64,000 bases of DNA, taken from Rhodohalobacter sulfatireducens. GTDB taxonomy: Bacteria; Bacteroidota; Rhodothermia; Balneolales; Balneolaceae. Of the stretch, positions 1 to 64,000 are shown one piece after another. Below the pieces are notes generated by a model. That model had not been told where the DNA came from, did no database searches, and saw nothing but the letters and a program-made list of their open reading frames with translations. A program made the translations under genes and the position numbers. The DNA lies in assembly GCF_022012475.1 (NCBI RefSeq), contig NZ_JAKLWS010000001.1, positions 186,001 to 250,000 on the forward strand. The letters run 5' to 3'. Every line of letters begins with the position of its first letter. Positions within the stretch are counted from its first letter, which is position 1.

Positions 1-391
1 GCGAATGGATAGAAGCAAACCTGAAATGAAATTGGCGGCAATATCCTGAAATGCAAAACCTAAGGCCAAACCGATAATACCGGCACCGGCCAGCAGGCTT
101 GTAACGGTTCCATCAAGATTTAGAATGCTCAACGCAAAAAAGACCCCAATGCCAATAATCAGAACCGACATGACGGTCTCAGCCAGATCAATAACAGTCT
201 TATTGGTAGTGGCTTTTTCGAGGAGAGTGCGTACAAACTTCCGCAGCATCTTTCCGATTACATAAAAAACAACCAGTACCAGCAGAGCCAATGCTAAATT
301 GGGAAGCATCTCGATGGTTGCACTCAACCATGTCTCAAGCTTACCCGCTACAATCTGGTAAGCTTCATTCATATCCAAACCAGGTTCCATA
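1..391 (-). CDS. Mechanosensitive ion channel, MscS family (partial, C-terminus beyond window)
   Basis: This is the N-terminal 130 residues of a small-conductance mechanosensitive channel; the rest lies beyond the left edge. Reading from the ATG at 391 there is a short amphipathic N-terminus, a first membrane helix (about residues 33-47, rich in Leu/Val), a second helix (about 74-90) and then the Ala/Gly-rich pore-lining TM3 (about 95-125) with the MscS signature LAGAGIIGLALGFAFQD. Such channels sit in the inner membrane and release small solutes under hypo-osmotic shock. The family call rests on the TM3 motif, which is very characteristic. A second, divergent MscS homologue lies at 15567-16514, so this chromosome carries at least two. 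Confidence 0.85.
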
Positions 392-795
392 AAATGTGTA
401 AGTAATTTATTCCAAAGGGTTTACAATCTATACAAGTCTAAATATTTAAGCATTGTTCCATTTTATTTTTAATTCCCAAGTTCAGTTTTGAAAAGCCTAC
501 TGTGTATTCGATTTTCCAAGACAGATCCTCAGACCCACCAGATAAGCTGAACTGTAACATCTTGCCAAAGATGTAAGAAACGATAAATCACAAAGGAAGC
601 ATTGATAAGGTGTTTATTCGGATTGAGCAGACTCACTTTTTCTGTTCTGTTTATCCCCTTAGAATCGTTATCATCTACCCGTTGAGGTCTTGATAAGAAT
701 AGGCTCTTTAACAGTTGATTTGAAAAATAATACTTATTAGATTTTTCGCGTTTGTTAATGGGTCATATTCATAAAATTTCTAAACAGATTGTAAC
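392..795. other. Intergenic region between divergent MscS and ABC-exporter genes
   Basis: About 400 bases with no convincing gene. It must contain the promoters of the two divergent genes. It is AT-rich and I see no strong hairpin, repeat or perfect promoter consensus. Confidence 0.5.
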
Positions 796-1731
796 ATGAG
801 TATAACCGTTGAGAATCTCACCAAGATTTACGGTTCTCAAAAAGCAGTTGATGACATCTCTTTCCAGGTTAAAACCGGAGAAATCCTTGGTTTTCTTGGA
901 CCAAATGGTGCCGGTAAAAGCACCACGATGAAAATTATATCCTGTTTTATCAGCCCTACCAAGGGATCCGTACAGCTTGACGGTTTTGATATTAACAAGC
1001 ATTCTGAAGAGGTGCGAAGACGTATCGGGTATTTGCCGGAAAACAATCCTTTGTACACCGATATGAGCATTTTTGATTACCTGCATATGTCGGCAGCCCT
1101 TCAAAATGTATCCGAAAAAGAGATTCCCGACCGCATTAAACAGATGGTTGATGTTTGCGGGCTTGGACCGGAATGCCATAAAAATATCAACGAACTGTCG
1201 AAGGGTTTTCGGCAGCGGGTAGGATTGGCACAGGCACTTATTCACGACCCGGATGTATTGATTTTGGATGAACCGACAACCGGCCTCGACCCCAATCAAA
1301 TCGTGGAGATCCGATCACTGATCAAAGAGATCGGTAAAGAGAAAACGGTGATGCTCAGCTCGCATATCCTCAAAGAGGTAGAGGCAACCTGCGATCGCAT
1401 ACTCATCATCAGCAAAGGAAAGTTGGTTGCAGACGGATCGACAGAGGAATTGAAAGCACGATCTTCCGGAACGAACCGGCTGCTTCTTCAAATAGAGGGC
1501 GAAGGTGTGAAAGAGGGGCTGTTGGCTTTAGATTCTGTGGCTCAAGTCACACCGGCAGACGAGCATGGAAAAGGCAGTTGGTTCGTGGATATAAAAACCG
1601 GCCGGGATTCACGAAAAGAAATTTTTAGGCTCTGCGTAGATAGAGATTGGGTTTTACTGCAACTTACTCCCATGCAATCAAGCCTCGAGGATGTGTTCCG
1701 AAAACTCACCATTCAATCGGAGGACTTATGA
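796..1731 (+). CDS. ABC transporter ATP-binding protein, GldA-like
   Basis: ATPase subunit of an ABC-2 type exporter. It has a complete nucleotide-binding domain: Walker A GPNGAGKST (residues 35-43), signature LSKGFRQR (about 134), Walker B LILDEP (about 155) followed by TTGLDP, and the H-loop SSH. The last 80 residues form the usual C-terminal extension of this subfamily. The 311-residue length is typical. The stop codon overlaps the start of the permease gene (ATGA), and the following genes are a GldF-like permease, a GldG-like protein and a DUF4340 protein, so this is the first gene of a four-gene operon. In Flavobacterium the related GldA/F/G complex is needed for gliding; outside gliding bacteria the substrate is unknown, so the gliding role should not be assumed here. 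Confidence 0.85.
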   Translation: MSITVENLTKIYGSQKAVDDISFQVKTGEILGFLGPNGAGKSTTMKIISCFISPTKGSVQLDGFDINKHSEEVRRRIGYLPENNPLYTDMSIFDYLHMSAALQNVSEKEIPDRIKQMVDVCGLGPECHKNINELSKGFRQRVGLAQALIHDPDVLILDEPTTGLDPNQIVEIRSLIKEIGKEKTVMLSSHILKEVEATCDRILIISKGKLVADGSTEELKARSSGTNRLLLQIEGEGVKEGLLALDSVAQVTPADEHGKGSWFVDIKTGRDSRKEIFRLCVDRDWVLLQLTPMQSSLEDVFRKLTIQSEDL

Positions 1732-2453
1732 AGCATATCTGGACTATTTGCAAACGCGAGGTGAATGCATTTTTCAGTTCTCTAACTGCATACATTATTC
1801 TTATCGTATTCCTGGCAGTCAGTGGATTTTTTACATGGCTTGGTGGTTCAGGCGACCTGTTTTTTGTAGGACAGGCATCTCTCAATACATTTTTCGGAAT
1901 TGCGTTCTGGACGCTCTTCTTTTTCATCCCGGCCATCACCATGCGGATGCTCGCAGAGGAACGTCGATCCGGCACCCTGGAACTACTCGCCACAAAACCT
2001 GTGACCGATTTTCAAATAGTGATCGGTAAGTGGCTGGCATCTTGGTTATTGGTGATCATCTCATTGCTTTTCACTCTGCCTTATTATATCACCGTTGCCA
2101 ACCTTGGAAACATCGATCACGGGGCAACAATTGCCGGTTACGTGGCGCTGATTCTTATTAGCGGTGTGTACACCAGTGTGGGAATTTTTGCATCAAGCCT
2201 TACTCAAAACCAGATTGTAGCTCTGATACTGAGTCTTTTTATCGGGGTCTTTTTCCATCTATTATTTGGAATATCTGCATCTGTATTGCCTGACTGGCTC
2301 TCAGGTATTGCTGAATTCCTCGATTTGCAGTTCCATTATTCAACCCTCACCCGCGGAGTTATTACACTTGAATCTGTAGTATACATGATCTCTTTGATTC
2401 TCATCGGCTTTGTTTTGTCAACAGCATCACTAAGGCGGAGGATGTGGACATGA
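1728..2453 (+). CDS. ABC-2 type permease, GldF-like
   Basis: Integral membrane subunit of the exporter, 241 residues. About six hydrophobic segments are visible, beginning with a cytoplasmic stretch (MKHIWTICKREVNAFF) and TM1 at about residues 18-38. The segment RMLAEERRSGTLELLATKP is the hallmark cytoplasmic motif of ABC-2 permeases. The ATG at 1728 overlaps the upstream TGA in an ATGA tetranucleotide, which supports this start over a longer in-frame reading, and implies translational coupling to the ATPase. It overlaps the next gene in the same way. Works with the ATPase at 796-1731. Confidence 0.85.
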   Translation: MKHIWTICKREVNAFFSSLTAYIILIVFLAVSGFFTWLGGSGDLFFVGQASLNTFFGIAFWTLFFFIPAITMRMLAEERRSGTLELLATKPVTDFQIVIGKWLASWLLVIISLLFTLPYYITVANLGNIDHGATIAGYVALILISGVYTSVGIFASSLTQNQIVALILSLFIGVFFHLLFGISASVLPDWLSGIAEFLDLQFHYSTLTRGVITLESVVYMISLILIGFVLSTASLRRRMWT

Positions 2454-4033
2454 AGGCATTTGATGGATTTCTAAAAACGAAAAATGAAGGGCTCATTCAA
2501 ATTGGACTAGTTTTAGGCATTGCCGTTGTCCTCAGTATTTTTGCGAACCACTTGATCTGGCGGGCCGATCTCACAGAAGACAATCGCTATACATTGTCGG
2601 GAGCAAGTGAACAGATCGCTGATCAGATTGATGATCCCATTACAGTAACTGCATATTTTTCTGAAGACCTGCCTCCAAACCTGGATCTTCTGAAAGATGA
2701 ATTCCGCAATTTTTTGGATGAATTTCGAGCATACTCGGGAGGGAATCTTGAATATCGATTTATCAATCCAAACGAAAATGATCGGGCAGAGGCAGAAGCT
2801 CAACAGGCAGGCATTCAACCACTGTTGGTAAATGTTCGTGAACGCGACCAGGTTTCACAAAGAAGAGCATACCTCGGGGCTGTTTTTCAATATGAAAATC
2901 AGCAGGAAATTTTGCCGGCCATCCAACCCGGCACATCTCTGGAGTACGAAATTGCACTGATCATTCAAAAACTGACGATCGAACGTAAACCAAAAGTCGG
3001 TTTTCTACAGGGTCACGGTGAACCCACTCAAGCGGCAATGCCACAAGCTATGAACCAGTTGCAACAACTCTACCAGGTTGTGGATTTGCGTAACGTAGGG
3101 TCAAACGGTGTACCGCCAGATATTGAAGTTCTTATGGTGGTTGGCCCGGAAGAACCGTTATCCGATTCTGAACTGCTGGCCATTGACCAATACATTATGA
3201 GCGGCGGTAAAGTCGTTTTTGCGATCAACAAAGTGAATGCAAATCTTCAGGCAGGTGGTATAGGGCAGCCGATCCGTTCGAATATTGATCGCCTTCTTGA
3301 GTCCTACAATATTCCGGTAAAGACAAATCTCCTGAGAGATGTTAGCAGCACTCAAATACAGGTTCAAACCCAGCAGGGCGGATTTAACGTACTCAATTCG
3401 GTTCGCTATCCTTATATCCCTATGATTCCAAATTTTGGAGATCATCCGATCAGCCGGGGAATTGAATCTGTTATCTTTCCATTTGTCTCAACAATTGATG
3501 TTACAAGAGCCGAATCAAATCAAACCTTATCTGTCCTCGCTCGAAGTTCGGAACGTGCCGACACCACCCGTCAATTTTTTGCCCTGAGCCCGCAACAGCA
3601 ATTCACAGCCCGGGATTTTCAGGCTTCATACCTGCCTGTTGCCGCATTGATTGAGGGAAATTTCAGGTCTGCTTTTGCTGAGGATGATTCCATTCAAGCC
3701 GAACTCACTTCAAGCAATCCAACCTCCCTGGTAGTTTTTGGAGATGGTGATTTTGTGATCAATGGTACCGGTCAGCAGCAACAAAATATGCCGGAAGATA
3801 ATATCAATATCTTTGTGAATTCCGTGGATTGGTTGGTGGATGCATCCGGTTTGATGGAGTTGAGAACAAAGGGCGTTACCAGCCGCCCGCTTACACAGGT
3901 CAGTGATCAAACCAAAACCGGTTTGAAATACTTAAATGTACTGCTCCCTATTTTTCTCGTAATTGGTTATGGTTTCTACCGATACCGAACAGCTCAATCG
4001 AGAAGGCAAAAATGGATTGAGGAGGGAATTTAA
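2450..4033 (+). CDS. GldG-like ABC exporter auxiliary protein
   Basis: Large periplasm-facing component of the exporter, about 527 residues. It has one N-terminal membrane helix (about residues 16-35), a long soluble region related to the ABC-type uncharacterised transport (GldG/IFT52-like) domain, and a C-terminal membrane helix (LLPIFLVIGYGFYRYR) with a basic tail. A GTG at 2444 is in frame, but the ATG at 2450 is preferred: GGAGG at 2437-2441 is eight bases upstream of it and the ATG overlaps the permease stop as ATGA, the same arrangement as the previous gene pair. The family is found with GldA/GldF-like genes; molecular function is unknown, probably substrate handling at the outer face. 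Confidence 0.8.
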   Translation: MKAFDGFLKTKNEGLIQIGLVLGIAVVLSIFANHLIWRADLTEDNRYTLSGASEQIADQIDDPITVTAYFSEDLPPNLDLLKDEFRNFLDEFRAYSGGNLEYRFINPNENDRAEAEAQQAGIQPLLVNVRERDQVSQRRAYLGAVFQYENQQEILPAIQPGTSLEYEIALIIQKLTIERKPKVGFLQGHGEPTQAAMPQAMNQLQQLYQVVDLRNVGSNGVPPDIEVLMVVGPEEPLSDSELLAIDQYIMSGGKVVFAINKVNANLQAGGIGQPIRSNIDRLLESYNIPVKTNLLRDVSSTQIQVQTQQGGFNVLNSVRYPYIPMIPNFGDHPISRGIESVIFPFVSTIDVTRAESNQTLSVLARSSERADTTRQFFALSPQQQFTARDFQASYLPVAALIEGNFRSAFAEDDSIQAELTSSNPTSLVVFGDGDFVINGTGQQQQNMPEDNINIFVNSVDWLVDASGLMELRTKGVTSRPLTQVSDQTKTGLKYLNVLLPIFLVIGYGFYRYRTAQSRRQKWIEEGI

Positions 4034-4035
4034 TC

Positions 4036-4971
4036 ATGACAAATGCTACAAAGACATTATCTGTGATATTTGCCATCTCAATTGTATTACTCCTGCTTCA
4101 ACTATTACTGGGTGGTACCGGTGAGAGTGATATTCTCCGCGGTGATCTTGTGAGTACGGATCCCTCCCAGGTTAATAGAGTTACATTGAATAACCCCGCC
4201 GATACTTCTTTTGTTGAACTTCTGAAAAATGACGGCATATGGCAGGTTCATGCTGAAAACGAAACCTTTGCTGCCGATTCGCAAAAAATTAAAATGGCTT
4301 TACGGGAGCTTCAAAATATGGAGATTGAGGCACTGGTAACCCGTGATCCCCAAAAGCACACACGCTACCGGGTGGACAGTACAGGTACCGCTATTACACT
4401 TTATAACGGAGACCAGGAGCTGGATCAGGTTATCGCAAGTTCATCACAGTTTCCCGGAAGTGCAGGAGACATCTACGTTCGTATTCCCGGCGAAAACCAG
4501 GTGTTTTCTGTCAGTGGATTGAATCGCTCATCCATTCAATCCAATTTTAATAACTGGCGGGATTTGACCGTCTGGAATGTCCCATTAGAATCAATTACTG
4601 AAATTCGATTTACTTACCCGGCAGACAGTTCATTTACGATTCAGAACACAAACGGAACCTGGATGGCCGGAACCGATTCTTTGGATCAACAAAAGGCCTC
4701 TACTCTTGTGAGCATGCTTGGGCGTTTAAACGCAGCGGGTTATCCACCCGATGGAATTGACTCTTCCACAACCTCCAATCCCATGTACTCTGTTGAGTTC
4801 CTGGCAGACAATGGAGAGTCCAAAACACTGAAATTCTATCGATTTATTGAAGCTGAACCAGCCCCATTTTACCTGGTTACCGCCAGCGGGTATCCCTATA
4901 CTTTTACACTTCCAAAACGGACCTGGGACCAGGGTGTACTTTTGAGCCGAGAAGAATATCTTCAAGAGTAG
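4036..4971 (+). CDS. DUF4340 domain-containing protein
   Basis: A 311-residue protein with one N-terminal membrane anchor (about residues 8-26) and a soluble part made of two similar halves (for example PSQVNRVTLNNPADTSFVEL and ITEIRFTYPADSSFTIQN), which is the internal repeat pattern of DUF4340. The start lies two bases after the GldG-like stop, so it is co-translated with the exporter. DUF4340 genes regularly follow GldG-like genes in diverse bacteria, which suggests a dedicated periplasmic partner of this exporter. The biochemical role is not known. Confidence 0.7.
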   Translation: MTNATKTLSVIFAISIVLLLLQLLLGGTGESDILRGDLVSTDPSQVNRVTLNNPADTSFVELLKNDGIWQVHAENETFAADSQKIKMALRELQNMEIEALVTRDPQKHTRYRVDSTGTAITLYNGDQELDQVIASSSQFPGSAGDIYVRIPGENQVFSVSGLNRSSIQSNFNNWRDLTVWNVPLESITEIRFTYPADSSFTIQNTNGTWMAGTDSLDQQKASTLVSMLGRLNAAGYPPDGIDSSTTSNPMYSVEFLADNGESKTLKFYRFIEAEPAPFYLVTASGYPYTFTLPKRTWDQGVLLSREEYLQE

Positions 4972-5094
4972 TTTTTTGGTTTTATAGACGAGTCAAACCT
5001 GACAAAAGCGGGCATAAAACTTTCTCTTCATACATTTGATTGAACAAACCCCGCGATTTTTTTGTAAACTTGAGAGAAGGTTTAGGAGTGCAAC

Positions 5095-5655
5095 ATGCAG
5101 AAAAAGTCCGATTTCGTATTCAAATACCCGCCAAACTTACAAGAACTGGATCTTGCTACGATGGTCAGCATGTACCGCGACCGCGGTGAACCGCGACATG
5201 CCGCACCGGGAAAATACCTTGCCTGTGCAGTCACGCATAAGCTCCTGAAAAATGCAAAATGGTGGTTTGGACTCTATTACAGCCAGGCTGCATGGGACAG
5301 CCTTCTCACCAAACACTCAGAAGGTTATCCGCTTACAGAGGCCGAACTCAACCTTCTTGGAATTCTTGTTGCATCTGAAGATGAGCCCCCTCACCGCGAA
5401 TTCGTGGAGAAGAACATCGGGGTCAATGCAAAACTCGCCTACCTGATTGTCAACGACATCCGCCAATTCGGGTTTATCTATGAAGATGAACACGGGTATC
5501 TGACCATCACATCTAACGGTGAGAAAGCCTTACAGGGTGTCTGCCGAAGAATCTACGGACGCCGATTTACTCCCGAGATGCTTGAACTTTTTCATACCGA
5601 CCCCTCCTTTGCCCGAAAAACCGCCTCGGGTGATGATCAGCCTACTCTTTTTTGA
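5095..5655 (+). CDS. Unknown protein with winged-helix-like C-terminus
   Basis: I do not recognise this 186-residue soluble protein. There is no signal peptide or membrane segment. Residues 60-80 are aromatic-rich (AKWWFGLYYSQAAWD); residues about 95-165 alternate helices and a short hairpin (LAYLIVNDIRQFGFIYEDEHGYLTITSNGEKAL) in a way that resembles a winged helix-turn-helix with wing. The start is supported by AGGAG at 5084-5088 seven bases upstream of the ATG. It stands alone between the exporter operon and argS, followed by a 97-bp repeat element. A DNA- or RNA-binding role is only a guess from the pattern. Confidence 0.5.
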   Translation: MQKKSDFVFKYPPNLQELDLATMVSMYRDRGEPRHAAPGKYLACAVTHKLLKNAKWWFGLYYSQAAWDSLLTKHSEGYPLTEAELNLLGILVASEDEPPHREFVEKNIGVNAKLAYLIVNDIRQFGFIYEDEHGYLTITSNGEKALQGVCRRIYGRRFTPEMLELFHTDPSFARKTASGDDQPTLF

Positions 5656-5684
5656 GACCCACCCTAAATCCCTCCCAATATAAA

Positions 5685-5781
5685 AGACATGGTATTTTTT
5701 CTTGATTGCAATAAATTATGAGACTTTTTAAACCTTCTTGCCCTAATTAAACTCTGTTTTGACTCGAAAAATACCATGTCT
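5685..5781. repeat. 97-bp RAYT-type element, copy A
   Basis: Starts AGACATGGTATTTTT and ends with the exact reverse complement AAAAATACCATGTCT; the 67-base centre is AT-rich and differs from other copies. The same termini and the same length of 97 bp occur at 53061, 53763 and (variant) 8620, and at 98 bp at 54343. It lies between the unknown gene and argS. Probably a non-autonomous element moved by the RAYT at 53166-53759. Confidence 0.85.
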
Positions 5782-5883
5782 CAATAGCGAAAAGAATCAC
5801 TAAGAAATGACTCTTTGAAACCTGTATATTTACCTTCCTGTTTAACCAAGAATCTAATTCACAAATAATCACTTTTTCCATTC

Positions 5884-7518
5884 ATGGAAACCTATTTACA
5901 GAAAATAATCAGTCAAGCACTTTTAAAACTTGGTTTGTCTGAAGAGCAACTGCCTGACATCAAGATTGAGACGCCAAAAGATCCCACCCACGGAGATGCG
6001 GCGACAAACGTAGCCATGGTTTTACCTAAAATTCTGAAAAAGAATCCGCGGGCTATTGCCGAAGAGTTGATTTCTCATCTCGAGTCAGACCCAAAGAAGA
6101 TTAAGGCGATTGAAATTGCAGGCCCGGGTTTTATCAACTTTCGGTTTGCTGAAGATTACCTGTACGACGAACTGGCTGAAATTCTGAATTCCGGTACAGA
6201 ATTTGGAAAAACGACCGACAATCAAGGAATCAAATGCCTCGTTGAGTTTGTGAGTGCAAATCCAACCGGACCGTTGACAGTAGGACACGGACGAAATGCT
6301 GTTTTGGGAGATACGGTGTCTCGCCTTTTAGAATGGACGGGTGCGGATGTTCAAAGAGAATACTATTTCAACAATGCCGGGCGGCAAATGCGGATGTTGG
6401 GACTTAGCGTTCAGGCCCGGTACCTCGAAGAACTTAAACTGGATTCTGAATTTCCGGAGGGTGGTTATGAAGGTGGCTATATCAAAGATATTGCCAAACA
6501 ACTTTTAGAGGAACATGGCGATAAGTTGGCTGATAAAGAGGATGTAACTTTGTTTAAAGAAAAAGCGGAAACCGTCATATTCGAGGAGATTCAAAATACT
6601 CTCGGGCGAATGAATATCGAGATGGATTCCTTTTTCAACGAACATACCCTTTATGAAGATGGCTCGATTGACCAGGTTGTGCAAACATTTAGGGAGAAGG
6701 AACTGGCCTATGATAAAGACGGTGCTGTTTGGTTTAAAACCACGGAATTTGGAAAAGACCAGGATACGGTTCTGATCAAAAGCAGCGGTGAGCCGACCTA
6801 CCGCCTGCCTGATATCGCCTACCACGCAAACAAGCTCGACCGTGGATTTGACCTCTGTATTGATGTTTTTGGTGCTGATCATATCGATACCTACCCGGAT
6901 GTACTCAGTGGAATTGATGTCTTGGGATATGACAAAGAGAAGGTTGAAGTACTCGTGTACCAGTTTGTCACGCTTGTGAAAGATGGAAAGCCTTTTAAGA
7001 TGAGTACGCGAAAAGCAAATTTTGTCACTTTAGATGAATTGATGGATGAGGTCGGCGAAGATGTCACACGATTCTTCTTTTTGATGAGATCTCCAAACAC
7101 CCACCTTGAGTTTGACATCACCACAGCCAAAGAAACTGGAGAAAAGAATCCCGTATTTTATTTGCAGTATGCTCATGCACGTATTCAATCGATCCTTCGA
7201 AAGATCGATGAGATTGCCGAATTCATCGATGATATCGATCTTTCCGTTCTCACCCATGAATCAGAAATCACGCTCATCAAAAAATTAATTGCGTTTCCTG
7301 AAGCGATTTCACTCGCTGCACAGCATCGTGAACCCCACCGGTTGATAACCTACTTGAATGAATTGGCTTCATCATTTACATCGTTCTACCACGATTGCAG
7401 GATCATCGGAGAAGTGGAGGAGATTATGCAGGCCCGAACAGGATTGGCAAAAGCCAGTGCAACTGTACTGGCGAACGGGCTTGGCATTTTAGGAATCGAA
7501 GCTCCCGACCGAATGTAG
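5884..7518 (+). CDS. argS: Arginine--tRNA ligase
   Basis: Class I aminoacyl-tRNA synthetase charging tRNA-Arg, cytoplasmic. The N-terminal Arg-tRNA-synthetase additional domain (residues 1-85), the HIGH-type signature SANPTGPLTVGHGRN (about 122-136), the catalytic core with GADHIDTYPDV, the KMSKS-type signature KMSTRKANFVTLDEL (about 368) and a C-terminal DALR anticodon-binding domain ending in GLGILGIEAPDRM are all present. The length of 544 is within the family range, slightly short. The ATG at 5884 follows an AT-rich leader with no strong ribosome binding site, as is common in this phylum. A 97-bp repeat lies about 100 bases upstream. Confidence 0.95.
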   Translation: METYLQKIISQALLKLGLSEEQLPDIKIETPKDPTHGDAATNVAMVLPKILKKNPRAIAEELISHLESDPKKIKAIEIAGPGFINFRFAEDYLYDELAEILNSGTEFGKTTDNQGIKCLVEFVSANPTGPLTVGHGRNAVLGDTVSRLLEWTGADVQREYYFNNAGRQMRMLGLSVQARYLEELKLDSEFPEGGYEGGYIKDIAKQLLEEHGDKLADKEDVTLFKEKAETVIFEEIQNTLGRMNIEMDSFFNEHTLYEDGSIDQVVQTFREKELAYDKDGAVWFKTTEFGKDQDTVLIKSSGEPTYRLPDIAYHANKLDRGFDLCIDVFGADHIDTYPDVLSGIDVLGYDKEKVEVLVYQFVTLVKDGKPFKMSTRKANFVTLDELMDEVGEDVTRFFFLMRSPNTHLEFDITTAKETGEKNPVFYLQYAHARIQSILRKIDEIAEFIDDIDLSVLTHESEITLIKKLIAFPEAISLAAQHREPHRLITYLNELASSFTSFYHDCRIIGEVEEIMQARTGLAKASATVLANGLGILGIEAPDRM

Positions 7519-7544
7519 TTAAAACCTGTCAGCGTCTCAACACT

Positions 7545-7648
7545 CGCGCAAGTTTGTAACTTGTGCGAAAAAATTTTACCCGGTACAAGTTGCAAACTTG
7601 CACCAGTTGTGAAATTATTCCACTTGATACAAGTTGCATACTTGTACC
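7545..7648. repeat. Three spaced 23-bp palindromes
   Basis: Three related palindromes built around ACAAGTTGCA-ACTTG lie at 7545-7567, 7582-7604 and 7626-7648, start-to-start spacing 37 and 44 bases. Each can fold on itself. They sit between the convergent argS and methyltransferase genes, so they may help terminate or stabilise transcripts, or be intergenic palindromic repeats. A palindrome-like GC motif (CTTCGAAGGGGG) follows at about 7729. Confidence 0.6.
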
Positions 7649-7742
7649 AGTTGTGGAGAATCTCACTGGGGTGTAAGCAGGAACAAGAAGTCATCTCCCT
7701 TGATCAGCCTTCGGCTAATCATTCCCACTTCGAAGGGGGATT

Positions 7743-8546
7743 TTACACCGGCTTCAGTTTTGTAAAACAAACAATTCCTTTTGTAAACTGATCTTCCACT
7801 TTAAAACCTGATCGCTCAAAGAGTTCATTACTCTCTTCAACCGTCCAGAATTTGAGGCCGCTCCACTCGGCAGAGTTTTGAAACAACCATCCGTACCACG
7901 TTTCCGATTTGATGAGATGCATCATGAACATCACTCCGTCGTCTTTCAGAACTCTTTTGCATTCAAATAAAACCTTTAATTCATCTCCCAGTTCGTTCAG
8001 CGTTCCTCCCATTGCAATCCCGTCGAAAGTTCTGGCAAAAAAAGGCATCTCTCTTGCGTCGGCCCGGAGTAGCAGAATATCTGTTTGATTGGCTTCTGCT
8101 TTTAATCGGGCTTCTTCAAGCATCGCCTCCGCAAAATCGATTGCTACAAGACGACTCTCGGGTTCTGCTTTTTTCAGAGCCCGGGCATACATTGCGGTGG
8201 AACAGCCAACATCAAGATAGGCCTTGCCGGGCTGAGGGTTCACCCACTGATTTAACAACTCCTTCTCTTTTTCGATCGGAAATTGCTCACCCGTTAATAA
8301 TGACAACGACCGAACTCTCCACAAGTCTTCATACACTGATGCCGTTATACTCCATTGATTGGTACTCTGGGCCAACGTGTATTCCTGCTCTTTCGGCAGC
8401 AGATCTACGATATTATTCTTGATTTTATATTCATCCCCCTTTCTTGAGCAAACCGTGCCGTTAAACGGTTTTGAAAGGTTTTCTACTTCGGATGGAATAA
8501 GGATAGATTCCTGGTCGTAAAGCGGAGAACGTACTTCAAATTTCAT
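7743..8546 (-). CDS. Class I SAM-dependent methyltransferase
   Basis: A 267-residue protein with an N-terminal Trm112-like segment (residues 1-55; no full cysteine set is seen) and a Rossmann methyltransferase domain. Motif I YLDVGCSTAMYARAL (about 97-111), an acidic loop end IDFAEAMLEEAR (motif II) and motif LLLRADAREMPF (about 141-152), and GIAMGGTLNEL (motif IV region) are visible; GGTLNEL suggests a Methyltransf_11-type enzyme. Substrate cannot be told from sequence. It is downstream of the SAM hydrolase and dnaN on the same strand, separated by the 97-bp repeat copy B. Quinone or small-molecule methylation are possible. Confidence 0.75.
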   Translation of the reverse strand: MKFEVRSPLYDQESILIPSEVENLSKPFNGTVCSRKGDEYKIKNNIVDLLPKEQEYTLAQSTNQWSITASVYEDLWRVRSLSLLTGEQFPIEKEKELLNQWVNPQPGKAYLDVGCSTAMYARALKKAEPESRLVAIDFAEAMLEEARLKAEANQTDILLLRADAREMPFFARTFDGIAMGGTLNELGDELKVLFECKRVLKDDGVMFMMHLIKSETWYGWLFQNSAEWSGLKFWTVEESNELFERSGFKVEDQFTKGIVCFTKLKPV

Positions 8547-8619
8547 GAATTAATCAGATTTGTTGAACACCCTATTTAATACGCAAACAACTTTTCAGAG
8601 TTACGAAGTGGTCACTATG

Positions 8620-8716
8620 AAACATTGTATTTTTTCTTGCTGACTCACAATTTTTAACTCACAAAATATTCTGTCCAGTTACTGAATTTTTCAGTGGTAA
8701 GAAAAATACAATGTCT
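8620..8716. repeat. 97-bp RAYT-type element, copy B (CATTG variant)
   Basis: Left end AAACATTGTATTTTT, right end AAAAATACAATGTCT: the same 97-bp architecture as copies A, C and D, but both ends carry a compensating change (CATTGT/ACAATG instead of CATGGT/ACCATG), so pairing of the ends is preserved. One end base (A instead of G) breaks the pair near the tip. It separates the methyltransferase gene from the SAM hydrolase gene. Confidence 0.75.
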
Positions 8717-8723
8717 ATTTGCA

Positions 8724-9512
8724 TTACTTCTGAACGACAATCGAAATCTGCGCTCCCTTCTCAACACTTAACATCTGTTTTGCATTTCCCTTATTGATAG
8801 CAATTTCCAGTTTACCTGAACTGCCGATATATGCTGCCGGTTCGCCATCCGGAACGGCACCGAAGGTGGGAACAATTTCATCCAAAATGGTATTTCCGAC
8901 ATAAATTTTGAGTCGTGCATCTCCAATAGTTTCTTTTATCAAAGAGGAGGGGATATTAGAAACCAGGTTTCCAAATCGATCGATGTGTACAATCCAACCC
9001 TGGATACCATCTTTATCGGAAATGGGAATTGCCCATCTGTATGTGACCAACTTTTCGAGTGGATCACCAAGTTCATCAATTGAAACTCCATTGGCAAGAT
9101 GTGCTGCCACCGGGGCAAAAATATCGCGTCCGTGAAAGGTCGTTGATCGATCTTCGCGCCAGAATTTTTCATTCTCGAGCTTTACGGCCTCGTAGCCAAA
9201 CTCTTCGCCAATCAATGAAAAGATCCCATTATCAGGCCCGACAAAAAGCTGATCTTTAATTTTAATGGCTACGGGTGTTCTATCGGTACCAACACCCGGG
9301 TCAACTACAACCAAGTGAACAGTTCCGGGAGGGAAATAGGGAGCAGAGTTGCGAACCACCCATGCGCCCGCCATTACATCCTGCGGAGGAATCTCATGAG
9401 AAATGTCAATGAAGCGGACGTCCGGAATAATATCCAGCATCACCGCTTTCATCACACTTACGTAATGATCCTGGGTTCCAAAGTCGGTTGTAAGTGTAAT
9501 TATGCGAGACAT
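8724..9512 (-). CDS. SAM hydrolase (S-adenosyl-L-methionine hydroxide adenosyltransferase, DUF62)
   Basis: A 262-residue member of the fluorinase/chlorinase superfamily that, in non-halogenating bacteria, hydrolyses SAM to adenosine and methionine. Diagnostic features are the N-terminus ITLTTDFGTQDHYVSVMKAV, the HEIPPQDV segment, VVVDPGVGTDR (about 88-98), FVGPDNGIFSL and a conserved RFGNLVSNI near residue 180. The DPGVG and FVGPDNG motifs are the SAM-binding signatures of the hydrolase group; I see no fluorinase-type insertion. The ATG is eight bases past the dnaN stop, so the two are likely co-transcribed. Confidence 0.88.
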   Translation of the reverse strand: MSRIITLTTDFGTQDHYVSVMKAVMLDIIPDVRFIDISHEIPPQDVMAGAWVVRNSAPYFPPGTVHLVVVDPGVGTDRTPVAIKIKDQLFVGPDNGIFSLIGEEFGYEAVKLENEKFWREDRSTTFHGRDIFAPVAAHLANGVSIDELGDPLEKLVTYRWAIPISDKDGIQGWIVHIDRFGNLVSNIPSSLIKETIGDARLKIYVGNTILDEIVPTFGAVPDGEPAAYIGSSGKLEIAINKGNAKQMLSVEKGAQISIVVQK

Positions 9513-9520
9513 CGCGAATT

Positions 9521-10636
9521 TTATGCATAGCTGTTAAGCATCACCGGCATAACGAGCATCAGCATCTGTTCGCCCTCTTCTTCTTCGGCCGGTTTTACAA
9601 TTCCTGCGCGGTTTGGAGTAGAGAATTCAAATTTGGCTTCATCGCCGTCAACATTACTCAGCACGTCACCCAGGTATTTTGCGTTAAATCCAATTTCCAT
9701 CTCATCAAAACTGTATTCACAGGAAATTGTTTCTTTCGCCTCGCTGCTCATATCCAGGTCTTCGGCTCGGATTGTTATTTTATCATTTTTAAGCTGCAGG
9801 CGAATCTGGCGTGTTGTACTGCTGGAAAAAACAGATACACGACGAACTGTAGCCAACATCTGGTTTTTGTCGATTAGCAAGTTCTTGTCGTTATCTCTCG
9901 GGATTACTGATTCGTAATTAGGATACTGTTCATTGATTAATCTTGTGATGACAATAGTACTGCCGCTCTTGAATTGAGCGTGATCATCGGAAACAATAAG
10001 ATCTGTAGAATCGTCATCCAGTGCTTTCGAGATGAGGCTAAGTGCTTTATCCGGTACAATAAACGAAAGTGGTGTCTCTGAAGTGAAATTTTGATTCACA
10101 TATTTCACCAACCGGTGACCATCCGTTGCTACAAATTTTGTCTCGTTTTCCCCGATATCAAAATAGACCCCCATCATCGCAGGGCGAAGGTCATCGGTTG
10201 AGACGGCAAACATCGTCTTTCCAATTGCATTTTGAAGAAGCTTGGTATCTGTTGAAAGATTTGTACCGCCATCCATATTTGGAATTTCAGGAAATTCATC
10301 TGCTTCTTCGCCAACCAGCTTATATTTTCCTTTATCGGTTTTAAATTCCACGTTTTGATCCTCATCCACCTCAAAGAAGACCGGTATATTGGGAAGTTGA
10401 CGCAGTGTTTCTTGCAGGCGTTTGGCCGGGATCGCTACAGACCCCTCCTCTTCGATATCGGCATCAATGTACTCAATTATTGAGATCTCAAGATCCGTGG
10501 CCGTTAGCTTCAATCGGCCATCTTCACTTTCAAACAAAATGGTTTCAAGAATAGGCAGAGTGGCTTTCGTGGGTACAGCTCCAATCACGGCTGAGAGTCC
10601 CTGGTTCAGATCGTTACTTGATACATTAAATTTCAT
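9521..10636 (-). CDS. dnaN: DNA polymerase III subunit beta (sliding clamp)
   Basis: A 371-residue clamp that dimerises around DNA and tethers replicative polymerase. The N-terminus MKFNVSSNDLNQGLSAVIGAVPTKATLPILE is the standard first clamp domain; three repeated domains are evident, with the central-domain motif ATDGHRLV and the typical C-terminal ending MLMLVMPVMLNSYA that forms the partner-binding pocket edge. Length agrees with the family (about 370). dnaN is not next to dnaA in this window, so it gives no direct clue to the origin. Followed after eight bases by the SAM hydrolase gene. Confidence 0.96.
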   Translation of the reverse strand: MKFNVSSNDLNQGLSAVIGAVPTKATLPILETILFESEDGRLKLTATDLEISIIEYIDADIEEEGSVAIPAKRLQETLRQLPNIPVFFEVDEDQNVEFKTDKGKYKLVGEEADEFPEIPNMDGGTNLSTDTKLLQNAIGKTMFAVSTDDLRPAMMGVYFDIGENETKFVATDGHRLVKYVNQNFTSETPLSFIVPDKALSLISKALDDDSTDLIVSDDHAQFKSGSTIVITRLINEQYPNYESVIPRDNDKNLLIDKNQMLATVRRVSVFSSSTTRQIRLQLKNDKITIRAEDLDMSSEAKETISCEYSFDEMEIGFNAKYLGDVLSNVDGDEAKFEFSTPNRAGIVKPAEEEEGEQMLMLVMPVMLNSYA

Positions 10637-10969
10637 ACAATTGTCTGGTCAGTTATTAAATGTCAGGTATGGAAAATATCACTTTTTAGTTCCGATTCTC
10701 AATTATTCATACATGTTTCAGGAACCATTTCTATTCAGCCTATACTAACAAATCCTGTCTCTTCCTGCAACCGTCAAACAACTGATTTTGCGATATTCGG
10801 GCAAGCTTTCACCATCTCTTTTTATATCAATTGTCTTTCGTTAGATTAGTTTCGAAATTCATCTAAACAGCAGACTGATTTATGATTTCATTCTACCTGG
10901 TAATGTTTGTTTTGCCTGTTTTGATTATTGTCACTGCGGTTATCCTTGCGAATAAAAAATCACAGCGCA
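10637..10969. other. Intergenic region between divergent dnaN and symporter genes
   Basis: About 330 bases holding the promoters of two divergent genes. An ATG at 10883 opens a hydrophobic peptide that ends after 13 codons, so I do not call a gene. Confidence 0.45.
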
Positions 10970-12463
10970 ATGGATGAAACACAGTCTCTTTCTATTGCCC
11001 TCGATCCTTACGCTATTTCCGCATTTGCAGGGTATCTTCTTTTTTTGATTGGGATTGGAATCTATTCCTCGAGATTCTCCTCAAAAGGAATCAGCGAATA
11101 TTTCATCGGCGGACGAAAGATGAATCGTTTTGTGGTGGCACTTTCTGCCGTTGTATCGGGACGAAGTGCCTGGCTGTTACTTGGGGTGACCGGGATGGCA
11201 TATGCCCAGGGCCCCTCGGCAATTTGGGCGGTAGCTGGTTACATCATCGTTGAGTTATTCCTGTTTCTTTACTACGCTCGCAGACTTCGAAACTTTACAG
11301 AAAAAAGAAATTGTATTACTGTTCCCGATTTTTTTGCTGATCGGTTCAATGATCAAAATGGATATCTGCGCCTTATGATTGTTGTGATCTTTCTCATATT
11401 TATGATTGGCTACGTTTCAGCACAGTTCGTAGCAGGTGGTAAGGCTTTTGCTTCCGGGTTCGGAATGAATCAGGATTTGGGAATTCTGGTTACAGCAATT
11501 ATTGTACTTGCATATACAATTGTTGGAGGTTTTCTTGCCGTAAGCCTCACCGATATGTTCCAGGCAATACTGATGATCTTCGCTTTGGTTGCCCTCCCGA
11601 TAATTGCAATTTACGATGCAGGGGGCCTCTCACAATTGCTTATACAACTATCAGAGATGGATATTGCTTATGTCGATCCCTTTGCAATCTCTGTAGGTGC
11701 AGCCATTGGGTTTTTAGGAATTGGACTGGGTTCACCCGGCAATCCTCATATCCTTGCCAGGTATATGTCCATCGATGATTCCAAGCAGCTTCGAATTGCT
11801 GCTGTTATTGGTACCATTTGGAATGTATTAATGGCATGGGGTGCGGTTTTCATTGGACTTGCCGGCCGTGCATTTTTCCCCGAAGTAGATATGCTCCCAG
11901 CAAGCGACACCGAGAATCTGTTTCCATTTTTAGCTCAGCAACATCTCCATCCCATACTTTTTGGTATTGTTCTGGCTTCAATTTTTGCAGCCATTATGTC
12001 TACCGCTGATTCCCAATTACTTGTTGCAGCCTCAAGTGTTGTTCGTGATGTGTATGATAAAATCATCAAGAAGAACGAAATCATTCCACAAAAACGTCTT
12101 GTTCTTTACAGCCGGTCTGTTGTGTTTCTTTTGGTCGTGCTTTCTCTTCTCTTTGGGTTTCTCGCTGAGGATCTGGTTTTTTGGCTTGTGCTCTTCGCCT
12201 GGGCCGGATTGGGAGCATCCATTGGGCCAACTTCCATTCTTGCCCTTTACTGGAAAGGTACCACCCGTGCCGGAGTTTATGCCGGCTTGATTACCGGAAC
12301 ACTCGTAACGATCGCATGGTATTATATCCCGGTCTTGAAAGATTCTTTATACGAATTGATTCCGGGATTTCTTGCCGCACTTCTCGCTACCTGGATCGTA
12401 AGCCTGTATACCGAACCGGCTCCTCAGGTTGAACAGGCATTTGAGGATATGAGGGACTCCTAA
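10970..12463 (+). CDS. Sodium:solute symporter (SSS family, PutP-like)
   Basis: Inner-membrane Na+-coupled symporter of about 497 residues with some 13 hydrophobic segments. The N-terminal region GYLLFLIGIGIYSSRF and SEYFIGGRKMNRFVVALSAVVSGRSAWLLLG, plus the GVAIG-like segment GAAIGFLGIGLGSPGNPHILARYMS, match the proline/glucose SSS branch; GSPGNPHILARYMS corresponds to the PutP sugar/proline signature G.P..LaRym. The ATG at 10970 is chosen over an in-frame TTG at 10928 because it places the first helix at the usual position. Proline is the best guess for substrate from the resemblance to PutP, but this is not proven. Confidence 0.85.
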   Translation: MDETQSLSIALDPYAISAFAGYLLFLIGIGIYSSRFSSKGISEYFIGGRKMNRFVVALSAVVSGRSAWLLLGVTGMAYAQGPSAIWAVAGYIIVELFLFLYYARRLRNFTEKRNCITVPDFFADRFNDQNGYLRLMIVVIFLIFMIGYVSAQFVAGGKAFASGFGMNQDLGILVTAIIVLAYTIVGGFLAVSLTDMFQAILMIFALVALPIIAIYDAGGLSQLLIQLSEMDIAYVDPFAISVGAAIGFLGIGLGSPGNPHILARYMSIDDSKQLRIAAVIGTIWNVLMAWGAVFIGLAGRAFFPEVDMLPASDTENLFPFLAQQHLHPILFGIVLASIFAAIMSTADSQLLVAASSVVRDVYDKIIKKNEIIPQKRLVLYSRSVVFLLVVLSLLFGFLAEDLVFWLVLFAWAGLGASIGPTSILALYWKGTTRAGVYAGLITGTLVTIAWYYIPVLKDSLYELIPGFLAALLATWIVSLYTEPAPQVEQAFEDMRDS

Positions 12464-12514
12464 TTGATTAAATAGCGTGAATTCTACATAAGAATCGTGA
12501 ATATGTCGCTCCCC

Positions 12515-12705
12515 TCATGCATACCCTCGATACGACGGGGTGTAAGGCGGGGCTAGGGAGGTTTGTGTCCCCTTGAGGGTCCCGAACCGTCGGGACGCCT
12601 TTAGGCGGGAGGGGTGTACATCCCCCTGTTCGCTCCGCTCACTTCCCCCTTCAAAGGCACCCCTAAATCCCCTCCTTGGAAAAGGAGGGGGATCTTTTGT
12701 CGCGC
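12515..12705. repeat. GC-rich intergenic repeat with short palindromes
   Basis: Between two convergent genes. It is clearly more GC-rich than its surroundings and contains GGGTCCCGAACCGTCGGGAC and CCCCTCCTTGGAAAAGGAGGG (hairpins). Similar CCCCTTC/GAAGGGG hairpins recur at about 21157, 43979, 50542 and 58588, so this belongs to a dispersed family of intergenic repeats. Confidence 0.55.
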
Positions 12706-12725
12706 TTAGGTCACATTTATTTACA

Positions 12726-14120
12726 TTAATCAAACAGGTTTTTGATGAACCCGATGATTCCCTTCTTCTCTTTTTTCTTTTTCTTCTTGCCGGATCTTCC
12801 GCCTTCAAGCTGATCGAATGTAGGTCTCGGCAATTCGTGTAGTTTATGTGCAGAGCGTTTTTTCTTCTTGTTGGATCTTCCGCGGCTCTTTCCGCGTCCG
12901 CCTCGCTTATTTTTCGATTTAGATTTTTTCCCGCGAGTGGAAAGCTTGTCTTTCACACTCTTAGGCAGCGGTACTTCTTCCGGTGCGTACCCCAGTGATT
13001 TGCAAATGGCATTGATATCACTTCGGTCCTGTTTGGATACAAGGCTGATAATTCTTGTGGCTTTTCCATCACCCACCAATTCGGCCCTTAATTTATACTC
13101 ATTAACATCTTCCGGAACATCATAGTTAATTACGTGATCGGTATGCTCAATTGGAATGTCTGCAGCAGACATCTGTCCAACAATCAGGTGTTGAACATTT
13201 CCGGATTTAAAACGTCCGAACCGTTCATCAAATGTACCCTTGTCTGTCTTATCATGAATACTAACGGCCCGCTTGTTACTTTTCCGAAAAATTTTATACA
13301 AACGGTCCGCTGTTTTCCTTGATGCAGTAAATATGACAGCGGATGCAGAATCCGGCTTATGATTTTCAATGTGAGCCATTAACGTAGAGATCTTAGATCT
13401 GGGCGGTACGTTAATATAATACTGTGTTAAGTCCTTGGTAATTTTTGGCTTTTCTTGCTCCTTGGAAGCAGGCTTCTGCTTCTCTGAACTCTTCGAATCA
13501 CTCTTCTTTTTTAACGTAACCAGTTCCGGGTCTTTAAGCATCTGATCCTCCGCCTCACGCAGTTCTTTACTGTCTTTAGCGGCCGTAAATATTCGCTGGC
13601 AATTTCCGATCACCCGGTTCGAAATCGCCTCAATTGCCGACCAGTCCTCCACAAGTTCAGCCTGGTCTACAATTAATTGCTGAACCTCACGGAAAATAAT
13701 CCTGCCCTCCTCAAGAACTTCAGAGAAACGCTTGGGTGTAGCAACGATTACAACCGGCCCTTTGGTTAAAGCATTGAGCTGTTCCTTGGGATCACCATCC
13801 TCGGTTATACAGGCACTCTCGATGGATGCATGATAGCCGATGGCCCATATCCATTCATCCAGAACCTTGGCACGCTCTTTATCGGCCGTTACAATGACAG
13901 CTCGAGTTCCCTGGCGGCGATCCGATTTCGAAATTTCATTCAACATCGAAATCAGGTAACCTACCTCAGGGTCTTCTTCGATGGTTGTATTTATGACAAG
14001 ATCTTTCTTCTCTTGTACAGCCTTAAAAATTTTCTTTTGTAACGGTGAGGGGCTTTCAAGTTTAACATCATTCAACCCCTTCAAAATATCAGAACTCAGT
14101 CGAAATTGATTAAACGACAA
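12726..14120 (-). CDS. DEAD-box helicase-like protein lacking ATPase motifs
   Basis: A 464-residue protein with the outline of an RNA helicase: a Q-motif-like start (FNQFRLSSDILKGL...PSPLQKKIF), two RecA-like halves (about 25-200 and 235-370) and a very basic tail rich in Lys/Arg/Gly (about 385-464). Motif I should read AxxGxGKT but is INTTIEEDPE; motif II should be DEAD but is VDQAE; motif III SAT is FTAAK; motif VI HRxGR is absent (KLRAELVGDG). Motif Ib (ATPKRF) and the motif V region (MSAADIPIEHTDHVINYD) remain. It therefore looks like a non-hydrolysing RNA-binding relative of DEAD-box proteins. The reading frame is intact and long, so it is probably not a dying pseudogene. Confidence 0.7.
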   Translation of the reverse strand: MSFNQFRLSSDILKGLNDVKLESPSPLQKKIFKAVQEKKDLVINTTIEEDPEVGYLISMLNEISKSDRRQGTRAVIVTADKERAKVLDEWIWAIGYHASIESACITEDGDPKEQLNALTKGPVVIVATPKRFSEVLEEGRIIFREVQQLIVDQAELVEDWSAIEAISNRVIGNCQRIFTAAKDSKELREAEDQMLKDPELVTLKKKSDSKSSEKQKPASKEQEKPKITKDLTQYYINVPPRSKISTLMAHIENHKPDSASAVIFTASRKTADRLYKIFRKSNKRAVSIHDKTDKGTFDERFGRFKSGNVQHLIVGQMSAADIPIEHTDHVINYDVPEDVNEYKLRAELVGDGKATRIISLVSKQDRSDINAICKSLGYAPEEVPLPKSVKDKLSTRGKKSKSKNKRGGRGKSRGRSNKKKKRSAHKLHELPRPTFDQLEGGRSGKKKKKKEKKGIIGFIKNLFD

Positions 14121-14959
14121 TGTGGTACCTCTTCAATTTTGATCAACATTTCAATTAACAAATGGCAGCAACCTGCCTTATGGCCGATGATCAAAAAAGA
14201 ATATTCCTTACGAGAAACTCAGGTTTAAGTAAATGCCCAAAACGTACAATGTCAGACAAAATTCATATCAGATCACATCAAGTAATCCAGTGATCTTTCT
14301 CGCCAAATTTGTAAAAAAAATACTCTTCTATCAGCCTTCAAAAATAACTGCCTCAATTAAGCAATGTATCTATCTATTAACGCACACAGCATTCTCTTCT
14401 TATAATTGCTTACGCAGTAACTTTCAATCCAGTTTACACATACACGGGTTAGCTCTGCGATAAAACAAACTAGCTGTCACCCTTCAAATTGCTATGTAAA
14501 CTCAGTTGGTCACCACTTTTTTTGCGATGACTTTGGTTCTTTGAAAATAAATCTCAGATGAATGCATTCCAACTGATTTTTTGATTGAATATGGATCACT
14601 GTTTATCAAGTCGCTTGATGAGTCTAAAATCCCGCTTTAAATCAAGGGAAGTGGCTTTGAGAGGATTTTTCCGGTCGAATAATTTGATAAGTTCAATTTC
14701 ATACTCCAATCATTCGCCATATCTATCCATCAGCTGATAGAGGAATACTCCTTTCATAAATTTATACCGCCAATCACGTTACTGACTAATCTACATGGTG
14801 CAGGGAGTGATTATTAACCTTTATTTGTATATACAAATGTAATTTTTATATCTATCTTTATAATAAAAAAGCTTAGGTATCCGAATGTGTTGCATTCATT
14901 AAGCGTTTTATTTTATGTACTTTATTACAAAACAAACCATTCAGAAAACCTTAGATAAA
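14121..14959. other. Long AT-rich intergenic region
   Basis: About 840 bases between divergent genes. Small open frames here (such as 14233-14463) have no family features or good starts. The 60 bases ahead of the SRAP-like gene (about 14820-14880) are very AT-rich and likely hold its promoter. I see no RNA gene or repeat. Confidence 0.45.
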
Positions 14960-15589
14960 ATGGCTAAAAGAGTCGCTTTTTTTGCATCCAAAGAAGAGGT
15001 TGAGGAGTACTATAACATTCAAACAAATAAGCAGGCATTGTTTGAGCCACACTATAACCTTTCACCCGGGCATCAATTGCCTGTTATTATACTTAATAAT
15101 GGTGAGCCGGAAATTACTCGTGTACGGTGGGGACAGATGGGAGCGAACAGAGCTGAGCAAACGACAACAGAGAAAGAGAAGGTTCTTGACGAACTCAAGA
15201 AAAATCATGTGAAACGATGCATCCTTTCACTCAGTGGCTTCTTCGTATGGAAAGATGACGAGGAGAAAAATCATCCCTTCTTCATACGTCTTTTAAATAA
15301 TGCAGTAATGTCGGTAGCAGGACTTTATTACGAGGGAGATGAATCCTTCGTAAGCATTATAACTACTGAAGCCAACACACTTGTTGAGCCGATGTCTGCA
15401 ACCATGCCGATGATGTTAGATCGCCCGACAGCATTACAATGGCTCGATCCCGGGATTGATCTCGAAGACCTGCTTAAAGAAGCCGGCAACCTGTTTATGC
15501 TTACAGACCTTTCCGTATTGCGCGTGAGTAAGAAAGTGAATGATCCCACGAATAACAGCCCGGAAATTATCCAGCCGATTCCGAAGTAG
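14960..15589 (+). CDS. SRAP (YedK/HMCES-like) protein with catalytic residues replaced
   Basis: Homologous over its length to the SOS-response-associated peptidase family, whose members crosslink to abasic sites in single-stranded DNA through Cys2. Family landmarks can be matched: MAKRVAFF for MCGRF, HYNLSP for RYNxAP, CILSLSGFFVW for ADGWFEW, HPFFIR, SATMPMML for HDRMPVIL and the ending IIQPIP. At the positions of YedK Cys2, Glu105 and His160 this protein has Ala, Val and Ser, and the NAR segment is shifted (ANRAEQ). The ATG at 14960 aligns with the family N-terminus; an upstream in-frame ATG at 14915 would add 15 residues, which also would block N-terminal chemistry. It overlaps the convergent MscS gene by 23 bases. 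Fold kept, chemistry apparently lost. Confidence 0.75.
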   Translation: MAKRVAFFASKEEVEEYYNIQTNKQALFEPHYNLSPGHQLPVIILNNGEPEITRVRWGQMGANRAEQTTTEKEKVLDELKKNHVKRCILSLSGFFVWKDDEEKNHPFFIRLLNNAVMSVAGLYYEGDESFVSIITTEANTLVEPMSATMPMMLDRPTALQWLDPGIDLEDLLKEAGNLFMLTDLSVLRVSKKVNDPTNNSPEIIQPIPK

Positions 15590-16514
15590 AAGGAGGTTTG
15601 GGCTGTAGATCGGGTTTTCCTTCAATCTGGTTTTGGTAGATTCGAAGCGTATTGTAGGCAAAATCTATATCCGGCTCAGCCAGAAGTTTATCTAATATAT
15701 CTTCCCAGATCAGTTGGTTGAGCCCGCGGCGCCTGCGAGCATGAGAAAGATGACGAATCGTTAGCTTCACACCTACTTCTACAACTTCAGTATAAACAAT
15801 CGGGGTCAGGTTTTTGTATTGAATGAGATACGATTTTTTTGCCCTGCGTATCTGCTGCTCAGCATCGGCCACGTAATCCTCAGAATGACTGTTGACAATA
15901 TCGGTGAGTAATTCTTTGGCTTTTCTCCAATTACTCTCGAATGTCACCACAATCTCAATCTCATTCCATATAAAATTAAAATCACTCGTGTAGTTGGCGA
16001 TGGAGTTTTGCAGTACATGGTGGTTAGGAATATGTATCACACGACCCGTGCTTTGATCAGATTTAGTCCAGTTACCAATTTCGAGGATTGTAAATTTGAA
16101 AAACCGAATATCAATCACATCTCCTTTTCGGTCGCCAATTTCAATGCGGTCTCCCACCACAAAAGGTTTACGCCAAATGAGAAAGAGCCAACCCGCCATA
16201 TCTGTTACCGGATCGCGGAGGGCAATTGCCAAACCTGCTGATAAAAGGCCTAAAAAGGTAGCTACGGAGGCCATTCCCTGAAACCAAATCCGCCCAATCA
16301 ACAAAAACCCAAGAAAGCTTAAAAAGTAGGTTAAATTTTTACGCCACTTGTATCTGACTGAATCATCCTCTGTCTGGCGGCGCACAATTCGAATCACAAT
16401 AAACCGGATTGCAATCAGAACCAGGACTATAATTACAGACTCAATTAAGTTGCCATAATCCAGGTAGATATTCGACAAAACTTCTTTTATAGATTGGCTT
16501 GCTTCCTCGTTCAT
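15567..16514 (-). CDS. Mechanosensitive ion channel, MscS family
   Basis: A 315-residue inner-membrane channel. Hydrophobic helices at about residues 22-43 and 62-80 precede the pore helix SVATFLGLLSAGLAIALRDPVTDMAGW (about 83-110), which has the Gly/Ala pattern of MscS TM3. The beta domain segment KPFVVGDRIEIGDRKGDVIDIRFFKFTILE is the classic MscS cytoplasmic beta-barrel signature, and IPNHHVLQNSIANYT follows. The C-terminal part is a cytoplasmic alpha/beta vestibule. It is unlike the channel at 1-391 in detail. Its 3' end overlaps the SRAP-like gene end to end. Confidence 0.88.
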   Translation of the reverse strand: MNEEASQSIKEVLSNIYLDYGNLIESVIIVLVLIAIRFIVIRIVRRQTEDDSVRYKWRKNLTYFLSFLGFLLIGRIWFQGMASVATFLGLLSAGLAIALRDPVTDMAGWLFLIWRKPFVVGDRIEIGDRKGDVIDIRFFKFTILEIGNWTKSDQSTGRVIHIPNHHVLQNSIANYTSDFNFIWNEIEIVVTFESNWRKAKELLTDIVNSHSEDYVADAEQQIRRAKKSYLIQYKNLTPIVYTEVVEVGVKLTIRHLSHARRRRGLNQLIWEDILDKLLAEPDIDFAYNTLRIYQNQIEGKPDLQPKPPSTSESAG

Positions 16515-16581
16515 CTTATTTCTTATATTTTGAGCGGTTTAGAACAATTAAAAGAGTTGCAATATGTTATACCTTTACCAC

Positions 16582-16612
16582 TTTGTTAAAAGTATAAATA
16601 GTGATATTTTTA
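16582..16612 (+). promoter_or_regulatory. Bacteroidota-type promoter of secG
   Basis: TTTG at 16582-16585, 19 bases, then TATTTTTA at 16605-16612, close to the -33/-7 consensus (TTTG-N19-TAnnTTTG) used by the primary sigma factor in Bacteroidota. It lies 33 bases before the secG ATG. Confidence 0.45.
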
Positions 16613-16644
16613 CACTCTTTGCAACAAACTGAAAACTTTATTTT

Positions 16645-17040
16645 ATGCTTTACGGAATTATTATATCGCTGATTACTCTAATCTGTATTTTACTGATTGT
16701 AGTAATCTTATTACAACCCGGCCAAAAAGAGGGATTGTCGGGTGGATTGGCTGCCGGAATGGCCGGTGGTTCTTCAATGGGAGCACGCCGAACGGCCGAT
16801 CTCCTGTCTAAAACAACCGCTGTTCTTGCCGGACTTTTTCTCGGTTTAAGTGTGCTTGCGAATTTTGCTATCGACAATGAAGAAACCAATCAAAGTACAA
16901 TTCAACAGCAATCGAATTTTGGAGAGCCGGTTGAACAACAGGACTTTACGGTTCCTTCCGAGACAGAATCAGCCGTACCACAACAGCAAGAAGACTTTGA
17001 TACCGGCGATCAGGGCTCAACTGACGGCGGAAGTAATTAA
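16645..17040 (+). CDS. secG: Preprotein translocase subunit SecG
   Basis: A 131-residue small subunit of the Sec translocon. Two membrane helices (about residues 3-22 and 52-70) flank the conserved cytoplasmic loop LLQPGQKEGLSGGLA...MGARRTADLLSKTTAVLA, which contains the SecG signature. The C-terminal 55 residues are Gln/Glu/Ser-rich and probably disordered, an extension often seen in this phylum. Followed by a strong terminator at 17063. Confidence 0.93.
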   Translation: MLYGIIISLITLICILLIVVILLQPGQKEGLSGGLAAGMAGGSSMGARRTADLLSKTTAVLAGLFLGLSVLANFAIDNEETNQSTIQQQSNFGEPVEQQDFTVPSETESAVPQQQEDFDTGDQGSTDGGSN

Positions 17041-17062
17041 TCTGATACACAAATGAATATTT

Positions 17063-17098
17063 AACCCCGGATTGATATCATCAATTCGGGGTTTTTTA
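17063..17098. terminator. Bidirectional terminator between secG and ackA
   Basis: Arms AACCCCGGATTGAT and ATCAATTCGGGGTT (14 bp, one mismatch) with a 3-base loop, followed by TTTTTT; the complementary strand ends in AA. It serves secG and possibly the convergent ackA. Confidence 0.8.
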
Positions 17099-17102
17099 TT
17101 GG

Positions 17103-18326
17103 CTATACCCACGGACTCTGGTTGCTTGCCGTGGCAATTTTGGCAGCATCAATAGCTATTACAAGTTCCTCATTTGTGGGAATTACGTATACATCTGTTT
17201 TTGAAGAATCCGAGCTTATTTTCTCGATCTCTCCCGGTTTAACGGCACTATTTCGTTTCGGGTCGACTTCAATTCCAAGTGAGCCGAGATTTTCGAGTGA
17301 CTTCTCCCTGATCAATGAGGAGTTTTCCCCGATACCGGCTGTAAAAATAATTGCATCGCAACCATTCAGAGTTGCTAAATAGGTGCCGATATATTTTTTA
17401 ATATTATAGCAAAACACATCAATCGCCTGTTGACAGCGCCTGTCTCCATGCTCCGCTTCAGATATCAGGTCCCGCATATCACTGGCATACCCACTCAACC
17501 CCAACAAACCACTGTGGCGATTCAGCATTGCATGTAAACTATTCAGGGGCAACTCCTCTTTCTCTACAATATAAAACAGGATAGAGGGGTCGAGATCACC
17601 GCTTCGGGTTCCCATCACCAAGCCCGACAATGGCGTAAAACCCATCGAGGTATCCTTGGATTGGCCGCCTTCAATTGCTGCGATAGACGCCCCGTTCCCC
17701 AGGTGACAGGTAATTACTTTCGTCTTTTCTTTTGGCTTATCAATCAGTTTGTAGTACTGCCGGCTCACATAGTAATGGGAGGTTCCGTGAAAACCATAGC
17801 GCCGAATTTTATGGCGGCGGTATAACCGGTTTGGAATTCCGTACATGTAAGCTTTCGGCGGGATCGACTGGTGAAAGGCCGTATCAAAAACGGCTACGTG
17901 TGGAATATCGGGTAACTTTTCTTCAGCAGCCTGAATGCCTTTTAAATTTGCCGGATTGTGAAGAGGTGCAAGATCATACGCCTGCCTTATCGCATCTTTC
18001 ACTTCGCTGTCAATTAATACAGAATCCTTGAACATCTCACCACCGTGGACCACGCGATGCCCAACGGCTTTAATGTCGGAAGGCGAGGATATAATGTTGG
18101 CATCCGGGCTCAACAGGTAGTCCATAATCTCTTTCAATGCCTCACCGTGATTGGAGATCACTTTCGTGTCTTTAATCTGTTTTCCATTCTCCGGATGATG
18201 TTTAACAATAGACGTAACCGCCCCGATTCGCTCAATGATACCGCTGCATCGCTCTCTTCTGCCTTCAACTTCAATTAAATCGTATTTAACGGATGAACTC
18301 CCGCAATTAATGACTAATACAAGCAT
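17103..18326 (-). CDS. ackA: Acetate kinase
   Basis: Interconverts acetyl phosphate + ADP and acetate + ATP, in the cytoplasm. The 407-residue protein has the N-terminal NCGSSSVKYDL signature, GHRVVHGGE, FDTAFHQ (phosphoryl-transfer Asp/His region), YGFHGTSHYYVS and the GLVMGTRSGDLDPS loop, all typical of AckA/ butyrate kinase ASKHA enzymes. Acetate kinase normally sits next to pta, but no pta is present here, so acetyl-phosphate supply must come from elsewhere. The C-terminus ends in ATASNQSPWV. Convergent with secG. Confidence 0.95.
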   Translation of the reverse strand: MLVLVINCGSSSVKYDLIEVEGRRERCSGIIERIGAVTSIVKHHPENGKQIKDTKVISNHGEALKEIMDYLLSPDANIISSPSDIKAVGHRVVHGGEMFKDSVLIDSEVKDAIRQAYDLAPLHNPANLKGIQAAEEKLPDIPHVAVFDTAFHQSIPPKAYMYGIPNRLYRRHKIRRYGFHGTSHYYVSRQYYKLIDKPKEKTKVITCHLGNGASIAAIEGGQSKDTSMGFTPLSGLVMGTRSGDLDPSILFYIVEKEELPLNSLHAMLNRHSGLLGLSGYASDMRDLISEAEHGDRRCQQAIDVFCYNIKKYIGTYLATLNGCDAIIFTAGIGENSSLIREKSLENLGSLGIEVDPKRNSAVKPGEIEKISSDSSKTDVYVIPTNEELVIAIDAAKIATASNQSPWV

Positions 18327-18470
18327 GAATATTTTTAAAGTGTTTGATGATTATTCGTTATTAATAATAATTTTGAGGTATGCCTCTCATAAAAATCTCT
18401 TTTTGAGCGGGAGGAAAACTCTTTTAAAACTACTGAAAGTGCCGATCTTAATCGAACTGTTTTCTGCAAC

Positions 18471-18514
18471 AAAAAATAAGGCACACTCCTAACAAGAAGA
18501 AGTGCGCCTTTTTT
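18471..18514. terminator. Terminator downstream of the baeRF-like gene
   Basis: Imperfect 13-bp stem AAGGCACACTCCT / AGAAGTGCGCCTT with T tracts on both strands (TTTTTT after 18508 on the plus strand, AAAAAA at 18471 read as T on the minus strand). It lies 17 bases beyond the stop of the 18531-19658 gene. Confidence 0.65.
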
Positions 18515-18530
18515 GGGTCAACAATCGCAA

Positions 18531-19658
18531 TTAGAATCTAAATTCAGCTGCTACAGTTGAGTGAATCGGCATCTCCTCTTTTGGAAGAACGTACACTTTA
18601 CTGCCCGTTTTGTAACCGGTAATGGAAAGCCAGTTCAGAAGCTCAACATCTTCGCCATTGGGCTGGTTGCTGTAATGAACAGTGTGGTTCTCTTTGTCGT
18701 ATTTGCCCCACTTCGTTTCACCCTGAGATATAAATATGGTTTGAGATTTCCCCATCACCGTAGATTCAATGATTTCACCCAGGTTGTTGGACACACGATC
18801 GTCTCCATACTCAGAGAATTTTTCGAGAGATCTGTACATCTCAGATAAAAAGTGCGATTTCACAACATTCCAGCCTTTGTCTCGCAGTTCTTTATCAGAA
18901 AGTTCATCCGGATTGTGGGAGACTGTATCTTCAACCAAGCGATTGTAGTGATTTACTTTTTGATAAAGGCCAATATTTTCCGTCAAACCGGTCAATATCA
19001 GCGGATCTTCCAACTCATTCATCACGTTGGTAATCTCTTTTTCAATCTCTCGATAGAAGGCCTCAACAACCACCATTTTATCTTCCTCGCTGGCATTGTG
19101 TCCATGATAAACAGCAGACTGACCTTTAGCACCGGTATGAAATTGCAGCTGTTTTTGAGGGTCAACTTCAAGGTAATCATTTACGGAAGTTACAGTATCA
19201 GGCGGTGTAATATCATGAACAGTATTTCGAGTACAGCGCAGTAATCGCAAATTCTTTCGGCTGGCTGCCAATATGGTAAACGTGCCGTCCATACTGGTCA
19301 TCGGCAGAAGTGGAGTAATCATAAAATGATCATTTACAAATACCTGCTCGTTTACTTCATACGGCAGATGATAGAAATCAAATGAATCCTCAGTCATATA
19401 AACGGCAAGTCCTTTTTTCAGGTGAGACCAAAACATCGGCTTGTCTAAAAGCTCTTTGGCCGGTTTCAGTATCTCCTCAATATTGACTCCATTTGAATTG
19501 CGTTTTTTCAAAGAATTTTCGGCTTCAGATAGCAGATTTTTAAATCGAATTGGGTCCTGTTTTGATTCCTCCCCTTTTTCGTGAGTTGGAAGAGTAATTG
19601 TTACGTAATGTTTAGCTTCTTTGTCGATCAGCTCGTGTATTGTTTTTTCACTTACCAT
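18531..19658 (-). CDS. baeRF-type (bacterial archaeo-eukaryotic release-factor-like) protein
   Basis: About 375 residues, soluble, no signal. The build resembles the bacterial families related to the archaeo-eukaryotic release factor eRF1: an N-terminal domain with the YVTITLPTHEKGEESKQDPIRFKNLLSEAE pattern, a middle domain with RNLRLLRCTRNTVHDITPPD, then a loop FHTGAKGQSAVYHGHNASEEDK and a C-terminal domain EREIEKEITNVMNELEDPLILTGLTE leading to VLPKEEMPIHSTVAAEFRF. The GGQ tripeptide of true release factors is not seen; GAKGQ sits where such a loop would be expected. The ATG at 19658 was chosen over a GTG at 19670. A role in ribosome rescue or stress has been proposed for the families; function here is not established. 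Confidence 0.6.
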   Translation of the reverse strand: MVSEKTIHELIDKEAKHYVTITLPTHEKGEESKQDPIRFKNLLSEAENSLKKRNSNGVNIEEILKPAKELLDKPMFWSHLKKGLAVYMTEDSFDFYHLPYEVNEQVFVNDHFMITPLLPMTSMDGTFTILAASRKNLRLLRCTRNTVHDITPPDTVTSVNDYLEVDPQKQLQFHTGAKGQSAVYHGHNASEEDKMVVVEAFYREIEKEITNVMNELEDPLILTGLTENIGLYQKVNHYNRLVEDTVSHNPDELSDKELRDKGWNVVKSHFLSEMYRSLEKFSEYGDDRVSNNLGEIIESTVMGKSQTIFISQGETKWGKYDKENHTVHYSNQPNGEDVELLNWLSITGYKTGSKVYVLPKEEMPIHSTVAAEFRF

Positions 19659-19850
19659 CCTTGCTACCACTTTCTTAATATTTCAGTGTGTATACATCAA
19701 AATAAAAAATTTCTAACTCTTAATGTTCCAAATAAAATCAGATATCTTAAACTTTTTCAGCATCATAAAAGTCTCTTTCATATTTACTGAGTCTGATAAA
19801 ATTTTCTTACCCTAAAGGTGCCATAACAAACAAGCATAATTAATCAGAAG

Positions 19851-21107
19851 ATGAGCAAGTCTACCCTACAGGGAATTAAAAACAGCCTGGGCCCGGGCCT
19901 GATTATGGCCGCCGCCGCCATTGGAGTTTCACACCTTGTACAATCTACAAGAGCCGGCGCCGAGTATGGTTTTGCGTTGGTTTGGGCCGTAATATTGGCC
20001 AATATTTTTAAATATCCATTTCTGGAATTTGGTCCGCGGTATGCACTGGCCACCGGTAAAAATATGATTCGTGGATATGCTAAAATGAGTCCGGTTGCAC
20101 TCTGGATTTTCATCATTTTTACGATCTCAACGATGTTTGCCGTTCATGCTGCTGTAACGATCGTAACAGCCAGTTTGGCAACCAGCCTCACCGGAATTGA
20201 ACTCTCCGTAACCACCTGGTGCGGCCTGATCTTGGTTCTCTGTGTACTCTACCTGGTCCGTAATACGTATACACTCCTGGACAAAGCGATTAAAGTTCTG
20301 ATGGTCATACTCGCAATATCAACTATTGTGGCGATGTTCCTGGCTTTCACAAATATCGGGTTTACACCTCAACCTGAAGCGATTGCGCCTGAGATATGGA
20401 CCGTTTCCGGAGTAGCTTTTTTGATTGCCCTGATGGGCTGGATGCCAATTCCCATAGATGCGGCGGCATGGCAATCGATATGGACTATAGAGAGGATGAA
20501 TGAAACACAATACAAACCGCAACTGGGCGAAGTTCAGTTTGATTTTAACCTTGGCTACATCGGCACGTCCATCATAGCACTCTGTTTTTTAACACTCGGT
20601 GCAATGGTGATGTACGGATCGGGCCAGGAATACGCAGCCAGTGCCGCCGGTTTCTCCAAACAGCTGATTGAACTCTATACCGCGGCCATGGGCGATTGGG
20701 CATTTATCCTGATTGCCGCCTGTGCATTTATCACGATGTTCAGCACAACTCTTACGGTTACAGACACCTACCCTCGCGTGGTGAATGAATTTGTTTCGAT
20801 ACTGAAGAGTGATGATGAGAATGTTGAAGAAAAACGATATGCTTATCTTCTTGTTGGAGTCAGCGCCGGCTCACTTCTTTTGTTGATTCTTCTGGGCGAC
20901 CGTTTTCGTTTTTTGATTGATCTCGCAACAACGATGTCTTTTCTAACAGCACCCGTCCTGGCATTTATGAACCACAAGCTCATCCACCAGCCTGAAGTAG
21001 ATGAGCAGTATCGTCCAAAATCCTGGCTGTACTGGCTGAGTGTTAGCGGTATTATTTTTCTTACACTTTTTGCCTTAATTTACCTGTATTGGATGCTTTT
21101 TTATTAA
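19851..21107 (+). CDS. Nramp-family metal transporter with altered TM1/TM6 motifs
   Basis: A 418-residue, 11-12 helix transporter of the Nramp fold. The start GPGLIMAAAAIG and the segment RAGAEYGFALVWAVILANIFKYPFLEFGPRYALATGKN fit Nramp TM1-TM2 closely. Canonical members have DPGN in TM1 and MPH in TM6 for binding Mn2+/Fe2+; here these positions read GVSH and MPI. That loses the Asp and Asn ligands, a change seen in Nramp-related clades thought to carry other substrates. So the transported ion is uncertain (Mg2+ or something else are possible). It stands alone with its own promoter region. Confidence 0.75.
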   Translation: MSKSTLQGIKNSLGPGLIMAAAAIGVSHLVQSTRAGAEYGFALVWAVILANIFKYPFLEFGPRYALATGKNMIRGYAKMSPVALWIFIIFTISTMFAVHAAVTIVTASLATSLTGIELSVTTWCGLILVLCVLYLVRNTYTLLDKAIKVLMVILAISTIVAMFLAFTNIGFTPQPEAIAPEIWTVSGVAFLIALMGWMPIPIDAAAWQSIWTIERMNETQYKPQLGEVQFDFNLGYIGTSIIALCFLTLGAMVMYGSGQEYAASAAGFSKQLIELYTAAMGDWAFILIAACAFITMFSTTLTVTDTYPRVVNEFVSILKSDDENVEEKRYAYLLVGVSAGSLLLLILLGDRFRFLIDLATTMSFLTAPVLAFMNHKLIHQPEVDEQYRPKSWLYWLSVSGIIFLTLFALIYLYWMLFY

Positions 21108-21224
21108 TCTATTGTAGATACGATATAAAATTAATATAAAAGCGTTTAAAAAGTCCCCTTCTTTTGAAGGAGGGGAACGTACTATTCAAGATTCGTATGT
21201 CGAACTGACATTAACATACACTCA

Positions 21225-24128
21225 ATGATCAGGTATCTCTTTTTTTGTGCGATCAGTATTCTATTTGCTCTGCCGGCACATGCTCAAATCTATAACACTC
21301 AATACCGGGTTCCCGGGCAAGAGTGGATGGAACTCAATACCGATCATTTCAGACTGATCTATCCCCAACAATATGAGCAAGAAGCCTACCGTTCGCTCGC
21401 CATTTTAGAGAGTGAATATGCTGATATAAAGGATCTGGTCGGCGGCGAGATGGATCGGTTCCCGTTTATCCTCAACCCGGAAAATGACAATTCTAACGGC
21501 TTTGTATCTCCAATAAATTTTCGGTCTGAAGTTGAATTATCGCCTATCATCAGTAAATCGATGAACCCAAAATCGGGCGACTGGCTTGAAATTGTGCTTC
21601 CTCATGAACTGGTTCACGCCATGCATTTCAACTATAATCCTGAATCTTTCACACGTGTACTCTCTGTTTTCTCACCAGACATCAGGCGGGGCACTCACAC
21701 TGCAGCCCCCAATGGATTCCTGGAGGGCATAGCCGTAGAGTATGAAAGTCACAACCAAATTCCACAGTCCGGTCGCGGTAACTATCCCTATTTTCGCAAT
21801 AAATTCAGATCTGTATTAAATACCGACGATGAGTGGTCGATGGGGCAGTTGATTCACAGTACCACCTATACGCCGCCATTTGACCGTCACTACATCGGCG
21901 GCTACGAATTTGTAAACTGGCTGCTGGATTCCTACGGAGAAGATTCAATGAAGAATGCGATAGAGTATCACTACAAATATCCGTTTTTGGGGTTTGGAAT
22001 GGCTCTTAAACATGAAACAGATTCTTGGCCCGGTGAGCTTTATGATCAATTCAGCAAAGAGAAAAAACAGAACGAAACCGACCGCCTCAAAGAGATCGGC
22101 AACGGTACAGATTCACTTTCAAAAGAGATTCCATTTTCAGCGACATGTAAGCGACTTCAGCGTCCGAAATGGCTGGATGAGGATACGCTCATTTTTTTCG
22201 GGCGTGGATGCAACCGAACCACCGGCTTTTATACCTATGATTTGATCGGCAATTCTTTGGACCTGTTGAAGGAGGTATCCATTACCGATGATTTTTTCTA
22301 TTCCCTTTCAGAAGATAAAAGCAGTTTGATCTATTCTCGCTATCACAGCCATCTTCTCTACGATAATCTCTTCCAGGGAGATCTTCATCAGCTTGATTTT
22401 AATACTGGTCGCTCAGTGCGGATCACAAGAAGCGCGCGTCTCTTTTCTCCCGCATTATTTGATGATGACATTCTTGCTGTTCAAACATCAGCTAACGAAA
22501 TGAACCTTGTACGAATCAATCCAAATGATGGAGAGATTTTACAGGAATATTCCAAACCGGAGCACTCCACTGTTGTTCAGGCAGCTCCCAATCCGTATCA
22601 ACCGGGAACTGCGGCAATTATCGGTCGAATAAACAGCACCCAGGCTATTTGGTTTGAAGATCTTGATCTGGTATCTATCCTCGATTCCGACCCCGAAATT
22701 GTCTTTGAAAACGGCTCTATTTTTGACCTCGCATGGCATCCAAAAGAGGAGAAACTGCTGTTTGTGAGTGATCACACCGGAACCATGAACCTTTATGAAT
22801 ATGACGTTCCAGGAGAGATCGTGAATCAGATTACCGACAGCCAATTCAATGCATTTGAAGCTTCCTACTCTCCCGGTGGTGAGCAAGTTGCCTATATCAT
22901 GCAGGATGAACATGAACAAACCCTGCAACTTCTCAATCTTTCTGATGCTGTTTGGCAGCAAGTTCCTGCGGATCTGTGGAAAATGGATAAAGAGATCACA
23001 GAAAGTTTTTCTCGTCCATTAATGAATCGTGAGGAAAACCCGGACAGGTCTTCCTGGAAGGCTGAAAGATATTCTACAGGTTGGGGATGGCTCAAACCCA
23101 GGCTCTGGCTCCCGACCTACGAAGATCAAGATGGATATCATCGACCGGGGCTGACCTTTGAAAGCGGGGATGTCATGAGCTCACAAGCTTATTCCCTGGA
23201 TGCGAGTTACATGGCAGAACGACTTTGGTACGATGCATCCTACATCTATAAAGGATTTTATCCCGGATTTGAAGTCAGCCTTTTCAATGAGCCCTTTATC
23301 GCCTCATTTAAGACAGATAATGAAGATGATGATTCAACCCAGGAATTATTGCAGGATTCTCGTGGAGCTTCATTTAGCGTTCCCATTCCATTAACGATTG
23401 AATCGAATACGCGCTTTACATCCCTCTATTTTGAGCCGAGTTATTCCGTATCACAGGTTCGTTTTCTGGATCCTGACCGGTCTTCGCGCCCTGTTTCTGA
23501 ATTTGCAACACGGCATACGATTGGCCTTCAAACCATTTTCAACTGGAACATCCGTCAATTTATACGAGATGTGCAACCCAATGCCGGGTGGGCTTTCTTT
23601 GCCGAGTGGCGGCAAGCCCTGAATAAAGACGAAATTATGATTGAAACGGATCAGCTTTCTGTGGATGGAACGCTTTCCAGAAGATATGGAGTGAACGCCG
23701 GAGTGATTACATTCCTCTCGCCCTTGAAACGTTGGAATCAATCACTGCGAATTTCCGCGGAGGTGTATTCCCAAACTGAAGTACCCGTATTCGGCATTTC
23801 ATCGGATTTTGCAGACCATTTCTCTGAGTTTCCATTTCCAGGTGCCAACAATATCGGGTTCTTGAATACCCGCTATACCATACCCCTTGTATATCCTGAT
23901 GAGGGTGGACTGCTCCTGCCGCTCTACCTGTCCAACATTTACCTGGTACTATTTTCTCAAACAGCTACGAATTTAGATTATACTATTCGCACATCGAACA
24001 CCCGGACACTTTACGGCGCCGGTATTCGATCTCGATTTCGGTTGAGCAACCTGAGCTTCGATATTGGAATTTCCATCGGCTGGGAACCAACCCGGGATAA
24101 CCTGTCGTATCATTTTGGGTATTTCTAA
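21225..24128 (+). CDS. Exported gluzincin-like metallopeptidase / beta-propeller / outer-membrane barrel protein
   Basis: A 967-residue surface protein. A signal peptide ends near AHAQ (residue 20). A peptidase MA-like domain follows with HELVH (about residue 130) and a downstream EGIAVEYES that can supply the third zinc ligand. Next is a WD40/TolB-like beta-propeller region (about 300-640) with repeated motifs such as LAWHPKEEKLLFVSDHTGTMNLYEYDV and SYSPGGEQVAYIM. The last third (about 640-967) has alternating strands with aromatic girdles and ends in YHFGYF, a Phe-terminated C-terminus expected of BAM-inserted barrels. Similar three-part proteins are common in Bacteroidota. A protein-processing role at the cell surface is inferred. 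Confidence 0.75.
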   Translation: MIRYLFFCAISILFALPAHAQIYNTQYRVPGQEWMELNTDHFRLIYPQQYEQEAYRSLAILESEYADIKDLVGGEMDRFPFILNPENDNSNGFVSPINFRSEVELSPIISKSMNPKSGDWLEIVLPHELVHAMHFNYNPESFTRVLSVFSPDIRRGTHTAAPNGFLEGIAVEYESHNQIPQSGRGNYPYFRNKFRSVLNTDDEWSMGQLIHSTTYTPPFDRHYIGGYEFVNWLLDSYGEDSMKNAIEYHYKYPFLGFGMALKHETDSWPGELYDQFSKEKKQNETDRLKEIGNGTDSLSKEIPFSATCKRLQRPKWLDEDTLIFFGRGCNRTTGFYTYDLIGNSLDLLKEVSITDDFFYSLSEDKSSLIYSRYHSHLLYDNLFQGDLHQLDFNTGRSVRITRSARLFSPALFDDDILAVQTSANEMNLVRINPNDGEILQEYSKPEHSTVVQAAPNPYQPGTAAIIGRINSTQAIWFEDLDLVSILDSDPEIVFENGSIFDLAWHPKEEKLLFVSDHTGTMNLYEYDVPGEIVNQITDSQFNAFEASYSPGGEQVAYIMQDEHEQTLQLLNLSDAVWQQVPADLWKMDKEITESFSRPLMNREENPDRSSWKAERYSTGWGWLKPRLWLPTYEDQDGYHRPGLTFESGDVMSSQAYSLDASYMAERLWYDASYIYKGFYPGFEVSLFNEPFIASFKTDNEDDDSTQELLQDSRGASFSVPIPLTIESNTRFTSLYFEPSYSVSQVRFLDPDRSSRPVSEFATRHTIGLQTIFNWNIRQFIRDVQPNAGWAFFAEWRQALNKDEIMIETDQLSVDGTLSRRYGVNAGVITFLSPLKRWNQSLRISAEVYSQTEVPVFGISSDFADHFSEFPFPGANNIGFLNTRYTIPLVYPDEGGLLLPLYLSNIYLVLFSQTATNLDYTIRTSNTRTLYGAGIRSRFRLSNLSFDIGISIGWEPTRDNLSYHFGYF

Positions 24129-24266
24129 GTTAACGTCATTTTGAGGCTTCCTCGGTCACAAATTCCCTCGCAATGACCTCTGAATTGATACCGTATGATA
24201 CAGCAAATTAACCCGGATTATTCACGAATGGGTATATTTATGATTCTAAGTTGTAAATAATCAGGG

Positions 24267-25193
24267 TTAAGAATCATTTTCAGGATATAATTTCTCGTAA
24301 ATCTCAGAAGTCGCCTCTCTCACTCGCTTAATCTCCTCATCCGTGAGCCGGTCTTTCCATGTATCAATTGTTTTTCGGGAATCCCTGGGTTGTAAGTCAT
24401 TCGATTTAGCTTCTGCCGGATTTTTCTTTGATGTAAAATCTATAATGTACTGTTCAATTTCCCTGTTGAATTCCAATTCCAAATAGTTAAACATCAGCCG
24501 AAAATTTTCAGTGGGATTTCGCGCCAGCTCCTCATGCTTCATGAACAGCCACTCCGGGTATTTTTCACGGTATTCCAGAATCACATAGTTTAGCACATTC
24601 CACAACAGGCTAATTCTGTCTATAAAATCACTACCTCGATCCGTTCTCTCCATGTCCTCTTTAAACGGTTTCAACCACGTGTTCATCAACTCTTTCTGAT
24701 CCAGGAAATTTTTGAAATCAAAATCCCAGCCCTGTTTTTTTAAGCTCCCCGCGAATGCAAGGGGGTTTCGAATCATGCAGATCACTTTTAAATCGTACCG
24801 CTCATATAGCCATCCCGCCGAAAGAAGTGCAATAGGATCTTTCAATAAATAACGTGGCCGGTCTTCGCTCAAAAGCAAATATTTGAGGTAGATGAGGGGC
24901 GTTTTTAAACTATATCCGCTCTCCCGGCAAATTTTTGCAGGATACTGGAATGCCGAGTTTGGAATATATCGGTCGAACTCATTTTGTATCTCAGTTAATT
25001 TGCGTGATGTTGGAACATGTTCAAACCAATGATTGAATTTATACTCGAAATTGTAGCGGGTGGTATCAAGGTTAAACGGTTCATACACAAGTTCCACGTT
25101 GTCTGCCTGTGAGAGAGTCTGCCCAACCAGTGTAGTACCGGAACGGTGAGTCCCCGTAACGAGAATATGTTTTCGGTGTTCTAGTACTTTCAA
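24267..25193 (-). CDS. Sulfotransferase family protein
   Basis: A 308-residue cytoplasmic enzyme that would use PAPS to sulfate an acceptor, probably a surface polysaccharide or lipid. The 5'-phosphosulfate-binding loop GTHRSGTTLVGQTLS (about residues 14-28) is complete; the second loop, KDPIALLSAGWLYERYDLKVICMIRNPLAFAGSL, carries the RxP/ConS motif (IRNPLAFAGSL) that binds the 3' phosphate. The C-terminal part has KKNPAEAKSNDLQPRDSRKTIDTWKDRLT, a common ending of the family. No PAPS synthesis genes lie nearby. The acceptor cannot be told. Confidence 0.85.
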   Translation of the reverse strand: MKVLEHRKHILVTGTHRSGTTLVGQTLSQADNVELVYEPFNLDTTRYNFEYKFNHWFEHVPTSRKLTEIQNEFDRYIPNSAFQYPAKICRESGYSLKTPLIYLKYLLLSEDRPRYLLKDPIALLSAGWLYERYDLKVICMIRNPLAFAGSLKKQGWDFDFKNFLDQKELMNTWLKPFKEDMERTDRGSDFIDRISLLWNVLNYVILEYREKYPEWLFMKHEELARNPTENFRLMFNYLELEFNREIEQYIIDFTSKKNPAEAKSNDLQPRDSRKTIDTWKDRLTDEEIKRVREATSEIYEKLYPENDS

Positions 25194-25528
25194 ACTGATT
25201 TTATATAGACGTTTGATTGATATATAATATTAAGTCTTATGTACAATTACAGGCCAGGATACCTTTTTCAAATAGCTGCCAAGTTTGAATAATTGAGAAT
25301 TTAAAAATAGCATAAAAAAGTTAAGTGCAGAAAAGATCCGAACCTAAGCCTTTCATCGAAAAATAACCGGTTACAATTTGTCTTTCTCTTATTTATAATG
25401 CTATTTGTATAAAAGAAGAGATTGATAGTACAGTACCTGCAATACTACGCTATGCGGGTAAAATGCTTTGGTATGGTTGGGGTGATGCTCTCATACCTAT
25501 TAAATGATAATAAAACAGGAACATAATC
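25194..25528. other. Intergenic region between divergent sulfotransferase and recJ
   Basis: About 335 AT-rich bases that must hold both promoters. I see no repeat, hairpin or RNA gene. Confidence 0.45.
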
Positions 25529-27241
25529 ATGTCTTACCGATGGGTCTATTCCGAACCCCAAGGGGGGGAGTCTGTCAGCGATATTCAAGACGAATTGAAC
25601 ATTCCACCGGAAATTGCCCATTTATTGAGCATTCGGGGAATCGACACGTTCGAAAAAGCCAAATTGTTTTTCAGGCCTGAAAATGTAAAGCTGCACGATC
25701 CGTTTTTAATGAAAGATATGGAGGCCGGAGCATGCCGCCTGTCAAAAGCGATCCGTAACCATGAAACCGTTGTAATTTATGGGGATTATGATGTTGACGG
25801 CACTACTGCTGTTAGCCTCCTGTACACATTTCTAAAAAGTTTTGGGTTGGACGTGTACTATTATATTCCCCACCGTTTTAAAGAGGGATATGGGATCAAT
25901 CCGGATGGTATTCGTTTTTCTCTCGAAAAAAATGCCGATTTGATTGTATCGGTCGATTGCGGTATTACAGCAATCGAAGAAGCTAAATATGCACGCGAAA
26001 AAGGGATCGATCTCATCATCTGCGATCATCACACCGTAGGAGATGAACTGCCCGATGCCGTTGCCGTACTGGATCCCAAACGATTAGACTGCAACTACCC
26101 ATTTGATGGACTTTCCGGTGCGGGAGTAGGATATAAACTGGTTCAGGGAACCGTAGAAAAACTGGGTTTACCCAAAAAGCTGCCGAATAAATTCCTGGAC
26201 CTTGTCGCGATCTCAATCGCATCAGATATAGTTCCTATCATCGACGAAAACAGGATATTGATGAGAAAGGGACTCAAACTCATCAACACGCAACCACGGA
26301 TCGGTATCAAAGCGCTGCTCGACAGGATTAAAATACCCGCCGGCTCAGTATCCACTTCAAGTATTGTTTTTTCAATTGGACCTCGGATAAACGCTGCTGG
26401 AAGAATGGGCGACGCTACTACAGCCGTAGAACTGATGATTGCTGAAGATGAAATCTCTGCCCGGAGATTTGCCGGCCAGTTAGAGTCGATAAATAATACC
26501 CGAAAAGATACCGACTCCAAAACGATGGACCAGGCGATGGAGATGCTCGAAAACAAGTTCAATCTCGAAAATCTATCCGCCATGGTGTTACATAAAGATG
26601 AATGGCATCTTGGTGTGATTGGTATTGTGGCCTCGCGTCTTGTAGATGCCCATTATCGGCCCGCAATCATGCTCAGTACGGTTGAAGGCAAAATCAAAGG
26701 TTCGGCACGGTCTATTAAAGGGTTTAATATTTATGATGCGCTGAAAGAGTGCGAGGATCTGTTAGAACAGTTTGGCGGGCATGAATTTGCCGCCGGGCTG
26801 ACGATGGAGGTGGAGAACCTGGAGGAGTTCAGGCGTCGCATGAATCGAATTGCAGGAACAAATCTTTCTGATAAAGATTTTACCCCAGAGCTTGAGATCG
26901 CCTGCGACCTGGATCTTAAAAAAGTAAATATGAAATTCTGGAAACTGCTCACACAGTTTGAACCCTTTGGGCCCGGGAATATGCGACCCATTTTTGTAAG
27001 TAAAGATGTTTGCATTGAAGGTGTACCAACCATCGTTGGAAATGGTCATTTAAAAATGAAAGTACGTCAGGGAGACTCCGCAGTTTTTGATTGTATTGGT
27101 TTCAACATGCATGCATTTGAACCCAAATTGCGAAATTGCGACCAAGATAAGATTGACATCGCCTATGTTTTAGAGGAGAATCGGTGGAACGGCCGCCGAA
27201 CCATCCAGATGAGGTTGAAGGATATTCATATTGGAGATTAG
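25529..27241 (+). CDS. recJ: Single-stranded-DNA-specific exonuclease RecJ
   Basis: A 570-residue 5'-3' ssDNA exonuclease of the DHH superfamily used in recombination, mismatch and base-excision repair. Motif I DYDVDGTTA (about residue 88), motif II VDCGIT, motif III DHHTVGDELPDAVAVLDPK, and GAGVGYKLVQ are all present, followed by the DHHA1 domain with FGGHEFAAGL and an OB-like C-terminus. The length is typical. The ATG at 25529 follows AGGAACATAATC, which carries an acceptable AGGA. Downstream is a repeat cluster and tRNA-Phe. Confidence 0.95.
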   Translation: MSYRWVYSEPQGGESVSDIQDELNIPPEIAHLLSIRGIDTFEKAKLFFRPENVKLHDPFLMKDMEAGACRLSKAIRNHETVVIYGDYDVDGTTAVSLLYTFLKSFGLDVYYYIPHRFKEGYGINPDGIRFSLEKNADLIVSVDCGITAIEEAKYAREKGIDLIICDHHTVGDELPDAVAVLDPKRLDCNYPFDGLSGAGVGYKLVQGTVEKLGLPKKLPNKFLDLVAISIASDIVPIIDENRILMRKGLKLINTQPRIGIKALLDRIKIPAGSVSTSSIVFSIGPRINAAGRMGDATTAVELMIAEDEISARRFAGQLESINNTRKDTDSKTMDQAMEMLENKFNLENLSAMVLHKDEWHLGVIGIVASRLVDAHYRPAIMLSTVEGKIKGSARSIKGFNIYDALKECEDLLEQFGGHEFAAGLTMEVENLEEFRRRMNRIAGTNLSDKDFTPELEIACDLDLKKVNMKFWKLLTQFEPFGPGNMRPIFVSKDVCIEGVPTIVGNGHLKMKVRQGDSAVFDCIGFNMHAFEPKLRNCDQDKIDIAYVLEENRWNGRRTIQMRLKDIHIGD

Positions 27242-27244
27242 TAC

Positions 27245-27325
27245 GTTGGCAGTTGTCCGTGGTTAGTTGTTTGTGTCATTCATCTAAAACCAACGGACAA
27301 CTAACTACTAACCACGAACAATCCC
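27245..27325. repeat. Intergenic repeat with inverted arms (recJ–tRNA-Phe gap)
   Basis: The phrase AGTTGTCCGTGGTTAGTTG at 27251 recurs inverted as CCAACGGACAACTAAC at 27290, with a further TAACCACGAACAA. Looks like an intergenic palindrome repeat unit. Function unknown; possibly transcription or processing near the tRNA. Confidence 0.4.
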
Positions 27326-27378
27326 CAATCAGATATTGTGTTCGGTTTTTAAAGCCCTTATATTTGATGCTTCTGTGA

Positions 27379-27451
<73 letters not shown>

Positions 27452-27457
27452 CACATA

Positions 27458-27504
27458 CTTAAACCCCTGTGAGACATTGATTTATGATCTTCCAGGGGTT
27501 TTTT
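27458..27504 (+). other. Left copy of 47-bp imperfect direct repeat (att-like, includes tRNA-Phe terminator)
   Basis: The terminator hairpin AAACCCCTG (27461) / CAGGGGTTT (27493) with a T-run lies inside a 47-base segment that is repeated at 31603-31649 (38 of 47 bases identical by my alignment, 29 of 31 at the 3' end). This is the expected layout of a tRNA-adjacent island, although the tRNA 3' end itself is not duplicated at the right. Confidence 0.55.
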
Positions 27505-27641
27505 AATTTCGGTGAAAATATTTTTTGAATGTGTTCAGTTACAGCCCGGTTACAGTAGAATCACTTGCACTGCATCAATAAACTTGGCAACTGCAATTCA
27601 TCTATCCACCCATCAACCCGCCCTCGGCAAGCGACGTTCAC

Positions 27642-28967
27642 TTATTCATTCTCTGTGTGAACATACCACACTTCGGTAATCGACTGACCATCCTTTCCAG
27701 TCAGATCAAGATTCTGATATAATCCATCCAAAGGACCGAAGGTGTAATTAACGGTAAGGACAGGTGTTGCCAGAGCAGTAACATCATTTTCACCACACAT
27801 CGCCCGAGGGTTCTCAGGACTGAAGATGAAACTTTGCATGGTGTCGAAACAGACTCCTCTGTAATAATCAGGAACACGGGCACCTGATCCATCAAATACT
27901 TGCTGCATCATATAAGAGAACACTATCCGCCCATCATCTGCAGCACTGCCTTGAGTTATATCATACGGAGCATCTTCCCAGCTACCGATCGTAAATCCAT
28001 TACGGACAAACTCGCTCGTTGTTTTTTCATCTTGGCTTTGGACATACGTAACTACATCAATTCCTGCAACATCTTTCAACAGAGGGGTCAAGTACTCCAT
28101 TAAATCGACCGAGTGAGCAACGAATTCATCGGATGGAACTAAGTTAGGATCTGTAGTATTGCTAAACTCAAACTGCCCAGGTCTGCGATAAACACCCTGA
28201 TCAAGAATGTGAGTTTCCAGCACTTCTTCTTTCTGAAACTGATGAATGATCTTATTTCCGTTTTCATCCTCTCGCAGGAACGTCAGGAACAGATCGAAGT
28301 CAAACCCATCTCCTTTACGTGGAATCAGCTGTATAGATTGCAGATCACTGCCAGCTCGTTGCAATGGCTCCCTGTGTGTTACATAACCATCTGCTTCAAA
28401 GACAGCTTCAATTCCATCATCAAATTCATCCTTAAGAAGATCCAACTCCCGGGGGATCTGTGCCTGTCCGTTGGTAATATCAAGAGTAATCGGACCCTCT
28501 TGAATTGTCATGTGACCATCGACCGCTTCACCCGTCACAACGTTGGATACACTTAGTGGTCCCTCAAAGTACGGTGATTCAATCAGTTGCAATGGTCGTG
28601 ATCCACTGACGGTCTTCGGTACCTCCGAGTTCGATTGCACATCATAGGTCAGCACGGCCGAACTGGTGGCATCCAGATCAGAGGCATTGCCGAGCAGCTG
28701 TGGAGTAAAGGTCGTATCCCAGAGCGTCTCTCCACTCAATTGTTTGGTAAATTGATTCTCTACGTTCACATCGAAGGCGACCTCACCGCTTAATCCGTCC
28801 GGATGGGCAAAGCTGACATAAATACTTTCCAGATCATCCTTAATCATAGAGTCCGGCAGGTTAGCGTTCACACTGATATTCGGGATTTCCTCCGGCTCGG
28901 AGTCCGAGGAGGTGGAACACCCTGCAAACAGGAGTATGATGATGAGTAGAGTTAGCCAACGATTCAT
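27642..28967 (-). CDS. Unknown lipoprotein
   Basis: A 441-residue exported lipoprotein with a clear type II signal: MNRWLTLLIIILLFAGCSTSS, lipobox LFAGC with Cys at residue 16. I recognise no domain. The mature part is rich in Asp/Glu and strand-like segments, including immunoglobulin-like phrases (VSFAHPDGLSGEVAFDVNVEN; TYDVQSNSEVP). Two cysteines near the C-terminus (GVCFDTMQSF, RAMCGEND) could form a disulfide. It is the largest gene in the accessory segment after tRNA-Phe and may be a surface adhesin or binding protein; nothing proves it. Confidence 0.5.
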   Translation of the reverse strand: MNRWLTLLIIILLFAGCSTSSDSEPEEIPNISVNANLPDSMIKDDLESIYVSFAHPDGLSGEVAFDVNVENQFTKQLSGETLWDTTFTPQLLGNASDLDATSSAVLTYDVQSNSEVPKTVSGSRPLQLIESPYFEGPLSVSNVVTGEAVDGHMTIQEGPITLDITNGQAQIPRELDLLKDEFDDGIEAVFEADGYVTHREPLQRAGSDLQSIQLIPRKGDGFDFDLFLTFLREDENGNKIIHQFQKEEVLETHILDQGVYRRPGQFEFSNTTDPNLVPSDEFVAHSVDLMEYLTPLLKDVAGIDVVTYVQSQDEKTTSEFVRNGFTIGSWEDAPYDITQGSAADDGRIVFSYMMQQVFDGSGARVPDYYRGVCFDTMQSFIFSPENPRAMCGENDVTALATPVLTVNYTFGPLDGLYQNLDLTGKDGQSITEVWYVHTENE

Positions 28968-29076
28968 GTAAAGAGTTTAGTCCGACAAACCGAAAAAGGC
29001 AAGGTGGAGACCCACGATTAGTATCAATACAGAAACCTGATTTCTGAAATGGTTCATCTGAAGAAAATCAACCCAC

Positions 29077-30155
29077 CTAATCGGGAACGTAGTGATCAAT
29101 AGTATTCAAGAACGAACCATTCGGACCAGGAAGGGGACTAGAAAGTTTTCTTCGACCTGTACCTGGCTTGAACGAATAAACAGCATTTAACAGATGAGGA
29201 ACATCAGGAGTCCAGAAACCATCGATCGAGTAATGCGCGACATCATCCCCGTGACCAGTGGTATGAATACCCATATTCTCTAGCACATCACTACGTGTCG
29301 CTGCAGGAGCATCAAATTCCTGAGAATCCGAAAAACCTGTACGCTGTCTTAGCGTCGACATAAATACACGAGGACCATCAATATTATATCTTTGAGTTAA
29401 CAAATACTGAGCATCCGGACTGCCTGCGTAAAAATCACACCCTCTTCAGAGTAATCATAGCCACGAGGAAACTCAATCTCTCCCTCACTCTCAATAAATG
29501 AATTTATCTGGATATTAGCTGAATCAGGAATCATCTGCACAACTTCCTGTAACGCAGCAATACTGTTCTGAATAAAATATGGAGAAGCAACCTTCGTTGG
29601 ATCATTGGAACGATAGAACGTTCCTACTGCTGCCTCGATATCCTCCAAAACATGACTTTCATCGTAGTGATACGAAATAATGACCGAATTATCAGCCCAA
29701 CGACGAGTGTGACGATTTTCATCATAACCGTAGCCGAAGGTATCAAGAAAATCATTGTACGAATACGATCCGATCTTTTTAGGAACCATCTCGAAAATAG
29801 AAGCATGGTCTTCACGAACAGTGATGTAATCAGAATGCGAAGGAAAGTCACCTTCTTGTGCAGGCAATACTTGTACACGGTATCGACCGGGAGAAATCTG
29901 TTGTTGAGTACCAAACTGCGCCAAGCCATCAGCGACAGGTAATGTTGTACCATTTGGAAACGTCACAGTACCAGAAACCTTGAAAACTTCTCCATTATCG
30001 TCGACGTTAGCTAAAGCAACGGCTCCATTCACATAATTGTTCCCAGGAGGTTTAGGCTTAGGATCGGAAGGAGAAGAACCACAACCTGCCAGTGGTAGTA
30101 AAGTGCTACCTGCCAGTAACGTCCCTGATGTTCGTAAGAATTGTTTTCGGTTCAT
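29077..30155 (-). pseudogene. Frameshifted lipoprotein gene
   Basis: The 5' part (30155 down to about 29422) encodes a lipoprotein beginning MNRKQFLRTSGTLLAGSTLLPLAGCGSS (Tat-like RKQFLR before a hydrophobic stretch and a lipobox). Its frame stops at 29397. The continuation DFYAGSPDAQYLLTQRYNIDG is found in the next frame, through to 29077, ending NTIDHYVPD. The switch falls in a run of five T's (minus strand GTGATTTTTACG), where a single-base change restores one frame of about 359 residues. It could be a real frameshift, phase variation or a sequencing slip. Mature parts contain a RRWADNSVIISYHYDE segment reminiscent of exported metzincins, but no HExxH is seen. Function unknown. Confidence 0.55.
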
Positions 30156-30191
30156 GGAAAAGAGTTTAGCACTGAGGCACAAGAAAAACAA

Positions 30192-30489
30192 GGCATCTCA
30201 CTTATCCAGTTTGATGCCTCGACTATTCATCAATAGAGACGTTAACTTTTGCGTCTATTCCATTGTGGGTAAATAATACGTGGTTGCCAAATTAGTACGC
30301 TTCTCAATGTCATCAGGAATTATGATTCATGTTAACTTTCATGAATATGTCTGACTATCAAACCAGATCATAGTTTGCATTTGGGTACGATATTAGAAGA
30401 CAGAGATTGAACAAAGAGCATCAGCTGGATATCAGGTTTAAGGATTATTTTATATTAACGACTAATTACTACTAATCTGACATGATAAT
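30192..30489. other. Intergenic region between island lipoprotein and hsdR remnant
   Basis: About 300 AT-rich bases; nothing convincing seen. Confidence 0.4.
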
Positions 30490-30657
30490 ATGGCTATGGA
30501 ACATTTCGAAAACTACGGGGAGTTATCGACGATTCTATCGGGTAAGGGACACCTCTATCTGAATAAAGGAAGAAGACTTGAGGTCGATTTTCAGATAGCA
30601 AGAAGAGAAGACCAAGCACTTTTATTCAGTGTAAAGTGTCCAGAAAGCTCTTTATGA
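30490..30657 (+). CDS. Short unknown reading frame (55 aa) at the island hsdR remnant
   Basis: An ATG-started frame of 55 residues (MAMEHFENYGELSTILSGKG...) that runs into a stop at 30655. It overlaps the start of the hsdR-like remnant in another frame. It may be a genuine small gene or a truncated piece of something larger joined by deletion. I recognise no family. Confidence 0.3.
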   Translation: MAMEHFENYGELSTILSGKGHLYLNKGRRLEVDFQIARREDQALLFSVKCPESSL

Positions 30658-30844
30658 TAACCTAAACTATGACGAAGATCTTGCATTAACCATTGATAAT
30701 ACGGTGAAGTACACGGCCAAAGACGGATGGAGAGAAAACAAAATTAAACAACGACAAGTGGCAAATGCCATTAAAAATAAATTACCTGAGGATGTGAATC
30801 TTAGTTTAGTCATGGAAGTTTTAAAGAATCAAAATGAGTACTGA
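30635..30844 (+). pseudogene. 3' remnant of a type I restriction enzyme HsdR gene
   Basis: The frame encodes SVQKALYDNLNYDEDL, then IDNTVK...DGWRENKIKQRQV...AIKNKLPE and ends LVMEVLKNQNEY. This matches the usual C-terminal end of HsdR (KALYxNL, DEAVK...DWRGN, ending in a Q-x-E-Y-like motif). Only about 70 residues remain, so the gene is a deletion product. The stop overlaps the start of the YgjP-type metallopeptidase, which commonly follows hsdR in type I loci. Confidence 0.6.
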
Positions 30845-31541
30845 GAAGTTTCAAATACAGGTATCCGACATCAATGTCGATGTCATAAAAAAGGATATTA
30901 AGAATATCCATTTGGCTGTCTATCCGCCATCGGGCAGAGTTCGTCTCTCCTCTCCGCGATCTATGAAAACCGAATCCCTTCGGCTCTTCGTGATCTCCAA
31001 ACTCGGATGGATTAAAAAGCATATCCGGAAAATGAATGCCCAGGTACGGGTACCGGATCGGGAATATATCCAGGGAGAAAGTCACTGGGTTCAGGGTCAG
31101 CGGTATTTGTTGAATATCATTGAGGAAGAGGCTCCGCCAAAAGTGAAGATTCGTAATAAGAAATACCTGGATCTGTATGTGCGTCCCGGAAGTGATAAAT
31201 CCAAAAGGGAGGAGGTCATCAAAGAATGGTACCGGGGAATGTTAAAAGAGCAGATACCGGCGCTCATTGAAAAGTGGGAGAACGAGCTTAGTGTAACCGT
31301 TCAGGACTGGGGAGTGAAACAGATGAAAACGAAATGGGGATCATGCAACATCCATGCAAAACGTATCTGGCTAAACCTGGAACTGGCTAAGAAACCGAAA
31401 CCCCTTCTCGACTATGTTGTGCTACACGAAATCGCGCACCTGAAAGAACGCCTCCACAACGACCGATACAAAGGCATCTTAACCAAACACATGCCAAGCT
31501 GGAAAAGTCGGCAGGATGAATTGAATAAGATTGTTTATTGA
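30834..31541 (+). CDS. YgjP-type (DUF45) M48-like metallopeptidase
   Basis: A 235-residue soluble protein of the YgjP/WLM-like group. The zinc motif HEIAHLKERLHND (about residue 201; HExxH with a third His) and the preceding W-G-S-C-N segment (KWGSCN, about 165) are the family landmarks, and the C-terminus has MPSWKSRQDELNKIVY. YgjP-like genes are often encoded with type I restriction-modification operons, and here the start codon overlaps the hsdR remnant stop, so this is the surviving tail of such an operon. Cellular role is unclear. The gene itself appears intact. Confidence 0.75.
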   Translation: MSTEKFQIQVSDINVDVIKKDIKNIHLAVYPPSGRVRLSSPRSMKTESLRLFVISKLGWIKKHIRKMNAQVRVPDREYIQGESHWVQGQRYLLNIIEEEAPPKVKIRNKKYLDLYVRPGSDKSKREEVIKEWYRGMLKEQIPALIEKWENELSVTVQDWGVKQMKTKWGSCNIHAKRIWLNLELAKKPKPLLDYVVLHEIAHLKERLHNDRYKGILTKHMPSWKSRQDELNKIVY

Positions 31542-31602
31542 AGTCAATTCGATAAAAGTTTATTGAGGATTGGCAGTCATCAAAATCTTTCTTCGATACA
31601 TC

Positions 31603-31649
31603 CCTAAACTCCGTTATTACATTAATTTATGATCTTACAGGGGTTTTTT
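31603..31649 (+). other. Right copy of 47-bp imperfect direct repeat (att-like)
   Basis: Second copy of the segment at 27458-27504, with the right arm of the terminator and T-run kept but the left arm decayed (AAACTCCG versus AAACCCCTG). Same orientation as the left copy. The enclosed segment is about 4.1 kb. Confidence 0.5.
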
Positions 31650-31737
31650 GTTAAAAGGAATTATTTAATTAGAAAATTTTGAAGTAAACGCATAAAAATA
31701 CACATTAAAATTGTGTAAATTTAAAATTATCAATGAC

Positions 31738-32217
31738 TTAACTTTCTATATGCTTTTTGATCCAACTAAATAAGCGAGGATAGTACTTGTAAACATAGGT
31801 TTTAAGCTCGGGATGAGAATTCGAAACTAGTTCGTCCATGTAATGGTAATAAGCTTTTGACAAAGAACCATTATCAATAGATAAATCATTGCTCATAACT
31901 GAACAGAGATAGAAAAACCTTAAGCATCGATCAATATCCTTTATGATTTCACGCTCCTCACTTGTTAAAACCTGATTTTCTAAAAACTTTGTTAACACTG
32001 GACTTACTTTAACTTTATATGAATATTCCGACTCAATGTCATCCAGTATGGGCAATAGTTCTCTAAACTCATCTTCCATCCTAAGTAATATATCAGCACC
32101 CTGAAGTTTTACAGCATTTCTATATCTAACCAAAGCCATTACGCCGCCAACTATTACAAATAAACCCGTAAATATTGAGATTATATCTAATAATGAGTTA
32201 GGCCAAAAATTTTCCAT
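31738..32217 (-). CDS. Unknown single-pass membrane protein partnered with sirtuin gene
   Basis: A 159-residue protein with a single membrane helix near the N-terminus (about residues 9-29, FTGLFVIVGGVMALVRYR) and a mostly helical soluble C-terminal domain with acidic patches (ILLRMEDEFRELLPILDDIESEY) and many aromatics near its end. It resembles DUF4760-type proteins in outline but I cannot confirm. The ATG at 32217 is one base past the sirtuin stop; a TTG at 32238 would overlap it. So the two genes are probably one operon. Function unknown. Confidence 0.5.
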   Translation of the reverse strand: MENFWPNSLLDIISIFTGLFVIVGGVMALVRYRNAVKLQGADILLRMEDEFRELLPILDDIESEYSYKVKVSPVLTKFLENQVLTSEEREIIKDIDRCLRFFYLCSVMSNDLSIDNGSLSKAYYHYMDELVSNSHPELKTYVYKYYPRLFSWIKKHIES

Positions 32218-32218
32218 T

Positions 32219-32968
32219 TTAAATATTCTCTTTTTCAAATAGTTTTGATACTGGATGTCTTACACACTCATCAGCATCACCCGATAACAGAGTCTGCTCT
32301 GGATTTATCTCGATAAGCATTGCTTTACTTTCTGCTGCTTTTAATGTCCATTTTCTTATGTAATCGAAATATGACGTTGTTCCGATTGAAAGAATCAGAT
32401 CAAAAAAACTATTTCCCACTAAATGTTCAATCTGTTCAACCAGTTCTTCTTCCAGATCTTCATCAAACCATACAACATTAGGTCTGCATATTGATTGACA
32501 ATATTTACATTTGGGAGGCAATTCAGGGAGTTGAGGTCTTTCATCTCTGTAAACATGATTATTTTCCAAACACTTTAATTGCCAAATGTTTCCATGGATG
32601 TGAAACACATTATTGCTACCAGCTCTTTCATGTAAATTGTCAACGTTCTGAGTTAGAATAATCACTTTTTTACCTGATTTTTCCCATTGAGCTATACTTT
32701 TATGAGCTTGATTTGGTTCTACCTCAGATAACATTTTTCGTCTGTAATCGTACCATTGCCATACTTTTTCAGGGTTATCTTTGAATGCTCTACCTGTAGC
32801 CAGTTTTTCAGGATTCAATTTCTTCCACCATCCTCCTTTTGACCTAAAGGTTGGCACACCACTTTCTTGAGAAATTCCAGCACCAGTTACTACAAAAATT
32901 TCTTTAGCTACTTTTACTGCTTGCACTAGTGAAGACTCTTTGCCCTTGCTATTTAATAATAGACTCAT
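32219..32968 (-). CDS. Sir2-family NAD-dependent deacylase (CobB-like)
   Basis: A 249-residue sirtuin. The NAD-binding motif GAGISQESGVPTFRSKGGWW (about residues 31-50), TQNVDNLHERAG (about 105), catalytic HIHGNIWQL (about 122), the zinc-type Cys cluster (KCLEN then CKYC) and RPNVVWFDED...GTTSYFDYI are all present, which is the CobB-like bacterial class of lysine deacylases rather than a SIR2 NADase of defence systems. It is co-transcribed with a small membrane protein. Located just outside the tRNA-Phe segment, in AT-rich flanking DNA. Confidence 0.85.
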   Translation of the reverse strand: MSLLLNSKGKESSLVQAVKVAKEIFVVTGAGISQESGVPTFRSKGGWWKKLNPEKLATGRAFKDNPEKVWQWYDYRRKMLSEVEPNQAHKSIAQWEKSGKKVIILTQNVDNLHERAGSNNVFHIHGNIWQLKCLENNHVYRDERPQLPELPPKCKYCQSICRPNVVWFDEDLEEELVEQIEHLVGNSFFDLILSIGTTSYFDYIRKWTLKAAESKAMLIEINPEQTLLSGDADECVRHPVSKLFEKENI

Positions 32969-33693
32969 TTCAAGAGCTCATCTCTTTGATTTTTGGTGAT
33001 ATGGTCGTACTTGATTTTATGCAAGTGGCTTGTTAATTGACAAAGAACGAGTTTCATTTCCGGGTAATTAGTTATCCCAATAAGATTCATTCTTCAAGGG
33101 CTCTTTTGGTTTACATTATTTTTTGATTGCAGAATTAACTTTACGAATGTCCATTATCTCTACTGCCACACTAAAACAGAGTGCTTAGATATTCCTCTGG
33201 TATATTCTGACGGTATCTTACTTTCAGGTAGTAAATGAGATTTGATAAAGTTTCCATTGAATATATCTGTATAAACTACAATTTATTTTTCCGATGATTT
33301 ACCAATTGAATGTAATAAAATATGGCATGATTATGTCAAAATTGGCCCTAGTTATACTACTAGAATAATCTACCAATAGTACTGTTTCGATAGTATTTAT
33401 CTTGATTTATTGATGTAGTCTTCAGTTTATTGCTATTCATCGCCCATTTTGTGTTCAAACTCCTATATTGTTAGCAGTTTTTTAAAATAATCAAACTATT
33501 GATGTTCACTTGACCCTGTAGCATTCATCGAAAATTTACGATTAATATGTTCCTATCAATCCTAAATGATCTTTCAAATCCTGTTTTGCTATCGTTAAGT
33601 TATTATAAAGAAATGCCTGTTTTCTTTAGTAATAAACCGAACTATCGTATCTTATTTATTCAACCTAATAACTCGTTATAACTTTTTTAAATT
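32969..33693. other. Long AT-rich intergenic region before DUF4914-like gene
   Basis: About 725 bases between divergent genes. AT-rich with stop codons in all frames; no RNA gene, repeat or clear relic is evident. It may be decayed accessory DNA. Confidence 0.45.
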
Positions 33694-35574
33694 ATGAATC
33701 TATCAAAAGAGACTATTCTTAACTCCGACCTTCACGCTGATTTTCTGGATTTAATAAATGAAGCACCAAGCGTAACGGTTGCAAAAAATATTGAAGATCT
33801 TGTCAATCTTTCTGTGGGTGGTGAAGATGAATTATCACAGGAAGTAACTTATGAACTCCCGAACGGTGAATTCAAAAAAGAAGCTATCGTTCACAGGGTA
33901 AAAAACGGGATCGCTGCTAATTATACCGAAGCATATATGAGACGGAGAGATCCTAAATGTATGGTGATTGCCGACGACTTTCCTACTGATAAAACAAAAT
34001 TTGATGATCGATTTGATTATGATTTTGAAGAACTTCGTAAAGAAACTTTTGACTGGCTGAAAACCCAGGATCTGGGACTTTTTTACTTCAACGCAGGAAA
34101 AGCCGGAATGGGATACAAGGCGGTTGCTGTAATTCCTGCAAATGCCGGCTTTTTTGGCCTGGGACTTGCACTTCTGCAGGGTATTGTAAATCCCGATGAA
34201 TTGGATGAAAATTTTGAACCAACTGCCTTTATCTATACTGCACCGCCATTCAGGCATACACATTTCGACGGAAAACAGGTAGTCGTACATAATCGGCAGC
34301 CTGATAACTATGAAATGTTCAGTTACAACCTGTATCCGGGACCAAGCGCTAAGAAAGGTGTATATGGAATGCTCATCGGCCAGGGTGAGGAAGAAGGCTG
34401 GGTAACGGCTCACTGCTCATCTGTACAGGTAAAAACTCCATACGACAACATTGTAACCTTTATGCATGAAGGTGCCAGCGGAGGTGGAAAAAGTGAAATG
34501 CTGCAGCAGCCCCACCGACTAGCGGATGGTCGATTGCTGTTGGGAGACAATTTATATAAAGATGACAAAAGGTATCTGGACCTCGCGCAAACCTGCGACC
34601 TGATGCCGGTTGCCGATGACATGGCGCTCTGCCACCCATCTTTGCAACGTGATGATGGCAAACTGGGACTGGAGGATGCTGAAGAGGGATGGTTTGTTCG
34701 TGTTGACCATATCAAAGAGTATGGAACGGATCCCTCCCTGGAAAAAATGACAGCCGTACCGCCAAAACCACTGCTTTTTTTGAATATCCAATCTGTACCG
34801 GGCGGCAGGGCGATGATATGGGATCATACAATGGATGAACCCGGTGTACCTTGCCCTAACCCAAGAGTTATCCTGCCCAGGGATATCGTCCCAAATATTG
34901 TTGAAGAACCGGTTCAAGTAGAGATTCGAAGTATCGGTATGCGCACACCCCCGTGTACGCAGGAAGAGCCTAATTATGGTATCGTGGGTATCATGCATGT
35001 ATTACCACCGGCTCTTGCCTGGTTATGGCGACTGGTTGCTCCGCGCGGTCATGCCAATCCAAGCATTATTCAAACACAGGGTATCAGTAGTGAGGGTGTA
35101 GGAAGCTACTGGCCATTTGCTACCGGGAAGAAGGTTAAGCAGGCAAATCTGCTCTTAGAACAAATTAAAAATACACCTAAAGTTCAATATATCCTCACGC
35201 CAAATCAAACCATTGGTGCCTGGAAGGTTGGATTTATGTCTCAATGGGTAACCCGTGAATATTTGGCAAGAAAAGGAAACGCCAATTTCTCGGATAAACA
35301 GATCATGCCTGCCCGGTGCAGCGTTCTGGGTTATGCCCTGAAGCATATGACATTCGAAGGCCGAACAATTCCGGAATGGATGTTAAGAGTTGAGTTACAG
35401 CGTGAAGTTCAGGAAGAGGGCTATGACGCAGGTGCTGAAATTCTGATTGAATTCTTCCACAGAATGCTTAAGAAATTCATGTCACCAAACCTGGACGATC
35501 TCGGCAAACAAATTATCGAATGCTGCCTTGATAATGGAACGGTCGAAGACTATGAAAAATTAATGCACAATTAA
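33694..35574 (+). CDS. DUF4914-like protein with PEPCK-like P-loop
   Basis: A 626-residue soluble protein. It resembles the DUF4914 family from its length and general look, but I cannot confirm the match from sequence alone. A glycine-rich loop EGASGGGKSEM (about residues 262-272) resembles the phosphate-binding loop of PEP carboxykinase (G-x-SGxGKT), and acidic/His clusters (GDNLYKDDKRYLDL, TPPCTQEEPN, HPSLQRDDGK) could bind metal. So an ATP/GTP-dependent phosphotransfer role is plausible. It has its own terminator at 35585. No neighbour explains its job. Confidence 0.55.
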   Translation: MNLSKETILNSDLHADFLDLINEAPSVTVAKNIEDLVNLSVGGEDELSQEVTYELPNGEFKKEAIVHRVKNGIAANYTEAYMRRRDPKCMVIADDFPTDKTKFDDRFDYDFEELRKETFDWLKTQDLGLFYFNAGKAGMGYKAVAVIPANAGFFGLGLALLQGIVNPDELDENFEPTAFIYTAPPFRHTHFDGKQVVVHNRQPDNYEMFSYNLYPGPSAKKGVYGMLIGQGEEEGWVTAHCSSVQVKTPYDNIVTFMHEGASGGGKSEMLQQPHRLADGRLLLGDNLYKDDKRYLDLAQTCDLMPVADDMALCHPSLQRDDGKLGLEDAEEGWFVRVDHIKEYGTDPSLEKMTAVPPKPLLFLNIQSVPGGRAMIWDHTMDEPGVPCPNPRVILPRDIVPNIVEEPVQVEIRSIGMRTPPCTQEEPNYGIVGIMHVLPPALAWLWRLVAPRGHANPSIIQTQGISSEGVGSYWPFATGKKVKQANLLLEQIKNTPKVQYILTPNQTIGAWKVGFMSQWVTREYLARKGNANFSDKQIMPARCSVLGYALKHMTFEGRTIPEWMLRVELQREVQEEGYDAGAEILIEFFHRMLKKFMSPNLDDLGKQIIECCLDNGTVEDYEKLMHN

Positions 35575-35584
35575 TTAAGGATAT

Positions 35585-35622
35585 AATCCGCGAAGTTTTA
35601 GAAGACTTCGCGGATTTTCCAT
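35585..35622 (+). terminator. Terminator after the DUF4914-like gene
   Basis: A perfect 12-bp stem AATCCGCGAAGT / ACTTCGCGGATT, 8-base loop, followed by TTTT; ten bases past the stop. It may also serve the convergent galT gene. Confidence 0.8.
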
Positions 35623-35661
35623 TTATAATCGTACAGCTTCATTTTAAAAGTCTCATCTCTT

Positions 35662-36696
35662 TTACTTAAAGCGAACCTCCGGCAACTTCTTGAGCATCTG
35701 AGCACTCGCTTCAGGAGTAATATCACGCTGGGGACTTCCAAGCATTTCATATCCTACTCTAAATTTTTTAACTGTTGCTGACCGAAGAAGCGGCGGGTAG
35801 AAATGCATATGAAAATGCCACTCCGGGTGATCTTCGCCATCAGTCGGCGCCGGGTGAAAACCGGCAGAGTAGGGAAATGAAACCTCAAAAATATTATCGT
35901 ACTTAATGGTTATGCGACGAATCATATCCGCAAGTGAGTCTTTCTCATCAACGGTCATATCCGTGAACCTACCAAACGGCCGCTTGCTAACCATCAGCGT
36001 TTCAAACGGCCAAAATGCCCAAAAAGGAACAACGACAATGAAATCATCATTCTCTGCAACCACTCTTACTTCCTTCTCGATTTCCAATTCAACATAATCG
36101 CTCAGTAACGTACGGCTATGTTCTGAATAATATTTTTTGAACTGTTTCAACTCTTTAGCCGGTTCATCGGGAATGGTTTCCTGGGCCCATATTTGCCCGT
36201 GCGGGTGCGGATTGCTGCATCCCATAATCTCTCCCTTGTTTTCAAAGATCTGTACATAATTTATATAGGGACGACTTCCCAGCTCGGTATACTCCCTGGT
36301 CCACAGGTCCACAACTTCACGGATTTGAGGCAGCTCCATTTCAGGCAGAGTGAAATCATGCCGGGGTGAAAAACAGATCACCCTGCAAATACCCTTTTCG
36401 CCTTTTGCAATGAGCAGATCTTTTTGGTTGGTCTCTTCGGATGGAGTATCCGGTTTCAAAGCACTGAAATCATTCGTAAACACAAATGTACTTTTGTACT
36501 CGGGATTACTGGCATCGCCCGCCCGATCATTGCCGGGGCACAGATAGCACTCAGGATCATACTTTGGCTTCTCATCCCCCGGTGTATCTTCCTGTTTGCC
36601 CTGCCAGGGACGCTTCGCTCTGTGAGGTGAAACCTGGATCCATTCGCCTGTTAATGGATTATATCGCCGATGCGGATGATTGGATAGATCAAGCAT
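35662..36696 (-). CDS. galT: Galactose-1-phosphate uridylyltransferase
   Basis: Leloir-pathway enzyme exchanging UMP between UDP-glucose and galactose 1-phosphate. The 344-residue protein has the zinc-binding CYLCPGN (about residue 50), the active-site NPHPHGQIWA (HxH with the nucleophilic His, about 160-169), and a second HIT-like half ending in EWHFHMHFYPPLLRS with a metal-binding pattern. The length is typical. No galK or galE nearby. Convergent with the DUF4914-like gene. Confidence 0.93.
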   Translation of the reverse strand: MLDLSNHPHRRYNPLTGEWIQVSPHRAKRPWQGKQEDTPGDEKPKYDPECYLCPGNDRAGDASNPEYKSTFVFTNDFSALKPDTPSEETNQKDLLIAKGEKGICRVICFSPRHDFTLPEMELPQIREVVDLWTREYTELGSRPYINYVQIFENKGEIMGCSNPHPHGQIWAQETIPDEPAKELKQFKKYYSEHSRTLLSDYVELEIEKEVRVVAENDDFIVVVPFWAFWPFETLMVSKRPFGRFTDMTVDEKDSLADMIRRITIKYDNIFEVSFPYSAGFHPAPTDGEDHPEWHFHMHFYPPLLRSATVKKFRVGYEMLGSPQRDITPEASAQMLKKLPEVRFK

Positions 36697-36935
36697 ATTC
36701 CTAGTTTTAAAAATTTATGATTTTTCGTGCTTGTGCTTTTAGACTCTCAATGATAAAGTATACTCATAATAATATTTTTCTTCCTTCCCCCTCTTTTTGT
36801 TTACACAAACAACTTCTTTCATCTCCTTTATTCTTTTTAATCATTCTTCAGGACTTTCACGTTTTAAATGTTTGGATGAATTGGAATTTTTTTTCTTTTC
36901 TTCTTTCTCGTAATGGTTCGATTATATTAACAAGA

Positions 36936-37160
36936 TTAAATTCCCGACATAATTTTTCTACCAATCATCTCTTTGAAAATATTCATCGCTTCCGGTCCGG
37001 CATCTATCACTGCATCAATAATCTTCTCCAACTGATCCGGATCGATGCCTGTAATATTGGCTCTTATTCTTTTTTTATCCGGGCTCATACTTAAAAAGAT
37101 ATTTTGTGAATCGATGGTAATTTGAAATGTGAAGCGTGGTGATTTTATTTTAGTTAACAT
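36936..37160 (-). CDS. Small unknown protein (74 aa)
   Basis: A small soluble protein, MLTKIKSPRFTFQITIDSQN..., with a strand-like start and a helical end (DPDQLEKIIDAVIDAGPEAMNIFKEMIGRKIM). No family recognised. It sits 68 bases downstream of the following unknown gene on the same strand, so the two may form an operon. The AT content is similar to flanking DNA. Confidence 0.4.
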   Translation of the reverse strand: MLTKIKSPRFTFQITIDSQNIFLSMSPDKKRIRANITGIDPDQLEKIIDAVIDAGPEAMNIFKEMIGRKIMSGI

Positions 37161-37227
37161 ATTTTATTCCATCAATTAATTTTTTAAGGTTTGATCAGTT
37201 TCCTGCTGTTCAGTCCATTGTAAATAT

Positions 37228-38025
37228 TTAAATTGCTTTCTCATTAAATTCCGAGAACTCATCTACGGTATCAAAAATACCTTTAAATAGGATAGAATAA
37301 GTACTATAAATATCTTTGGGGCCACCTTGGTATGTTCGAAAATTCATCACTGCTTTCTCTTTTACATCCTGAATAATCATTCTCAAATGTTTTTCTTTAG
37401 ATATCATATTATTTCTGCAAATCCACTCGGCTGCTTCGTATATGGAAGCTAAGATTATATTGTACTCAAACATCAAAACCGGAAAAACTTCTCTTTCACC
37501 ACTTTTTCTGGTCAGTATTATTGAGGACTCATATTGGTCATTAAGTTTTAGGACATTCCTGCCTTCATCATTACTGTATTGAGTATTCCGTGTAAGAAAA
37601 TCAATTTTTCTTTTTTCAGTAGAGGCCTTCAAAACAGGTAACCTAAAAACAACAACTCTGCCTGCTGGATAAAAACCAATGGTTCCGCCTTCAGAATTTC
37701 GTGATTCTAAATATTCAAAATTGATATTACCCAGTCTGATTACTTTGGTTAAAACGTACTGAAATACAGGATCTTTAAAACAATTCATCACTTTGAAATG
37801 CATAAACACAGCTTCCCTCAATGTTCTGCCTCCACTTAACCGGCCAGGCAGCTCTAAAACGTCTTTAATCAGCCAGTTATCATGCTTCTTTTTGTATAGT
37901 ACCCGATGGACAGCCTTATCTATGAAAAAATAATCTATCGCAATTTCAGTATCGGTTTCTGTTCTTGCTTCAGGTTTGAGCCACCCAAAGCCTAAGTGTG
38001 ATGGAAATGAGTTTATTTTGAACAT
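37228..38025 (-). CDS. Unknown soluble protein (265 aa)
   Basis: Soluble, basic, no signal or membrane segment. Contains alternating strands and helices: MFKINSFPSHLGFGWLKPE, then a middle region with charged helices and a C-terminal helix pair (FPVLMFEYNIILASIYEAAEWICRN). No catalytic motif or family is recognised. High lysine and AT-rich codons hint at laterally acquired DNA. It lies with the 74-residue gene at 36936 on the same strand. Confidence 0.45.
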   Translation of the reverse strand: MFKINSFPSHLGFGWLKPEARTETDTEIAIDYFFIDKAVHRVLYKKKHDNWLIKDVLELPGRLSGGRTLREAVFMHFKVMNCFKDPVFQYVLTKVIRLGNINFEYLESRNSEGGTIGFYPAGRVVVFRLPVLKASTEKRKIDFLTRNTQYSNDEGRNVLKLNDQYESSIILTRKSGEREVFPVLMFEYNIILASIYEAAEWICRNNMISKEKHLRMIIQDVKEKAVMNFRTYQGGPKDIYSTYSILFKGIFDTVDEFSEFNEKAI

Positions 38026-38242
38026 TGTGCTAAATATTTCATGATTAGAATAATTAATATTTAACCGGAGGAGAAATAAAAGGTGAGCGTCAGTGTACGT
38101 CCGGTTACTAGCACAACAGGCGCTTTAGCAGCATTTATGAATCGCTCTGCAAGTTGCCGTTAAATCAGCGATAGAAGTAATGTAGCTATGCTTAGTGTCT
38201 TAAGTCAATAGTGTGAAAAAATATATTTTTGAGGATTTTAAC

Positions 38243-39163
38243 TCACCCAAATCTGTACGGATTTCCGGAATTTATATGCGTCACATCAACCCCGGGGAGA
38301 TTCTTTAGCAGCCAGTCTTTCATGTAGATTGAACCGGGATCTTCACTGTCTGTGTGGCCGAGAACAATGAGTGAAGTTTCTTTGCCTGAAGCAGTTCTAT
38401 CACGGACATATTCAGGAGTTGTCCATTCCGTTGATTCGCCAATCAGCACAACATCCGGATCATTCTCCTTGATCAATCGGATATGATTTTCACCTCCCAT
38501 GGCTCCGGGCAGCAGAAGTACTTTCTCGCAAACATGATTGCTATTCCCGAAGTATCTAACAGTATCAATTCCCAGCCTTGCCTTAACGTGCGTAATCAAT
38601 TCAGTCAATGAAAGTGCCGGGATTTCCAGGATACGCGGACTCGATTCCTCCACTACATATGGTTTCCACATCAATTTATCGAGCAGGCCACTGTAAACGC
38701 CATCCGGGCTGTGGCGGTGGATGTAATCATGGTTTCGCCAGATTGCAATCTCGTTCTCCTCAAGCAGATTCGATTTGTACTGATAGGTGGAGTCATCCTC
38801 CAACCAATCGGTTTCGTCGAGATGATTGTAAAATGTGGGCTCGTGCGGTATGATAAAATTCGCTCCAATCTGGATTGCATACTCAATAACCGGAATGGTG
38901 GCAAACATGCTTGTGATGATGCCCGTCACTTCTATATCTCTGCTCCCGGCCTTCAGTGTATCCACAGTTTCCGTCAACGGCTCACCGGTGGACTCCTCAA
39001 TAAAGCGATCCATGATTTCGCCCACCGTCCACGTTTTGTTTTGAGCAGATGCCTGCCTGAACGGAATACTCAATAACAATCCCCCGGCAGAAGCTTTCGA
39101 GATATCGGAGATGAACTCTCTTCGTGTTTTTGACTCCGTAGCTTTTTGTTTCTTTTCCTTCAT
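38243..39163 (-). CDS. NIF3-like dinuclear metal protein with Tat signal
   Basis: A 306-residue protein with a twin-arginine signal at the N-terminus (TRREFISDISKASAGGLLLSIP, cleaved near RQASAQ), then a domain with the layout of the NIF3/YbgI family: IIPHEPTFYNH (cf. IITHHPLIF), RNHDYIHRHSPDG (metal-binding His), LLLPGAMGGE and GHTDSEDPGSIYMKDWLLKNL at the C-terminus. NIF3-like proteins are normally cytoplasmic, so the signal peptide is notable. The fold and metal ligands look kept, function unknown. Neighbour at 39219-39842 is also exported and on the same strand. Confidence 0.6.
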   Translation of the reverse strand: MKEKKQKATESKTRREFISDISKASAGGLLLSIPFRQASAQNKTWTVGEIMDRFIEESTGEPLTETVDTLKAGSRDIEVTGIITSMFATIPVIEYAIQIGANFIIPHEPTFYNHLDETDWLEDDSTYQYKSNLLEENEIAIWRNHDYIHRHSPDGVYSGLLDKLMWKPYVVEESSPRILEIPALSLTELITHVKARLGIDTVRYFGNSNHVCEKVLLLPGAMGGENHIRLIKENDPDVVLIGESTEWTTPEYVRDRTASGKETSLIVLGHTDSEDPGSIYMKDWLLKNLPGVDVTHINSGNPYRFG

Positions 39164-39218
39164 TAAATACCACTTAAATGAGCTCTTTTCAAAATAGAAC
39201 GTTCATTTGATGATCTAA

Positions 39219-39842
39219 TTATTCATCTGACGATTCCTCACCTAACGTTCGCCCGGTACTGATCATAATATGGGCCCATGGTTCACCGGGATTCATCAGC
39301 CAGGGAGCTCCCTCGCTTGCAGGTTTCGTAGCAATTCCGGTATTCTCTTCAGTAGCATAGGGAACATATACTACATAAAGCGGACTGGCAGAATTGAGCT
39401 GATCTCTTGAATAATCGTATCCACTGTCTGAGCCTGAAAGTGAATAGAGCGCCATCGGTTTATCCGGCCACGACAGTTCACCCGATTCTATCTCTTGTTT
39501 TCGAATTGCCATCACCTCTTCTCTTGACAGGCCTTCTGCACGGAGTTCTCGTCCCCTTTCCATAAAGGGCTCCATCTCTTTAAAATAACAGGCTACGTGA
39601 AATCGATCTACATTCGGATCATCTGCAATGCAGATTAATTCATTGGTACCTTCCCTCAACGTTACCAAATCTCCGTTTTGATCATAGCCCAAAACAGTAG
39701 CACCATTCTTCATCTCTGCAGGTGCAGGGCTCACTGCAGCTACAATCTGTTTTTCGGGAGAGGGAATTTCATTTTGGGCAGCAAGCGGATCAACCCATAT
39801 TAATACTAGTATTACTGTACATCCTACTAAAAATCGTCTCAT
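39219..39842 (-). CDS. Unknown exported protein (207 aa)
   Basis: Begins MRRFLVGCTVILVLIWVDPLAAQ, a type I signal peptide; the ATG at 39842 has GGAGGAG six bases upstream, which is the strongest start signal among its in-frame candidates. The mature part has two cysteines (ELICIADD, VACYFKEMEPFMERGRELRAEG) and a polar C-terminus. No domain recognised. It may be co-transcribed with the Tat-signal NIF3-like gene. Confidence 0.5.
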   Translation of the reverse strand: MRRFLVGCTVILVLIWVDPLAAQNEIPSPEKQIVAAVSPAPAEMKNGATVLGYDQNGDLVTLREGTNELICIADDPNVDRFHVACYFKEMEPFMERGRELRAEGLSREEVMAIRKQEIESGELSWPDKPMALYSLSGSDSGYDYSRDQLNSASPLYVVYVPYATEENTGIATKPASEGAPWLMNPGEPWAHIMISTGRTLGEESSDE

Positions 39843-40542
39843 TACAACTCCTCCATTCACTGTTAAATGTTTGATGACTAACATACTATTGTTCCTGCTC
39901 TATTTCCATACCCTGCCCGGTTGATTAAAAACCTATTATTTAAACTCCACTTACACCTTCTTTCTATATCACTATTAGTTCAGTTAACCTTATTCTGTAT
40001 GAAAACCATACCCCCTCAAAATCATCACCCTTTTAAGATGAATATTTGAGTTTGATTTTTCTTCAGGTTAGCCGCTTAAAGCAGCAAAAAGCAGACGGTT
40101 TGCGGGTATCCACGCACAGAATTCGCAATATGAACTAAAATAATTTTGGCAGATGATCAAAAAAACTTAATAATTTAGGGCAATAATCCCCACCCTTCGA
40201 CGATGCTTTTTACTGTTTTTGAGTTTCCATCCATTTTTCCCTTTTAACGCATTTATCCACTTCTCCACATTTCCGAATAAACATTAAAAAATAATGTTTT
40301 AGCCCTCTTATCCACCATTTATTAGGGGTTTATCCACAAACCGCCAATTTAACTTCGGAAGCGGTTCCATAAATATATTTTATTTAAAACTCAAGCATAA
40401 CTTTAAAAATAATGCATGATTAATTTTATGACTTAATAATTTATTTGATTATTGATTTAACCTAATTAATTTAGTTCGAGCCTAAACGGCTTATCTCTAA
40501 CTTTTTAAACTCAATCAACCTTAATTAAAGTTTTATTTTAGA
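39843..40542. other. Long non-coding region upstream of amt
   Basis: About 700 bases between divergent genes with no reading frame of note. It contains the TATCCAC cluster and an AT-rich stretch (e.g., ATATATTTTATTTAAAACTC) just before the ammonium transporter. Confidence 0.6.
40107..40338 (+). promoter_or_regulatory. Cluster of DnaA-box-like TATCCAC sites (candidate origin or DnaA-controlled region)
   Basis: Four same-strand sites share TATCCAC: GTATCCACG around 40106-40114, TTATCCACT at 40253-40261, TTATCCACC at 40308-40316 and TTATCCACA, the exact DnaA-box consensus, at 40330-40338. They lie in a ~700-base non-coding gap, followed by about 160 bases of very AT-rich DNA (40370-40530). Upstream genes read left and downstream genes read right. 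dnaA is not visible here. Confidence 0.4.
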
Positions 40543-41961
40543 ATGAAGCTACGATATGGAATAATATTAACATTACTGGTTTTGCTGTTGAGCGCATCTG
40601 CGTTTGATGTCTTTGAAACGGAGGCTTTAACAACTGAAGAAGCTGCAACGACTACAGTAATTCAAACGAATGGAAATGAATACAACTCAATGGAAGAGTT
40701 CCAGGCATCCACAGACTTTATCAAGTTTACAATTGATAACCTGTGGATTCTGATCGCTGCATTTATGGTTCTCATGATGCACTTGGGATTCGCATCCGTT
40801 GAAAGTGGCTTAACTCAATCAAAAAATGCAGTCAATGTTATCTATAAAAATGTCTTTATAGTTACTGTTGGTATTTTACTCTATGCCTTTGTCGGCTTCC
40901 AGATTATGTATCCGGGGGACTTTAACGGGGTCTTTGGCTTTGGAGGATTTGGGATCGGTTTTGATCCTTCTGATCCGGTAGCCATGCTAACCCCTGCCTA
41001 TGGTATGGATATGACAATTTGGTCTGATTTCATCTTTCAGGCCATGTTTGCTGCTACTGCTGCTACTATAGTTTCCGGTTGTGTTACGGGGCGTATTAAA
41101 TTGTCCTCGTTCATGGTTTTCGGGGTTCTGCTCCTTGCATTCAGCTATCCTGTTACCGGAAGCTGGGTATGGGGCGGTGGCTGGTTAGACGCTATGGGTT
41201 TTTACGACTTTGCTGGTTCTACCCTCGTTCACGGAGTTGGAGGTGCAGCCGGTCTTGCCTGTGTAATCCTTTTGGGTGCCAGAACCGGTAAGTATGTAGG
41301 CGGTACCACACATGGTATACCCGCTCACAACATTCCACTTGCAACCGTGGGTGTATTTATTCTCTGGCTTGGATGGTTTGGATTTAACGGCGGCTCTGTA
41401 TTGAATGCAGATCCAGCTACCGTTTCCTATGTATTTGTAACGACTGCTTTAGCTGCTTGTGCCGGTGCATTAGCTTCTATGGTAACTACACAAATAGTTA
41501 TGAAATCTCTGGATGCTCCTATGGCCCTTAACGGAATTCTGGCCGGCTTGGTGGGTATTACTGCCGGTGCAGATGCAGTTTCCCTGATGGACGCTGTGAT
41601 GATTGGTGCCATTGCAGGTATCATCGTGGTATTGTCAATCCTTATGTTCGACAAACTCAGAATCGACGACCCTGTTGGTGCAATCTCCGTTCATGGTGTT
41701 TGCGGTATCTGGGGTACTGTAGCAGTAGGTATTTTCTCACCTGATGTAAGTTTTGGCGTTCAATTGTTAGGAACGTTGAGTATCGTTGCCTTCACATTTG
41801 TTTTCTCCTTTATTGTTTTTGGAGCTATCAAAGCGGCTGTTGGCGTACGGGTATCCAAGGAGATTGAATCTGACGGTCTTGATATTTCAGAACATGGGAA
41901 TCAAGCTTACCCAGACTTCTCACCTGTTAAAACCTCAGAGTTGGGTGCTTTTGCAGATTAA
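40543..41961 (+). CDS. amt: Ammonium transporter (Amt family)
   Basis: A 472-residue inner-membrane ammonium channel with an unusually long exported N-terminus (about 55 residues with a signal-like hydrophobic start) before the first core helix DNLWILIAAFMVLMMHLGFASVESGLTQSKN. The conserved Amt segments FQAMFAATAATIVSGCV, GGWLDAMGFYDFAGSTLVHGVGGAAGL, HNIPLATVGVFILWLGWFGFNGGS and the histidine-containing SVHGVCGIWGTVAVG are present, giving 11 helices. Terminated by a hairpin at 41998. In many bacteria amt is nitrogen-regulated; the TATCCAC sites upstream may relate to that or to replication. No glnK gene is seen next to it. Confidence 0.92.
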   Translation: MKLRYGIILTLLVLLLSASAFDVFETEALTTEEAATTTVIQTNGNEYNSMEEFQASTDFIKFTIDNLWILIAAFMVLMMHLGFASVESGLTQSKNAVNVIYKNVFIVTVGILLYAFVGFQIMYPGDFNGVFGFGGFGIGFDPSDPVAMLTPAYGMDMTIWSDFIFQAMFAATAATIVSGCVTGRIKLSSFMVFGVLLLAFSYPVTGSWVWGGGWLDAMGFYDFAGSTLVHGVGGAAGLACVILLGARTGKYVGGTTHGIPAHNIPLATVGVFILWLGWFGFNGGSVLNADPATVSYVFVTTALAACAGALASMVTTQIVMKSLDAPMALNGILAGLVGITAGADAVSLMDAVMIGAIAGIIVVLSILMFDKLRIDDPVGAISVHGVCGIWGTVAVGIFSPDVSFGVQLLGTLSIVAFTFVFSFIVFGAIKAAVGVRVSKEIESDGLDISEHGNQAYPDFSPVKTSELGAFAD

Positions 41962-41997
41962 TCCAATCTGATATTAATTCAAGTTTTTTAACGAATT

Positions 41998-42030
41998 AAA
42001 GTCCTGTTCTTCATGCAAGAACAGGACTTT
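41998..42030 (+). terminator. Terminator after amt
   Basis: Perfect 13-bp stem AAAGTCCTGTTCT / AGAACAGGACTTT with a 7-base loop, 36 bases past the stop. Only a short T-run follows. Confidence 0.65.
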
Positions 42031-42120
42031 AACTTACTTCCTAAGACTATTCAATACCTAATTTACCGAGTAAGATTTTTAAATCATTTATCTTAATTAA
42101 CCCCTCAACCATATTTTACT

Positions 42121-42792
42121 ATGAAACTAACGAAACTTTTAAAATCTCTTTTATTAACTGTAGTTCTTACAGTCATTATCGGCAGTACCGTTGCCGTTAA
42201 GAATGTTCAAGCCCAGGAACTTTCACCCGGCGTTGACTTCTACAGCACGTATGTATGGCGTGGTGTTGCTTATTCCGGTCCCTCCGTTCAGCCTTACGTA
42301 GATTTCACTGCAGGTGGATTTACTTTAGGCGCATGGGGATCCCAGGGAATTGACGGAAACGCCGGAAGTCCCGGTTTCCAGGAGATGGACCTCTACGCTT
42401 CTTACGATTTTGATTTCGGGCTGAGCCTTGGAATTACGGATTACTATTATCCCGGTTCGCTCTACTTCGATGGCGAAAGTCACGCCTTTGAACTCAACGG
42501 AGGTTTTTCATCGGGCGATTTCTCAATCTCTGCAAACTACATTCTAAATGAAGCAGCAGGCGCAGGTTCAGCCGGTGGCGACACTTACTTTGAACTTGGA
42601 TACGGCCCCGTATTTGTTGGGGGTGGAGACGGCTGGCACTCAACTGATGGCGATTTTGCGATTGTGAACGTTGGAGTAGGTGCCTCTAAAGAGATACAGA
42701 TCACCGATTCATTTTCTCTGCCGATTAGCGGAGCTGTAGTTCTTAATCCCGATACAGAGCAGTTTTATATTCTTGCAGGTTTCTCTCTCTAA
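42121..42792 (+). CDS. TorF-like outer-membrane beta-barrel protein
   Basis: A 223-residue exported protein. The signal peptide ends near QAQE (about residue 33). The mature part is all beta, with Gly/Tyr/Phe-rich repeating strands (VDFYSTYVWRGVAYSG, FTLGAWGSQG, LYASYDFDFGLSLGITDYYYPG) and a Phe-Ser-Leu C-terminus (AGFSL). This agrees with the TorF-type putative porin family, some of which are encoded beside amt. It may be the outer-membrane passage for ammonium or small cations. Own terminator at 42845. Confidence 0.7.
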   Translation: MKLTKLLKSLLLTVVLTVIIGSTVAVKNVQAQELSPGVDFYSTYVWRGVAYSGPSVQPYVDFTAGGFTLGAWGSQGIDGNAGSPGFQEMDLYASYDFDFGLSLGITDYYYPGSLYFDGESHAFELNGGFSSGDFSISANYILNEAAGAGSAGGDTYFELGYGPVFVGGGDGWHSTDGDFAIVNVGVGASKEIQITDSFSLPISGAVVLNPDTEQFYILAGFSL

Positions 42793-42844
42793 CAAAAAAC
42801 AACTTATTCACACGTAGAAAAACCATCCTATTTTTCTACTCCGG

Positions 42845-42880
42845 ACCAGGCAAATATTGACGTATTTGCCTGGTTTTTTA
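42845..42880 (+). terminator. Terminator after the TorF-like gene
   Basis: 12-bp stem ACCAGGCAAATA / TATTTGCCTGGT with a 6-base loop, followed by TTTTTT. Confidence 0.8.
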
Positions 42881-42963
42881 TTCTTCCGTCAGCTAACGGA
42901 GAGAAAGTGTTTTCAACTGTTCTTGAAAAACACAGAGGGATGTTAAGCCCGTCAGGTTTAGAC

Positions 42964-43956
42964 TTATAAATGCACCAATACTTTCCCAACTTGCTCTCCA
43001 TTCTGAATTCGGCCAATCTCACCAGGTAAGTTTTCAAGAGGCTCCTCTCTGCAGAATTTTTCAAGATTACCGGGCTTCCAATCTTTTGAAAGTTTTTTCC
43101 AAATGCGAATCCGGTCTCTCATCAAGGTAATTCCCGAATCAATTCCCATTAGGCTGACCCCCCTCAAAATAAACGGGTAGATATTTGTATGTAATTCATG
43201 GCCTAATACATTTCCGCAACAGGCAACCACACCATTGTGAGATGTTTGCCTCAAAACCGCATCCAACATTTTTCCGCCAACCGTGTCCAACGCAGCCACC
43301 CACTTCGAGGATAGCATCGGTTTGTTTTCAATCCTTGTCACATTATCCCGATGAATCACTTCAGCAGCTCCCAAATCTTTCAATAAACCTGTTTGATCCA
43401 TTTTGCCGGTTGCAGCTGTAACCTCATATCCTAAGTGAGAGAACAGGGCGACTCCAAATGACCCCACAGCTCCGGTTGCTCCGGTCACAAGCACACTACC
43501 GCTCTTTCTTTTCACCTGCTGACCCAAAATCTTCTCAACACCGATACCCGCCGTCAACCCGGACGTTCCGATCATCATGCTCTCTTTCAATGTCAATCCA
43601 CCCGGTAAAGGTACAATCCAGTCTCCGGGTACAGATATGTACTGTCCAAATCCTCCCGGCGTGTTCATTCCCAAATCATAACTGGTCACGATTACTTTGT
43701 CCCCGGCTTGAAACCTCTCATCTTTACTTTCTTCCACAACACCTGCCGCATCAATTCCCGGTGTGAACGGGTAGTGTTTTGTAACTCCTTTGTGACCGGT
43801 GGCGGATAACGCATCTTTATAATTGAGGGAAGAATAGTGAACCCGAATCAACACATCATTCTCCGGCAGGTCTGTTGTATTCAGCTTTTTGACTGACTGA
43901 ACAAACTCTCCAGCTTTCTCTTCCGCGACAAGTGCTTTATAGGTTTTTGATTTCAT
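42964..43956 (-). CDS. YhdH/YhfP-type quinone oxidoreductase
   Basis: A 330-residue NADPH-dependent zinc-free alcohol dehydrogenase-like enzyme of the MDR superfamily. SSLNYKDALSATG and TPGIDAAGVV mark the catalytic half, VLVTGATGAVGSFGVAL the Rossmann NADPH-binding half; no Zn-binding Cys cluster is seen. YhdH-like proteins reduce quinones or acrylyl-CoA. The ATG at 43956 is chosen because it begins the family N-terminus MKSKTYKALVAEE; upstream in-frame codons belong to a GC-rich repeat. Followed by intergenic DNA with no operon partners. Confidence 0.8.
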   Translation of the reverse strand: MKSKTYKALVAEEKAGEFVQSVKKLNTTDLPENDVLIRVHYSSLNYKDALSATGHKGVTKHYPFTPGIDAAGVVEESKDERFQAGDKVIVTSYDLGMNTPGGFGQYISVPGDWIVPLPGGLTLKESMMIGTSGLTAGIGVEKILGQQVKRKSGSVLVTGATGAVGSFGVALFSHLGYEVTAATGKMDQTGLLKDLGAAEVIHRDNVTRIENKPMLSSKWVAALDTVGGKMLDAVLRQTSHNGVVACCGNVLGHELHTNIYPFILRGVSLMGIDSGITLMRDRIRIWKKLSKDWKPGNLEKFCREEPLENLPGEIGRIQNGEQVGKVLVHL

Positions 43957-43978
43957 ATGATTTGTTTTGAAATAAATT

Positions 43979-44060
43979 CCCCCTTCGAAGGGGGAAAGTG
44001 AAATGAGCGTTTGCCAAAGGCATCCCTCGGGGTAGCGAATGAACTCGGGGGATGACAATG
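43979..44060. repeat. GC-rich intergenic repeat with palindrome CCCCCTTCGAAGGGGG
   Basis: The palindrome CCCCCTTCGAAGGGGG occupies 43979-43994 and is followed by GC-rich palindromic phrases. Related motifs CTTCGAAGGGGG appear at about 7729 and CCCCCTTCGAAGGGGG at about 58588. Probably a dispersed intergenic repeat family. Confidence 0.55.
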
Positions 44061-44183
44061 GCTTCAAACTACTTTCATGCTCCGAATCATAAAAAAGATG
44101 TTTAACCATCCCCTGCGATCCTCAGCGCCCACAGCGGTTCTATTTTAACAGCAGTGTTCGCAGGGCCCGCGGGGAATCCCTTT

Positions 44184-45551
44184 TCAAGAAAAAATCCTCT
44201 TAAACCAAGACACAATCATATCATCATACGGTGGATACCGAAAATCGGGATCAGGCCAGAATGGCTTTTTCATGATGGATTTATTTCTGCTGAATGTATC
44301 AAAACTATATTTACCGTGATACGACCCCATTCCGCTTGACCCAACTCCGCCAAATGGAAGATTCGGATTCCCTAAATGCTGAACCGTTTCATTAATGCAA
44401 CCTCCCCCAAAAGGCACTTCATCAATAATCCGTTCTTCTAACTCTGTATCTTTTGTAAACAGGTAAAGCGCCAGTGGCGATGGCCTGTCTCTGAGCCTTT
44501 CAATAAGCTCGGATGGATCAGAGTAGGTTAATATTGGCATCAACGGGCCAAAAATTTCATCCTGCATGATTTCCGAACCCCAATCAGCCTGAATAATTGT
44601 CGGTTCTATAAAAAGATTTTCTTTATTGCTGATTCCACCAAATATCACTTCACTTTGATCCAATAAATTTTGAAGGCGATCGAAGTGAGATTCATTGACG
44701 ATTTTTGTGTAGTTCCCGCCCGGGTGATAATCATCCCTGAAAAATTGAGACAGTACATTTTTGGATTGATCTATGAATTCATTTCGAACCGATTTATGAA
44801 CTGCTACAAAATCCGGTGCCACACACGTCTGGCCTGCATTGATGGTTTTCCCCCACCAGATTCTCCTGGCGCATACCTCGATATCGGCGTCTTCATGGAC
44901 AATTGCCGGACTCTTTCCACCCAATTCCAATGTTACCGGTATGAGTTGCTCCGCTGCAGCTTTCATTACAATTTTTCCAACCCGTGAACTTCCCGTAAAA
45001 AAGATTTTGTCGAAGGGTTGATTCAGAAGTTCGGTCGTTGTATCAACAGCACCTTCAACAACAGCTATCATACCTGTATCAAAAGATTCAGATATCAATG
45101 ACTTAAGAGCAGATGATGTTTCCGGTGCTATTTCAGATGGTTTAAGTATGGCTGTATTCCCGGCAGAAATTGCGCCGACCAACGGCATAAGTGTCAAATG
45201 AATTGGATAGTTCCATGCCCCAATAATTAGAACCGTTCCGAGCGGTTGCTTATAGATTTTATTTCTGCTTGGAAACGTAACTATTGAACTACCCACGGTT
45301 TCCGGCTCCATCCACTTTTTCAGATTTTTTAGATGGTAGTCTATTTCGTGAAGAACTGTATAAATCTCCGTGGAGAATGACTCGAAATAGGGCTTTCCAA
45401 AATCAGCCTTTACAGCCTCACAAAACTCCTTTTCGTTATTAGCTATAAGATCCCGAAGCTTTTCAAGGTTGGCTTTTCGAACTTCAAAATTGCGAGTATT
45501 TCCTTTACGAAAAAAGTTCTTTTGATTTTCAAAAACCTGCTCAATATTCAT
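44184..45551 (-). CDS. Aldehyde dehydrogenase family protein
   Basis: A 455-residue NAD(P)-dependent dehydrogenase oxidising an aldehyde to a carboxylate, resembling class 3 fatty-aldehyde dehydrogenases. Motifs: PLGTVLIIGAWNYPIHLTLMPLVGAISAGN (substrate channel and NAD region), FTGSSRVGK, catalytic Glu region LELGGKSP, and catalytic Cys AGQTCVAPDF. The ATG at 45551 is four bases downstream of the SDR stop, a tight operon. Together they may handle fatty or terpenoid alcohols: the SDR oxidises alcohol to aldehyde, this enzyme to acid. Substrate not known. Confidence 0.88.
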   Translation of the reverse strand: MNIEQVFENQKNFFRKGNTRNFEVRKANLEKLRDLIANNEKEFCEAVKADFGKPYFESFSTEIYTVLHEIDYHLKNLKKWMEPETVGSSIVTFPSRNKIYKQPLGTVLIIGAWNYPIHLTLMPLVGAISAGNTAILKPSEIAPETSSALKSLISESFDTGMIAVVEGAVDTTTELLNQPFDKIFFTGSSRVGKIVMKAAAEQLIPVTLELGGKSPAIVHEDADIEVCARRIWWGKTINAGQTCVAPDFVAVHKSVRNEFIDQSKNVLSQFFRDDYHPGGNYTKIVNESHFDRLQNLLDQSEVIFGGISNKENLFIEPTIIQADWGSEIMQDEIFGPLMPILTYSDPSELIERLRDRPSPLALYLFTKDTELEERIIDEVPFGGGCINETVQHLGNPNLPFGGVGSSGMGSYHGKYSFDTFSRNKSIMKKPFWPDPDFRYPPYDDMIVSWFKRIFS

Positions 45552-45555
45552 ACTC

Positions 45556-46371
45556 TTAATTATTTCGTCCTTTAAAGGAATCCATTGTTTGATATACGCC
45601 AAAAATGCGTCCAGCTATCCAATCGAAAAAAGAAGCAGGCAGTATTCCTTTTAAAACGGGTGTCAATCGCACCATAAACGGAGCTTTAATCGAGCGTTTT
45701 CGTTTTGCAATTCCCTTCAGCATTCGGTTCACGATATCCTCGGTTTTCAGGATTGGTGTCAGCAGCGGCGCCTTCACTCCTTCAAACATTCCCGTATCAA
45801 TGTAGCTGGGAATGACAGTGGTAATATCAATACCGGTGTGATTTTGTTTCATCTCCAAATAGAGAGAATCCGACCATCCCAAAACAGCCCATTTACTTGC
45901 GGCATACACACTCATTCTTGGGTTCCCGATATAACCTGAAGCTGATGCCAGGTTCACGATGTGGCCTGAGCCTCGCTCAATCATTCTGTTTATAAAAGCC
46001 CGAACCACAAACATACTGCCACTCACATTTACGCGAAGTGTTTTATCAATTTCGTGGTACCTGTATTCCTGAAACAGTTTACCTGTAACTATACCGGCAC
46101 AGTTTAAAATGATATCGGGGGTCAGATTTTGTTTGATTAATCGTTCTGCCTCCAATTCAACTCGATTGGCATCCGTGATGTCGATAATAGATCTATCAAC
46201 TTTACAGTTTTCCATTAAATCGTCGGCCGTTTCATTCAGCGAATCAGCGTTCAAATCCCACAAAATAAGAGTAACACCCGGTACACCGCTCACCCTTTCT
46301 GCAAATCGTTTACCGATTCCACTTGCAGCACCGGTTATCAGAATAGTTTTATGTTGATAGTAGTCCATCAT
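45556..46371 (-). CDS. Short-chain dehydrogenase/reductase
   Basis: A 271-residue SDR. The Rossmann dinucleotide loop TGAASGIG (about residues 12-19), NCAG, the catalytic YAASK (Tyr and Lys) with an upstream Ser (NLASASGYIGNP), and a C-terminal substrate loop region (PSYIDTGMFEGVKAPLL) are present. Motif layout matches membrane-associated SDRs such as retinol or fatty-alcohol dehydrogenases. Overlaps almost with the aldehyde dehydrogenase that follows after four bases. Confidence 0.85.
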   Translation of the reverse strand: MMDYYQHKTILITGAASGIGKRFAERVSGVPGVTLILWDLNADSLNETADDLMENCKVDRSIIDITDANRVELEAERLIKQNLTPDIILNCAGIVTGKLFQEYRYHEIDKTLRVNVSGSMFVVRAFINRMIERGSGHIVNLASASGYIGNPRMSVYAASKWAVLGWSDSLYLEMKQNHTGIDITTVIPSYIDTGMFEGVKAPLLTPILKTEDIVNRMLKGIAKRKRSIKAPFMVRLTPVLKGILPASFFDWIAGRIFGVYQTMDSFKGRNN

Positions 46372-46625
46372 CTCTTCTAAAAGCTTACAAAATATAATGG
46401 CCTGTGAAAAATGTTTTTATGAATGATCTCGGTTTAATGAGATTGCCTTTTTCTTACCATTAAATCTCTGGTGATATGTCTAAAAGTACAGAATGATATT
46501 ACCATTCATTCCAACTTATAAAAAAATATAATGCCTCCAAGCTAGTTGATTTACTTTAGTCCTTTTAATTGTCACGTTGTGGGCGAAAACCTTATTTTTC
46601 ATAAAATTGAAACAAACTACTTCCT

Positions 46626-48290
46626 ATGAACAAACTGTTTTATTGCTTTATCATTTTCCCGGCACTCCTGATCAGCGGATGTCAATCCTCCCCGGAAACC
46701 GAAGAAGCTGCCCAATCAATTACAGAAGAAAAATTGCTGAGTCATATCGAAGTAATCTCTTCTGATGAATTCGAAGGGCGGGCAACCGCTTCCGAAGGAG
46801 AGGAAAAAACGGTCAACTATCTTGTTAATGAGCTCGAAAGTTTAGGCGTTTCTCCCGGAATGGATAATGGTTCCTACGTCCAGGAGTTTCCACTTTTGGG
46901 CCAAACGGTTGAACCCTCTTCTGCTTCATACACTCTCAAACAAAACGGACAGGTTCTGAATGACCTGGAGTTTCGGGCTGATTTTGTAGCCTGGCCTGCC
47001 AACGAGGCGGAACAGGTCGATGTGAATGACGCCGAACTCCTTTATGTAGGATATGGAATACAGGCACCGGAATTTGATTGGGACGATTATAAAGATGCCG
47101 ATATTGAAGGCAAAGTATTGGTCTTTAAAAACAGCGATCCTTCTTACGATGAGAACATCTTTGGAGGAGAAGGACGACTTTACTACGGCCGCTGGAGTTA
47201 TAAATTTGAAAAAGCGGCCGACATGGGAGCACTTGGGGCTATCATCATCCACACCACACCCACTGCAGGATATGGATGGAATGTAGTATCCAACAGCTGG
47301 AGCGGTGAACAGTTTTACCTGAAGAGCGAAGAGGGCGAAGCTGAAACCATGCCCGATTTTAATAGCTGGCTGACTGAGCCTGTCAGTGCCGAACTATTTG
47401 AAGCAGCCGGACTGAATTTGAATGAGATGCTCGAAGCGGCCGATGATCCTGAATTTCAGCCGGTACCGCTTGACGGGATTACGGTTGATGTAGACCTGGA
47501 GGCCAATTACAGCAATATGTCTTCCCGAAACGTACTGGGAGAGATCAAGGGGAATGATCCGGATTTAATGGATCAATACCTCATCTTTACCGCCCATTAC
47601 GATCATCTTGGAATTACGAATCCTGTTGAGGGTGATTCGATCAACAATGGCGCGCTTGACAATGCTGCCGGGGTGAGTTCATTATTGAATCTTGCAGAAG
47701 CATACAAAATGGTTCAGCCTGAAATGCAAAGAAGTGCATTATTTCTATTCGTTGGAGCCGAAGAGATGGGGCTTTTGGGATCTAAATACTGGGCGGCAAA
47801 TCCCACAGTTCATCCCGGGAATGTGACTGCTAATTTTAACCTGGACGGTATGCAGGTATATGGCCAGACTGAAGACGTGGTTTTGGTTGGATATGGACGA
47901 AATACAATTACCGATGTCTTTGAAGATTACGCCCAGATGGGGGATCGGACCATTGCGCCCGATCCGTACCCTGAACAGGGATATTTTTACCGGTCTGATC
48001 ATTTTGCTTTAGCTCAGATCGGCATTCCAGCCGTCTTTCCGAATCCGGGACAGGAATATATCAACAAACCGGACGATTGGAGTGAGACGGTCGACAGTTT
48101 AGACACCGCCAACTATCACTCGGTGAATGATGAGATCAATGAGCTTTGGGACCTGTCCGGAATGGAGCAGGACGTAAGGCTTTTTTTCCGAACAAGTTTC
48201 GACATCCTCAATCGAAACGAAATGATGGAATGGTATTCCGGTGATGAATTTGAGGCCGTTCGTGAAGAGATGCTTGAAGAGGCTCCTTAA
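46626..48290 (+). CDS. M28-family aminopeptidase lipoprotein
   Basis: A 554-residue exported metallopeptidase. Type II signal MNKLFYCFIIFPALLISGCQSS gives a lipid-anchored Cys at about residue 19. A PA (protease-associated) insert (about 130-230) precedes the dinuclear zinc core: AHYDHLG, NGALDNAAGVSS (bridging Asp), EEMGLLGS (catalytic Glu and ligand Glu), NLDGM (Asp) and YHSVND (His) are all seen, so the site looks complete. It likely removes N-terminal residues from peptides at the cell envelope. Length fits the family. Confidence 0.9.
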   Translation: MNKLFYCFIIFPALLISGCQSSPETEEAAQSITEEKLLSHIEVISSDEFEGRATASEGEEKTVNYLVNELESLGVSPGMDNGSYVQEFPLLGQTVEPSSASYTLKQNGQVLNDLEFRADFVAWPANEAEQVDVNDAELLYVGYGIQAPEFDWDDYKDADIEGKVLVFKNSDPSYDENIFGGEGRLYYGRWSYKFEKAADMGALGAIIIHTTPTAGYGWNVVSNSWSGEQFYLKSEEGEAETMPDFNSWLTEPVSAELFEAAGLNLNEMLEAADDPEFQPVPLDGITVDVDLEANYSNMSSRNVLGEIKGNDPDLMDQYLIFTAHYDHLGITNPVEGDSINNGALDNAAGVSSLLNLAEAYKMVQPEMQRSALFLFVGAEEMGLLGSKYWAANPTVHPGNVTANFNLDGMQVYGQTEDVVLVGYGRNTITDVFEDYAQMGDRTIAPDPYPEQGYFYRSDHFALAQIGIPAVFPNPGQEYINKPDDWSETVDSLDTANYHSVNDEINELWDLSGMEQDVRLFFRTSFDILNRNEMMEWYSGDEFEAVREEMLEEAP

Positions 48291-48334
48291 ACTTAACGGT
48301 GCCTTCATTTAGTAAATGTATTTTTGGTTTTGCT

Positions 48335-48477
48335 TGATCCGAAGGTCCCTGGTCATCGAAGCCTTGGCGTAGTTGACCTCCTTCGGATCATAGTGTCTGA
48401 AGCTCTGCTTCTATTTTTTGATAGGAAGCGGAGCTTCCGTTTGGCATTCCGAAGCAGGAGCTTCGGAATGAGAAGAA
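48335..48477. repeat. Stacked intergenic palindromes
   Basis: Three hairpins in a row: TGATCCGAAGG / CCTTCGGATCA (48335-48390), GAAGCTCTGCTTC / GAAGCGGAGCTTC (about 48399-48438) and CATTCCGAAGC / GCTTCGGAATG (about 48453-48477). They fill the M28–ChaN gap and look like several intergenic repeat units. Confidence 0.6.
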
Positions 48478-48495
48478 GTTTAACAATATTCAATA

Positions 48496-49365
48496 ATGAG
48501 CAAAACAATACTCACATTTTTCCTGCTGGCATTTGTCTTTTGTGCCACTATACAGGCTCAACCAGACAAACCCGCTTACCTTCTCTACGATAAAAATGGA
48601 GAGGTTATTTCATACGAGGAGCTTGTGAATGAATCAGAAGAGAATGACCTGATTTTCTTTGGCGAGCAACATGACAACGCCATCGCACATTGGCTTCAGC
48701 TTGAGCTGATTCAGACTCTTTCATCAGACAGCACTACATCACTTCTGATTGGAATGGAGATGTTTGAAGCAGATCAGCAGATTCTGATTGATGAGTACTT
48801 TGGAGATCGCATTAGCCAAAGTAGTTTTGAACGTGAAGCTCGGCTTTGGGATAACTACTCTACAGATTATAAACCGGTCCTCGAGTTTGCTAAGGGAAAT
48901 GAAATTCGTTTGATCGCCACAAACATTCCACGACGTTACGCGTCATCGGTTTATCGCGACGGGTTAAACACGTTGGATTCGCTTAGCAGTTCTGCTAAAG
49001 AGTGGATCGCCCCACTACCGGTTGAGGTAGATACGACATTACAAAGCTATCAAAACATGTCGCAAATGGCGCATGGGCATGGCGGCACGAATTTGATCTA
49101 TTCCCAGGCAATCAAAGATGCGACGATGGCTCATTTTATACTATCTAACCTGAATGAAAACAGCCGGATGATCCACCTTAACGGATCCTATCACTCTAAT
49201 GATTATGAGGGAATTGTATGGTACATTCAGCAGGCAGATGAATCCATCAATGTTTTGACCATTAATACGATTTCTGTGAATGACATTCGTGATATAGATT
49301 CCGATCAGCTTCAATCCGCAGATATCACATTGGCTGTTCCATCAAATATGACTTCAACCTATTAA
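48496..49365 (+). CDS. ChaN-like (haem-binding/TIKI-type) exported protein
   Basis: A 289-residue exported protein. Signal peptide through IQAQPD (about residue 20). The ChaN landmarks LIFFGEQHDN (about 50), LLIGMEMFEADQQILIDEYF and LRLIATNIPRR are clear, and MAHGHGG plus HLNGSYHSNDYEG match the C-terminal His-rich motifs of this family. Campylobacter ChaN binds haem; others resemble TIKI proteases. Here haem synthesis genes hemB and hemL lie close by, a possible functional hint. Confidence 0.8.
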   Translation: MSKTILTFFLLAFVFCATIQAQPDKPAYLLYDKNGEVISYEELVNESEENDLIFFGEQHDNAIAHWLQLELIQTLSSDSTTSLLIGMEMFEADQQILIDEYFGDRISQSSFEREARLWDNYSTDYKPVLEFAKGNEIRLIATNIPRRYASSVYRDGLNTLDSLSSSAKEWIAPLPVEVDTTLQSYQNMSQMAHGHGGTNLIYSQAIKDATMAHFILSNLNENSRMIHLNGSYHSNDYEGIVWYIQQADESINVLTINTISVNDIRDIDSDQLQSADITLAVPSNMTSTY

Positions 49366-49403
49366 ATAGCTTAATTTTGAAATAGAAAAAAATATTAAAT
49401 AAC

Positions 49404-50529
<1,126 letters not shown>

Positions 50530-50541
50530 ATTTAATTGTAC

Positions 50542-50684
50542 CTCCCCTCTTGAGAGGGGACAGATTGCGAAGCTTTTGCGGAGCAATCAGGGGTGTGTTC
50601 CCGTGAACATGCTTGAACCCACGAAAACACACCCCTCGCCTAACTGCTAAACGCAGTTAAACTTTTCCCCTCTCAAGAGGGGAG
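50542..50684. repeat. 143-bp inverted repeat with nested palindromes
   Basis: Outer arms CTCCCCTCTTGAGAGGGGA (50542-50560) and its exact reverse complement (50666-50684), 19 bp each and also self-palindromic; inner arms AGGGGTGTGTT / AACACACCCCT, 11 bp. It fills the hemB–htpX gap and may form a long hairpin in RNA. Confidence 0.75.
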
Positions 50685-50716
50685 CTTTTAAACCCTATTT
50701 AATTAAGAAATTGACT

Positions 50717-51601
50717 ATGAAACGAGTTCTCTTATTTCTTGCCACCAACCTGGCAATTATCATTGTTGCGAGTGTTACCCTTTCCCTTTTGGGAGTTGGT
50801 TCCTATCTGGATGGAACCGGGCTGAACCTCCAGGCGCTCTTGATATTCTGTTTTATCTTCGGAATGGGCGGTTCATTTGTCTCCCTGCTTTTGTCTAAGA
50901 AAATGGCAAAATGGTCGATGGGAGTTAAGATGGTTGAAAGTCCACAAAACTCCAGGGAAGAGTGGTTGGTTCGAACCATTGAACGCCAGGCAAGAGATGC
51001 CGGAATCGGCATGCCTGAAGTCGGAATTTTTGATGCTCAACAAGCGAACGCTTTTGCTACCGGTTCAAATAGAAATAAAGCATTGGTTGCAGTCAGCAGC
51101 GGGATGCTTCAGCGATTTGATCAGGATGAAATTGAAGCGGTACTGGGTCATGAAATCGGCCACGTTGCCAATGGCGATATGATCACACTCGCACTGATCC
51201 AGGGAGTTGTCAACACCTTTGTGATGTTCCTCGCCCGGGTGATCGGTTTTGTTGTAGACCGTGTTGTACTTAAAAATGAAAGAGGCTTTGGAATTGGTTA
51301 TTTCCTGACGACGATTGCTGCCGAAATTGTTTTAGCGATTCTCGCTTCAACGATTGTCTTCTGGTTTTCAAGGCGACGGGAATTCCGAGCGGATGAGGCC
51401 GGTGCACGATTTGGCAGCCGCAATGGTATGATCAACGCATTGCAACGGCTCAGAAAAGAAAGTGAAGTTCCAAATCAACTACCGGAATCGATGCAGGCAT
51501 TTGGAATTACCGGCGGAAAACGAAGTGGTTTGAAAGCGTTGTTTATGACCCATCCGCCACTGGAAGACCGAATTGCGGCATTGCAGAATATGACAGATTA
51601 A
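50717..51601 (+). CDS. htpX: Membrane protease HtpX (M48 family)
   Basis: A 294-residue inner-membrane zinc endopeptidase of the heat-shock/membrane-protein quality-control type. Two N-terminal helices (about residues 3-22 and 32-52), the catalytic GHEIGHVANGD (about 145), two further helices, and the downstream ligand motif RREFRADEAGARFG are present, ending MTHPPLEDRIAALQNM. The ATG at 50717 is chosen over an in-frame TTG at 50711. Between hemB and hemL, all same strand. Confidence 0.93.
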   Translation: MKRVLLFLATNLAIIIVASVTLSLLGVGSYLDGTGLNLQALLIFCFIFGMGGSFVSLLLSKKMAKWSMGVKMVESPQNSREEWLVRTIERQARDAGIGMPEVGIFDAQQANAFATGSNRNKALVAVSSGMLQRFDQDEIEAVLGHEIGHVANGDMITLALIQGVVNTFVMFLARVIGFVVDRVVLKNERGFGIGYFLTTIAAEIVLAILASTIVFWFSRRREFRADEAGARFGSRNGMINALQRLRKESEVPNQLPESMQAFGITGGKRSGLKALFMTHPPLEDRIAALQNMTD

Positions 51602-51751
51602 GGGATAGTATCGAGTAGCGGGTATCAAGTATTGAGATCCGCTACTCAGCTTTCCTAAGTTATAGTCAGACTAGGATACACTGATATACTAATCAGAACT
51701 TTATTTACAACATTCTCAATACTCACTACTTAATACTCAATACTCTCAAGC

Positions 51752-53056
51752 ATGCTTCTAAAAAGCGAGTACCTCTATAAGCGAGCACAGAAATTCATCC
51801 CGGGCGGTGTTAACTCTCCGGCGCGAGCATTTAAATCCGTTGGAGGCGTTCCTGTGTTTTTCAAAAAGGCGAAGGGATCGATCATCACCGATGAAGATGG
51901 AAATGAATACATCGATTATGTGGGTTCGTGGGGGCCGATGATTTTAGGTCATGCTCATCCCACCGTCATCAAAGCGGTTCAGGATGCTTCGTTTAACTCC
52001 ACCTCATTTGGTGCACCGACTGAAATTGAGATCAAAATGGCTGAGCTGGTTCAAGCCATGGTACCGAATGTGGAGAAGGTCCGGATGGTAAATTCCGGAA
52101 CGGAAGCATGTATGAGTGCCATTCGGGTTGCGCGCGGATACACAGGTAAGGATAAAATCATAAAGTTTGAAGGAAACTATCACGGCCATGGGGATTCATT
52201 CTTGATTAAAGCCGGTAGTGGTGCGTTGACTCTCGGTAAACCAAGCAGCCCGGGTGTCACAAAGGGAACAGCTAAAGACACTCTAAACGCCGACTACAAT
52301 GACCTCGACAGCGTTGAAAAACTCCTCAAAAAGAATAAAGATAATGTAGCGGCAATCATTGTTGAACCCGTAGCCGGAAATATGGGATGCATCCCGCCTC
52401 AACCGGGATTTCTCGAAGGATTGAGAGAACTCTGTGACGAGCACAAAACGGTACTCATTTTTGATGAGGTGATGACCGGATTCCGGTTGGCTCGCGGCGG
52501 CGCCCAGGAACGGTTTGATGTGTGGGCGGATCTTGTGACCTTTGGAAAAATCATTGGCGGTGGATTGCCCGTTGGAGCGTTTGGCGGAAAGAAAGAGATC
52601 ATGGATGTCGTGGCACCGGTCGGACCTGTGTACCAAGCCGGAACTTTATCCGGAAATCCACTGGCGATGAGCGCCGGCTATGCTCAGCTCAGCACATTGG
52701 AAAAACATCCGGAACTGTATGTGGAACTGGAAGAAAAAGCAGAATATTTGGCCAAGCGGTTGAGAGTTGTTTTAAATCAGCATGAAATAGATTATCACAT
52801 GAACCAAGTTGGTTCAATGGCGAGCGTCTATTTTACTGATCAAGAAGTAACCGGGTTCAAAACGGCCAACACGACTGACCAGGAACTGTTCAAAATCTTT
52901 TTCCACGAAATGCTTAAACGTGGAATTTATCTGCCACCTTCACCATTCGAAAGCTGGTTTTTGGCGACAACCCTTACGAATGAGATGCTCGATAAAACCA
53001 TCTCGGCTGCGGATGAGTCTCTTGCGGTCGCGAAGTCGAAGGTTGGTGGGGAGTAA
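51752..53056 (+). CDS. hemL: Glutamate-1-semialdehyde 2,1-aminomutase
   Basis: PLP enzyme making 5-aminolevulinate from glutamate semialdehyde, feeding hemB. The 434-residue protein begins [20 protein letters not shown] and has [51 protein letters not shown] and the PLP Lys in [19 protein letters not shown]. All hallmarks are kept. The 150-base gap upstream of the start contains repeated TACTCAATA-type phrases. A RAYT-element copy C starts five bases beyond the stop. Confidence 0.95.
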
Positions 53057-53060
53057 TTGT

Positions 53061-53157
53061 AGACATGGTATTTTTCATTACTGGCAAAGTATTTTAAACC
53101 ACTATAAAGTTTTGCAAGTTGATGAATTCATTGTCATTAAGAAAAAATACCATGTCT
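53061..53157. repeat. 97-bp RAYT-type element, copy C (inverted relative to D)
   Basis: Ends AGACATGGTATTTTT and AAAAATACCATGTCT. Read on the minus strand, its inner sequence (TTTGCCAGTAATG next to the right end) matches copies D and F, so copy C is inverted relative to them. It begins five bases past hemL and ends eight bases before the RAYT stop. Confidence 0.9.
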
Positions 53158-53165
53158 GTTCCGGC

Positions 53166-53759
53166 TCATTCTATTTCTTGAAATGAAATTTTCTTTCTTA
53201 ACACATCTTCACGAATATTCCTCTGATGAAATTCAATAAATTCCTCTTTTCCAGAAAACAGACTTAAGATCTCTTTTCTCTTCAAATTTGTTTCTTTTTC
53301 AGAGAGAATGATTGGATAGGAACTCCATCTAAATCTTTCATAGTTCGGAGTAATTCGATGGTGGACTGGATTTCGATGAATATAATAGATCGTCCACAAC
53401 AATTGCTCTTCACTATTAATCCTGACTCTCTTTAAATGCTTTTCAAAAAGAGTTCCTTTTCTATTTTGTTGCTTATTGAAAGATTTAGAGTATGAAATAA
53501 AGAACTTTCTTAGCTGTTCTGATACTGTTTCTGGTTTAAGATTCTCATCAATCTTGATCAAAAAATGAAAATGATTTTCTAATAAACAGTAGGAATAGGC
53601 TGAGAATACTTCTCTGGTGTAGAGATGAAATTTATTTAAGAAGTATCTATAGTTTTCTTCATTATAAAACAACTGATCGTATCTAACAGCCTTGTTGTAA
53701 ATATGATAGAACTCTCTTGGTTTAAAAGGTGCTCCGTATTTAGAATAGTCTCTTTCCAT
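53166..53759 (-). CDS. RAYT-type HUH (Y1) transposase
   Basis: A 197-residue REP-associated tyrosine transposase. The start region KPREFYHIYNKAV is the family opening; YCLLENHFHFLIKI (about 67-80) holds the HUH pair HFH, the catalytic Tyr is in FISYSKSFNKQQNRKGTLFEKHLKRVRI (about 105), and YIHRNPVHHRITPNYERFRWSSYP closes the domain. Such enzymes nick and join short palindromic repeats. It lies exactly between two inverted copies of a 97-bp palindrome-ended element. Alternative in-frame ATG at 53768 lies within the end of copy D, so 53759 is preferred. Confidence 0.88.
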   Translation of the reverse strand: MERDYSKYGAPFKPREFYHIYNKAVRYDQLFYNEENYRYFLNKFHLYTREVFSAYSYCLLENHFHFLIKIDENLKPETVSEQLRKFFISYSKSFNKQQNRKGTLFEKHLKRVRINSEEQLLWTIYYIHRNPVHHRITPNYERFRWSSYPIILSEKETNLKRKEILSLFSGKEEFIEFHQRNIREDVLRKKISFQEIE

Positions 53760-53762
53760 GTG

Positions 53763-53859
53763 AGACATGGTATTTTTAGAAACTGAATGAAATTTGTTGA
53801 GGGAATCACATCTTACAAAAATTCAAAATGTTTTGCCATTAAGGAAAAATACCATGTCT
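53763..53859. repeat. 97-bp RAYT-type element, copy D
   Basis: Ends AGACATGGTATTTTT / AAAAATACCATGTCT, starting three bases upstream of the chosen RAYT start. Together with copy C it encloses the RAYT gene in a 799-bp unit (53061-53859). Confidence 0.9.
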
Positions 53860-53884
53860 TTTGAAAACTTCTCCTTGCCAATAA

Positions 53885-53899
53885 AAAAATACAATGTCT
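53885..53899. repeat. Isolated half-end of the element (CATTG variant), copy E
   Basis: AAAAATACAATGTCT matches the right end of copy B exactly; upstream TTGCCAATAAA fits the inner end of copies D and F. No left end is found nearby, so it is probably a truncated remnant. Confidence 0.55.
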
Positions 53900-53931
53900 T
53901 AACATTGAACAATATCTAAATTCTTCGTCTC

Positions 53932-54063
53932 TCACTGCTCTTTATTGCCATACTCTTTCAGCGCATCCCTGATCGCATTTTTCACCACGAAATAACCGAT
54001 CACTGCCGATCCAACATATTTCAACATTGTAAATAGAATTGCCGTTATGCCTCCAATAGTCAT
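53932..54063 (-). CDS. Small membrane protein (43 aa), paralogue of its neighbour
   Basis: Encodes MTIGGITAILFTMLKYVG then SAVIGYFVVKNAIRDALKEYG and NKEQ. One predicted hydrophobic helix is followed by a short charged helix. It shares the pattern K-x-x-G-S-x-V-I-G-Y-x-V-x-K-x-A-I-x-x-A-L-K-E-Y with the 50-residue protein upstream, so the two are clear paralogues. Its ATG overlaps the upstream stop (ATGA), implying translational coupling. No known family; may be structural, regulatory or toxic. Confidence 0.6.
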   Translation of the reverse strand: MTIGGITAILFTMLKYVGSAVIGYFVVKNAIRDALKEYGNKEQ

Positions 54064-54212
54064 GATTTTTCTAGATTTTGTTCATTACTTAAATCATACT
54101 CCTTCAGTGCAGCAATGATCGCTTCTTTTAAAACAGCATAGCCGATAACGGAACCGATACCGAATTTTATGAAGTATACAATTATCTCGAATAACTGAAT
54201 TTTCCAACTCAT
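54060..54212 (-). CDS. Small membrane protein (50 aa), first of a paralogous pair
   Basis: Begins MSWKIQLFEIIVYFIKFGIG, continues SVIGYAVLKEAIIAALKEYD and ends LSNEQNLEKS: a hydrophobic N-terminal helix and an amphipathic charged tail. AGGAG lies five bases upstream of the ATG, a strong start for this genome. It overlaps the 43-residue gene by four bases. The pair sits between element copies E and F and near the RAYT, so it may be cargo or simply adjacent. No family recognised. Confidence 0.6.
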   Translation of the reverse strand: MSWKIQLFEIIVYFIKFGIGSVIGYAVLKEAIIAALKEYDLSNEQNLEKS

Positions 54213-54342
54213 TTTACTCCTGTTGAATAATTGTTTTAAGATTTATCCTAAGCAAAGAAGCAAATAACAAAGAGAGGTCAATTTTGTCAAATATGTATAC
54301 TTCTTAGATGATCCTTCAATTGTTAAGTGTTTTTAAAGCAAG

Positions 54343-54440
54343 AGACATGGTATTTTTTAGAAATTGTTCAACATTTCATTCAAACAAATCATCTAACAAC
54401 CATTCAAGAATGGTTTGCCATAATGAAAAATACCATGTCT
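54343..54440. repeat. 98-bp RAYT-type element, copy F
   Basis: AGACATGGTATTTTTT ... AAAAATACCATGTCT. An additional internal palindrome AACCATTC / GAATGGTT lies near its right end. Same orientation as copy D. It lies ahead of the MFS gene in a 311-base gap. Confidence 0.85.
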
Positions 54441-54523
54441 ACCCCGCCCTTAAGTAATCCAAATCTCTTCATGAAAAGAACATTCAATCAGCCTATCTTT
54501 ATGAGTCTGTGTGAAAATTTTTT

Positions 54524-55789
54524 ATGAAGAATAAATCTGCTCTTGCTACTGTCTTTCTTGTTGTGGTAATCGATCTCCTTGGTTTTGGAATCGTATTACC
54601 CCTGCTTCCCTTTTATGCACAAGAGTTTTCTGCATCAGCCGTAACAATCGGCCTTCTTTACAGTGTTTATTCGTTCATGCAGCTCATTTTTTCTCCGATC
54701 TGGGGAAGTTGGTCAGACCGTGTTGGCCGACGCCCCATCATGCTAATGAGCACCTTTGGAGCAGTCATAGCCTACATCATTTTTGGGTTTGCGGGTTCTC
54801 TCAGTATCCTGTTTCTCTCTCGCATTGTAGCAGGAACCATGGGCGGAAATATCTCTACGGCACAGGCATACATCGCTGATATCACCGATAGTGAAAACCG
54901 TGCCCGCGGTATGGGGTTGATCGGAGCGGCGTTCGGAATTGGTTTTGTGATTGGTCCTGCTACGGCTACCGGATTGATTCATCCCGCCTTTCACGAATTC
55001 ATTGCCAGTTTTGGATTTCCGGATTTCGCCGCATGGATGGAAGCCAATCGTTTTGCTCTTCCCGGATTTTTTGCGGCTTTTCTATCCTTCTGCAGTTTCC
55101 TGATGGTGCTCTTCAAGCTTCCCGAAACAGTGGACAAATCAGCACCCAAAGAAAAAGAGGATACCTATCGCAGGCCGAGTGTTTTTTCACCCCGATTTTG
55201 GCAATTACTTAAAGAGCAGAAAGGTTCGTCCGCCCGTGGATTTCTCATCCCTCTGATTATCGGATTCTTCCTGCTCTCCTTCGGCGAATCAAGTCTCTAC
55301 AGTGCCTTTCCATTATTTGCAGAATCACAACTAAATATGAGTGCCGAGGATGTGGGAATTCAGTTTTTCTACATCGGTATCATCGCTGTGATTGTGCAGG
55401 GATTTTTGATCAAACCTCTCACAAATATTTTTGCCGAAGAGAAGATTTTCCTGGTTGGAAATATTTTGATGGTCATAGGACTCGGCCTGATTCCCCTCGC
55501 TCACAACATGCTCACCCTCGCACTTTTCCTGTGTTTAATGGCCCTTGGCAAAAGTCTTAACACTCCAACCATCACCAGCCTGATCTCCCAGGAGGCAAGT
55601 GAGAATAACTACGGTGCGGTAATGGGAGCTTCGCAGGGGCTTTCCGGGCTGGGACGAATGATTGGCCCGACATGGGGAGGGGCTCTGTTTGCAGCCTACT
55701 TTGGATTGCCATTTGTTGCCACCGCTGTAATTGTGGGTGCGACTATTTGGATTGCAGTCGGGTTGATTTCAAAAGATAACTCTCGCTAA
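54524..55789 (+). CDS. MFS transporter, TCR/Tet (DHA1-like) family
   Basis: A 421-residue, 12-helix major facilitator, probably a drug/proton antiporter. The N-terminal GFGIVLPLLPFYAQEFSASAVTIGLL, the loop 2-3 motif A-type GSWSDRVGRRPIM (motif A, GxxxDRxGRR), motif C-like region LIGAAFGIGFVIGPATATG and MALGKSLNTPTITSLISQEA in the second half identify the TetA/TCR branch. Substrate cannot be told; drug resistance is not implied without testing. No regulator is adjacent. Confidence 0.85.
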   Translation: MKNKSALATVFLVVVIDLLGFGIVLPLLPFYAQEFSASAVTIGLLYSVYSFMQLIFSPIWGSWSDRVGRRPIMLMSTFGAVIAYIIFGFAGSLSILFLSRIVAGTMGGNISTAQAYIADITDSENRARGMGLIGAAFGIGFVIGPATATGLIHPAFHEFIASFGFPDFAAWMEANRFALPGFFAAFLSFCSFLMVLFKLPETVDKSAPKEKEDTYRRPSVFSPRFWQLLKEQKGSSARGFLIPLIIGFFLLSFGESSLYSAFPLFAESQLNMSAEDVGIQFFYIGIIAVIVQGFLIKPLTNIFAEEKIFLVGNILMVIGLGLIPLAHNMLTLALFLCLMALGKSLNTPTITSLISQEASENNYGAVMGASQGLSGLGRMIGPTWGGALFAAYFGLPFVATAVIVGATIWIAVGLISKDNSR

Positions 55790-55959
55790 GAGTGATCGGA
55801 TAAGTATTCAACTTATTCAAAGTATTTGCTGAATACACTCATCCGATGACTAAGAATTCCACCAAGAATAAGTCATTTCCCAAACTATATATTTCAGGAA
55901 GTATCATTCGTTTGGTACCTTTATAGTAAAGAGATAAACCTAAAATAAAGAGGAGTCAC

Positions 55960-57159
55960 ATGACTGTTTTTGTTGCTGATAAACTACCTGATGAAGCTAT
56001 TTCTGAACTTGAGAACCTCGGCCAAAATGTAATTAATCATCCAACCGCGACAGCCTCAGATCTTGACAGCGGATTGAGTGACGCAAATGTTCTGATTGTA
56101 CGATCAACGGTTGTAAGCAAAAGCTGCATTGAGAATAGTCCCAACCTTAGCTTGATCGTCCGCGCCGGAGCGGGCGTCAACAATATCGACATTGAAGCAG
56201 CCAGCAATTTGGGTATTTATGTAGCCAACTGCCCCGGAAAGAATGCGATTGCCGTAGCTGAGTTAACAATGGGTCTGATCGTCAGCCTCGACCGCTACTT
56301 AGGTGATAATGTGGTTGACTTCAAAGCCGGGAAATGGAATAAGGCGACTTACAGCAAGGCGGATGGACTTTATGGAAAAGTTCTTGGTGTAATCGGTGTC
56401 GGACAGATAGGCTCGGAAGTAATTACCCGGGCGAAAGCGTTTGGAATGCCGGTTATTGCATGGTCGCGTTCTTTGACCCCCCAAAAAGCTGAAGAACTCG
56501 ATATCATCCATGCTGAAAGCATTGAGGAAGTTGCTTCCAAGTGTGATATCCTCAGCGTGCACCTTGCCATCAATAATCAGACAAAAGGAATTATATCAAA
56601 AGAGGTCCTTTCCAAACTGAAAGACGGTGCGTATTTCATTAACACCTCACGGGCAGGAATTGTAGATGAAGACGCATTATTTGAAGAATTGAAATCCGGG
56701 CGGATCAAAGCAGGGTTGGATGTCATCAGTGACGAGCCCGAGTTCAAACAGGGAGAGTTTACAAGCCGATTCCAGGAGTTGGATAATGTATATGTGAGCC
56801 ATCATATCGGGGCCAGTACCAAACAGGCTCAACTAGCGGTGGCATCTGACGCTGTCGATATCGTCCGCGGGTACGTTCAGGAGGGTCAAGTGAGAAACTG
56901 GCTGAACCGCTGTGAGCATACGGATGCACCATGGCAACTGGTGGTTCGCCATTATGATAAACCGGGTGTCATCGCGAATGTTATGAATGAGTTGAAGCAA
57001 GCAGACATCAATGCGCAGGAACTCACAAATGTGATCTTTGAAGGGAAACAAACCGCTTGCTGTACTATCCAGTTGGATGCGGAACCATCATCAGAAATCA
57101 TGAAAAGTATTCGAACCCGACAAGATGAAGTGATCAGCGCAACACTGATTCAATTATAA
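55960..57159 (+). CDS. Phosphoglycerate dehydrogenase-like D-2-hydroxyacid dehydrogenase
   Basis: A 399-residue NAD-dependent dehydrogenase of the SerA type: first step of serine synthesis, or a related 2-hydroxyacid reduction. N-terminal substrate half (VRAGAGVNNIDIEAA), the NAD loop GVIGVGQIGSEVI, catalytic Arg NTSRAGIVDEDAL, Glu in SDEPEF and His in VSHHIGAST are all visible. A C-terminal ACT-like regulatory domain (PGVIANVMNELKQADINAQELTNVIFEGKQTACC) follows. A clear Shine-Dalgarno (AAGAGGAG) lies ahead of the ATG. Probably serA; a glyoxylate- or hydroxypyruvate-reductase role is possible. Confidence 0.85.
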   Translation: MTVFVADKLPDEAISELENLGQNVINHPTATASDLDSGLSDANVLIVRSTVVSKSCIENSPNLSLIVRAGAGVNNIDIEAASNLGIYVANCPGKNAIAVAELTMGLIVSLDRYLGDNVVDFKAGKWNKATYSKADGLYGKVLGVIGVGQIGSEVITRAKAFGMPVIAWSRSLTPQKAEELDIIHAESIEEVASKCDILSVHLAINNQTKGIISKEVLSKLKDGAYFINTSRAGIVDEDALFEELKSGRIKAGLDVISDEPEFKQGEFTSRFQELDNVYVSHHIGASTKQAQLAVASDAVDIVRGYVQEGQVRNWLNRCEHTDAPWQLVVRHYDKPGVIANVMNELKQADINAQELTNVIFEGKQTACCTIQLDAEPSSEIMKSIRTRQDEVISATLIQL

Positions 57160-57200
57160 AAAAGCTGTATACTTTGTGAGATTCAAACTTAACAATTTCT

Positions 57201-58358
57201 ATGAAATTTCTACTCTCACTTTCGCTACTTGCTGCATCTTTACTATTCATAACAGGTTGTAATCAGGTGAATGGAAACCAGCCTGAAACCAATAACGATT
57301 ATTACCTCTTTGTAGGCACCTATACAGGTGAAGGAAGTGAGGGAATCTATCTCTACAAATTTAACGCTGAAGATGGTACATCAACTCCTGTGGATACGGT
57401 TTCCTCTTCGAACCCGTCATACTTAGCGCTATCGCCGGATCATTCATTCCTATATGCTGTAAATGAGGAGGCTGATTCTGCTGATGCATCGGTCAGTGCT
57501 TTTTCATTTGATAAAGAAAATGGCGAGATCTCATTTTTGAATAAACAATCGAGCCGGGGCGGAGCGCCCTGCTACGTCAGTACCGATCAGACCGGAAATG
57601 CAGTTTTCGTAGGGAATTACCTGGGCGGTTCACTGGCTGCATTTCCCATCCGGGATGATGGCAGTCTTGCTGAATCCACATCGGCAATTGTACACGAAGG
57701 AAGCAGTGTAAATGAAAGGCGACAGAACTCTCCTCATGTTCACTGTACCATCATCTCTCCCGATAACAATATGCTTTTTGTAACAGATCTCGGCACAGAT
57801 ACGGTTACCGGTTATGCTTTTGACAGTGAATCAATGACACTTCAGAACGAACCGTCCATCGTTTTTGAAACTGAACCCGGTGCTGGCCCGAGACATCTCA
57901 CGTTTCACCCAAACGGCGAGTATGCATATTTGGTGAATGAGCTGAGTGGGACGGTTGTTACTTTTTCGTACGATGGAGAATCGCTTGAGGAACTGCAAAC
58001 CATCAGCACGCTGCCTGAAAATTATGAGGGAAGGTTTTCGGGAGCCGATATTCATGTCTCTGCAGATGGAAGCTTTCTCTACGCCTCCAACCGGGAAGAT
58101 CTCAACAACATTGTGATATATTCGATAGATCAAGATTCAGGTCTGCTTGAAAAAGTTGGAGAGCAATCATCAGGCGGTGCCCATCCGAGGAATTTTATGA
58201 TTGATCCAACCGGCAATTATCTTCTCGTTGCCAATCGAAATACAGATAACATCGTTGTGTTTGAACGAGACCGGGAATCCGGTTTGATTACACCGGCCGA
58301 TATCGAAATTAATGTATCACAGCCGGTTAGCTTGCAGATGGTACCGGATAATGAATAA
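57201..58358 (+). CDS. Lactonase-family (YbhE-type) lipoprotein
   Basis: A 385-residue exported seven-bladed propeller. The signal with lipobox FITGC (Cys about 20) shows it is lipid-anchored, unlike cytoplasmic 6-phosphogluconolactonase. Repeated blades with the family pattern, such as YLALSPDHSFLYAVNEE, HVHCTIISPDNNMLFVTDLGTD, GPRHLTFHPNGEYAYLVNELSGTV and HPRNFMIDPTGNYLLVANRNTDNI, are clear. Enzyme activity at the surface is uncertain; sugar or lactone processing is possible. Follows serA-like gene on the same strand after 41 bases. Confidence 0.82.
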   Translation: MKFLLSLSLLAASLLFITGCNQVNGNQPETNNDYYLFVGTYTGEGSEGIYLYKFNAEDGTSTPVDTVSSSNPSYLALSPDHSFLYAVNEEADSADASVSAFSFDKENGEISFLNKQSSRGGAPCYVSTDQTGNAVFVGNYLGGSLAAFPIRDDGSLAESTSAIVHEGSSVNERRQNSPHVHCTIISPDNNMLFVTDLGTDTVTGYAFDSESMTLQNEPSIVFETEPGAGPRHLTFHPNGEYAYLVNELSGTVVTFSYDGESLEELQTISTLPENYEGRFSGADIHVSADGSFLYASNREDLNNIVIYSIDQDSGLLEKVGEQSSGGAHPRNFMIDPTGNYLLVANRNTDNIVVFERDRESGLITPADIEINVSQPVSLQMVPDNE

Positions 58359-58363
58359 CGAAC

Positions 58364-58391
58364 CTGCCTGCGCTAAGGCTTCGGCAGACAG
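58364..58391. repeat. Palindromic intergenic repeat related to the envC signal-peptide codons
   Basis: CTGCCTGCGCTAAGGC then TTCGGCAGACAG. Matches 59815-59842 (25 of 28 bases) and the inverted copy at 49417-49444. Followed by a second palindrome GCCCCCTTCGAAGGGGGAAT at about 58587. Confidence 0.65.
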
Positions 58392-58609
58392 ACACTGAAT
58401 ATCCAATTTCGAATGTCGAAGTGATTAAACTCTTCATTATTCGATGTTCCTAAACCAGATTGCGCGAGCAGCCTACACAGAAATGTCGGGGTCTCTCTCG
58501 AGCTTGGAATTAGGGCACCTCGACGTTTCAGAACGACCTCAATTACTTGCCATGGGTCATCCCCCGGAATCAACTTTGTTGATTCTGCCCCCTTCGAAGG
58601 GGGAATTTC

Positions 58610-59902
58610 TCAAAGTCGCGCTTCTTCGAGCCACAATTCCGGGTCTACCATCTGGCTTCCGTCGCGGATCAAAAAGAAAATCACTTCACCGCGGATTGAG
58701 TTTTCATCTCCTGACAGACCAATTGTGTCACCTCTTCTCAAAACCTGGTTTTTTCTCACATATATTTCGCTCAGATTTCCATAGGCGGTTTTATAATCCC
58801 CGTGGCTTACAAACACCACATCCCCATAGCCCTGAAGCGGTTGTATTCCATAGACATATCCGTCGTTTACAACCTGAACGGATGAACGCGGTAAGGCTGC
58901 AATATCAACCCCCAAATTTCTTGTTCTTGTACCAAATACCGGGTGAACACGCTCGCCAAATTTCTCTGTAATGGTGCCGTTATCCACCGGCCATGGCAGT
59001 TGACCCCGCTGATCCCGAAATTCTGCTTCGTACATGTTTAACTCCTCATCACTGACCGATACTTCTCTCCTAACTACCGTTTCCCCTGATGCCTCGGCGC
59101 GACGCAATTGCTCCTCCTCACGAATCAGGTTTTCCATTGTATTTTCCAGGTTCTGCTTCTGTTGTTCCCGGTTCTGTTTCTCTTCCTCCAGGTTTGCAAT
59201 ATCCTGCTTCAAGGAGTCCACCAACTGCTGCTGCCGGTTCTGTTGCTGCTGCAAGTTTTCGGTCTCGGTTTCAATCTCCCCGAGCGCAATGCGATTCCGT
59301 TCGCTTGACGCTTCCAAATCTTGCCGCGATTGCTCCAAACGCAGTCGGGTCTCTTCAATTTCATTGAGTTGTTCTTGCAAATAATCATTGAACCTGGCAA
59401 GGTAAAACGTTCGAACCATCAATTGATTGATGGATGTTGAGGTCAGAAGAAGTGCGAGTTCTGTAGTTCGTCCATGTTTATAAAGATAGGTGAGGCTCTC
59501 TTTATATTCATTCATCAACGTATTTAACCTCTGCCTGAGCTCAGCCTGATTATTCTGAATCAATGTAATTTCTTCCTGGATTTGCCGCTGCTCACGATTC
59601 ATTTGGCGGAGTCGTTCTCGCTGCAGTGAAATCAATCGGTTTAGTTCTTCGTATCGCTGATAAACCTCATCATACTCTTCTGATCTTTCATTCAGCCTTT
59701 GGGTGTAAGATGCAATCTGCTCATCCAGGGTTTCTATCTGCGAGCGAGTAGATTGCTGCCGTTCCAGTATTTCGGCACGCATTCTCTCATAAGATGACTG
59801 AGCCTGCGACTCTTCTGCCTGTGCCAAGGCTTCGGCAGTCAGGCCCACCGTTGCAATCAACGCAATGAAGCCAATCATCAAAAATGAATTGAGGTTCATC
59901 AT
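58610..59902 (-). CDS. envC: Murein hydrolase activator EnvC-like protein
   Basis: A 430-residue periplasmic protein with a signal peptide, a long coiled coil rich in Gln/Glu/Arg (about residues 30-290), and a C-terminal LytM/M23 domain (about 320-425). In active M23 enzymes HxxxD and HxH bind zinc; here the corresponding positions are TRNLGVDIAA and HGDYKTAYGNLS, so at least two ligands are lost, as in known EnvC activators of amidases. It is in an operon with DUF4292 and TPR genes (12 bases from the former). Its signal peptide contains the same palindromic repeat sequence found between genes. Role: activating cell-wall amidases at division. Confidence 0.85.
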   Translation of the reverse strand: MMNLNSFLMIGFIALIATVGLTAEALAQAEESQAQSSYERMRAEILERQQSTRSQIETLDEQIASYTQRLNERSEEYDEVYQRYEELNRLISLQRERLRQMNREQRQIQEEITLIQNNQAELRQRLNTLMNEYKESLTYLYKHGRTTELALLLTSTSINQLMVRTFYLARFNDYLQEQLNEIEETRLRLEQSRQDLEASSERNRIALGEIETETENLQQQQNRQQQLVDSLKQDIANLEEEKQNREQQKQNLENTMENLIREEEQLRRAEASGETVVRREVSVSDEELNMYEAEFRDQRGQLPWPVDNGTITEKFGERVHPVFGTRTRNLGVDIAALPRSSVQVVNDGYVYGIQPLQGYGDVVFVSHGDYKTAYGNLSEIYVRKNQVLRRGDTIGLSGDENSIRGEVIFFLIRDGSQMVDPELWLEEARL

Positions 59903-59914
59903 ACCTGGTACTTG

Positions 59915-60754
59915 TCATCTGTAAATGGGAATGTCATCCGGAAGCTCGATTCCGAGCTGGGGTAACTCTTCGTTTATTTCTAAACTTCGAACCAGCAGAG
60001 TGGCTCTTGATTCTCCGTCCTGGCTAAAAATCGTGATTTTTCTCGGTAGTTGAAACCCTTCAATCTCGCCATAACCTTCATAAATGATCCGACTGTAAGG
60101 TACTGTTTGATTTCCATCAGGCACATTTACTTCTAAAACTCTGCCGGATTCCTTTGATACCTGTACTCTCACCTCATTTACCAGAAGGGCTACATACAGA
60201 TTATCTGTCTCAAACAACTTATCCACATCCGGTTTTGTAACCGTATAATTAAACAGGTCCAGCATATTAATAGATGCAATCGAACCAACGCTGGTAAGCT
60301 TCCCCTGGTTCAGCGGTACTTTTTCTGCAATTTTATCCACGCGGTTATATACAAGAAGCGAATCAGAATTCACGAATATCTGTCCACCTTCAATACCCAC
60401 ACTGTTACGGACGGTAATCAGGCTCTCGTCCCGGTTCGACAAAAACTGGAGTGTCACACGCTCACTATTCCCCGGTTCACTGACAATTGCTCTTCCTCTA
60501 CCGGATATAGTTTGAAGAGATTCACGGTAATTCGGGATAGTTTCAAGCAACTGATCAACAGAGATAGACGCCTCAGCAAGCTCCTCCTCATTTTCAGTCA
60601 GTTCTACAGATGAGCTACAGGAGATCAAGAAGAGGAGAATCAAAAAGATTACTGGGGATAATATACGCTTGAAGAAGCTGACCGCATAAGAATCAGCTTT
60701 TTTGATGTTGGCCAAAAAGAATGTGCAAGAAGGGTATAAGCTTAGTTTGGTCAT
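59915..60754 (-). CDS. DUF4292 domain lipoprotein
   Basis: An exported protein of about 280 residues. After a hydrophobic stretch (ILSPVIFLILLFLISCSSS) with lipobox-like LISC, a LolA/LppX-like mixed beta domain follows: ISGRGRAIVSEPGNSERVTLQFLSNRDESL, LLVYNRVDKIAEKV and GFQLPRKITIFSQDGESRA. The family accompanies TPR and EnvC-like genes throughout Bacteroidota. The start is uncertain: the best in-frame ATG (60754) falls inside a 135-bp repeat that separates this gene from the TPR gene, so part of the N-terminus looks repeat-derived. Confidence 0.75.
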   Translation of the reverse strand: MTKLSLYPSCTFFLANIKKADSYAVSFFKRILSPVIFLILLFLISCSSSVELTENEEELAEASISVDQLLETIPNYRESLQTISGRGRAIVSEPGNSERVTLQFLSNRDESLITVRNSVGIEGGQIFVNSDSLLVYNRVDKIAEKVPLNQGKLTSVGSIASINMLDLFNYTVTKPDVDKLFETDNLYVALLVNEVRVQVSKESGRVLEVNVPDGNQTVPYSRIIYEGYGEIEGFQLPRKITIFSQDGESRATLLVRSLEINEELPQLGIELPDDIPIYR

Positions 60755-60840
60755 GCCGGACCCCGATCCGGTATCACCATACTTGATCAACGAATGGAGA
60801 TTCTGAATCATGTTCAGAATGACATCCTTTTTGGCCAACA
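60706..60840. repeat. 135-bp element with 19-bp terminal inverted repeats (MITE-like)
   Basis: TGTTGGCCAAAAAGAATGT at 60706-60724 and its inverted partner ACATCCTTTTTGGCCAACA at 60822-60840 differ by one base. The interior contains GTCATGCCGGACCCC/GGTATC and GATTCTGAATC/GTTCAGAATGAC palindromes. It sits in the gap between the TPR and DUF4292 genes and supplies the likely DUF4292 start codon. Confidence 0.7.
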
Positions 60841-60885
60841 CCTTCACAATGACAGAATTGATATTCAACACCTTTTTAAATAGAA

Positions 60886-62586
60886 TCAAATCTGTTCGAG
60901 TTTTTCATTGAGGTACGTGCGTTCGGAATCTTCATCTAGTGCTTTTTGCCACCACTCCCGGGCCTTTTGCAAATCTCCGAGGGCTTCAAAAACATCGCCC
61001 ATATGTTCGAACACTTCGGCACTCGCCTCCCCTGTCTCGATCGATTGCTGAATATAATTCCGGGCTTGATCGTAATCCTCCATTTTGAAATAGACCCAAC
61101 CCAGTGTATCGAGAAATGATGAGTTTCCGGGATTGGATTCTACCGCCTCTGTTGCCATCTCTAATGCTTTCTCTAAATTCTCTTCCCTAATCGACAGATA
61201 GTAGGCGTAATTATTCATCGCCGTGGTATTTTCGGGATCGAGACGGAGTGCTCTTTCATAGGCATCTACAGTTTCCTCCCATTTATCAAGCTCCTGTTTT
61301 ACATCTCCTAACGTACCGTAAATAGCCGATCGAAAATTTCGTCGGGATGGAGCCATCGTTGCATTTTCCAGCCAGGTTTCAGCCTGCTCATACTCACCCT
61401 CAAACATGTAAGAAGCACCCGTAAAAAACTGTATGAAAGCATTATCAGGGGCATTTTCATTGGCCTGGTCCGACAGATCAACCACCTCCTCATACCGACC
61501 TAAACTAAACAACACCTGTATTCGCTGTGCCCATGCTTCTGCCTGGTTTGGATTGATCTCCGTTGCCCGCTCCAGGTTTACCAGTGCCTGTTCCATCTGG
61601 TTGTTTTGCAGATAATAATCAGCTGAAACCAACTGTGCAGGCGCATAATCAGGTTCCTCTTCACTCAATGCCTCAATCACTTTACGGGTTTGCTCCTCAA
61701 GAATTTCCTGTTCAGGTTCATTTTGGTATTTCACCATCAAAAAGCGCACAAGTTCCATTTTTTGAGGCGGATTGATCATTGGGTTTTGTACCATCATCAC
61801 AAAGGTGTTGCCCAGTTCCTCCCAGTTATTATTTTCGATGTAGATCTCCGCCAGCAGAATCAGCGTATTTGTGTCATTGGGATTTCGATCCCTGGCTTCC
61901 ATTAGTACTTCTTTCGCTTCTTCCTCTTTCCCCAACTCCAGGTAAAACTGACTGATTGTTTGAAGAGTACCCAGGTTTCCCGGATTAAGCTCACGCATCT
62001 TTTCCAGCTCAGTCAATGCATTCTCATATTGGTTGAGAGCATTGTAGTTCTGGAATTTGCTCAGGTGAATTTCAAATGCACTGCCTCTGAGGTCAAGAAT
62101 ATTATCCAGCATATCGTTGGATTTTTCAAGCTGACCAATCTCCGTATAGTTTTCAGCCAGCCGATACAGTACATCTATATCATTCGGATGGTATTCGAGA
62201 ATTTTGTTCAAAGAATTGATAGCCTGCTCATTTCGTCCCGATTCGGTATACACTCGTGCCAAATGCAGATGATACCACTTATTCTCCGGTTCCAATTCGG
62301 CCGCAATCTGTCCGTAGTAGGCGGCATTCGTGTAGTCATCGATTTCCAGGTATACATCCGAAAGTGCATAATTTACACCGGCGTGATCCGACAATTTGAG
62401 GTGAGCTGCGGTAAGTTTATCAAGTGCGAGTTCATAATCCTGGTTTTCAAAGTCGTTTATCCCCTGGATGTAGTACTCAAGCGCCTCCGCCATCTCATCA
62501 TCGATGGAAGTGGTATCCTGGGCATCAATAGCCACAGGGATCAGGAAAAATATTGCAAGCAGAAACTGTAGTGATCGTTTAATCAT
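60886..62586 (-). CDS. Exported tetratricopeptide-repeat protein
   Basis: About 566 residues. A signal peptide (MIKRSLQFLLAIFFLIPVAIDAQ) is followed by many degenerate TPR units, for example YALSDVYLEIDDYTNAAYYG, LHLARVYTESGRNEQAINSL, LYRLAENYTEIGQLEKSNDML and GWVYFKMEDYDQARNYIQQ, at least ten in all. The ATG at 62586 starts the signal peptide; an upstream in-frame ATG at 62616 adds ten residues. TPR superhelices act as protein-binding scaffolds. Operon order TPR–DUF4292–EnvC is conserved in the phylum, suggesting a shared envelope or division role. Confidence 0.85.
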   Translation of the reverse strand: MIKRSLQFLLAIFFLIPVAIDAQDTTSIDDEMAEALEYYIQGINDFENQDYELALDKLTAAHLKLSDHAGVNYALSDVYLEIDDYTNAAYYGQIAAELEPENKWYHLHLARVYTESGRNEQAINSLNKILEYHPNDIDVLYRLAENYTEIGQLEKSNDMLDNILDLRGSAFEIHLSKFQNYNALNQYENALTELEKMRELNPGNLGTLQTISQFYLELGKEEEAKEVLMEARDRNPNDTNTLILLAEIYIENNNWEELGNTFVMMVQNPMINPPQKMELVRFLMVKYQNEPEQEILEEQTRKVIEALSEEEPDYAPAQLVSADYYLQNNQMEQALVNLERATEINPNQAEAWAQRIQVLFSLGRYEEVVDLSDQANENAPDNAFIQFFTGASYMFEGEYEQAETWLENATMAPSRRNFRSAIYGTLGDVKQELDKWEETVDAYERALRLDPENTTAMNNYAYYLSIREENLEKALEMATEAVESNPGNSSFLDTLGWVYFKMEDYDQARNYIQQSIETGEASAEVFEHMGDVFEALGDLQKAREWWQKALDEDSERTYLNEKLEQI

Positions 62587-62714
62587 CAAATAATGAATTC
62601 GTTCTCCGGAGTTCATAGAACGAACAAGCGGAACGGTAATTATAAATTGTGATCTGAATGTTCACCAAATGTACCATTCTTTGCAAATGGATGTTAGGGA
62701 AGTTTTAAGCAGAG

Positions 62715-62828
62715 AACCTGACAGTGTTCGTCAACTGACGGACCTTTCAGCGCTCGAATTGTAAGGAAAGTATAAATACGTACCGGCAACGCTGTCAGGA
62801 GCTCACGCTGTTCGGACACTGACAGGTT
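62715..62828. repeat. Inverted repeat element between TPR gene and ftsY
   Basis: AACCTGACAGTGTTCG (62715) pairs imperfectly with CGGACACTGACAGGTT (62813-62828). A CAACGCTGTCAGG palindromic part is inside. Typical intergenic repeat of this phylum. Confidence 0.6.
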
Positions 62829-62865
62829 ACTATCTGTTGTTCCGTATTAGTAAGCCTTTATACAA

Positions 62866-63819
62866 TTATTCGCCAAACAGAGCCTTCACAAAACCATCTC
62901 TCTCAAAAACCTGGAGGTCTTCAATCTGCTCGCCGACACCGATATATTTAACCGGTACATTCAGTTCATTGGATACGCCGATTACAATTCCCCCTTTAGC
63001 CGTTCCGTCCAGTTTGGTGAGTACAAGGCCGGTAACATCTACCACATCGGTAAATGCATTAGCCTGTTGCATGGCGTTTTGTCCCGTGGAGGCATCCAGT
63101 ACAAGCAGAATTTCGTGTGGAGCTCCGTCCACCACTTTGCCCATCACCCTCTTAATTTTGGCAAGCTCTTCCATGAGCGATTTCTTGTTGTGAAGCCGGC
63201 CGGCAGTGTCCACCAATACAACATCCGCATTTCTTGATTTGGCTGAAGCAACCGTATCATACGCCACGGCTGACGGATCGGCGTTTTGACCCTGCTGAAT
63301 TATGGGTACATCGGCACGTTCGCTCCAAATTTTTAGCTGGTCGACCGCTGCTGCACGAAATGTATCGGCCGCTCCGAGCATTACGTTTTTGCCGGCTTTT
63401 TTGTAGAGGTGAGCCAGTTTCCCAATGGTTGTGGTTTTCCCCACACCATTCACACCCACAATCATAATCACATGCGGTTTAGCGGGGAAATCGGCATCAA
63501 ATTCTGCGGGCTGATCAGGCCTGTTTTCTTTCAACAGTGCCGTAATCTCTTCCCTCATGATCTGTTGAAGCTCATTTTGCGTGATAAACTTATCGCGAGC
63601 CACACGCTTTTCTAAGCGATCAATAATTTCAATCGTTGTCTTTACACCAACATCTGATGAAATCAGTGCGTCTTCGAGGTCATCAAGAGTTGCGTCATCA
63701 ATTTTATCTTTACCGGCAATACTTTTACCGATCTTGTTGAGCAGTCCTTCGCGGCTCTTCTCGACCCCTTTGTCGAGTTTCTCTTCTTTTTTTAGTCCAA
63801 GTTTGTCTAACCAGCCCAT
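62866..63819 (-). CDS. ftsY: Signal recognition particle receptor FtsY
   Basis: A 317-residue SRP GTPase targeting ribosomes to SecYEG. After a short acidic-poor N-terminus and four-helix N domain (about residues 1-95), the GTPase G domain has [13 protein letters not shown] (G1), the DTFRAAA segment (G2), DTAGRLHN (G3), [10 protein letters not shown] (G4) and the closing [23 protein letters not shown]. Length is typical for forms without a long acidic A domain. First gene of its transcription unit in this window, upstream of the TPR gene by about 280 bases. Confidence 0.96.
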
Positions 63820-64000
63820 TCGTTTGTCTCGTTTCGGGTATCAAATTTCGTTAGATGGAATATACGATGATTAATGACAGACGTGAAACGTAAAACCGTA
63901 AGTATACTAAACTGCCGAATCTTTTAGCTCGAGTTTTATATGCCTGGAGTCATCCGATGAGTAATTCGAGTAGAAGTCCACAGATTTGATCTAATTTACT

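Follow-up and report, generated by a model that had tools for sequence, protein, structure and literature searches.

The two 97-bp repeats that enclose a RAYT-like gene in the 64,000-nucleotide stretch of Rhodohalobacter sulfatireducens DNA analysed here (the window) probably belong to a TIRtron-type RAYT/REPIN system, in a Balneolaceae variant, in which the repeats would be non-autonomous substrates of the RAYT and the unit as a whole would not be an active insertion sequence (IS). The 799-bp arrangement of repeat C, the RAYT and repeat D is best read as a REPtron rather than as a new or self-moving IS. The known frame fits with modifications, namely AT-rich 15-bp ends, no GTAG tag and no palindrome within the ends.

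The 15-mer AGACATGGTATTTTT matches the window 11 times at up to two mismatches (0.32 expected; none of 100 shuffles reached 11) and, together with its complement, frames five complete elements, plus one lone end (Table 1). The "four solo copies" counted by the first-pass annotation are therefore three complete elements outside the C–D pair and, as the fourth, this lone right end. All five elements fold into hairpins well below shuffled sequences (DNA fold z −4.1 to −5.1). The interior itself is not palindromic (self-inverted identity 0.525 vs 0.515 shuffled), no bases beyond the 15-mer are conserved in the elements, whose interiors are little conserved, and no conserved target motif flanks them. 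Direct flanking repeats of at least 3 bp, sought around single elements of the window genome (G000) and its relative G068 as distinct from the whole 799-bp unit, numbered zero (1.4 expected at 3 bp). We take the flanking genes to be hemL, as named by the first-pass annotation and from general knowledge, and an MFS-type transporter gene, from general knowledge. Between D and E lie two adjacent small ORFs on the minus strand (53932-54063 and 54060-54212; 43 and 50 aa), both hydrophobic and similar in sequence, the 50-aa one without a match in 91 other family genomes and in Pfam.

Table 1. Repeat elements and genes in the window (positions are those of the 64,000-nucleotide stretch)
Feature	Position	Strand	Remarks
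Solo element	5685..5781	no strand	97 bp, perfect ends
Solo element	8620..8716	no strand	97 bp; site also occupied in relative G068
hemL (glutamate-1-semialdehyde aminomutase), presumed	51752..53056	plus	left neighbour of C-RAYT-D; ORF list
Element C	53061..53157	no strand	97 bp, perfect 15-bp terminal inverted repeats; just after hemL stop
RAYT-like HUH/Y1 tyrosine transposase gene (sequence-based)	53166..53768	minus	200 aa (197 aa from Met-4); ORF list, NF047646, Y1_Tnp, 4ER8, motifs
Element D	53763..53859	no strand	97 bp, perfect 15-bp ends; directly upstream of RAYT start or 6-bp overlap
Lone element end AGACATTGTATTTTT, partnerless	53885..53899	minus	25 bp beyond D
Element E	54343..54440	no strand	98 bp; interior 69% identical to D, direct orientation
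MFS-type transporter gene, presumed	54524..55789	plus	right neighbour; directly after hemL in G068 and G066 (synteny)

Judged from its sequence, the annotation of the enclosed ORF as a RAYT, already proposed in the first pass, is sound, because the protein matches NCBIfam NF047646 (REP_Tyr_transpos; E 5.8e-13, 49 bits, below the curated cut-off of 80 bits) and, weakly, Pfam Y1_Tnp (0.012), a profile built from its relatives hits TnpArep of E. coli, 4ER8 (E 0.008), and both His of HFH (residues 66-68), the Tyr of YIHRNP (Tyr129) and the NP residues are invariant in an alignment with seven relatives. No HTH family was reported for the protein by a Pfam search and a further family search. The PDB match of the single sequence to 6HIV (E 0.19) was discarded as chance, and an AlphaFold model built on three sequences (pLDDT 42) was too poor for a fold search. 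G000 encodes one RAYT of this clade (100% identity; next best full-length match 32%), and the C-RAYT-D unit is therefore also present once.

Two 97-bp elements with perfect ends do enclose the gene, and C ends eight bases before the RAYT stop, as originally described. The statement that D begins three bases before the RAYT start holds only if Met-4 (53757-53759) is the start, since the first ATG gives a 6-base overlap with D. The described inversion of C relative to D is weak. The outer arms of C and D (38 nt) are 87% complementary, which says little because much of this is the 15-bp end common to every element in both orientations; since the elements all carry this end once in each orientation, any pair looks inverted at its outer ends. 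With the ends excluded, the interiors of C and D agree at 0.61 inverted (p about 0.02) vs 0.51 direct (p 0.65), and those of D and E are clearly direct (0.69, p<0.001).

The proposed tie between the RAYT and the 97-bp repeat family was upheld outside the window. RAYT orthologues, 52-65% identical, are present in the relatives G048, G047, G059 and G075, and each is flanked by elements of 97-101 bp, in up to 11 copies, with the related ends AGACATGGTATTTCT, AAACATGGTATTTCT and AAACATGGTATGTTT. At the RAYTs of G048, G047 and G075 the elements form tandem arrays with 22-26-bp linkers. Elements across the RAYT are direct in G059 (0.90 vs 0.36 inverted, whole-element comparison), G075 (innermost elements, 0.77 vs 0.43) and G048 (0.63 vs 0.46); in G047 the innermost pair scores 0.59 direct vs 0.62 inverted and the best pair is direct (0.72). 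The five species carry this RAYT at five different loci, its neighbours presumably being hemL and the MFS gene in the window, an S9-type peptidase gene in G048, an alkaline-phosphatase-like gene in G047, an RND-type pump gene in G059 and a HAD-type phosphatase gene in G075. The G048 site consists of the RAYT plus six elements, and none of 18 relatives of G048 has an element pair after the S9 peptidase gene; the gene beyond the RAYT is non-syntenic in relatives, and a clean empty site was not obtained. RAYTs that are more distantly related within the family are enclosed by other palindromes. Another RAYT in G068 (L046, 1341-2223) lies between doublets of AGACCCGTCGGGTTTT with a spacing of about 50 bp; these make up a distinct REPIN-like family within the genus.

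Orthologues of hemL were identified in 24 of 28 genomes of the genus. In G068, whose hemL is 95% identical, a single 98-bp element separates the gene from the MFS gene and the RAYT is absent, and in G066 a decayed element remnant lies between the two genes. Complete elements start at most 60 bp from the end of the hemL match in G045, G048, G047 and G044, as do single element ends in G060 and G065. The RAYT was not found within 1.5 kb at these loci, which rules out its fixation at hemL across the genus, the outcome that had been named as speaking against mobility. Because the hemL loci of relatives carry elements without RAYT, the sequences indicate that the repeat site at hemL is old in the genus and that the RAYT there is peculiar to the window lineage, through either a gain in that lineage or a loss in the others. 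At the G060 hemL locus (L095, reverse strand), a left end AGACATGGTATTTCT and a right end AAAAATACCATGTCT, 11-851 bp past the end of the hemL match, bracket about 800 bp with a PIN-domain ORF (PIN_3, E 1.6e-20) where the window has the RAYT; a small ORF beside it, without a Pfam match, resembles an antitoxin partner.

At least 49 elements were recovered from G000 (5.1 Mb), 30 from G068 and six, mostly decayed, from G066, counts that depend on the thresholds used (up to two mismatches per arm in G000, up to one in G068 and G066). Almost all in G000 and G068 are 96-98 bp long. The both-end pattern occurs 35 times per strand in G000 and 26 times in G068 (reversed control, 0), and was detected in 21 of 92 family genomes, all within two genera. 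G068, G062 and G063 hold 19-26 elements each and no recognised RAYT of this clade. Contig ends adjoin elements (one G068 element lies 17 bp from a contig end), and since assemblies break at these repeats, a RAYT may be missed in the three genomes. Contigs that stop within about 20-50 bp of an element or element end include G068:C22 (end at L187) and G000:C88 (end at L130). Based on a simple ORF caller, 40 of 75 elements lie between convergent genes, vs 22 of 117 other gaps, and median element-to-ORF distances are 40-49 bp. A position between convergent genes has been reported for many REPs.

RAYTs have been described as invariably enclosed by a pair of repeats in inverse orientation, often very near the stop codon, a layout that has been a hallmark of the family since its description; these RAYTs are fast-evolving, show no multiple copies and display no typical signs of IS-like mobility (Nunvar 2010, PMC2817692). 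The window gene agrees in lying between repeats, in being single-copy and in combining an HUH motif with a catalytic Tyr next to an NP motif. It differs from that set in its repeats, since a GT(A/G)G head and a GC-rich, imperfectly palindromic sequence characterise the published REPs and the 15-mer, read directly, has no GT(A/G)G and is not self-palindromic, and in its host, those RAYTs having been found only in gammaproteobacteria. A bracketed RAYT has been termed a REPtron, which apparently does not transpose as a unit, and Bacteroidetes subclass 2.6 (RAYT group 5) has atypical flanking structures (Quentin 2018, PMC6006769). The window RAYT resembles this subclass in its YIHxNP-type Y motif, its NH-x-H, its size (about 180-200 aa in the subclass), its atypical flanking structures copied elsewhere in the genome and a GTAG-recognition region that is not conserved; against the published NH[LIV]H, WQ and YIH[QN]NP it has NHFH, YIHRNP and, on visual inspection, F for W (LFEK).

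In TIRtrons, a RAYT-like gene (TIRYT) is flanked by terminal inverted repeats (TIRs) that are not related to GTAG REPs (Di Nocera 2013, PMC3733652), as was found here, and both systems involve a moderately abundant repeat family with dimers and clusters. Most TIRYTs, however, belong to subclass 2.1 with a C-terminal HTH, which is not evident in the 200-aa protein, and many of their TIRs share GGGGWSAS, a motif not seen in the element ends. REPINs are hairpin-forming REP doublets (Bertels and Rainey 2011, PMC3116915); their two 16-mers are invariant, their spacer is variable although its length matters, and they show compensatory changes and occur in tandem clusters. The elements are similar in having short, inverse, near-invariant ends with a fixed spacing (71 bp from first residue to first residue in REPINs, 82 bp start-to-start here), a variable spacer, hairpin formation, tens of copies, tandem clusters, a specific RAYT nearby and changes in both arms, here at position 7. 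They are unlike REPINs in being AT-rich, in having neither a GTAG-type tag nor a palindrome inside each end, and in their in-place inversion, which is unmentioned in PMC3116915.

Seventeen element pairs occupy orthologous sites in G000 and G068, several of them with only one flank aligned beyond the length threshold. Their ends are 96.7% identical, a value partly ascertained because it was by the ends that the pairs were located. The interiors agree at 0.69 in the better of the two orientations, compared with 0.71 in adjacent noncoding DNA and 0.57 in unrelated noncoding DNA. Hypervariable or CRISPR-like interiors are ruled out by this similarity to nearby noncoding divergence, and are also contradicted by the interiors and linkers common to tandem copies. 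At four sites the two genomes differ at end position 7 simultaneously in both arms, one of these sites having a mixed arm pair in each genome. Of all 79 elements, 74 have arms that agree at this position, vs 41.6 expected, a number reached in 0 of 20000 permutations.

Interiors are significantly alike (p<0.005) in nine of the 17 pairs, five in the same orientation relative to the flanks and four inverted. At least two element interiors have clearly been inverted in place between these related genomes, both without gaps. At L112:6318-6415 / L160:1563-1660 the interior matches at 0.82 inverted vs 0.46, with both flanks in the same sense (left 272/345, right 28/31), and at L127:1542-1638 / L156:1660-1756 at 0.73 inverted vs 0.54, with both flanks aligned and an element only 24 bp away not inverted. 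For L112_2550, and for element C compared with the G068 hemL element (0.68 inverted vs 0.59), an inversion is no more than suggested; should C flip in place, little about packaging could be concluded from how it is oriented relative to D. L113/L186 was dropped as a further inversion, two neighbouring elements there matching in opposite senses.

In the TIRtron-type reading, the 97-bp elements would be non-autonomous repeats whose two inverted 15-bp ends, separated by about 67 bp, form a hairpin in single-stranded DNA by pairing with each other. The one RAYT, an HUH endonuclease, would be the likely cognate enzyme; it probably binds or cuts the element ends, nicking and rejoining them in single-stranded DNA, and could occasionally copy or move elements, having spread and locally amplified them. 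Tandem arrays beside RAYTs would reflect local amplification, and the RAYT would be bracketed because it acts on, or recombines with, nearby repeats. In-place inversions and both-arm changes may arise through a cruciform or template switch at the end hairpins or through RAYT strand exchange, and the data fit both routes. The elements of G068, G062 and G063 without a recognised clade RAYT, and the non-REP-like ends, count against this explanation. A tentative extension, which we consider possible though short of probable, is that the elements persist at their sites for a long time, with the two 15-bp ends kept matching while the interiors of about 67 bp flip in place via end hairpins or RAYT strand exchange, so that REPIN-like elements would be maintained by in-place turnover at fixed sites and not only by transposition.

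It is improbable that C, the RAYT and D form a minimal IS that uses the inverted elements as its ends and can still move as a unit. The scatter of the RAYT over five loci in five species, the G048 site without counterpart in 18 relatives and the RAYT-free hemL loci would suit such mobility, but differing loci are equally explained by horizontal transfer or recombination between repeats. The genome holds one copy, the elements lack target duplications of the kind expected of a TIR-type IS, the inversion of C relative to D is weak and the brackets in relatives are mostly direct, as in G059 and G075, and arrays are seen rather than two defined ends. The tight bracketing, which the first-pass annotation regarded as unusual and as a hint of a movable unit, is the normal RAYT layout (PMC2817692), and because it is a hallmark of the family, it does not prove movement of the unit.

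We regard it as rather unlikely, though compatible with the TIRtron-type reading, that the elements are now mainly host-maintained sites, such as protein-binding sites or structures at gene 3' ends, with ends kept by selection regardless of the RAYT, itself a relic or occasional disperser. The near-identical ends around neutral-like interiors, the preference for convergent gene pairs and the undetected clade RAYT in G068 agree with this idea. However, the sites were chosen because both genomes keep recognisable ends, the G068 RAYT may be recently lost or lie in an assembly gap, and element loss appears to be tolerated, because in G066 elements have decayed and orthologous sites with few or no elements occur. 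Very improbable, finally, is a DNA-invertase-type switch, in which a site-specific recombinase inverts the short segments at the 15-bp ends and the RAYT is incidental. Two unambiguous and two weaker inversions among nine informative pairs are what such a switch would produce, but template switching at hairpin arms would also yield them, in five species the elements occur together with a RAYT of one and the same clade, and there is no common promoter-like cargo because the interiors show little conservation beyond the ends.

The TIRtron-type system touches two open questions, namely how non-mobile RAYTs move repeats and why repeats persist so long. The genus offers a natural comparison, with the same sites, near-identical ends, neutral-like interiors and the RAYT elsewhere or not found. 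The in-place inversions and both-arm changes seen at orthologous sites form a footprint that any cleavage or template-switch mechanism must explain, and one that can be searched for in other RAYT genera.

In G000, L108 (G000:C11, 1515-2083) packs three elements and a different palindromic repeat into about 570 bp, vs about 57 bp between the aligned flanks at the element-poor orthologous site in G066 (G066:C3:177301-177400). At G068:C13:34303-42157, an element is about 8 kb away from a flank that lies directly beside it in G000 and almost directly in G066, possibly reflecting an insertion next to the element.
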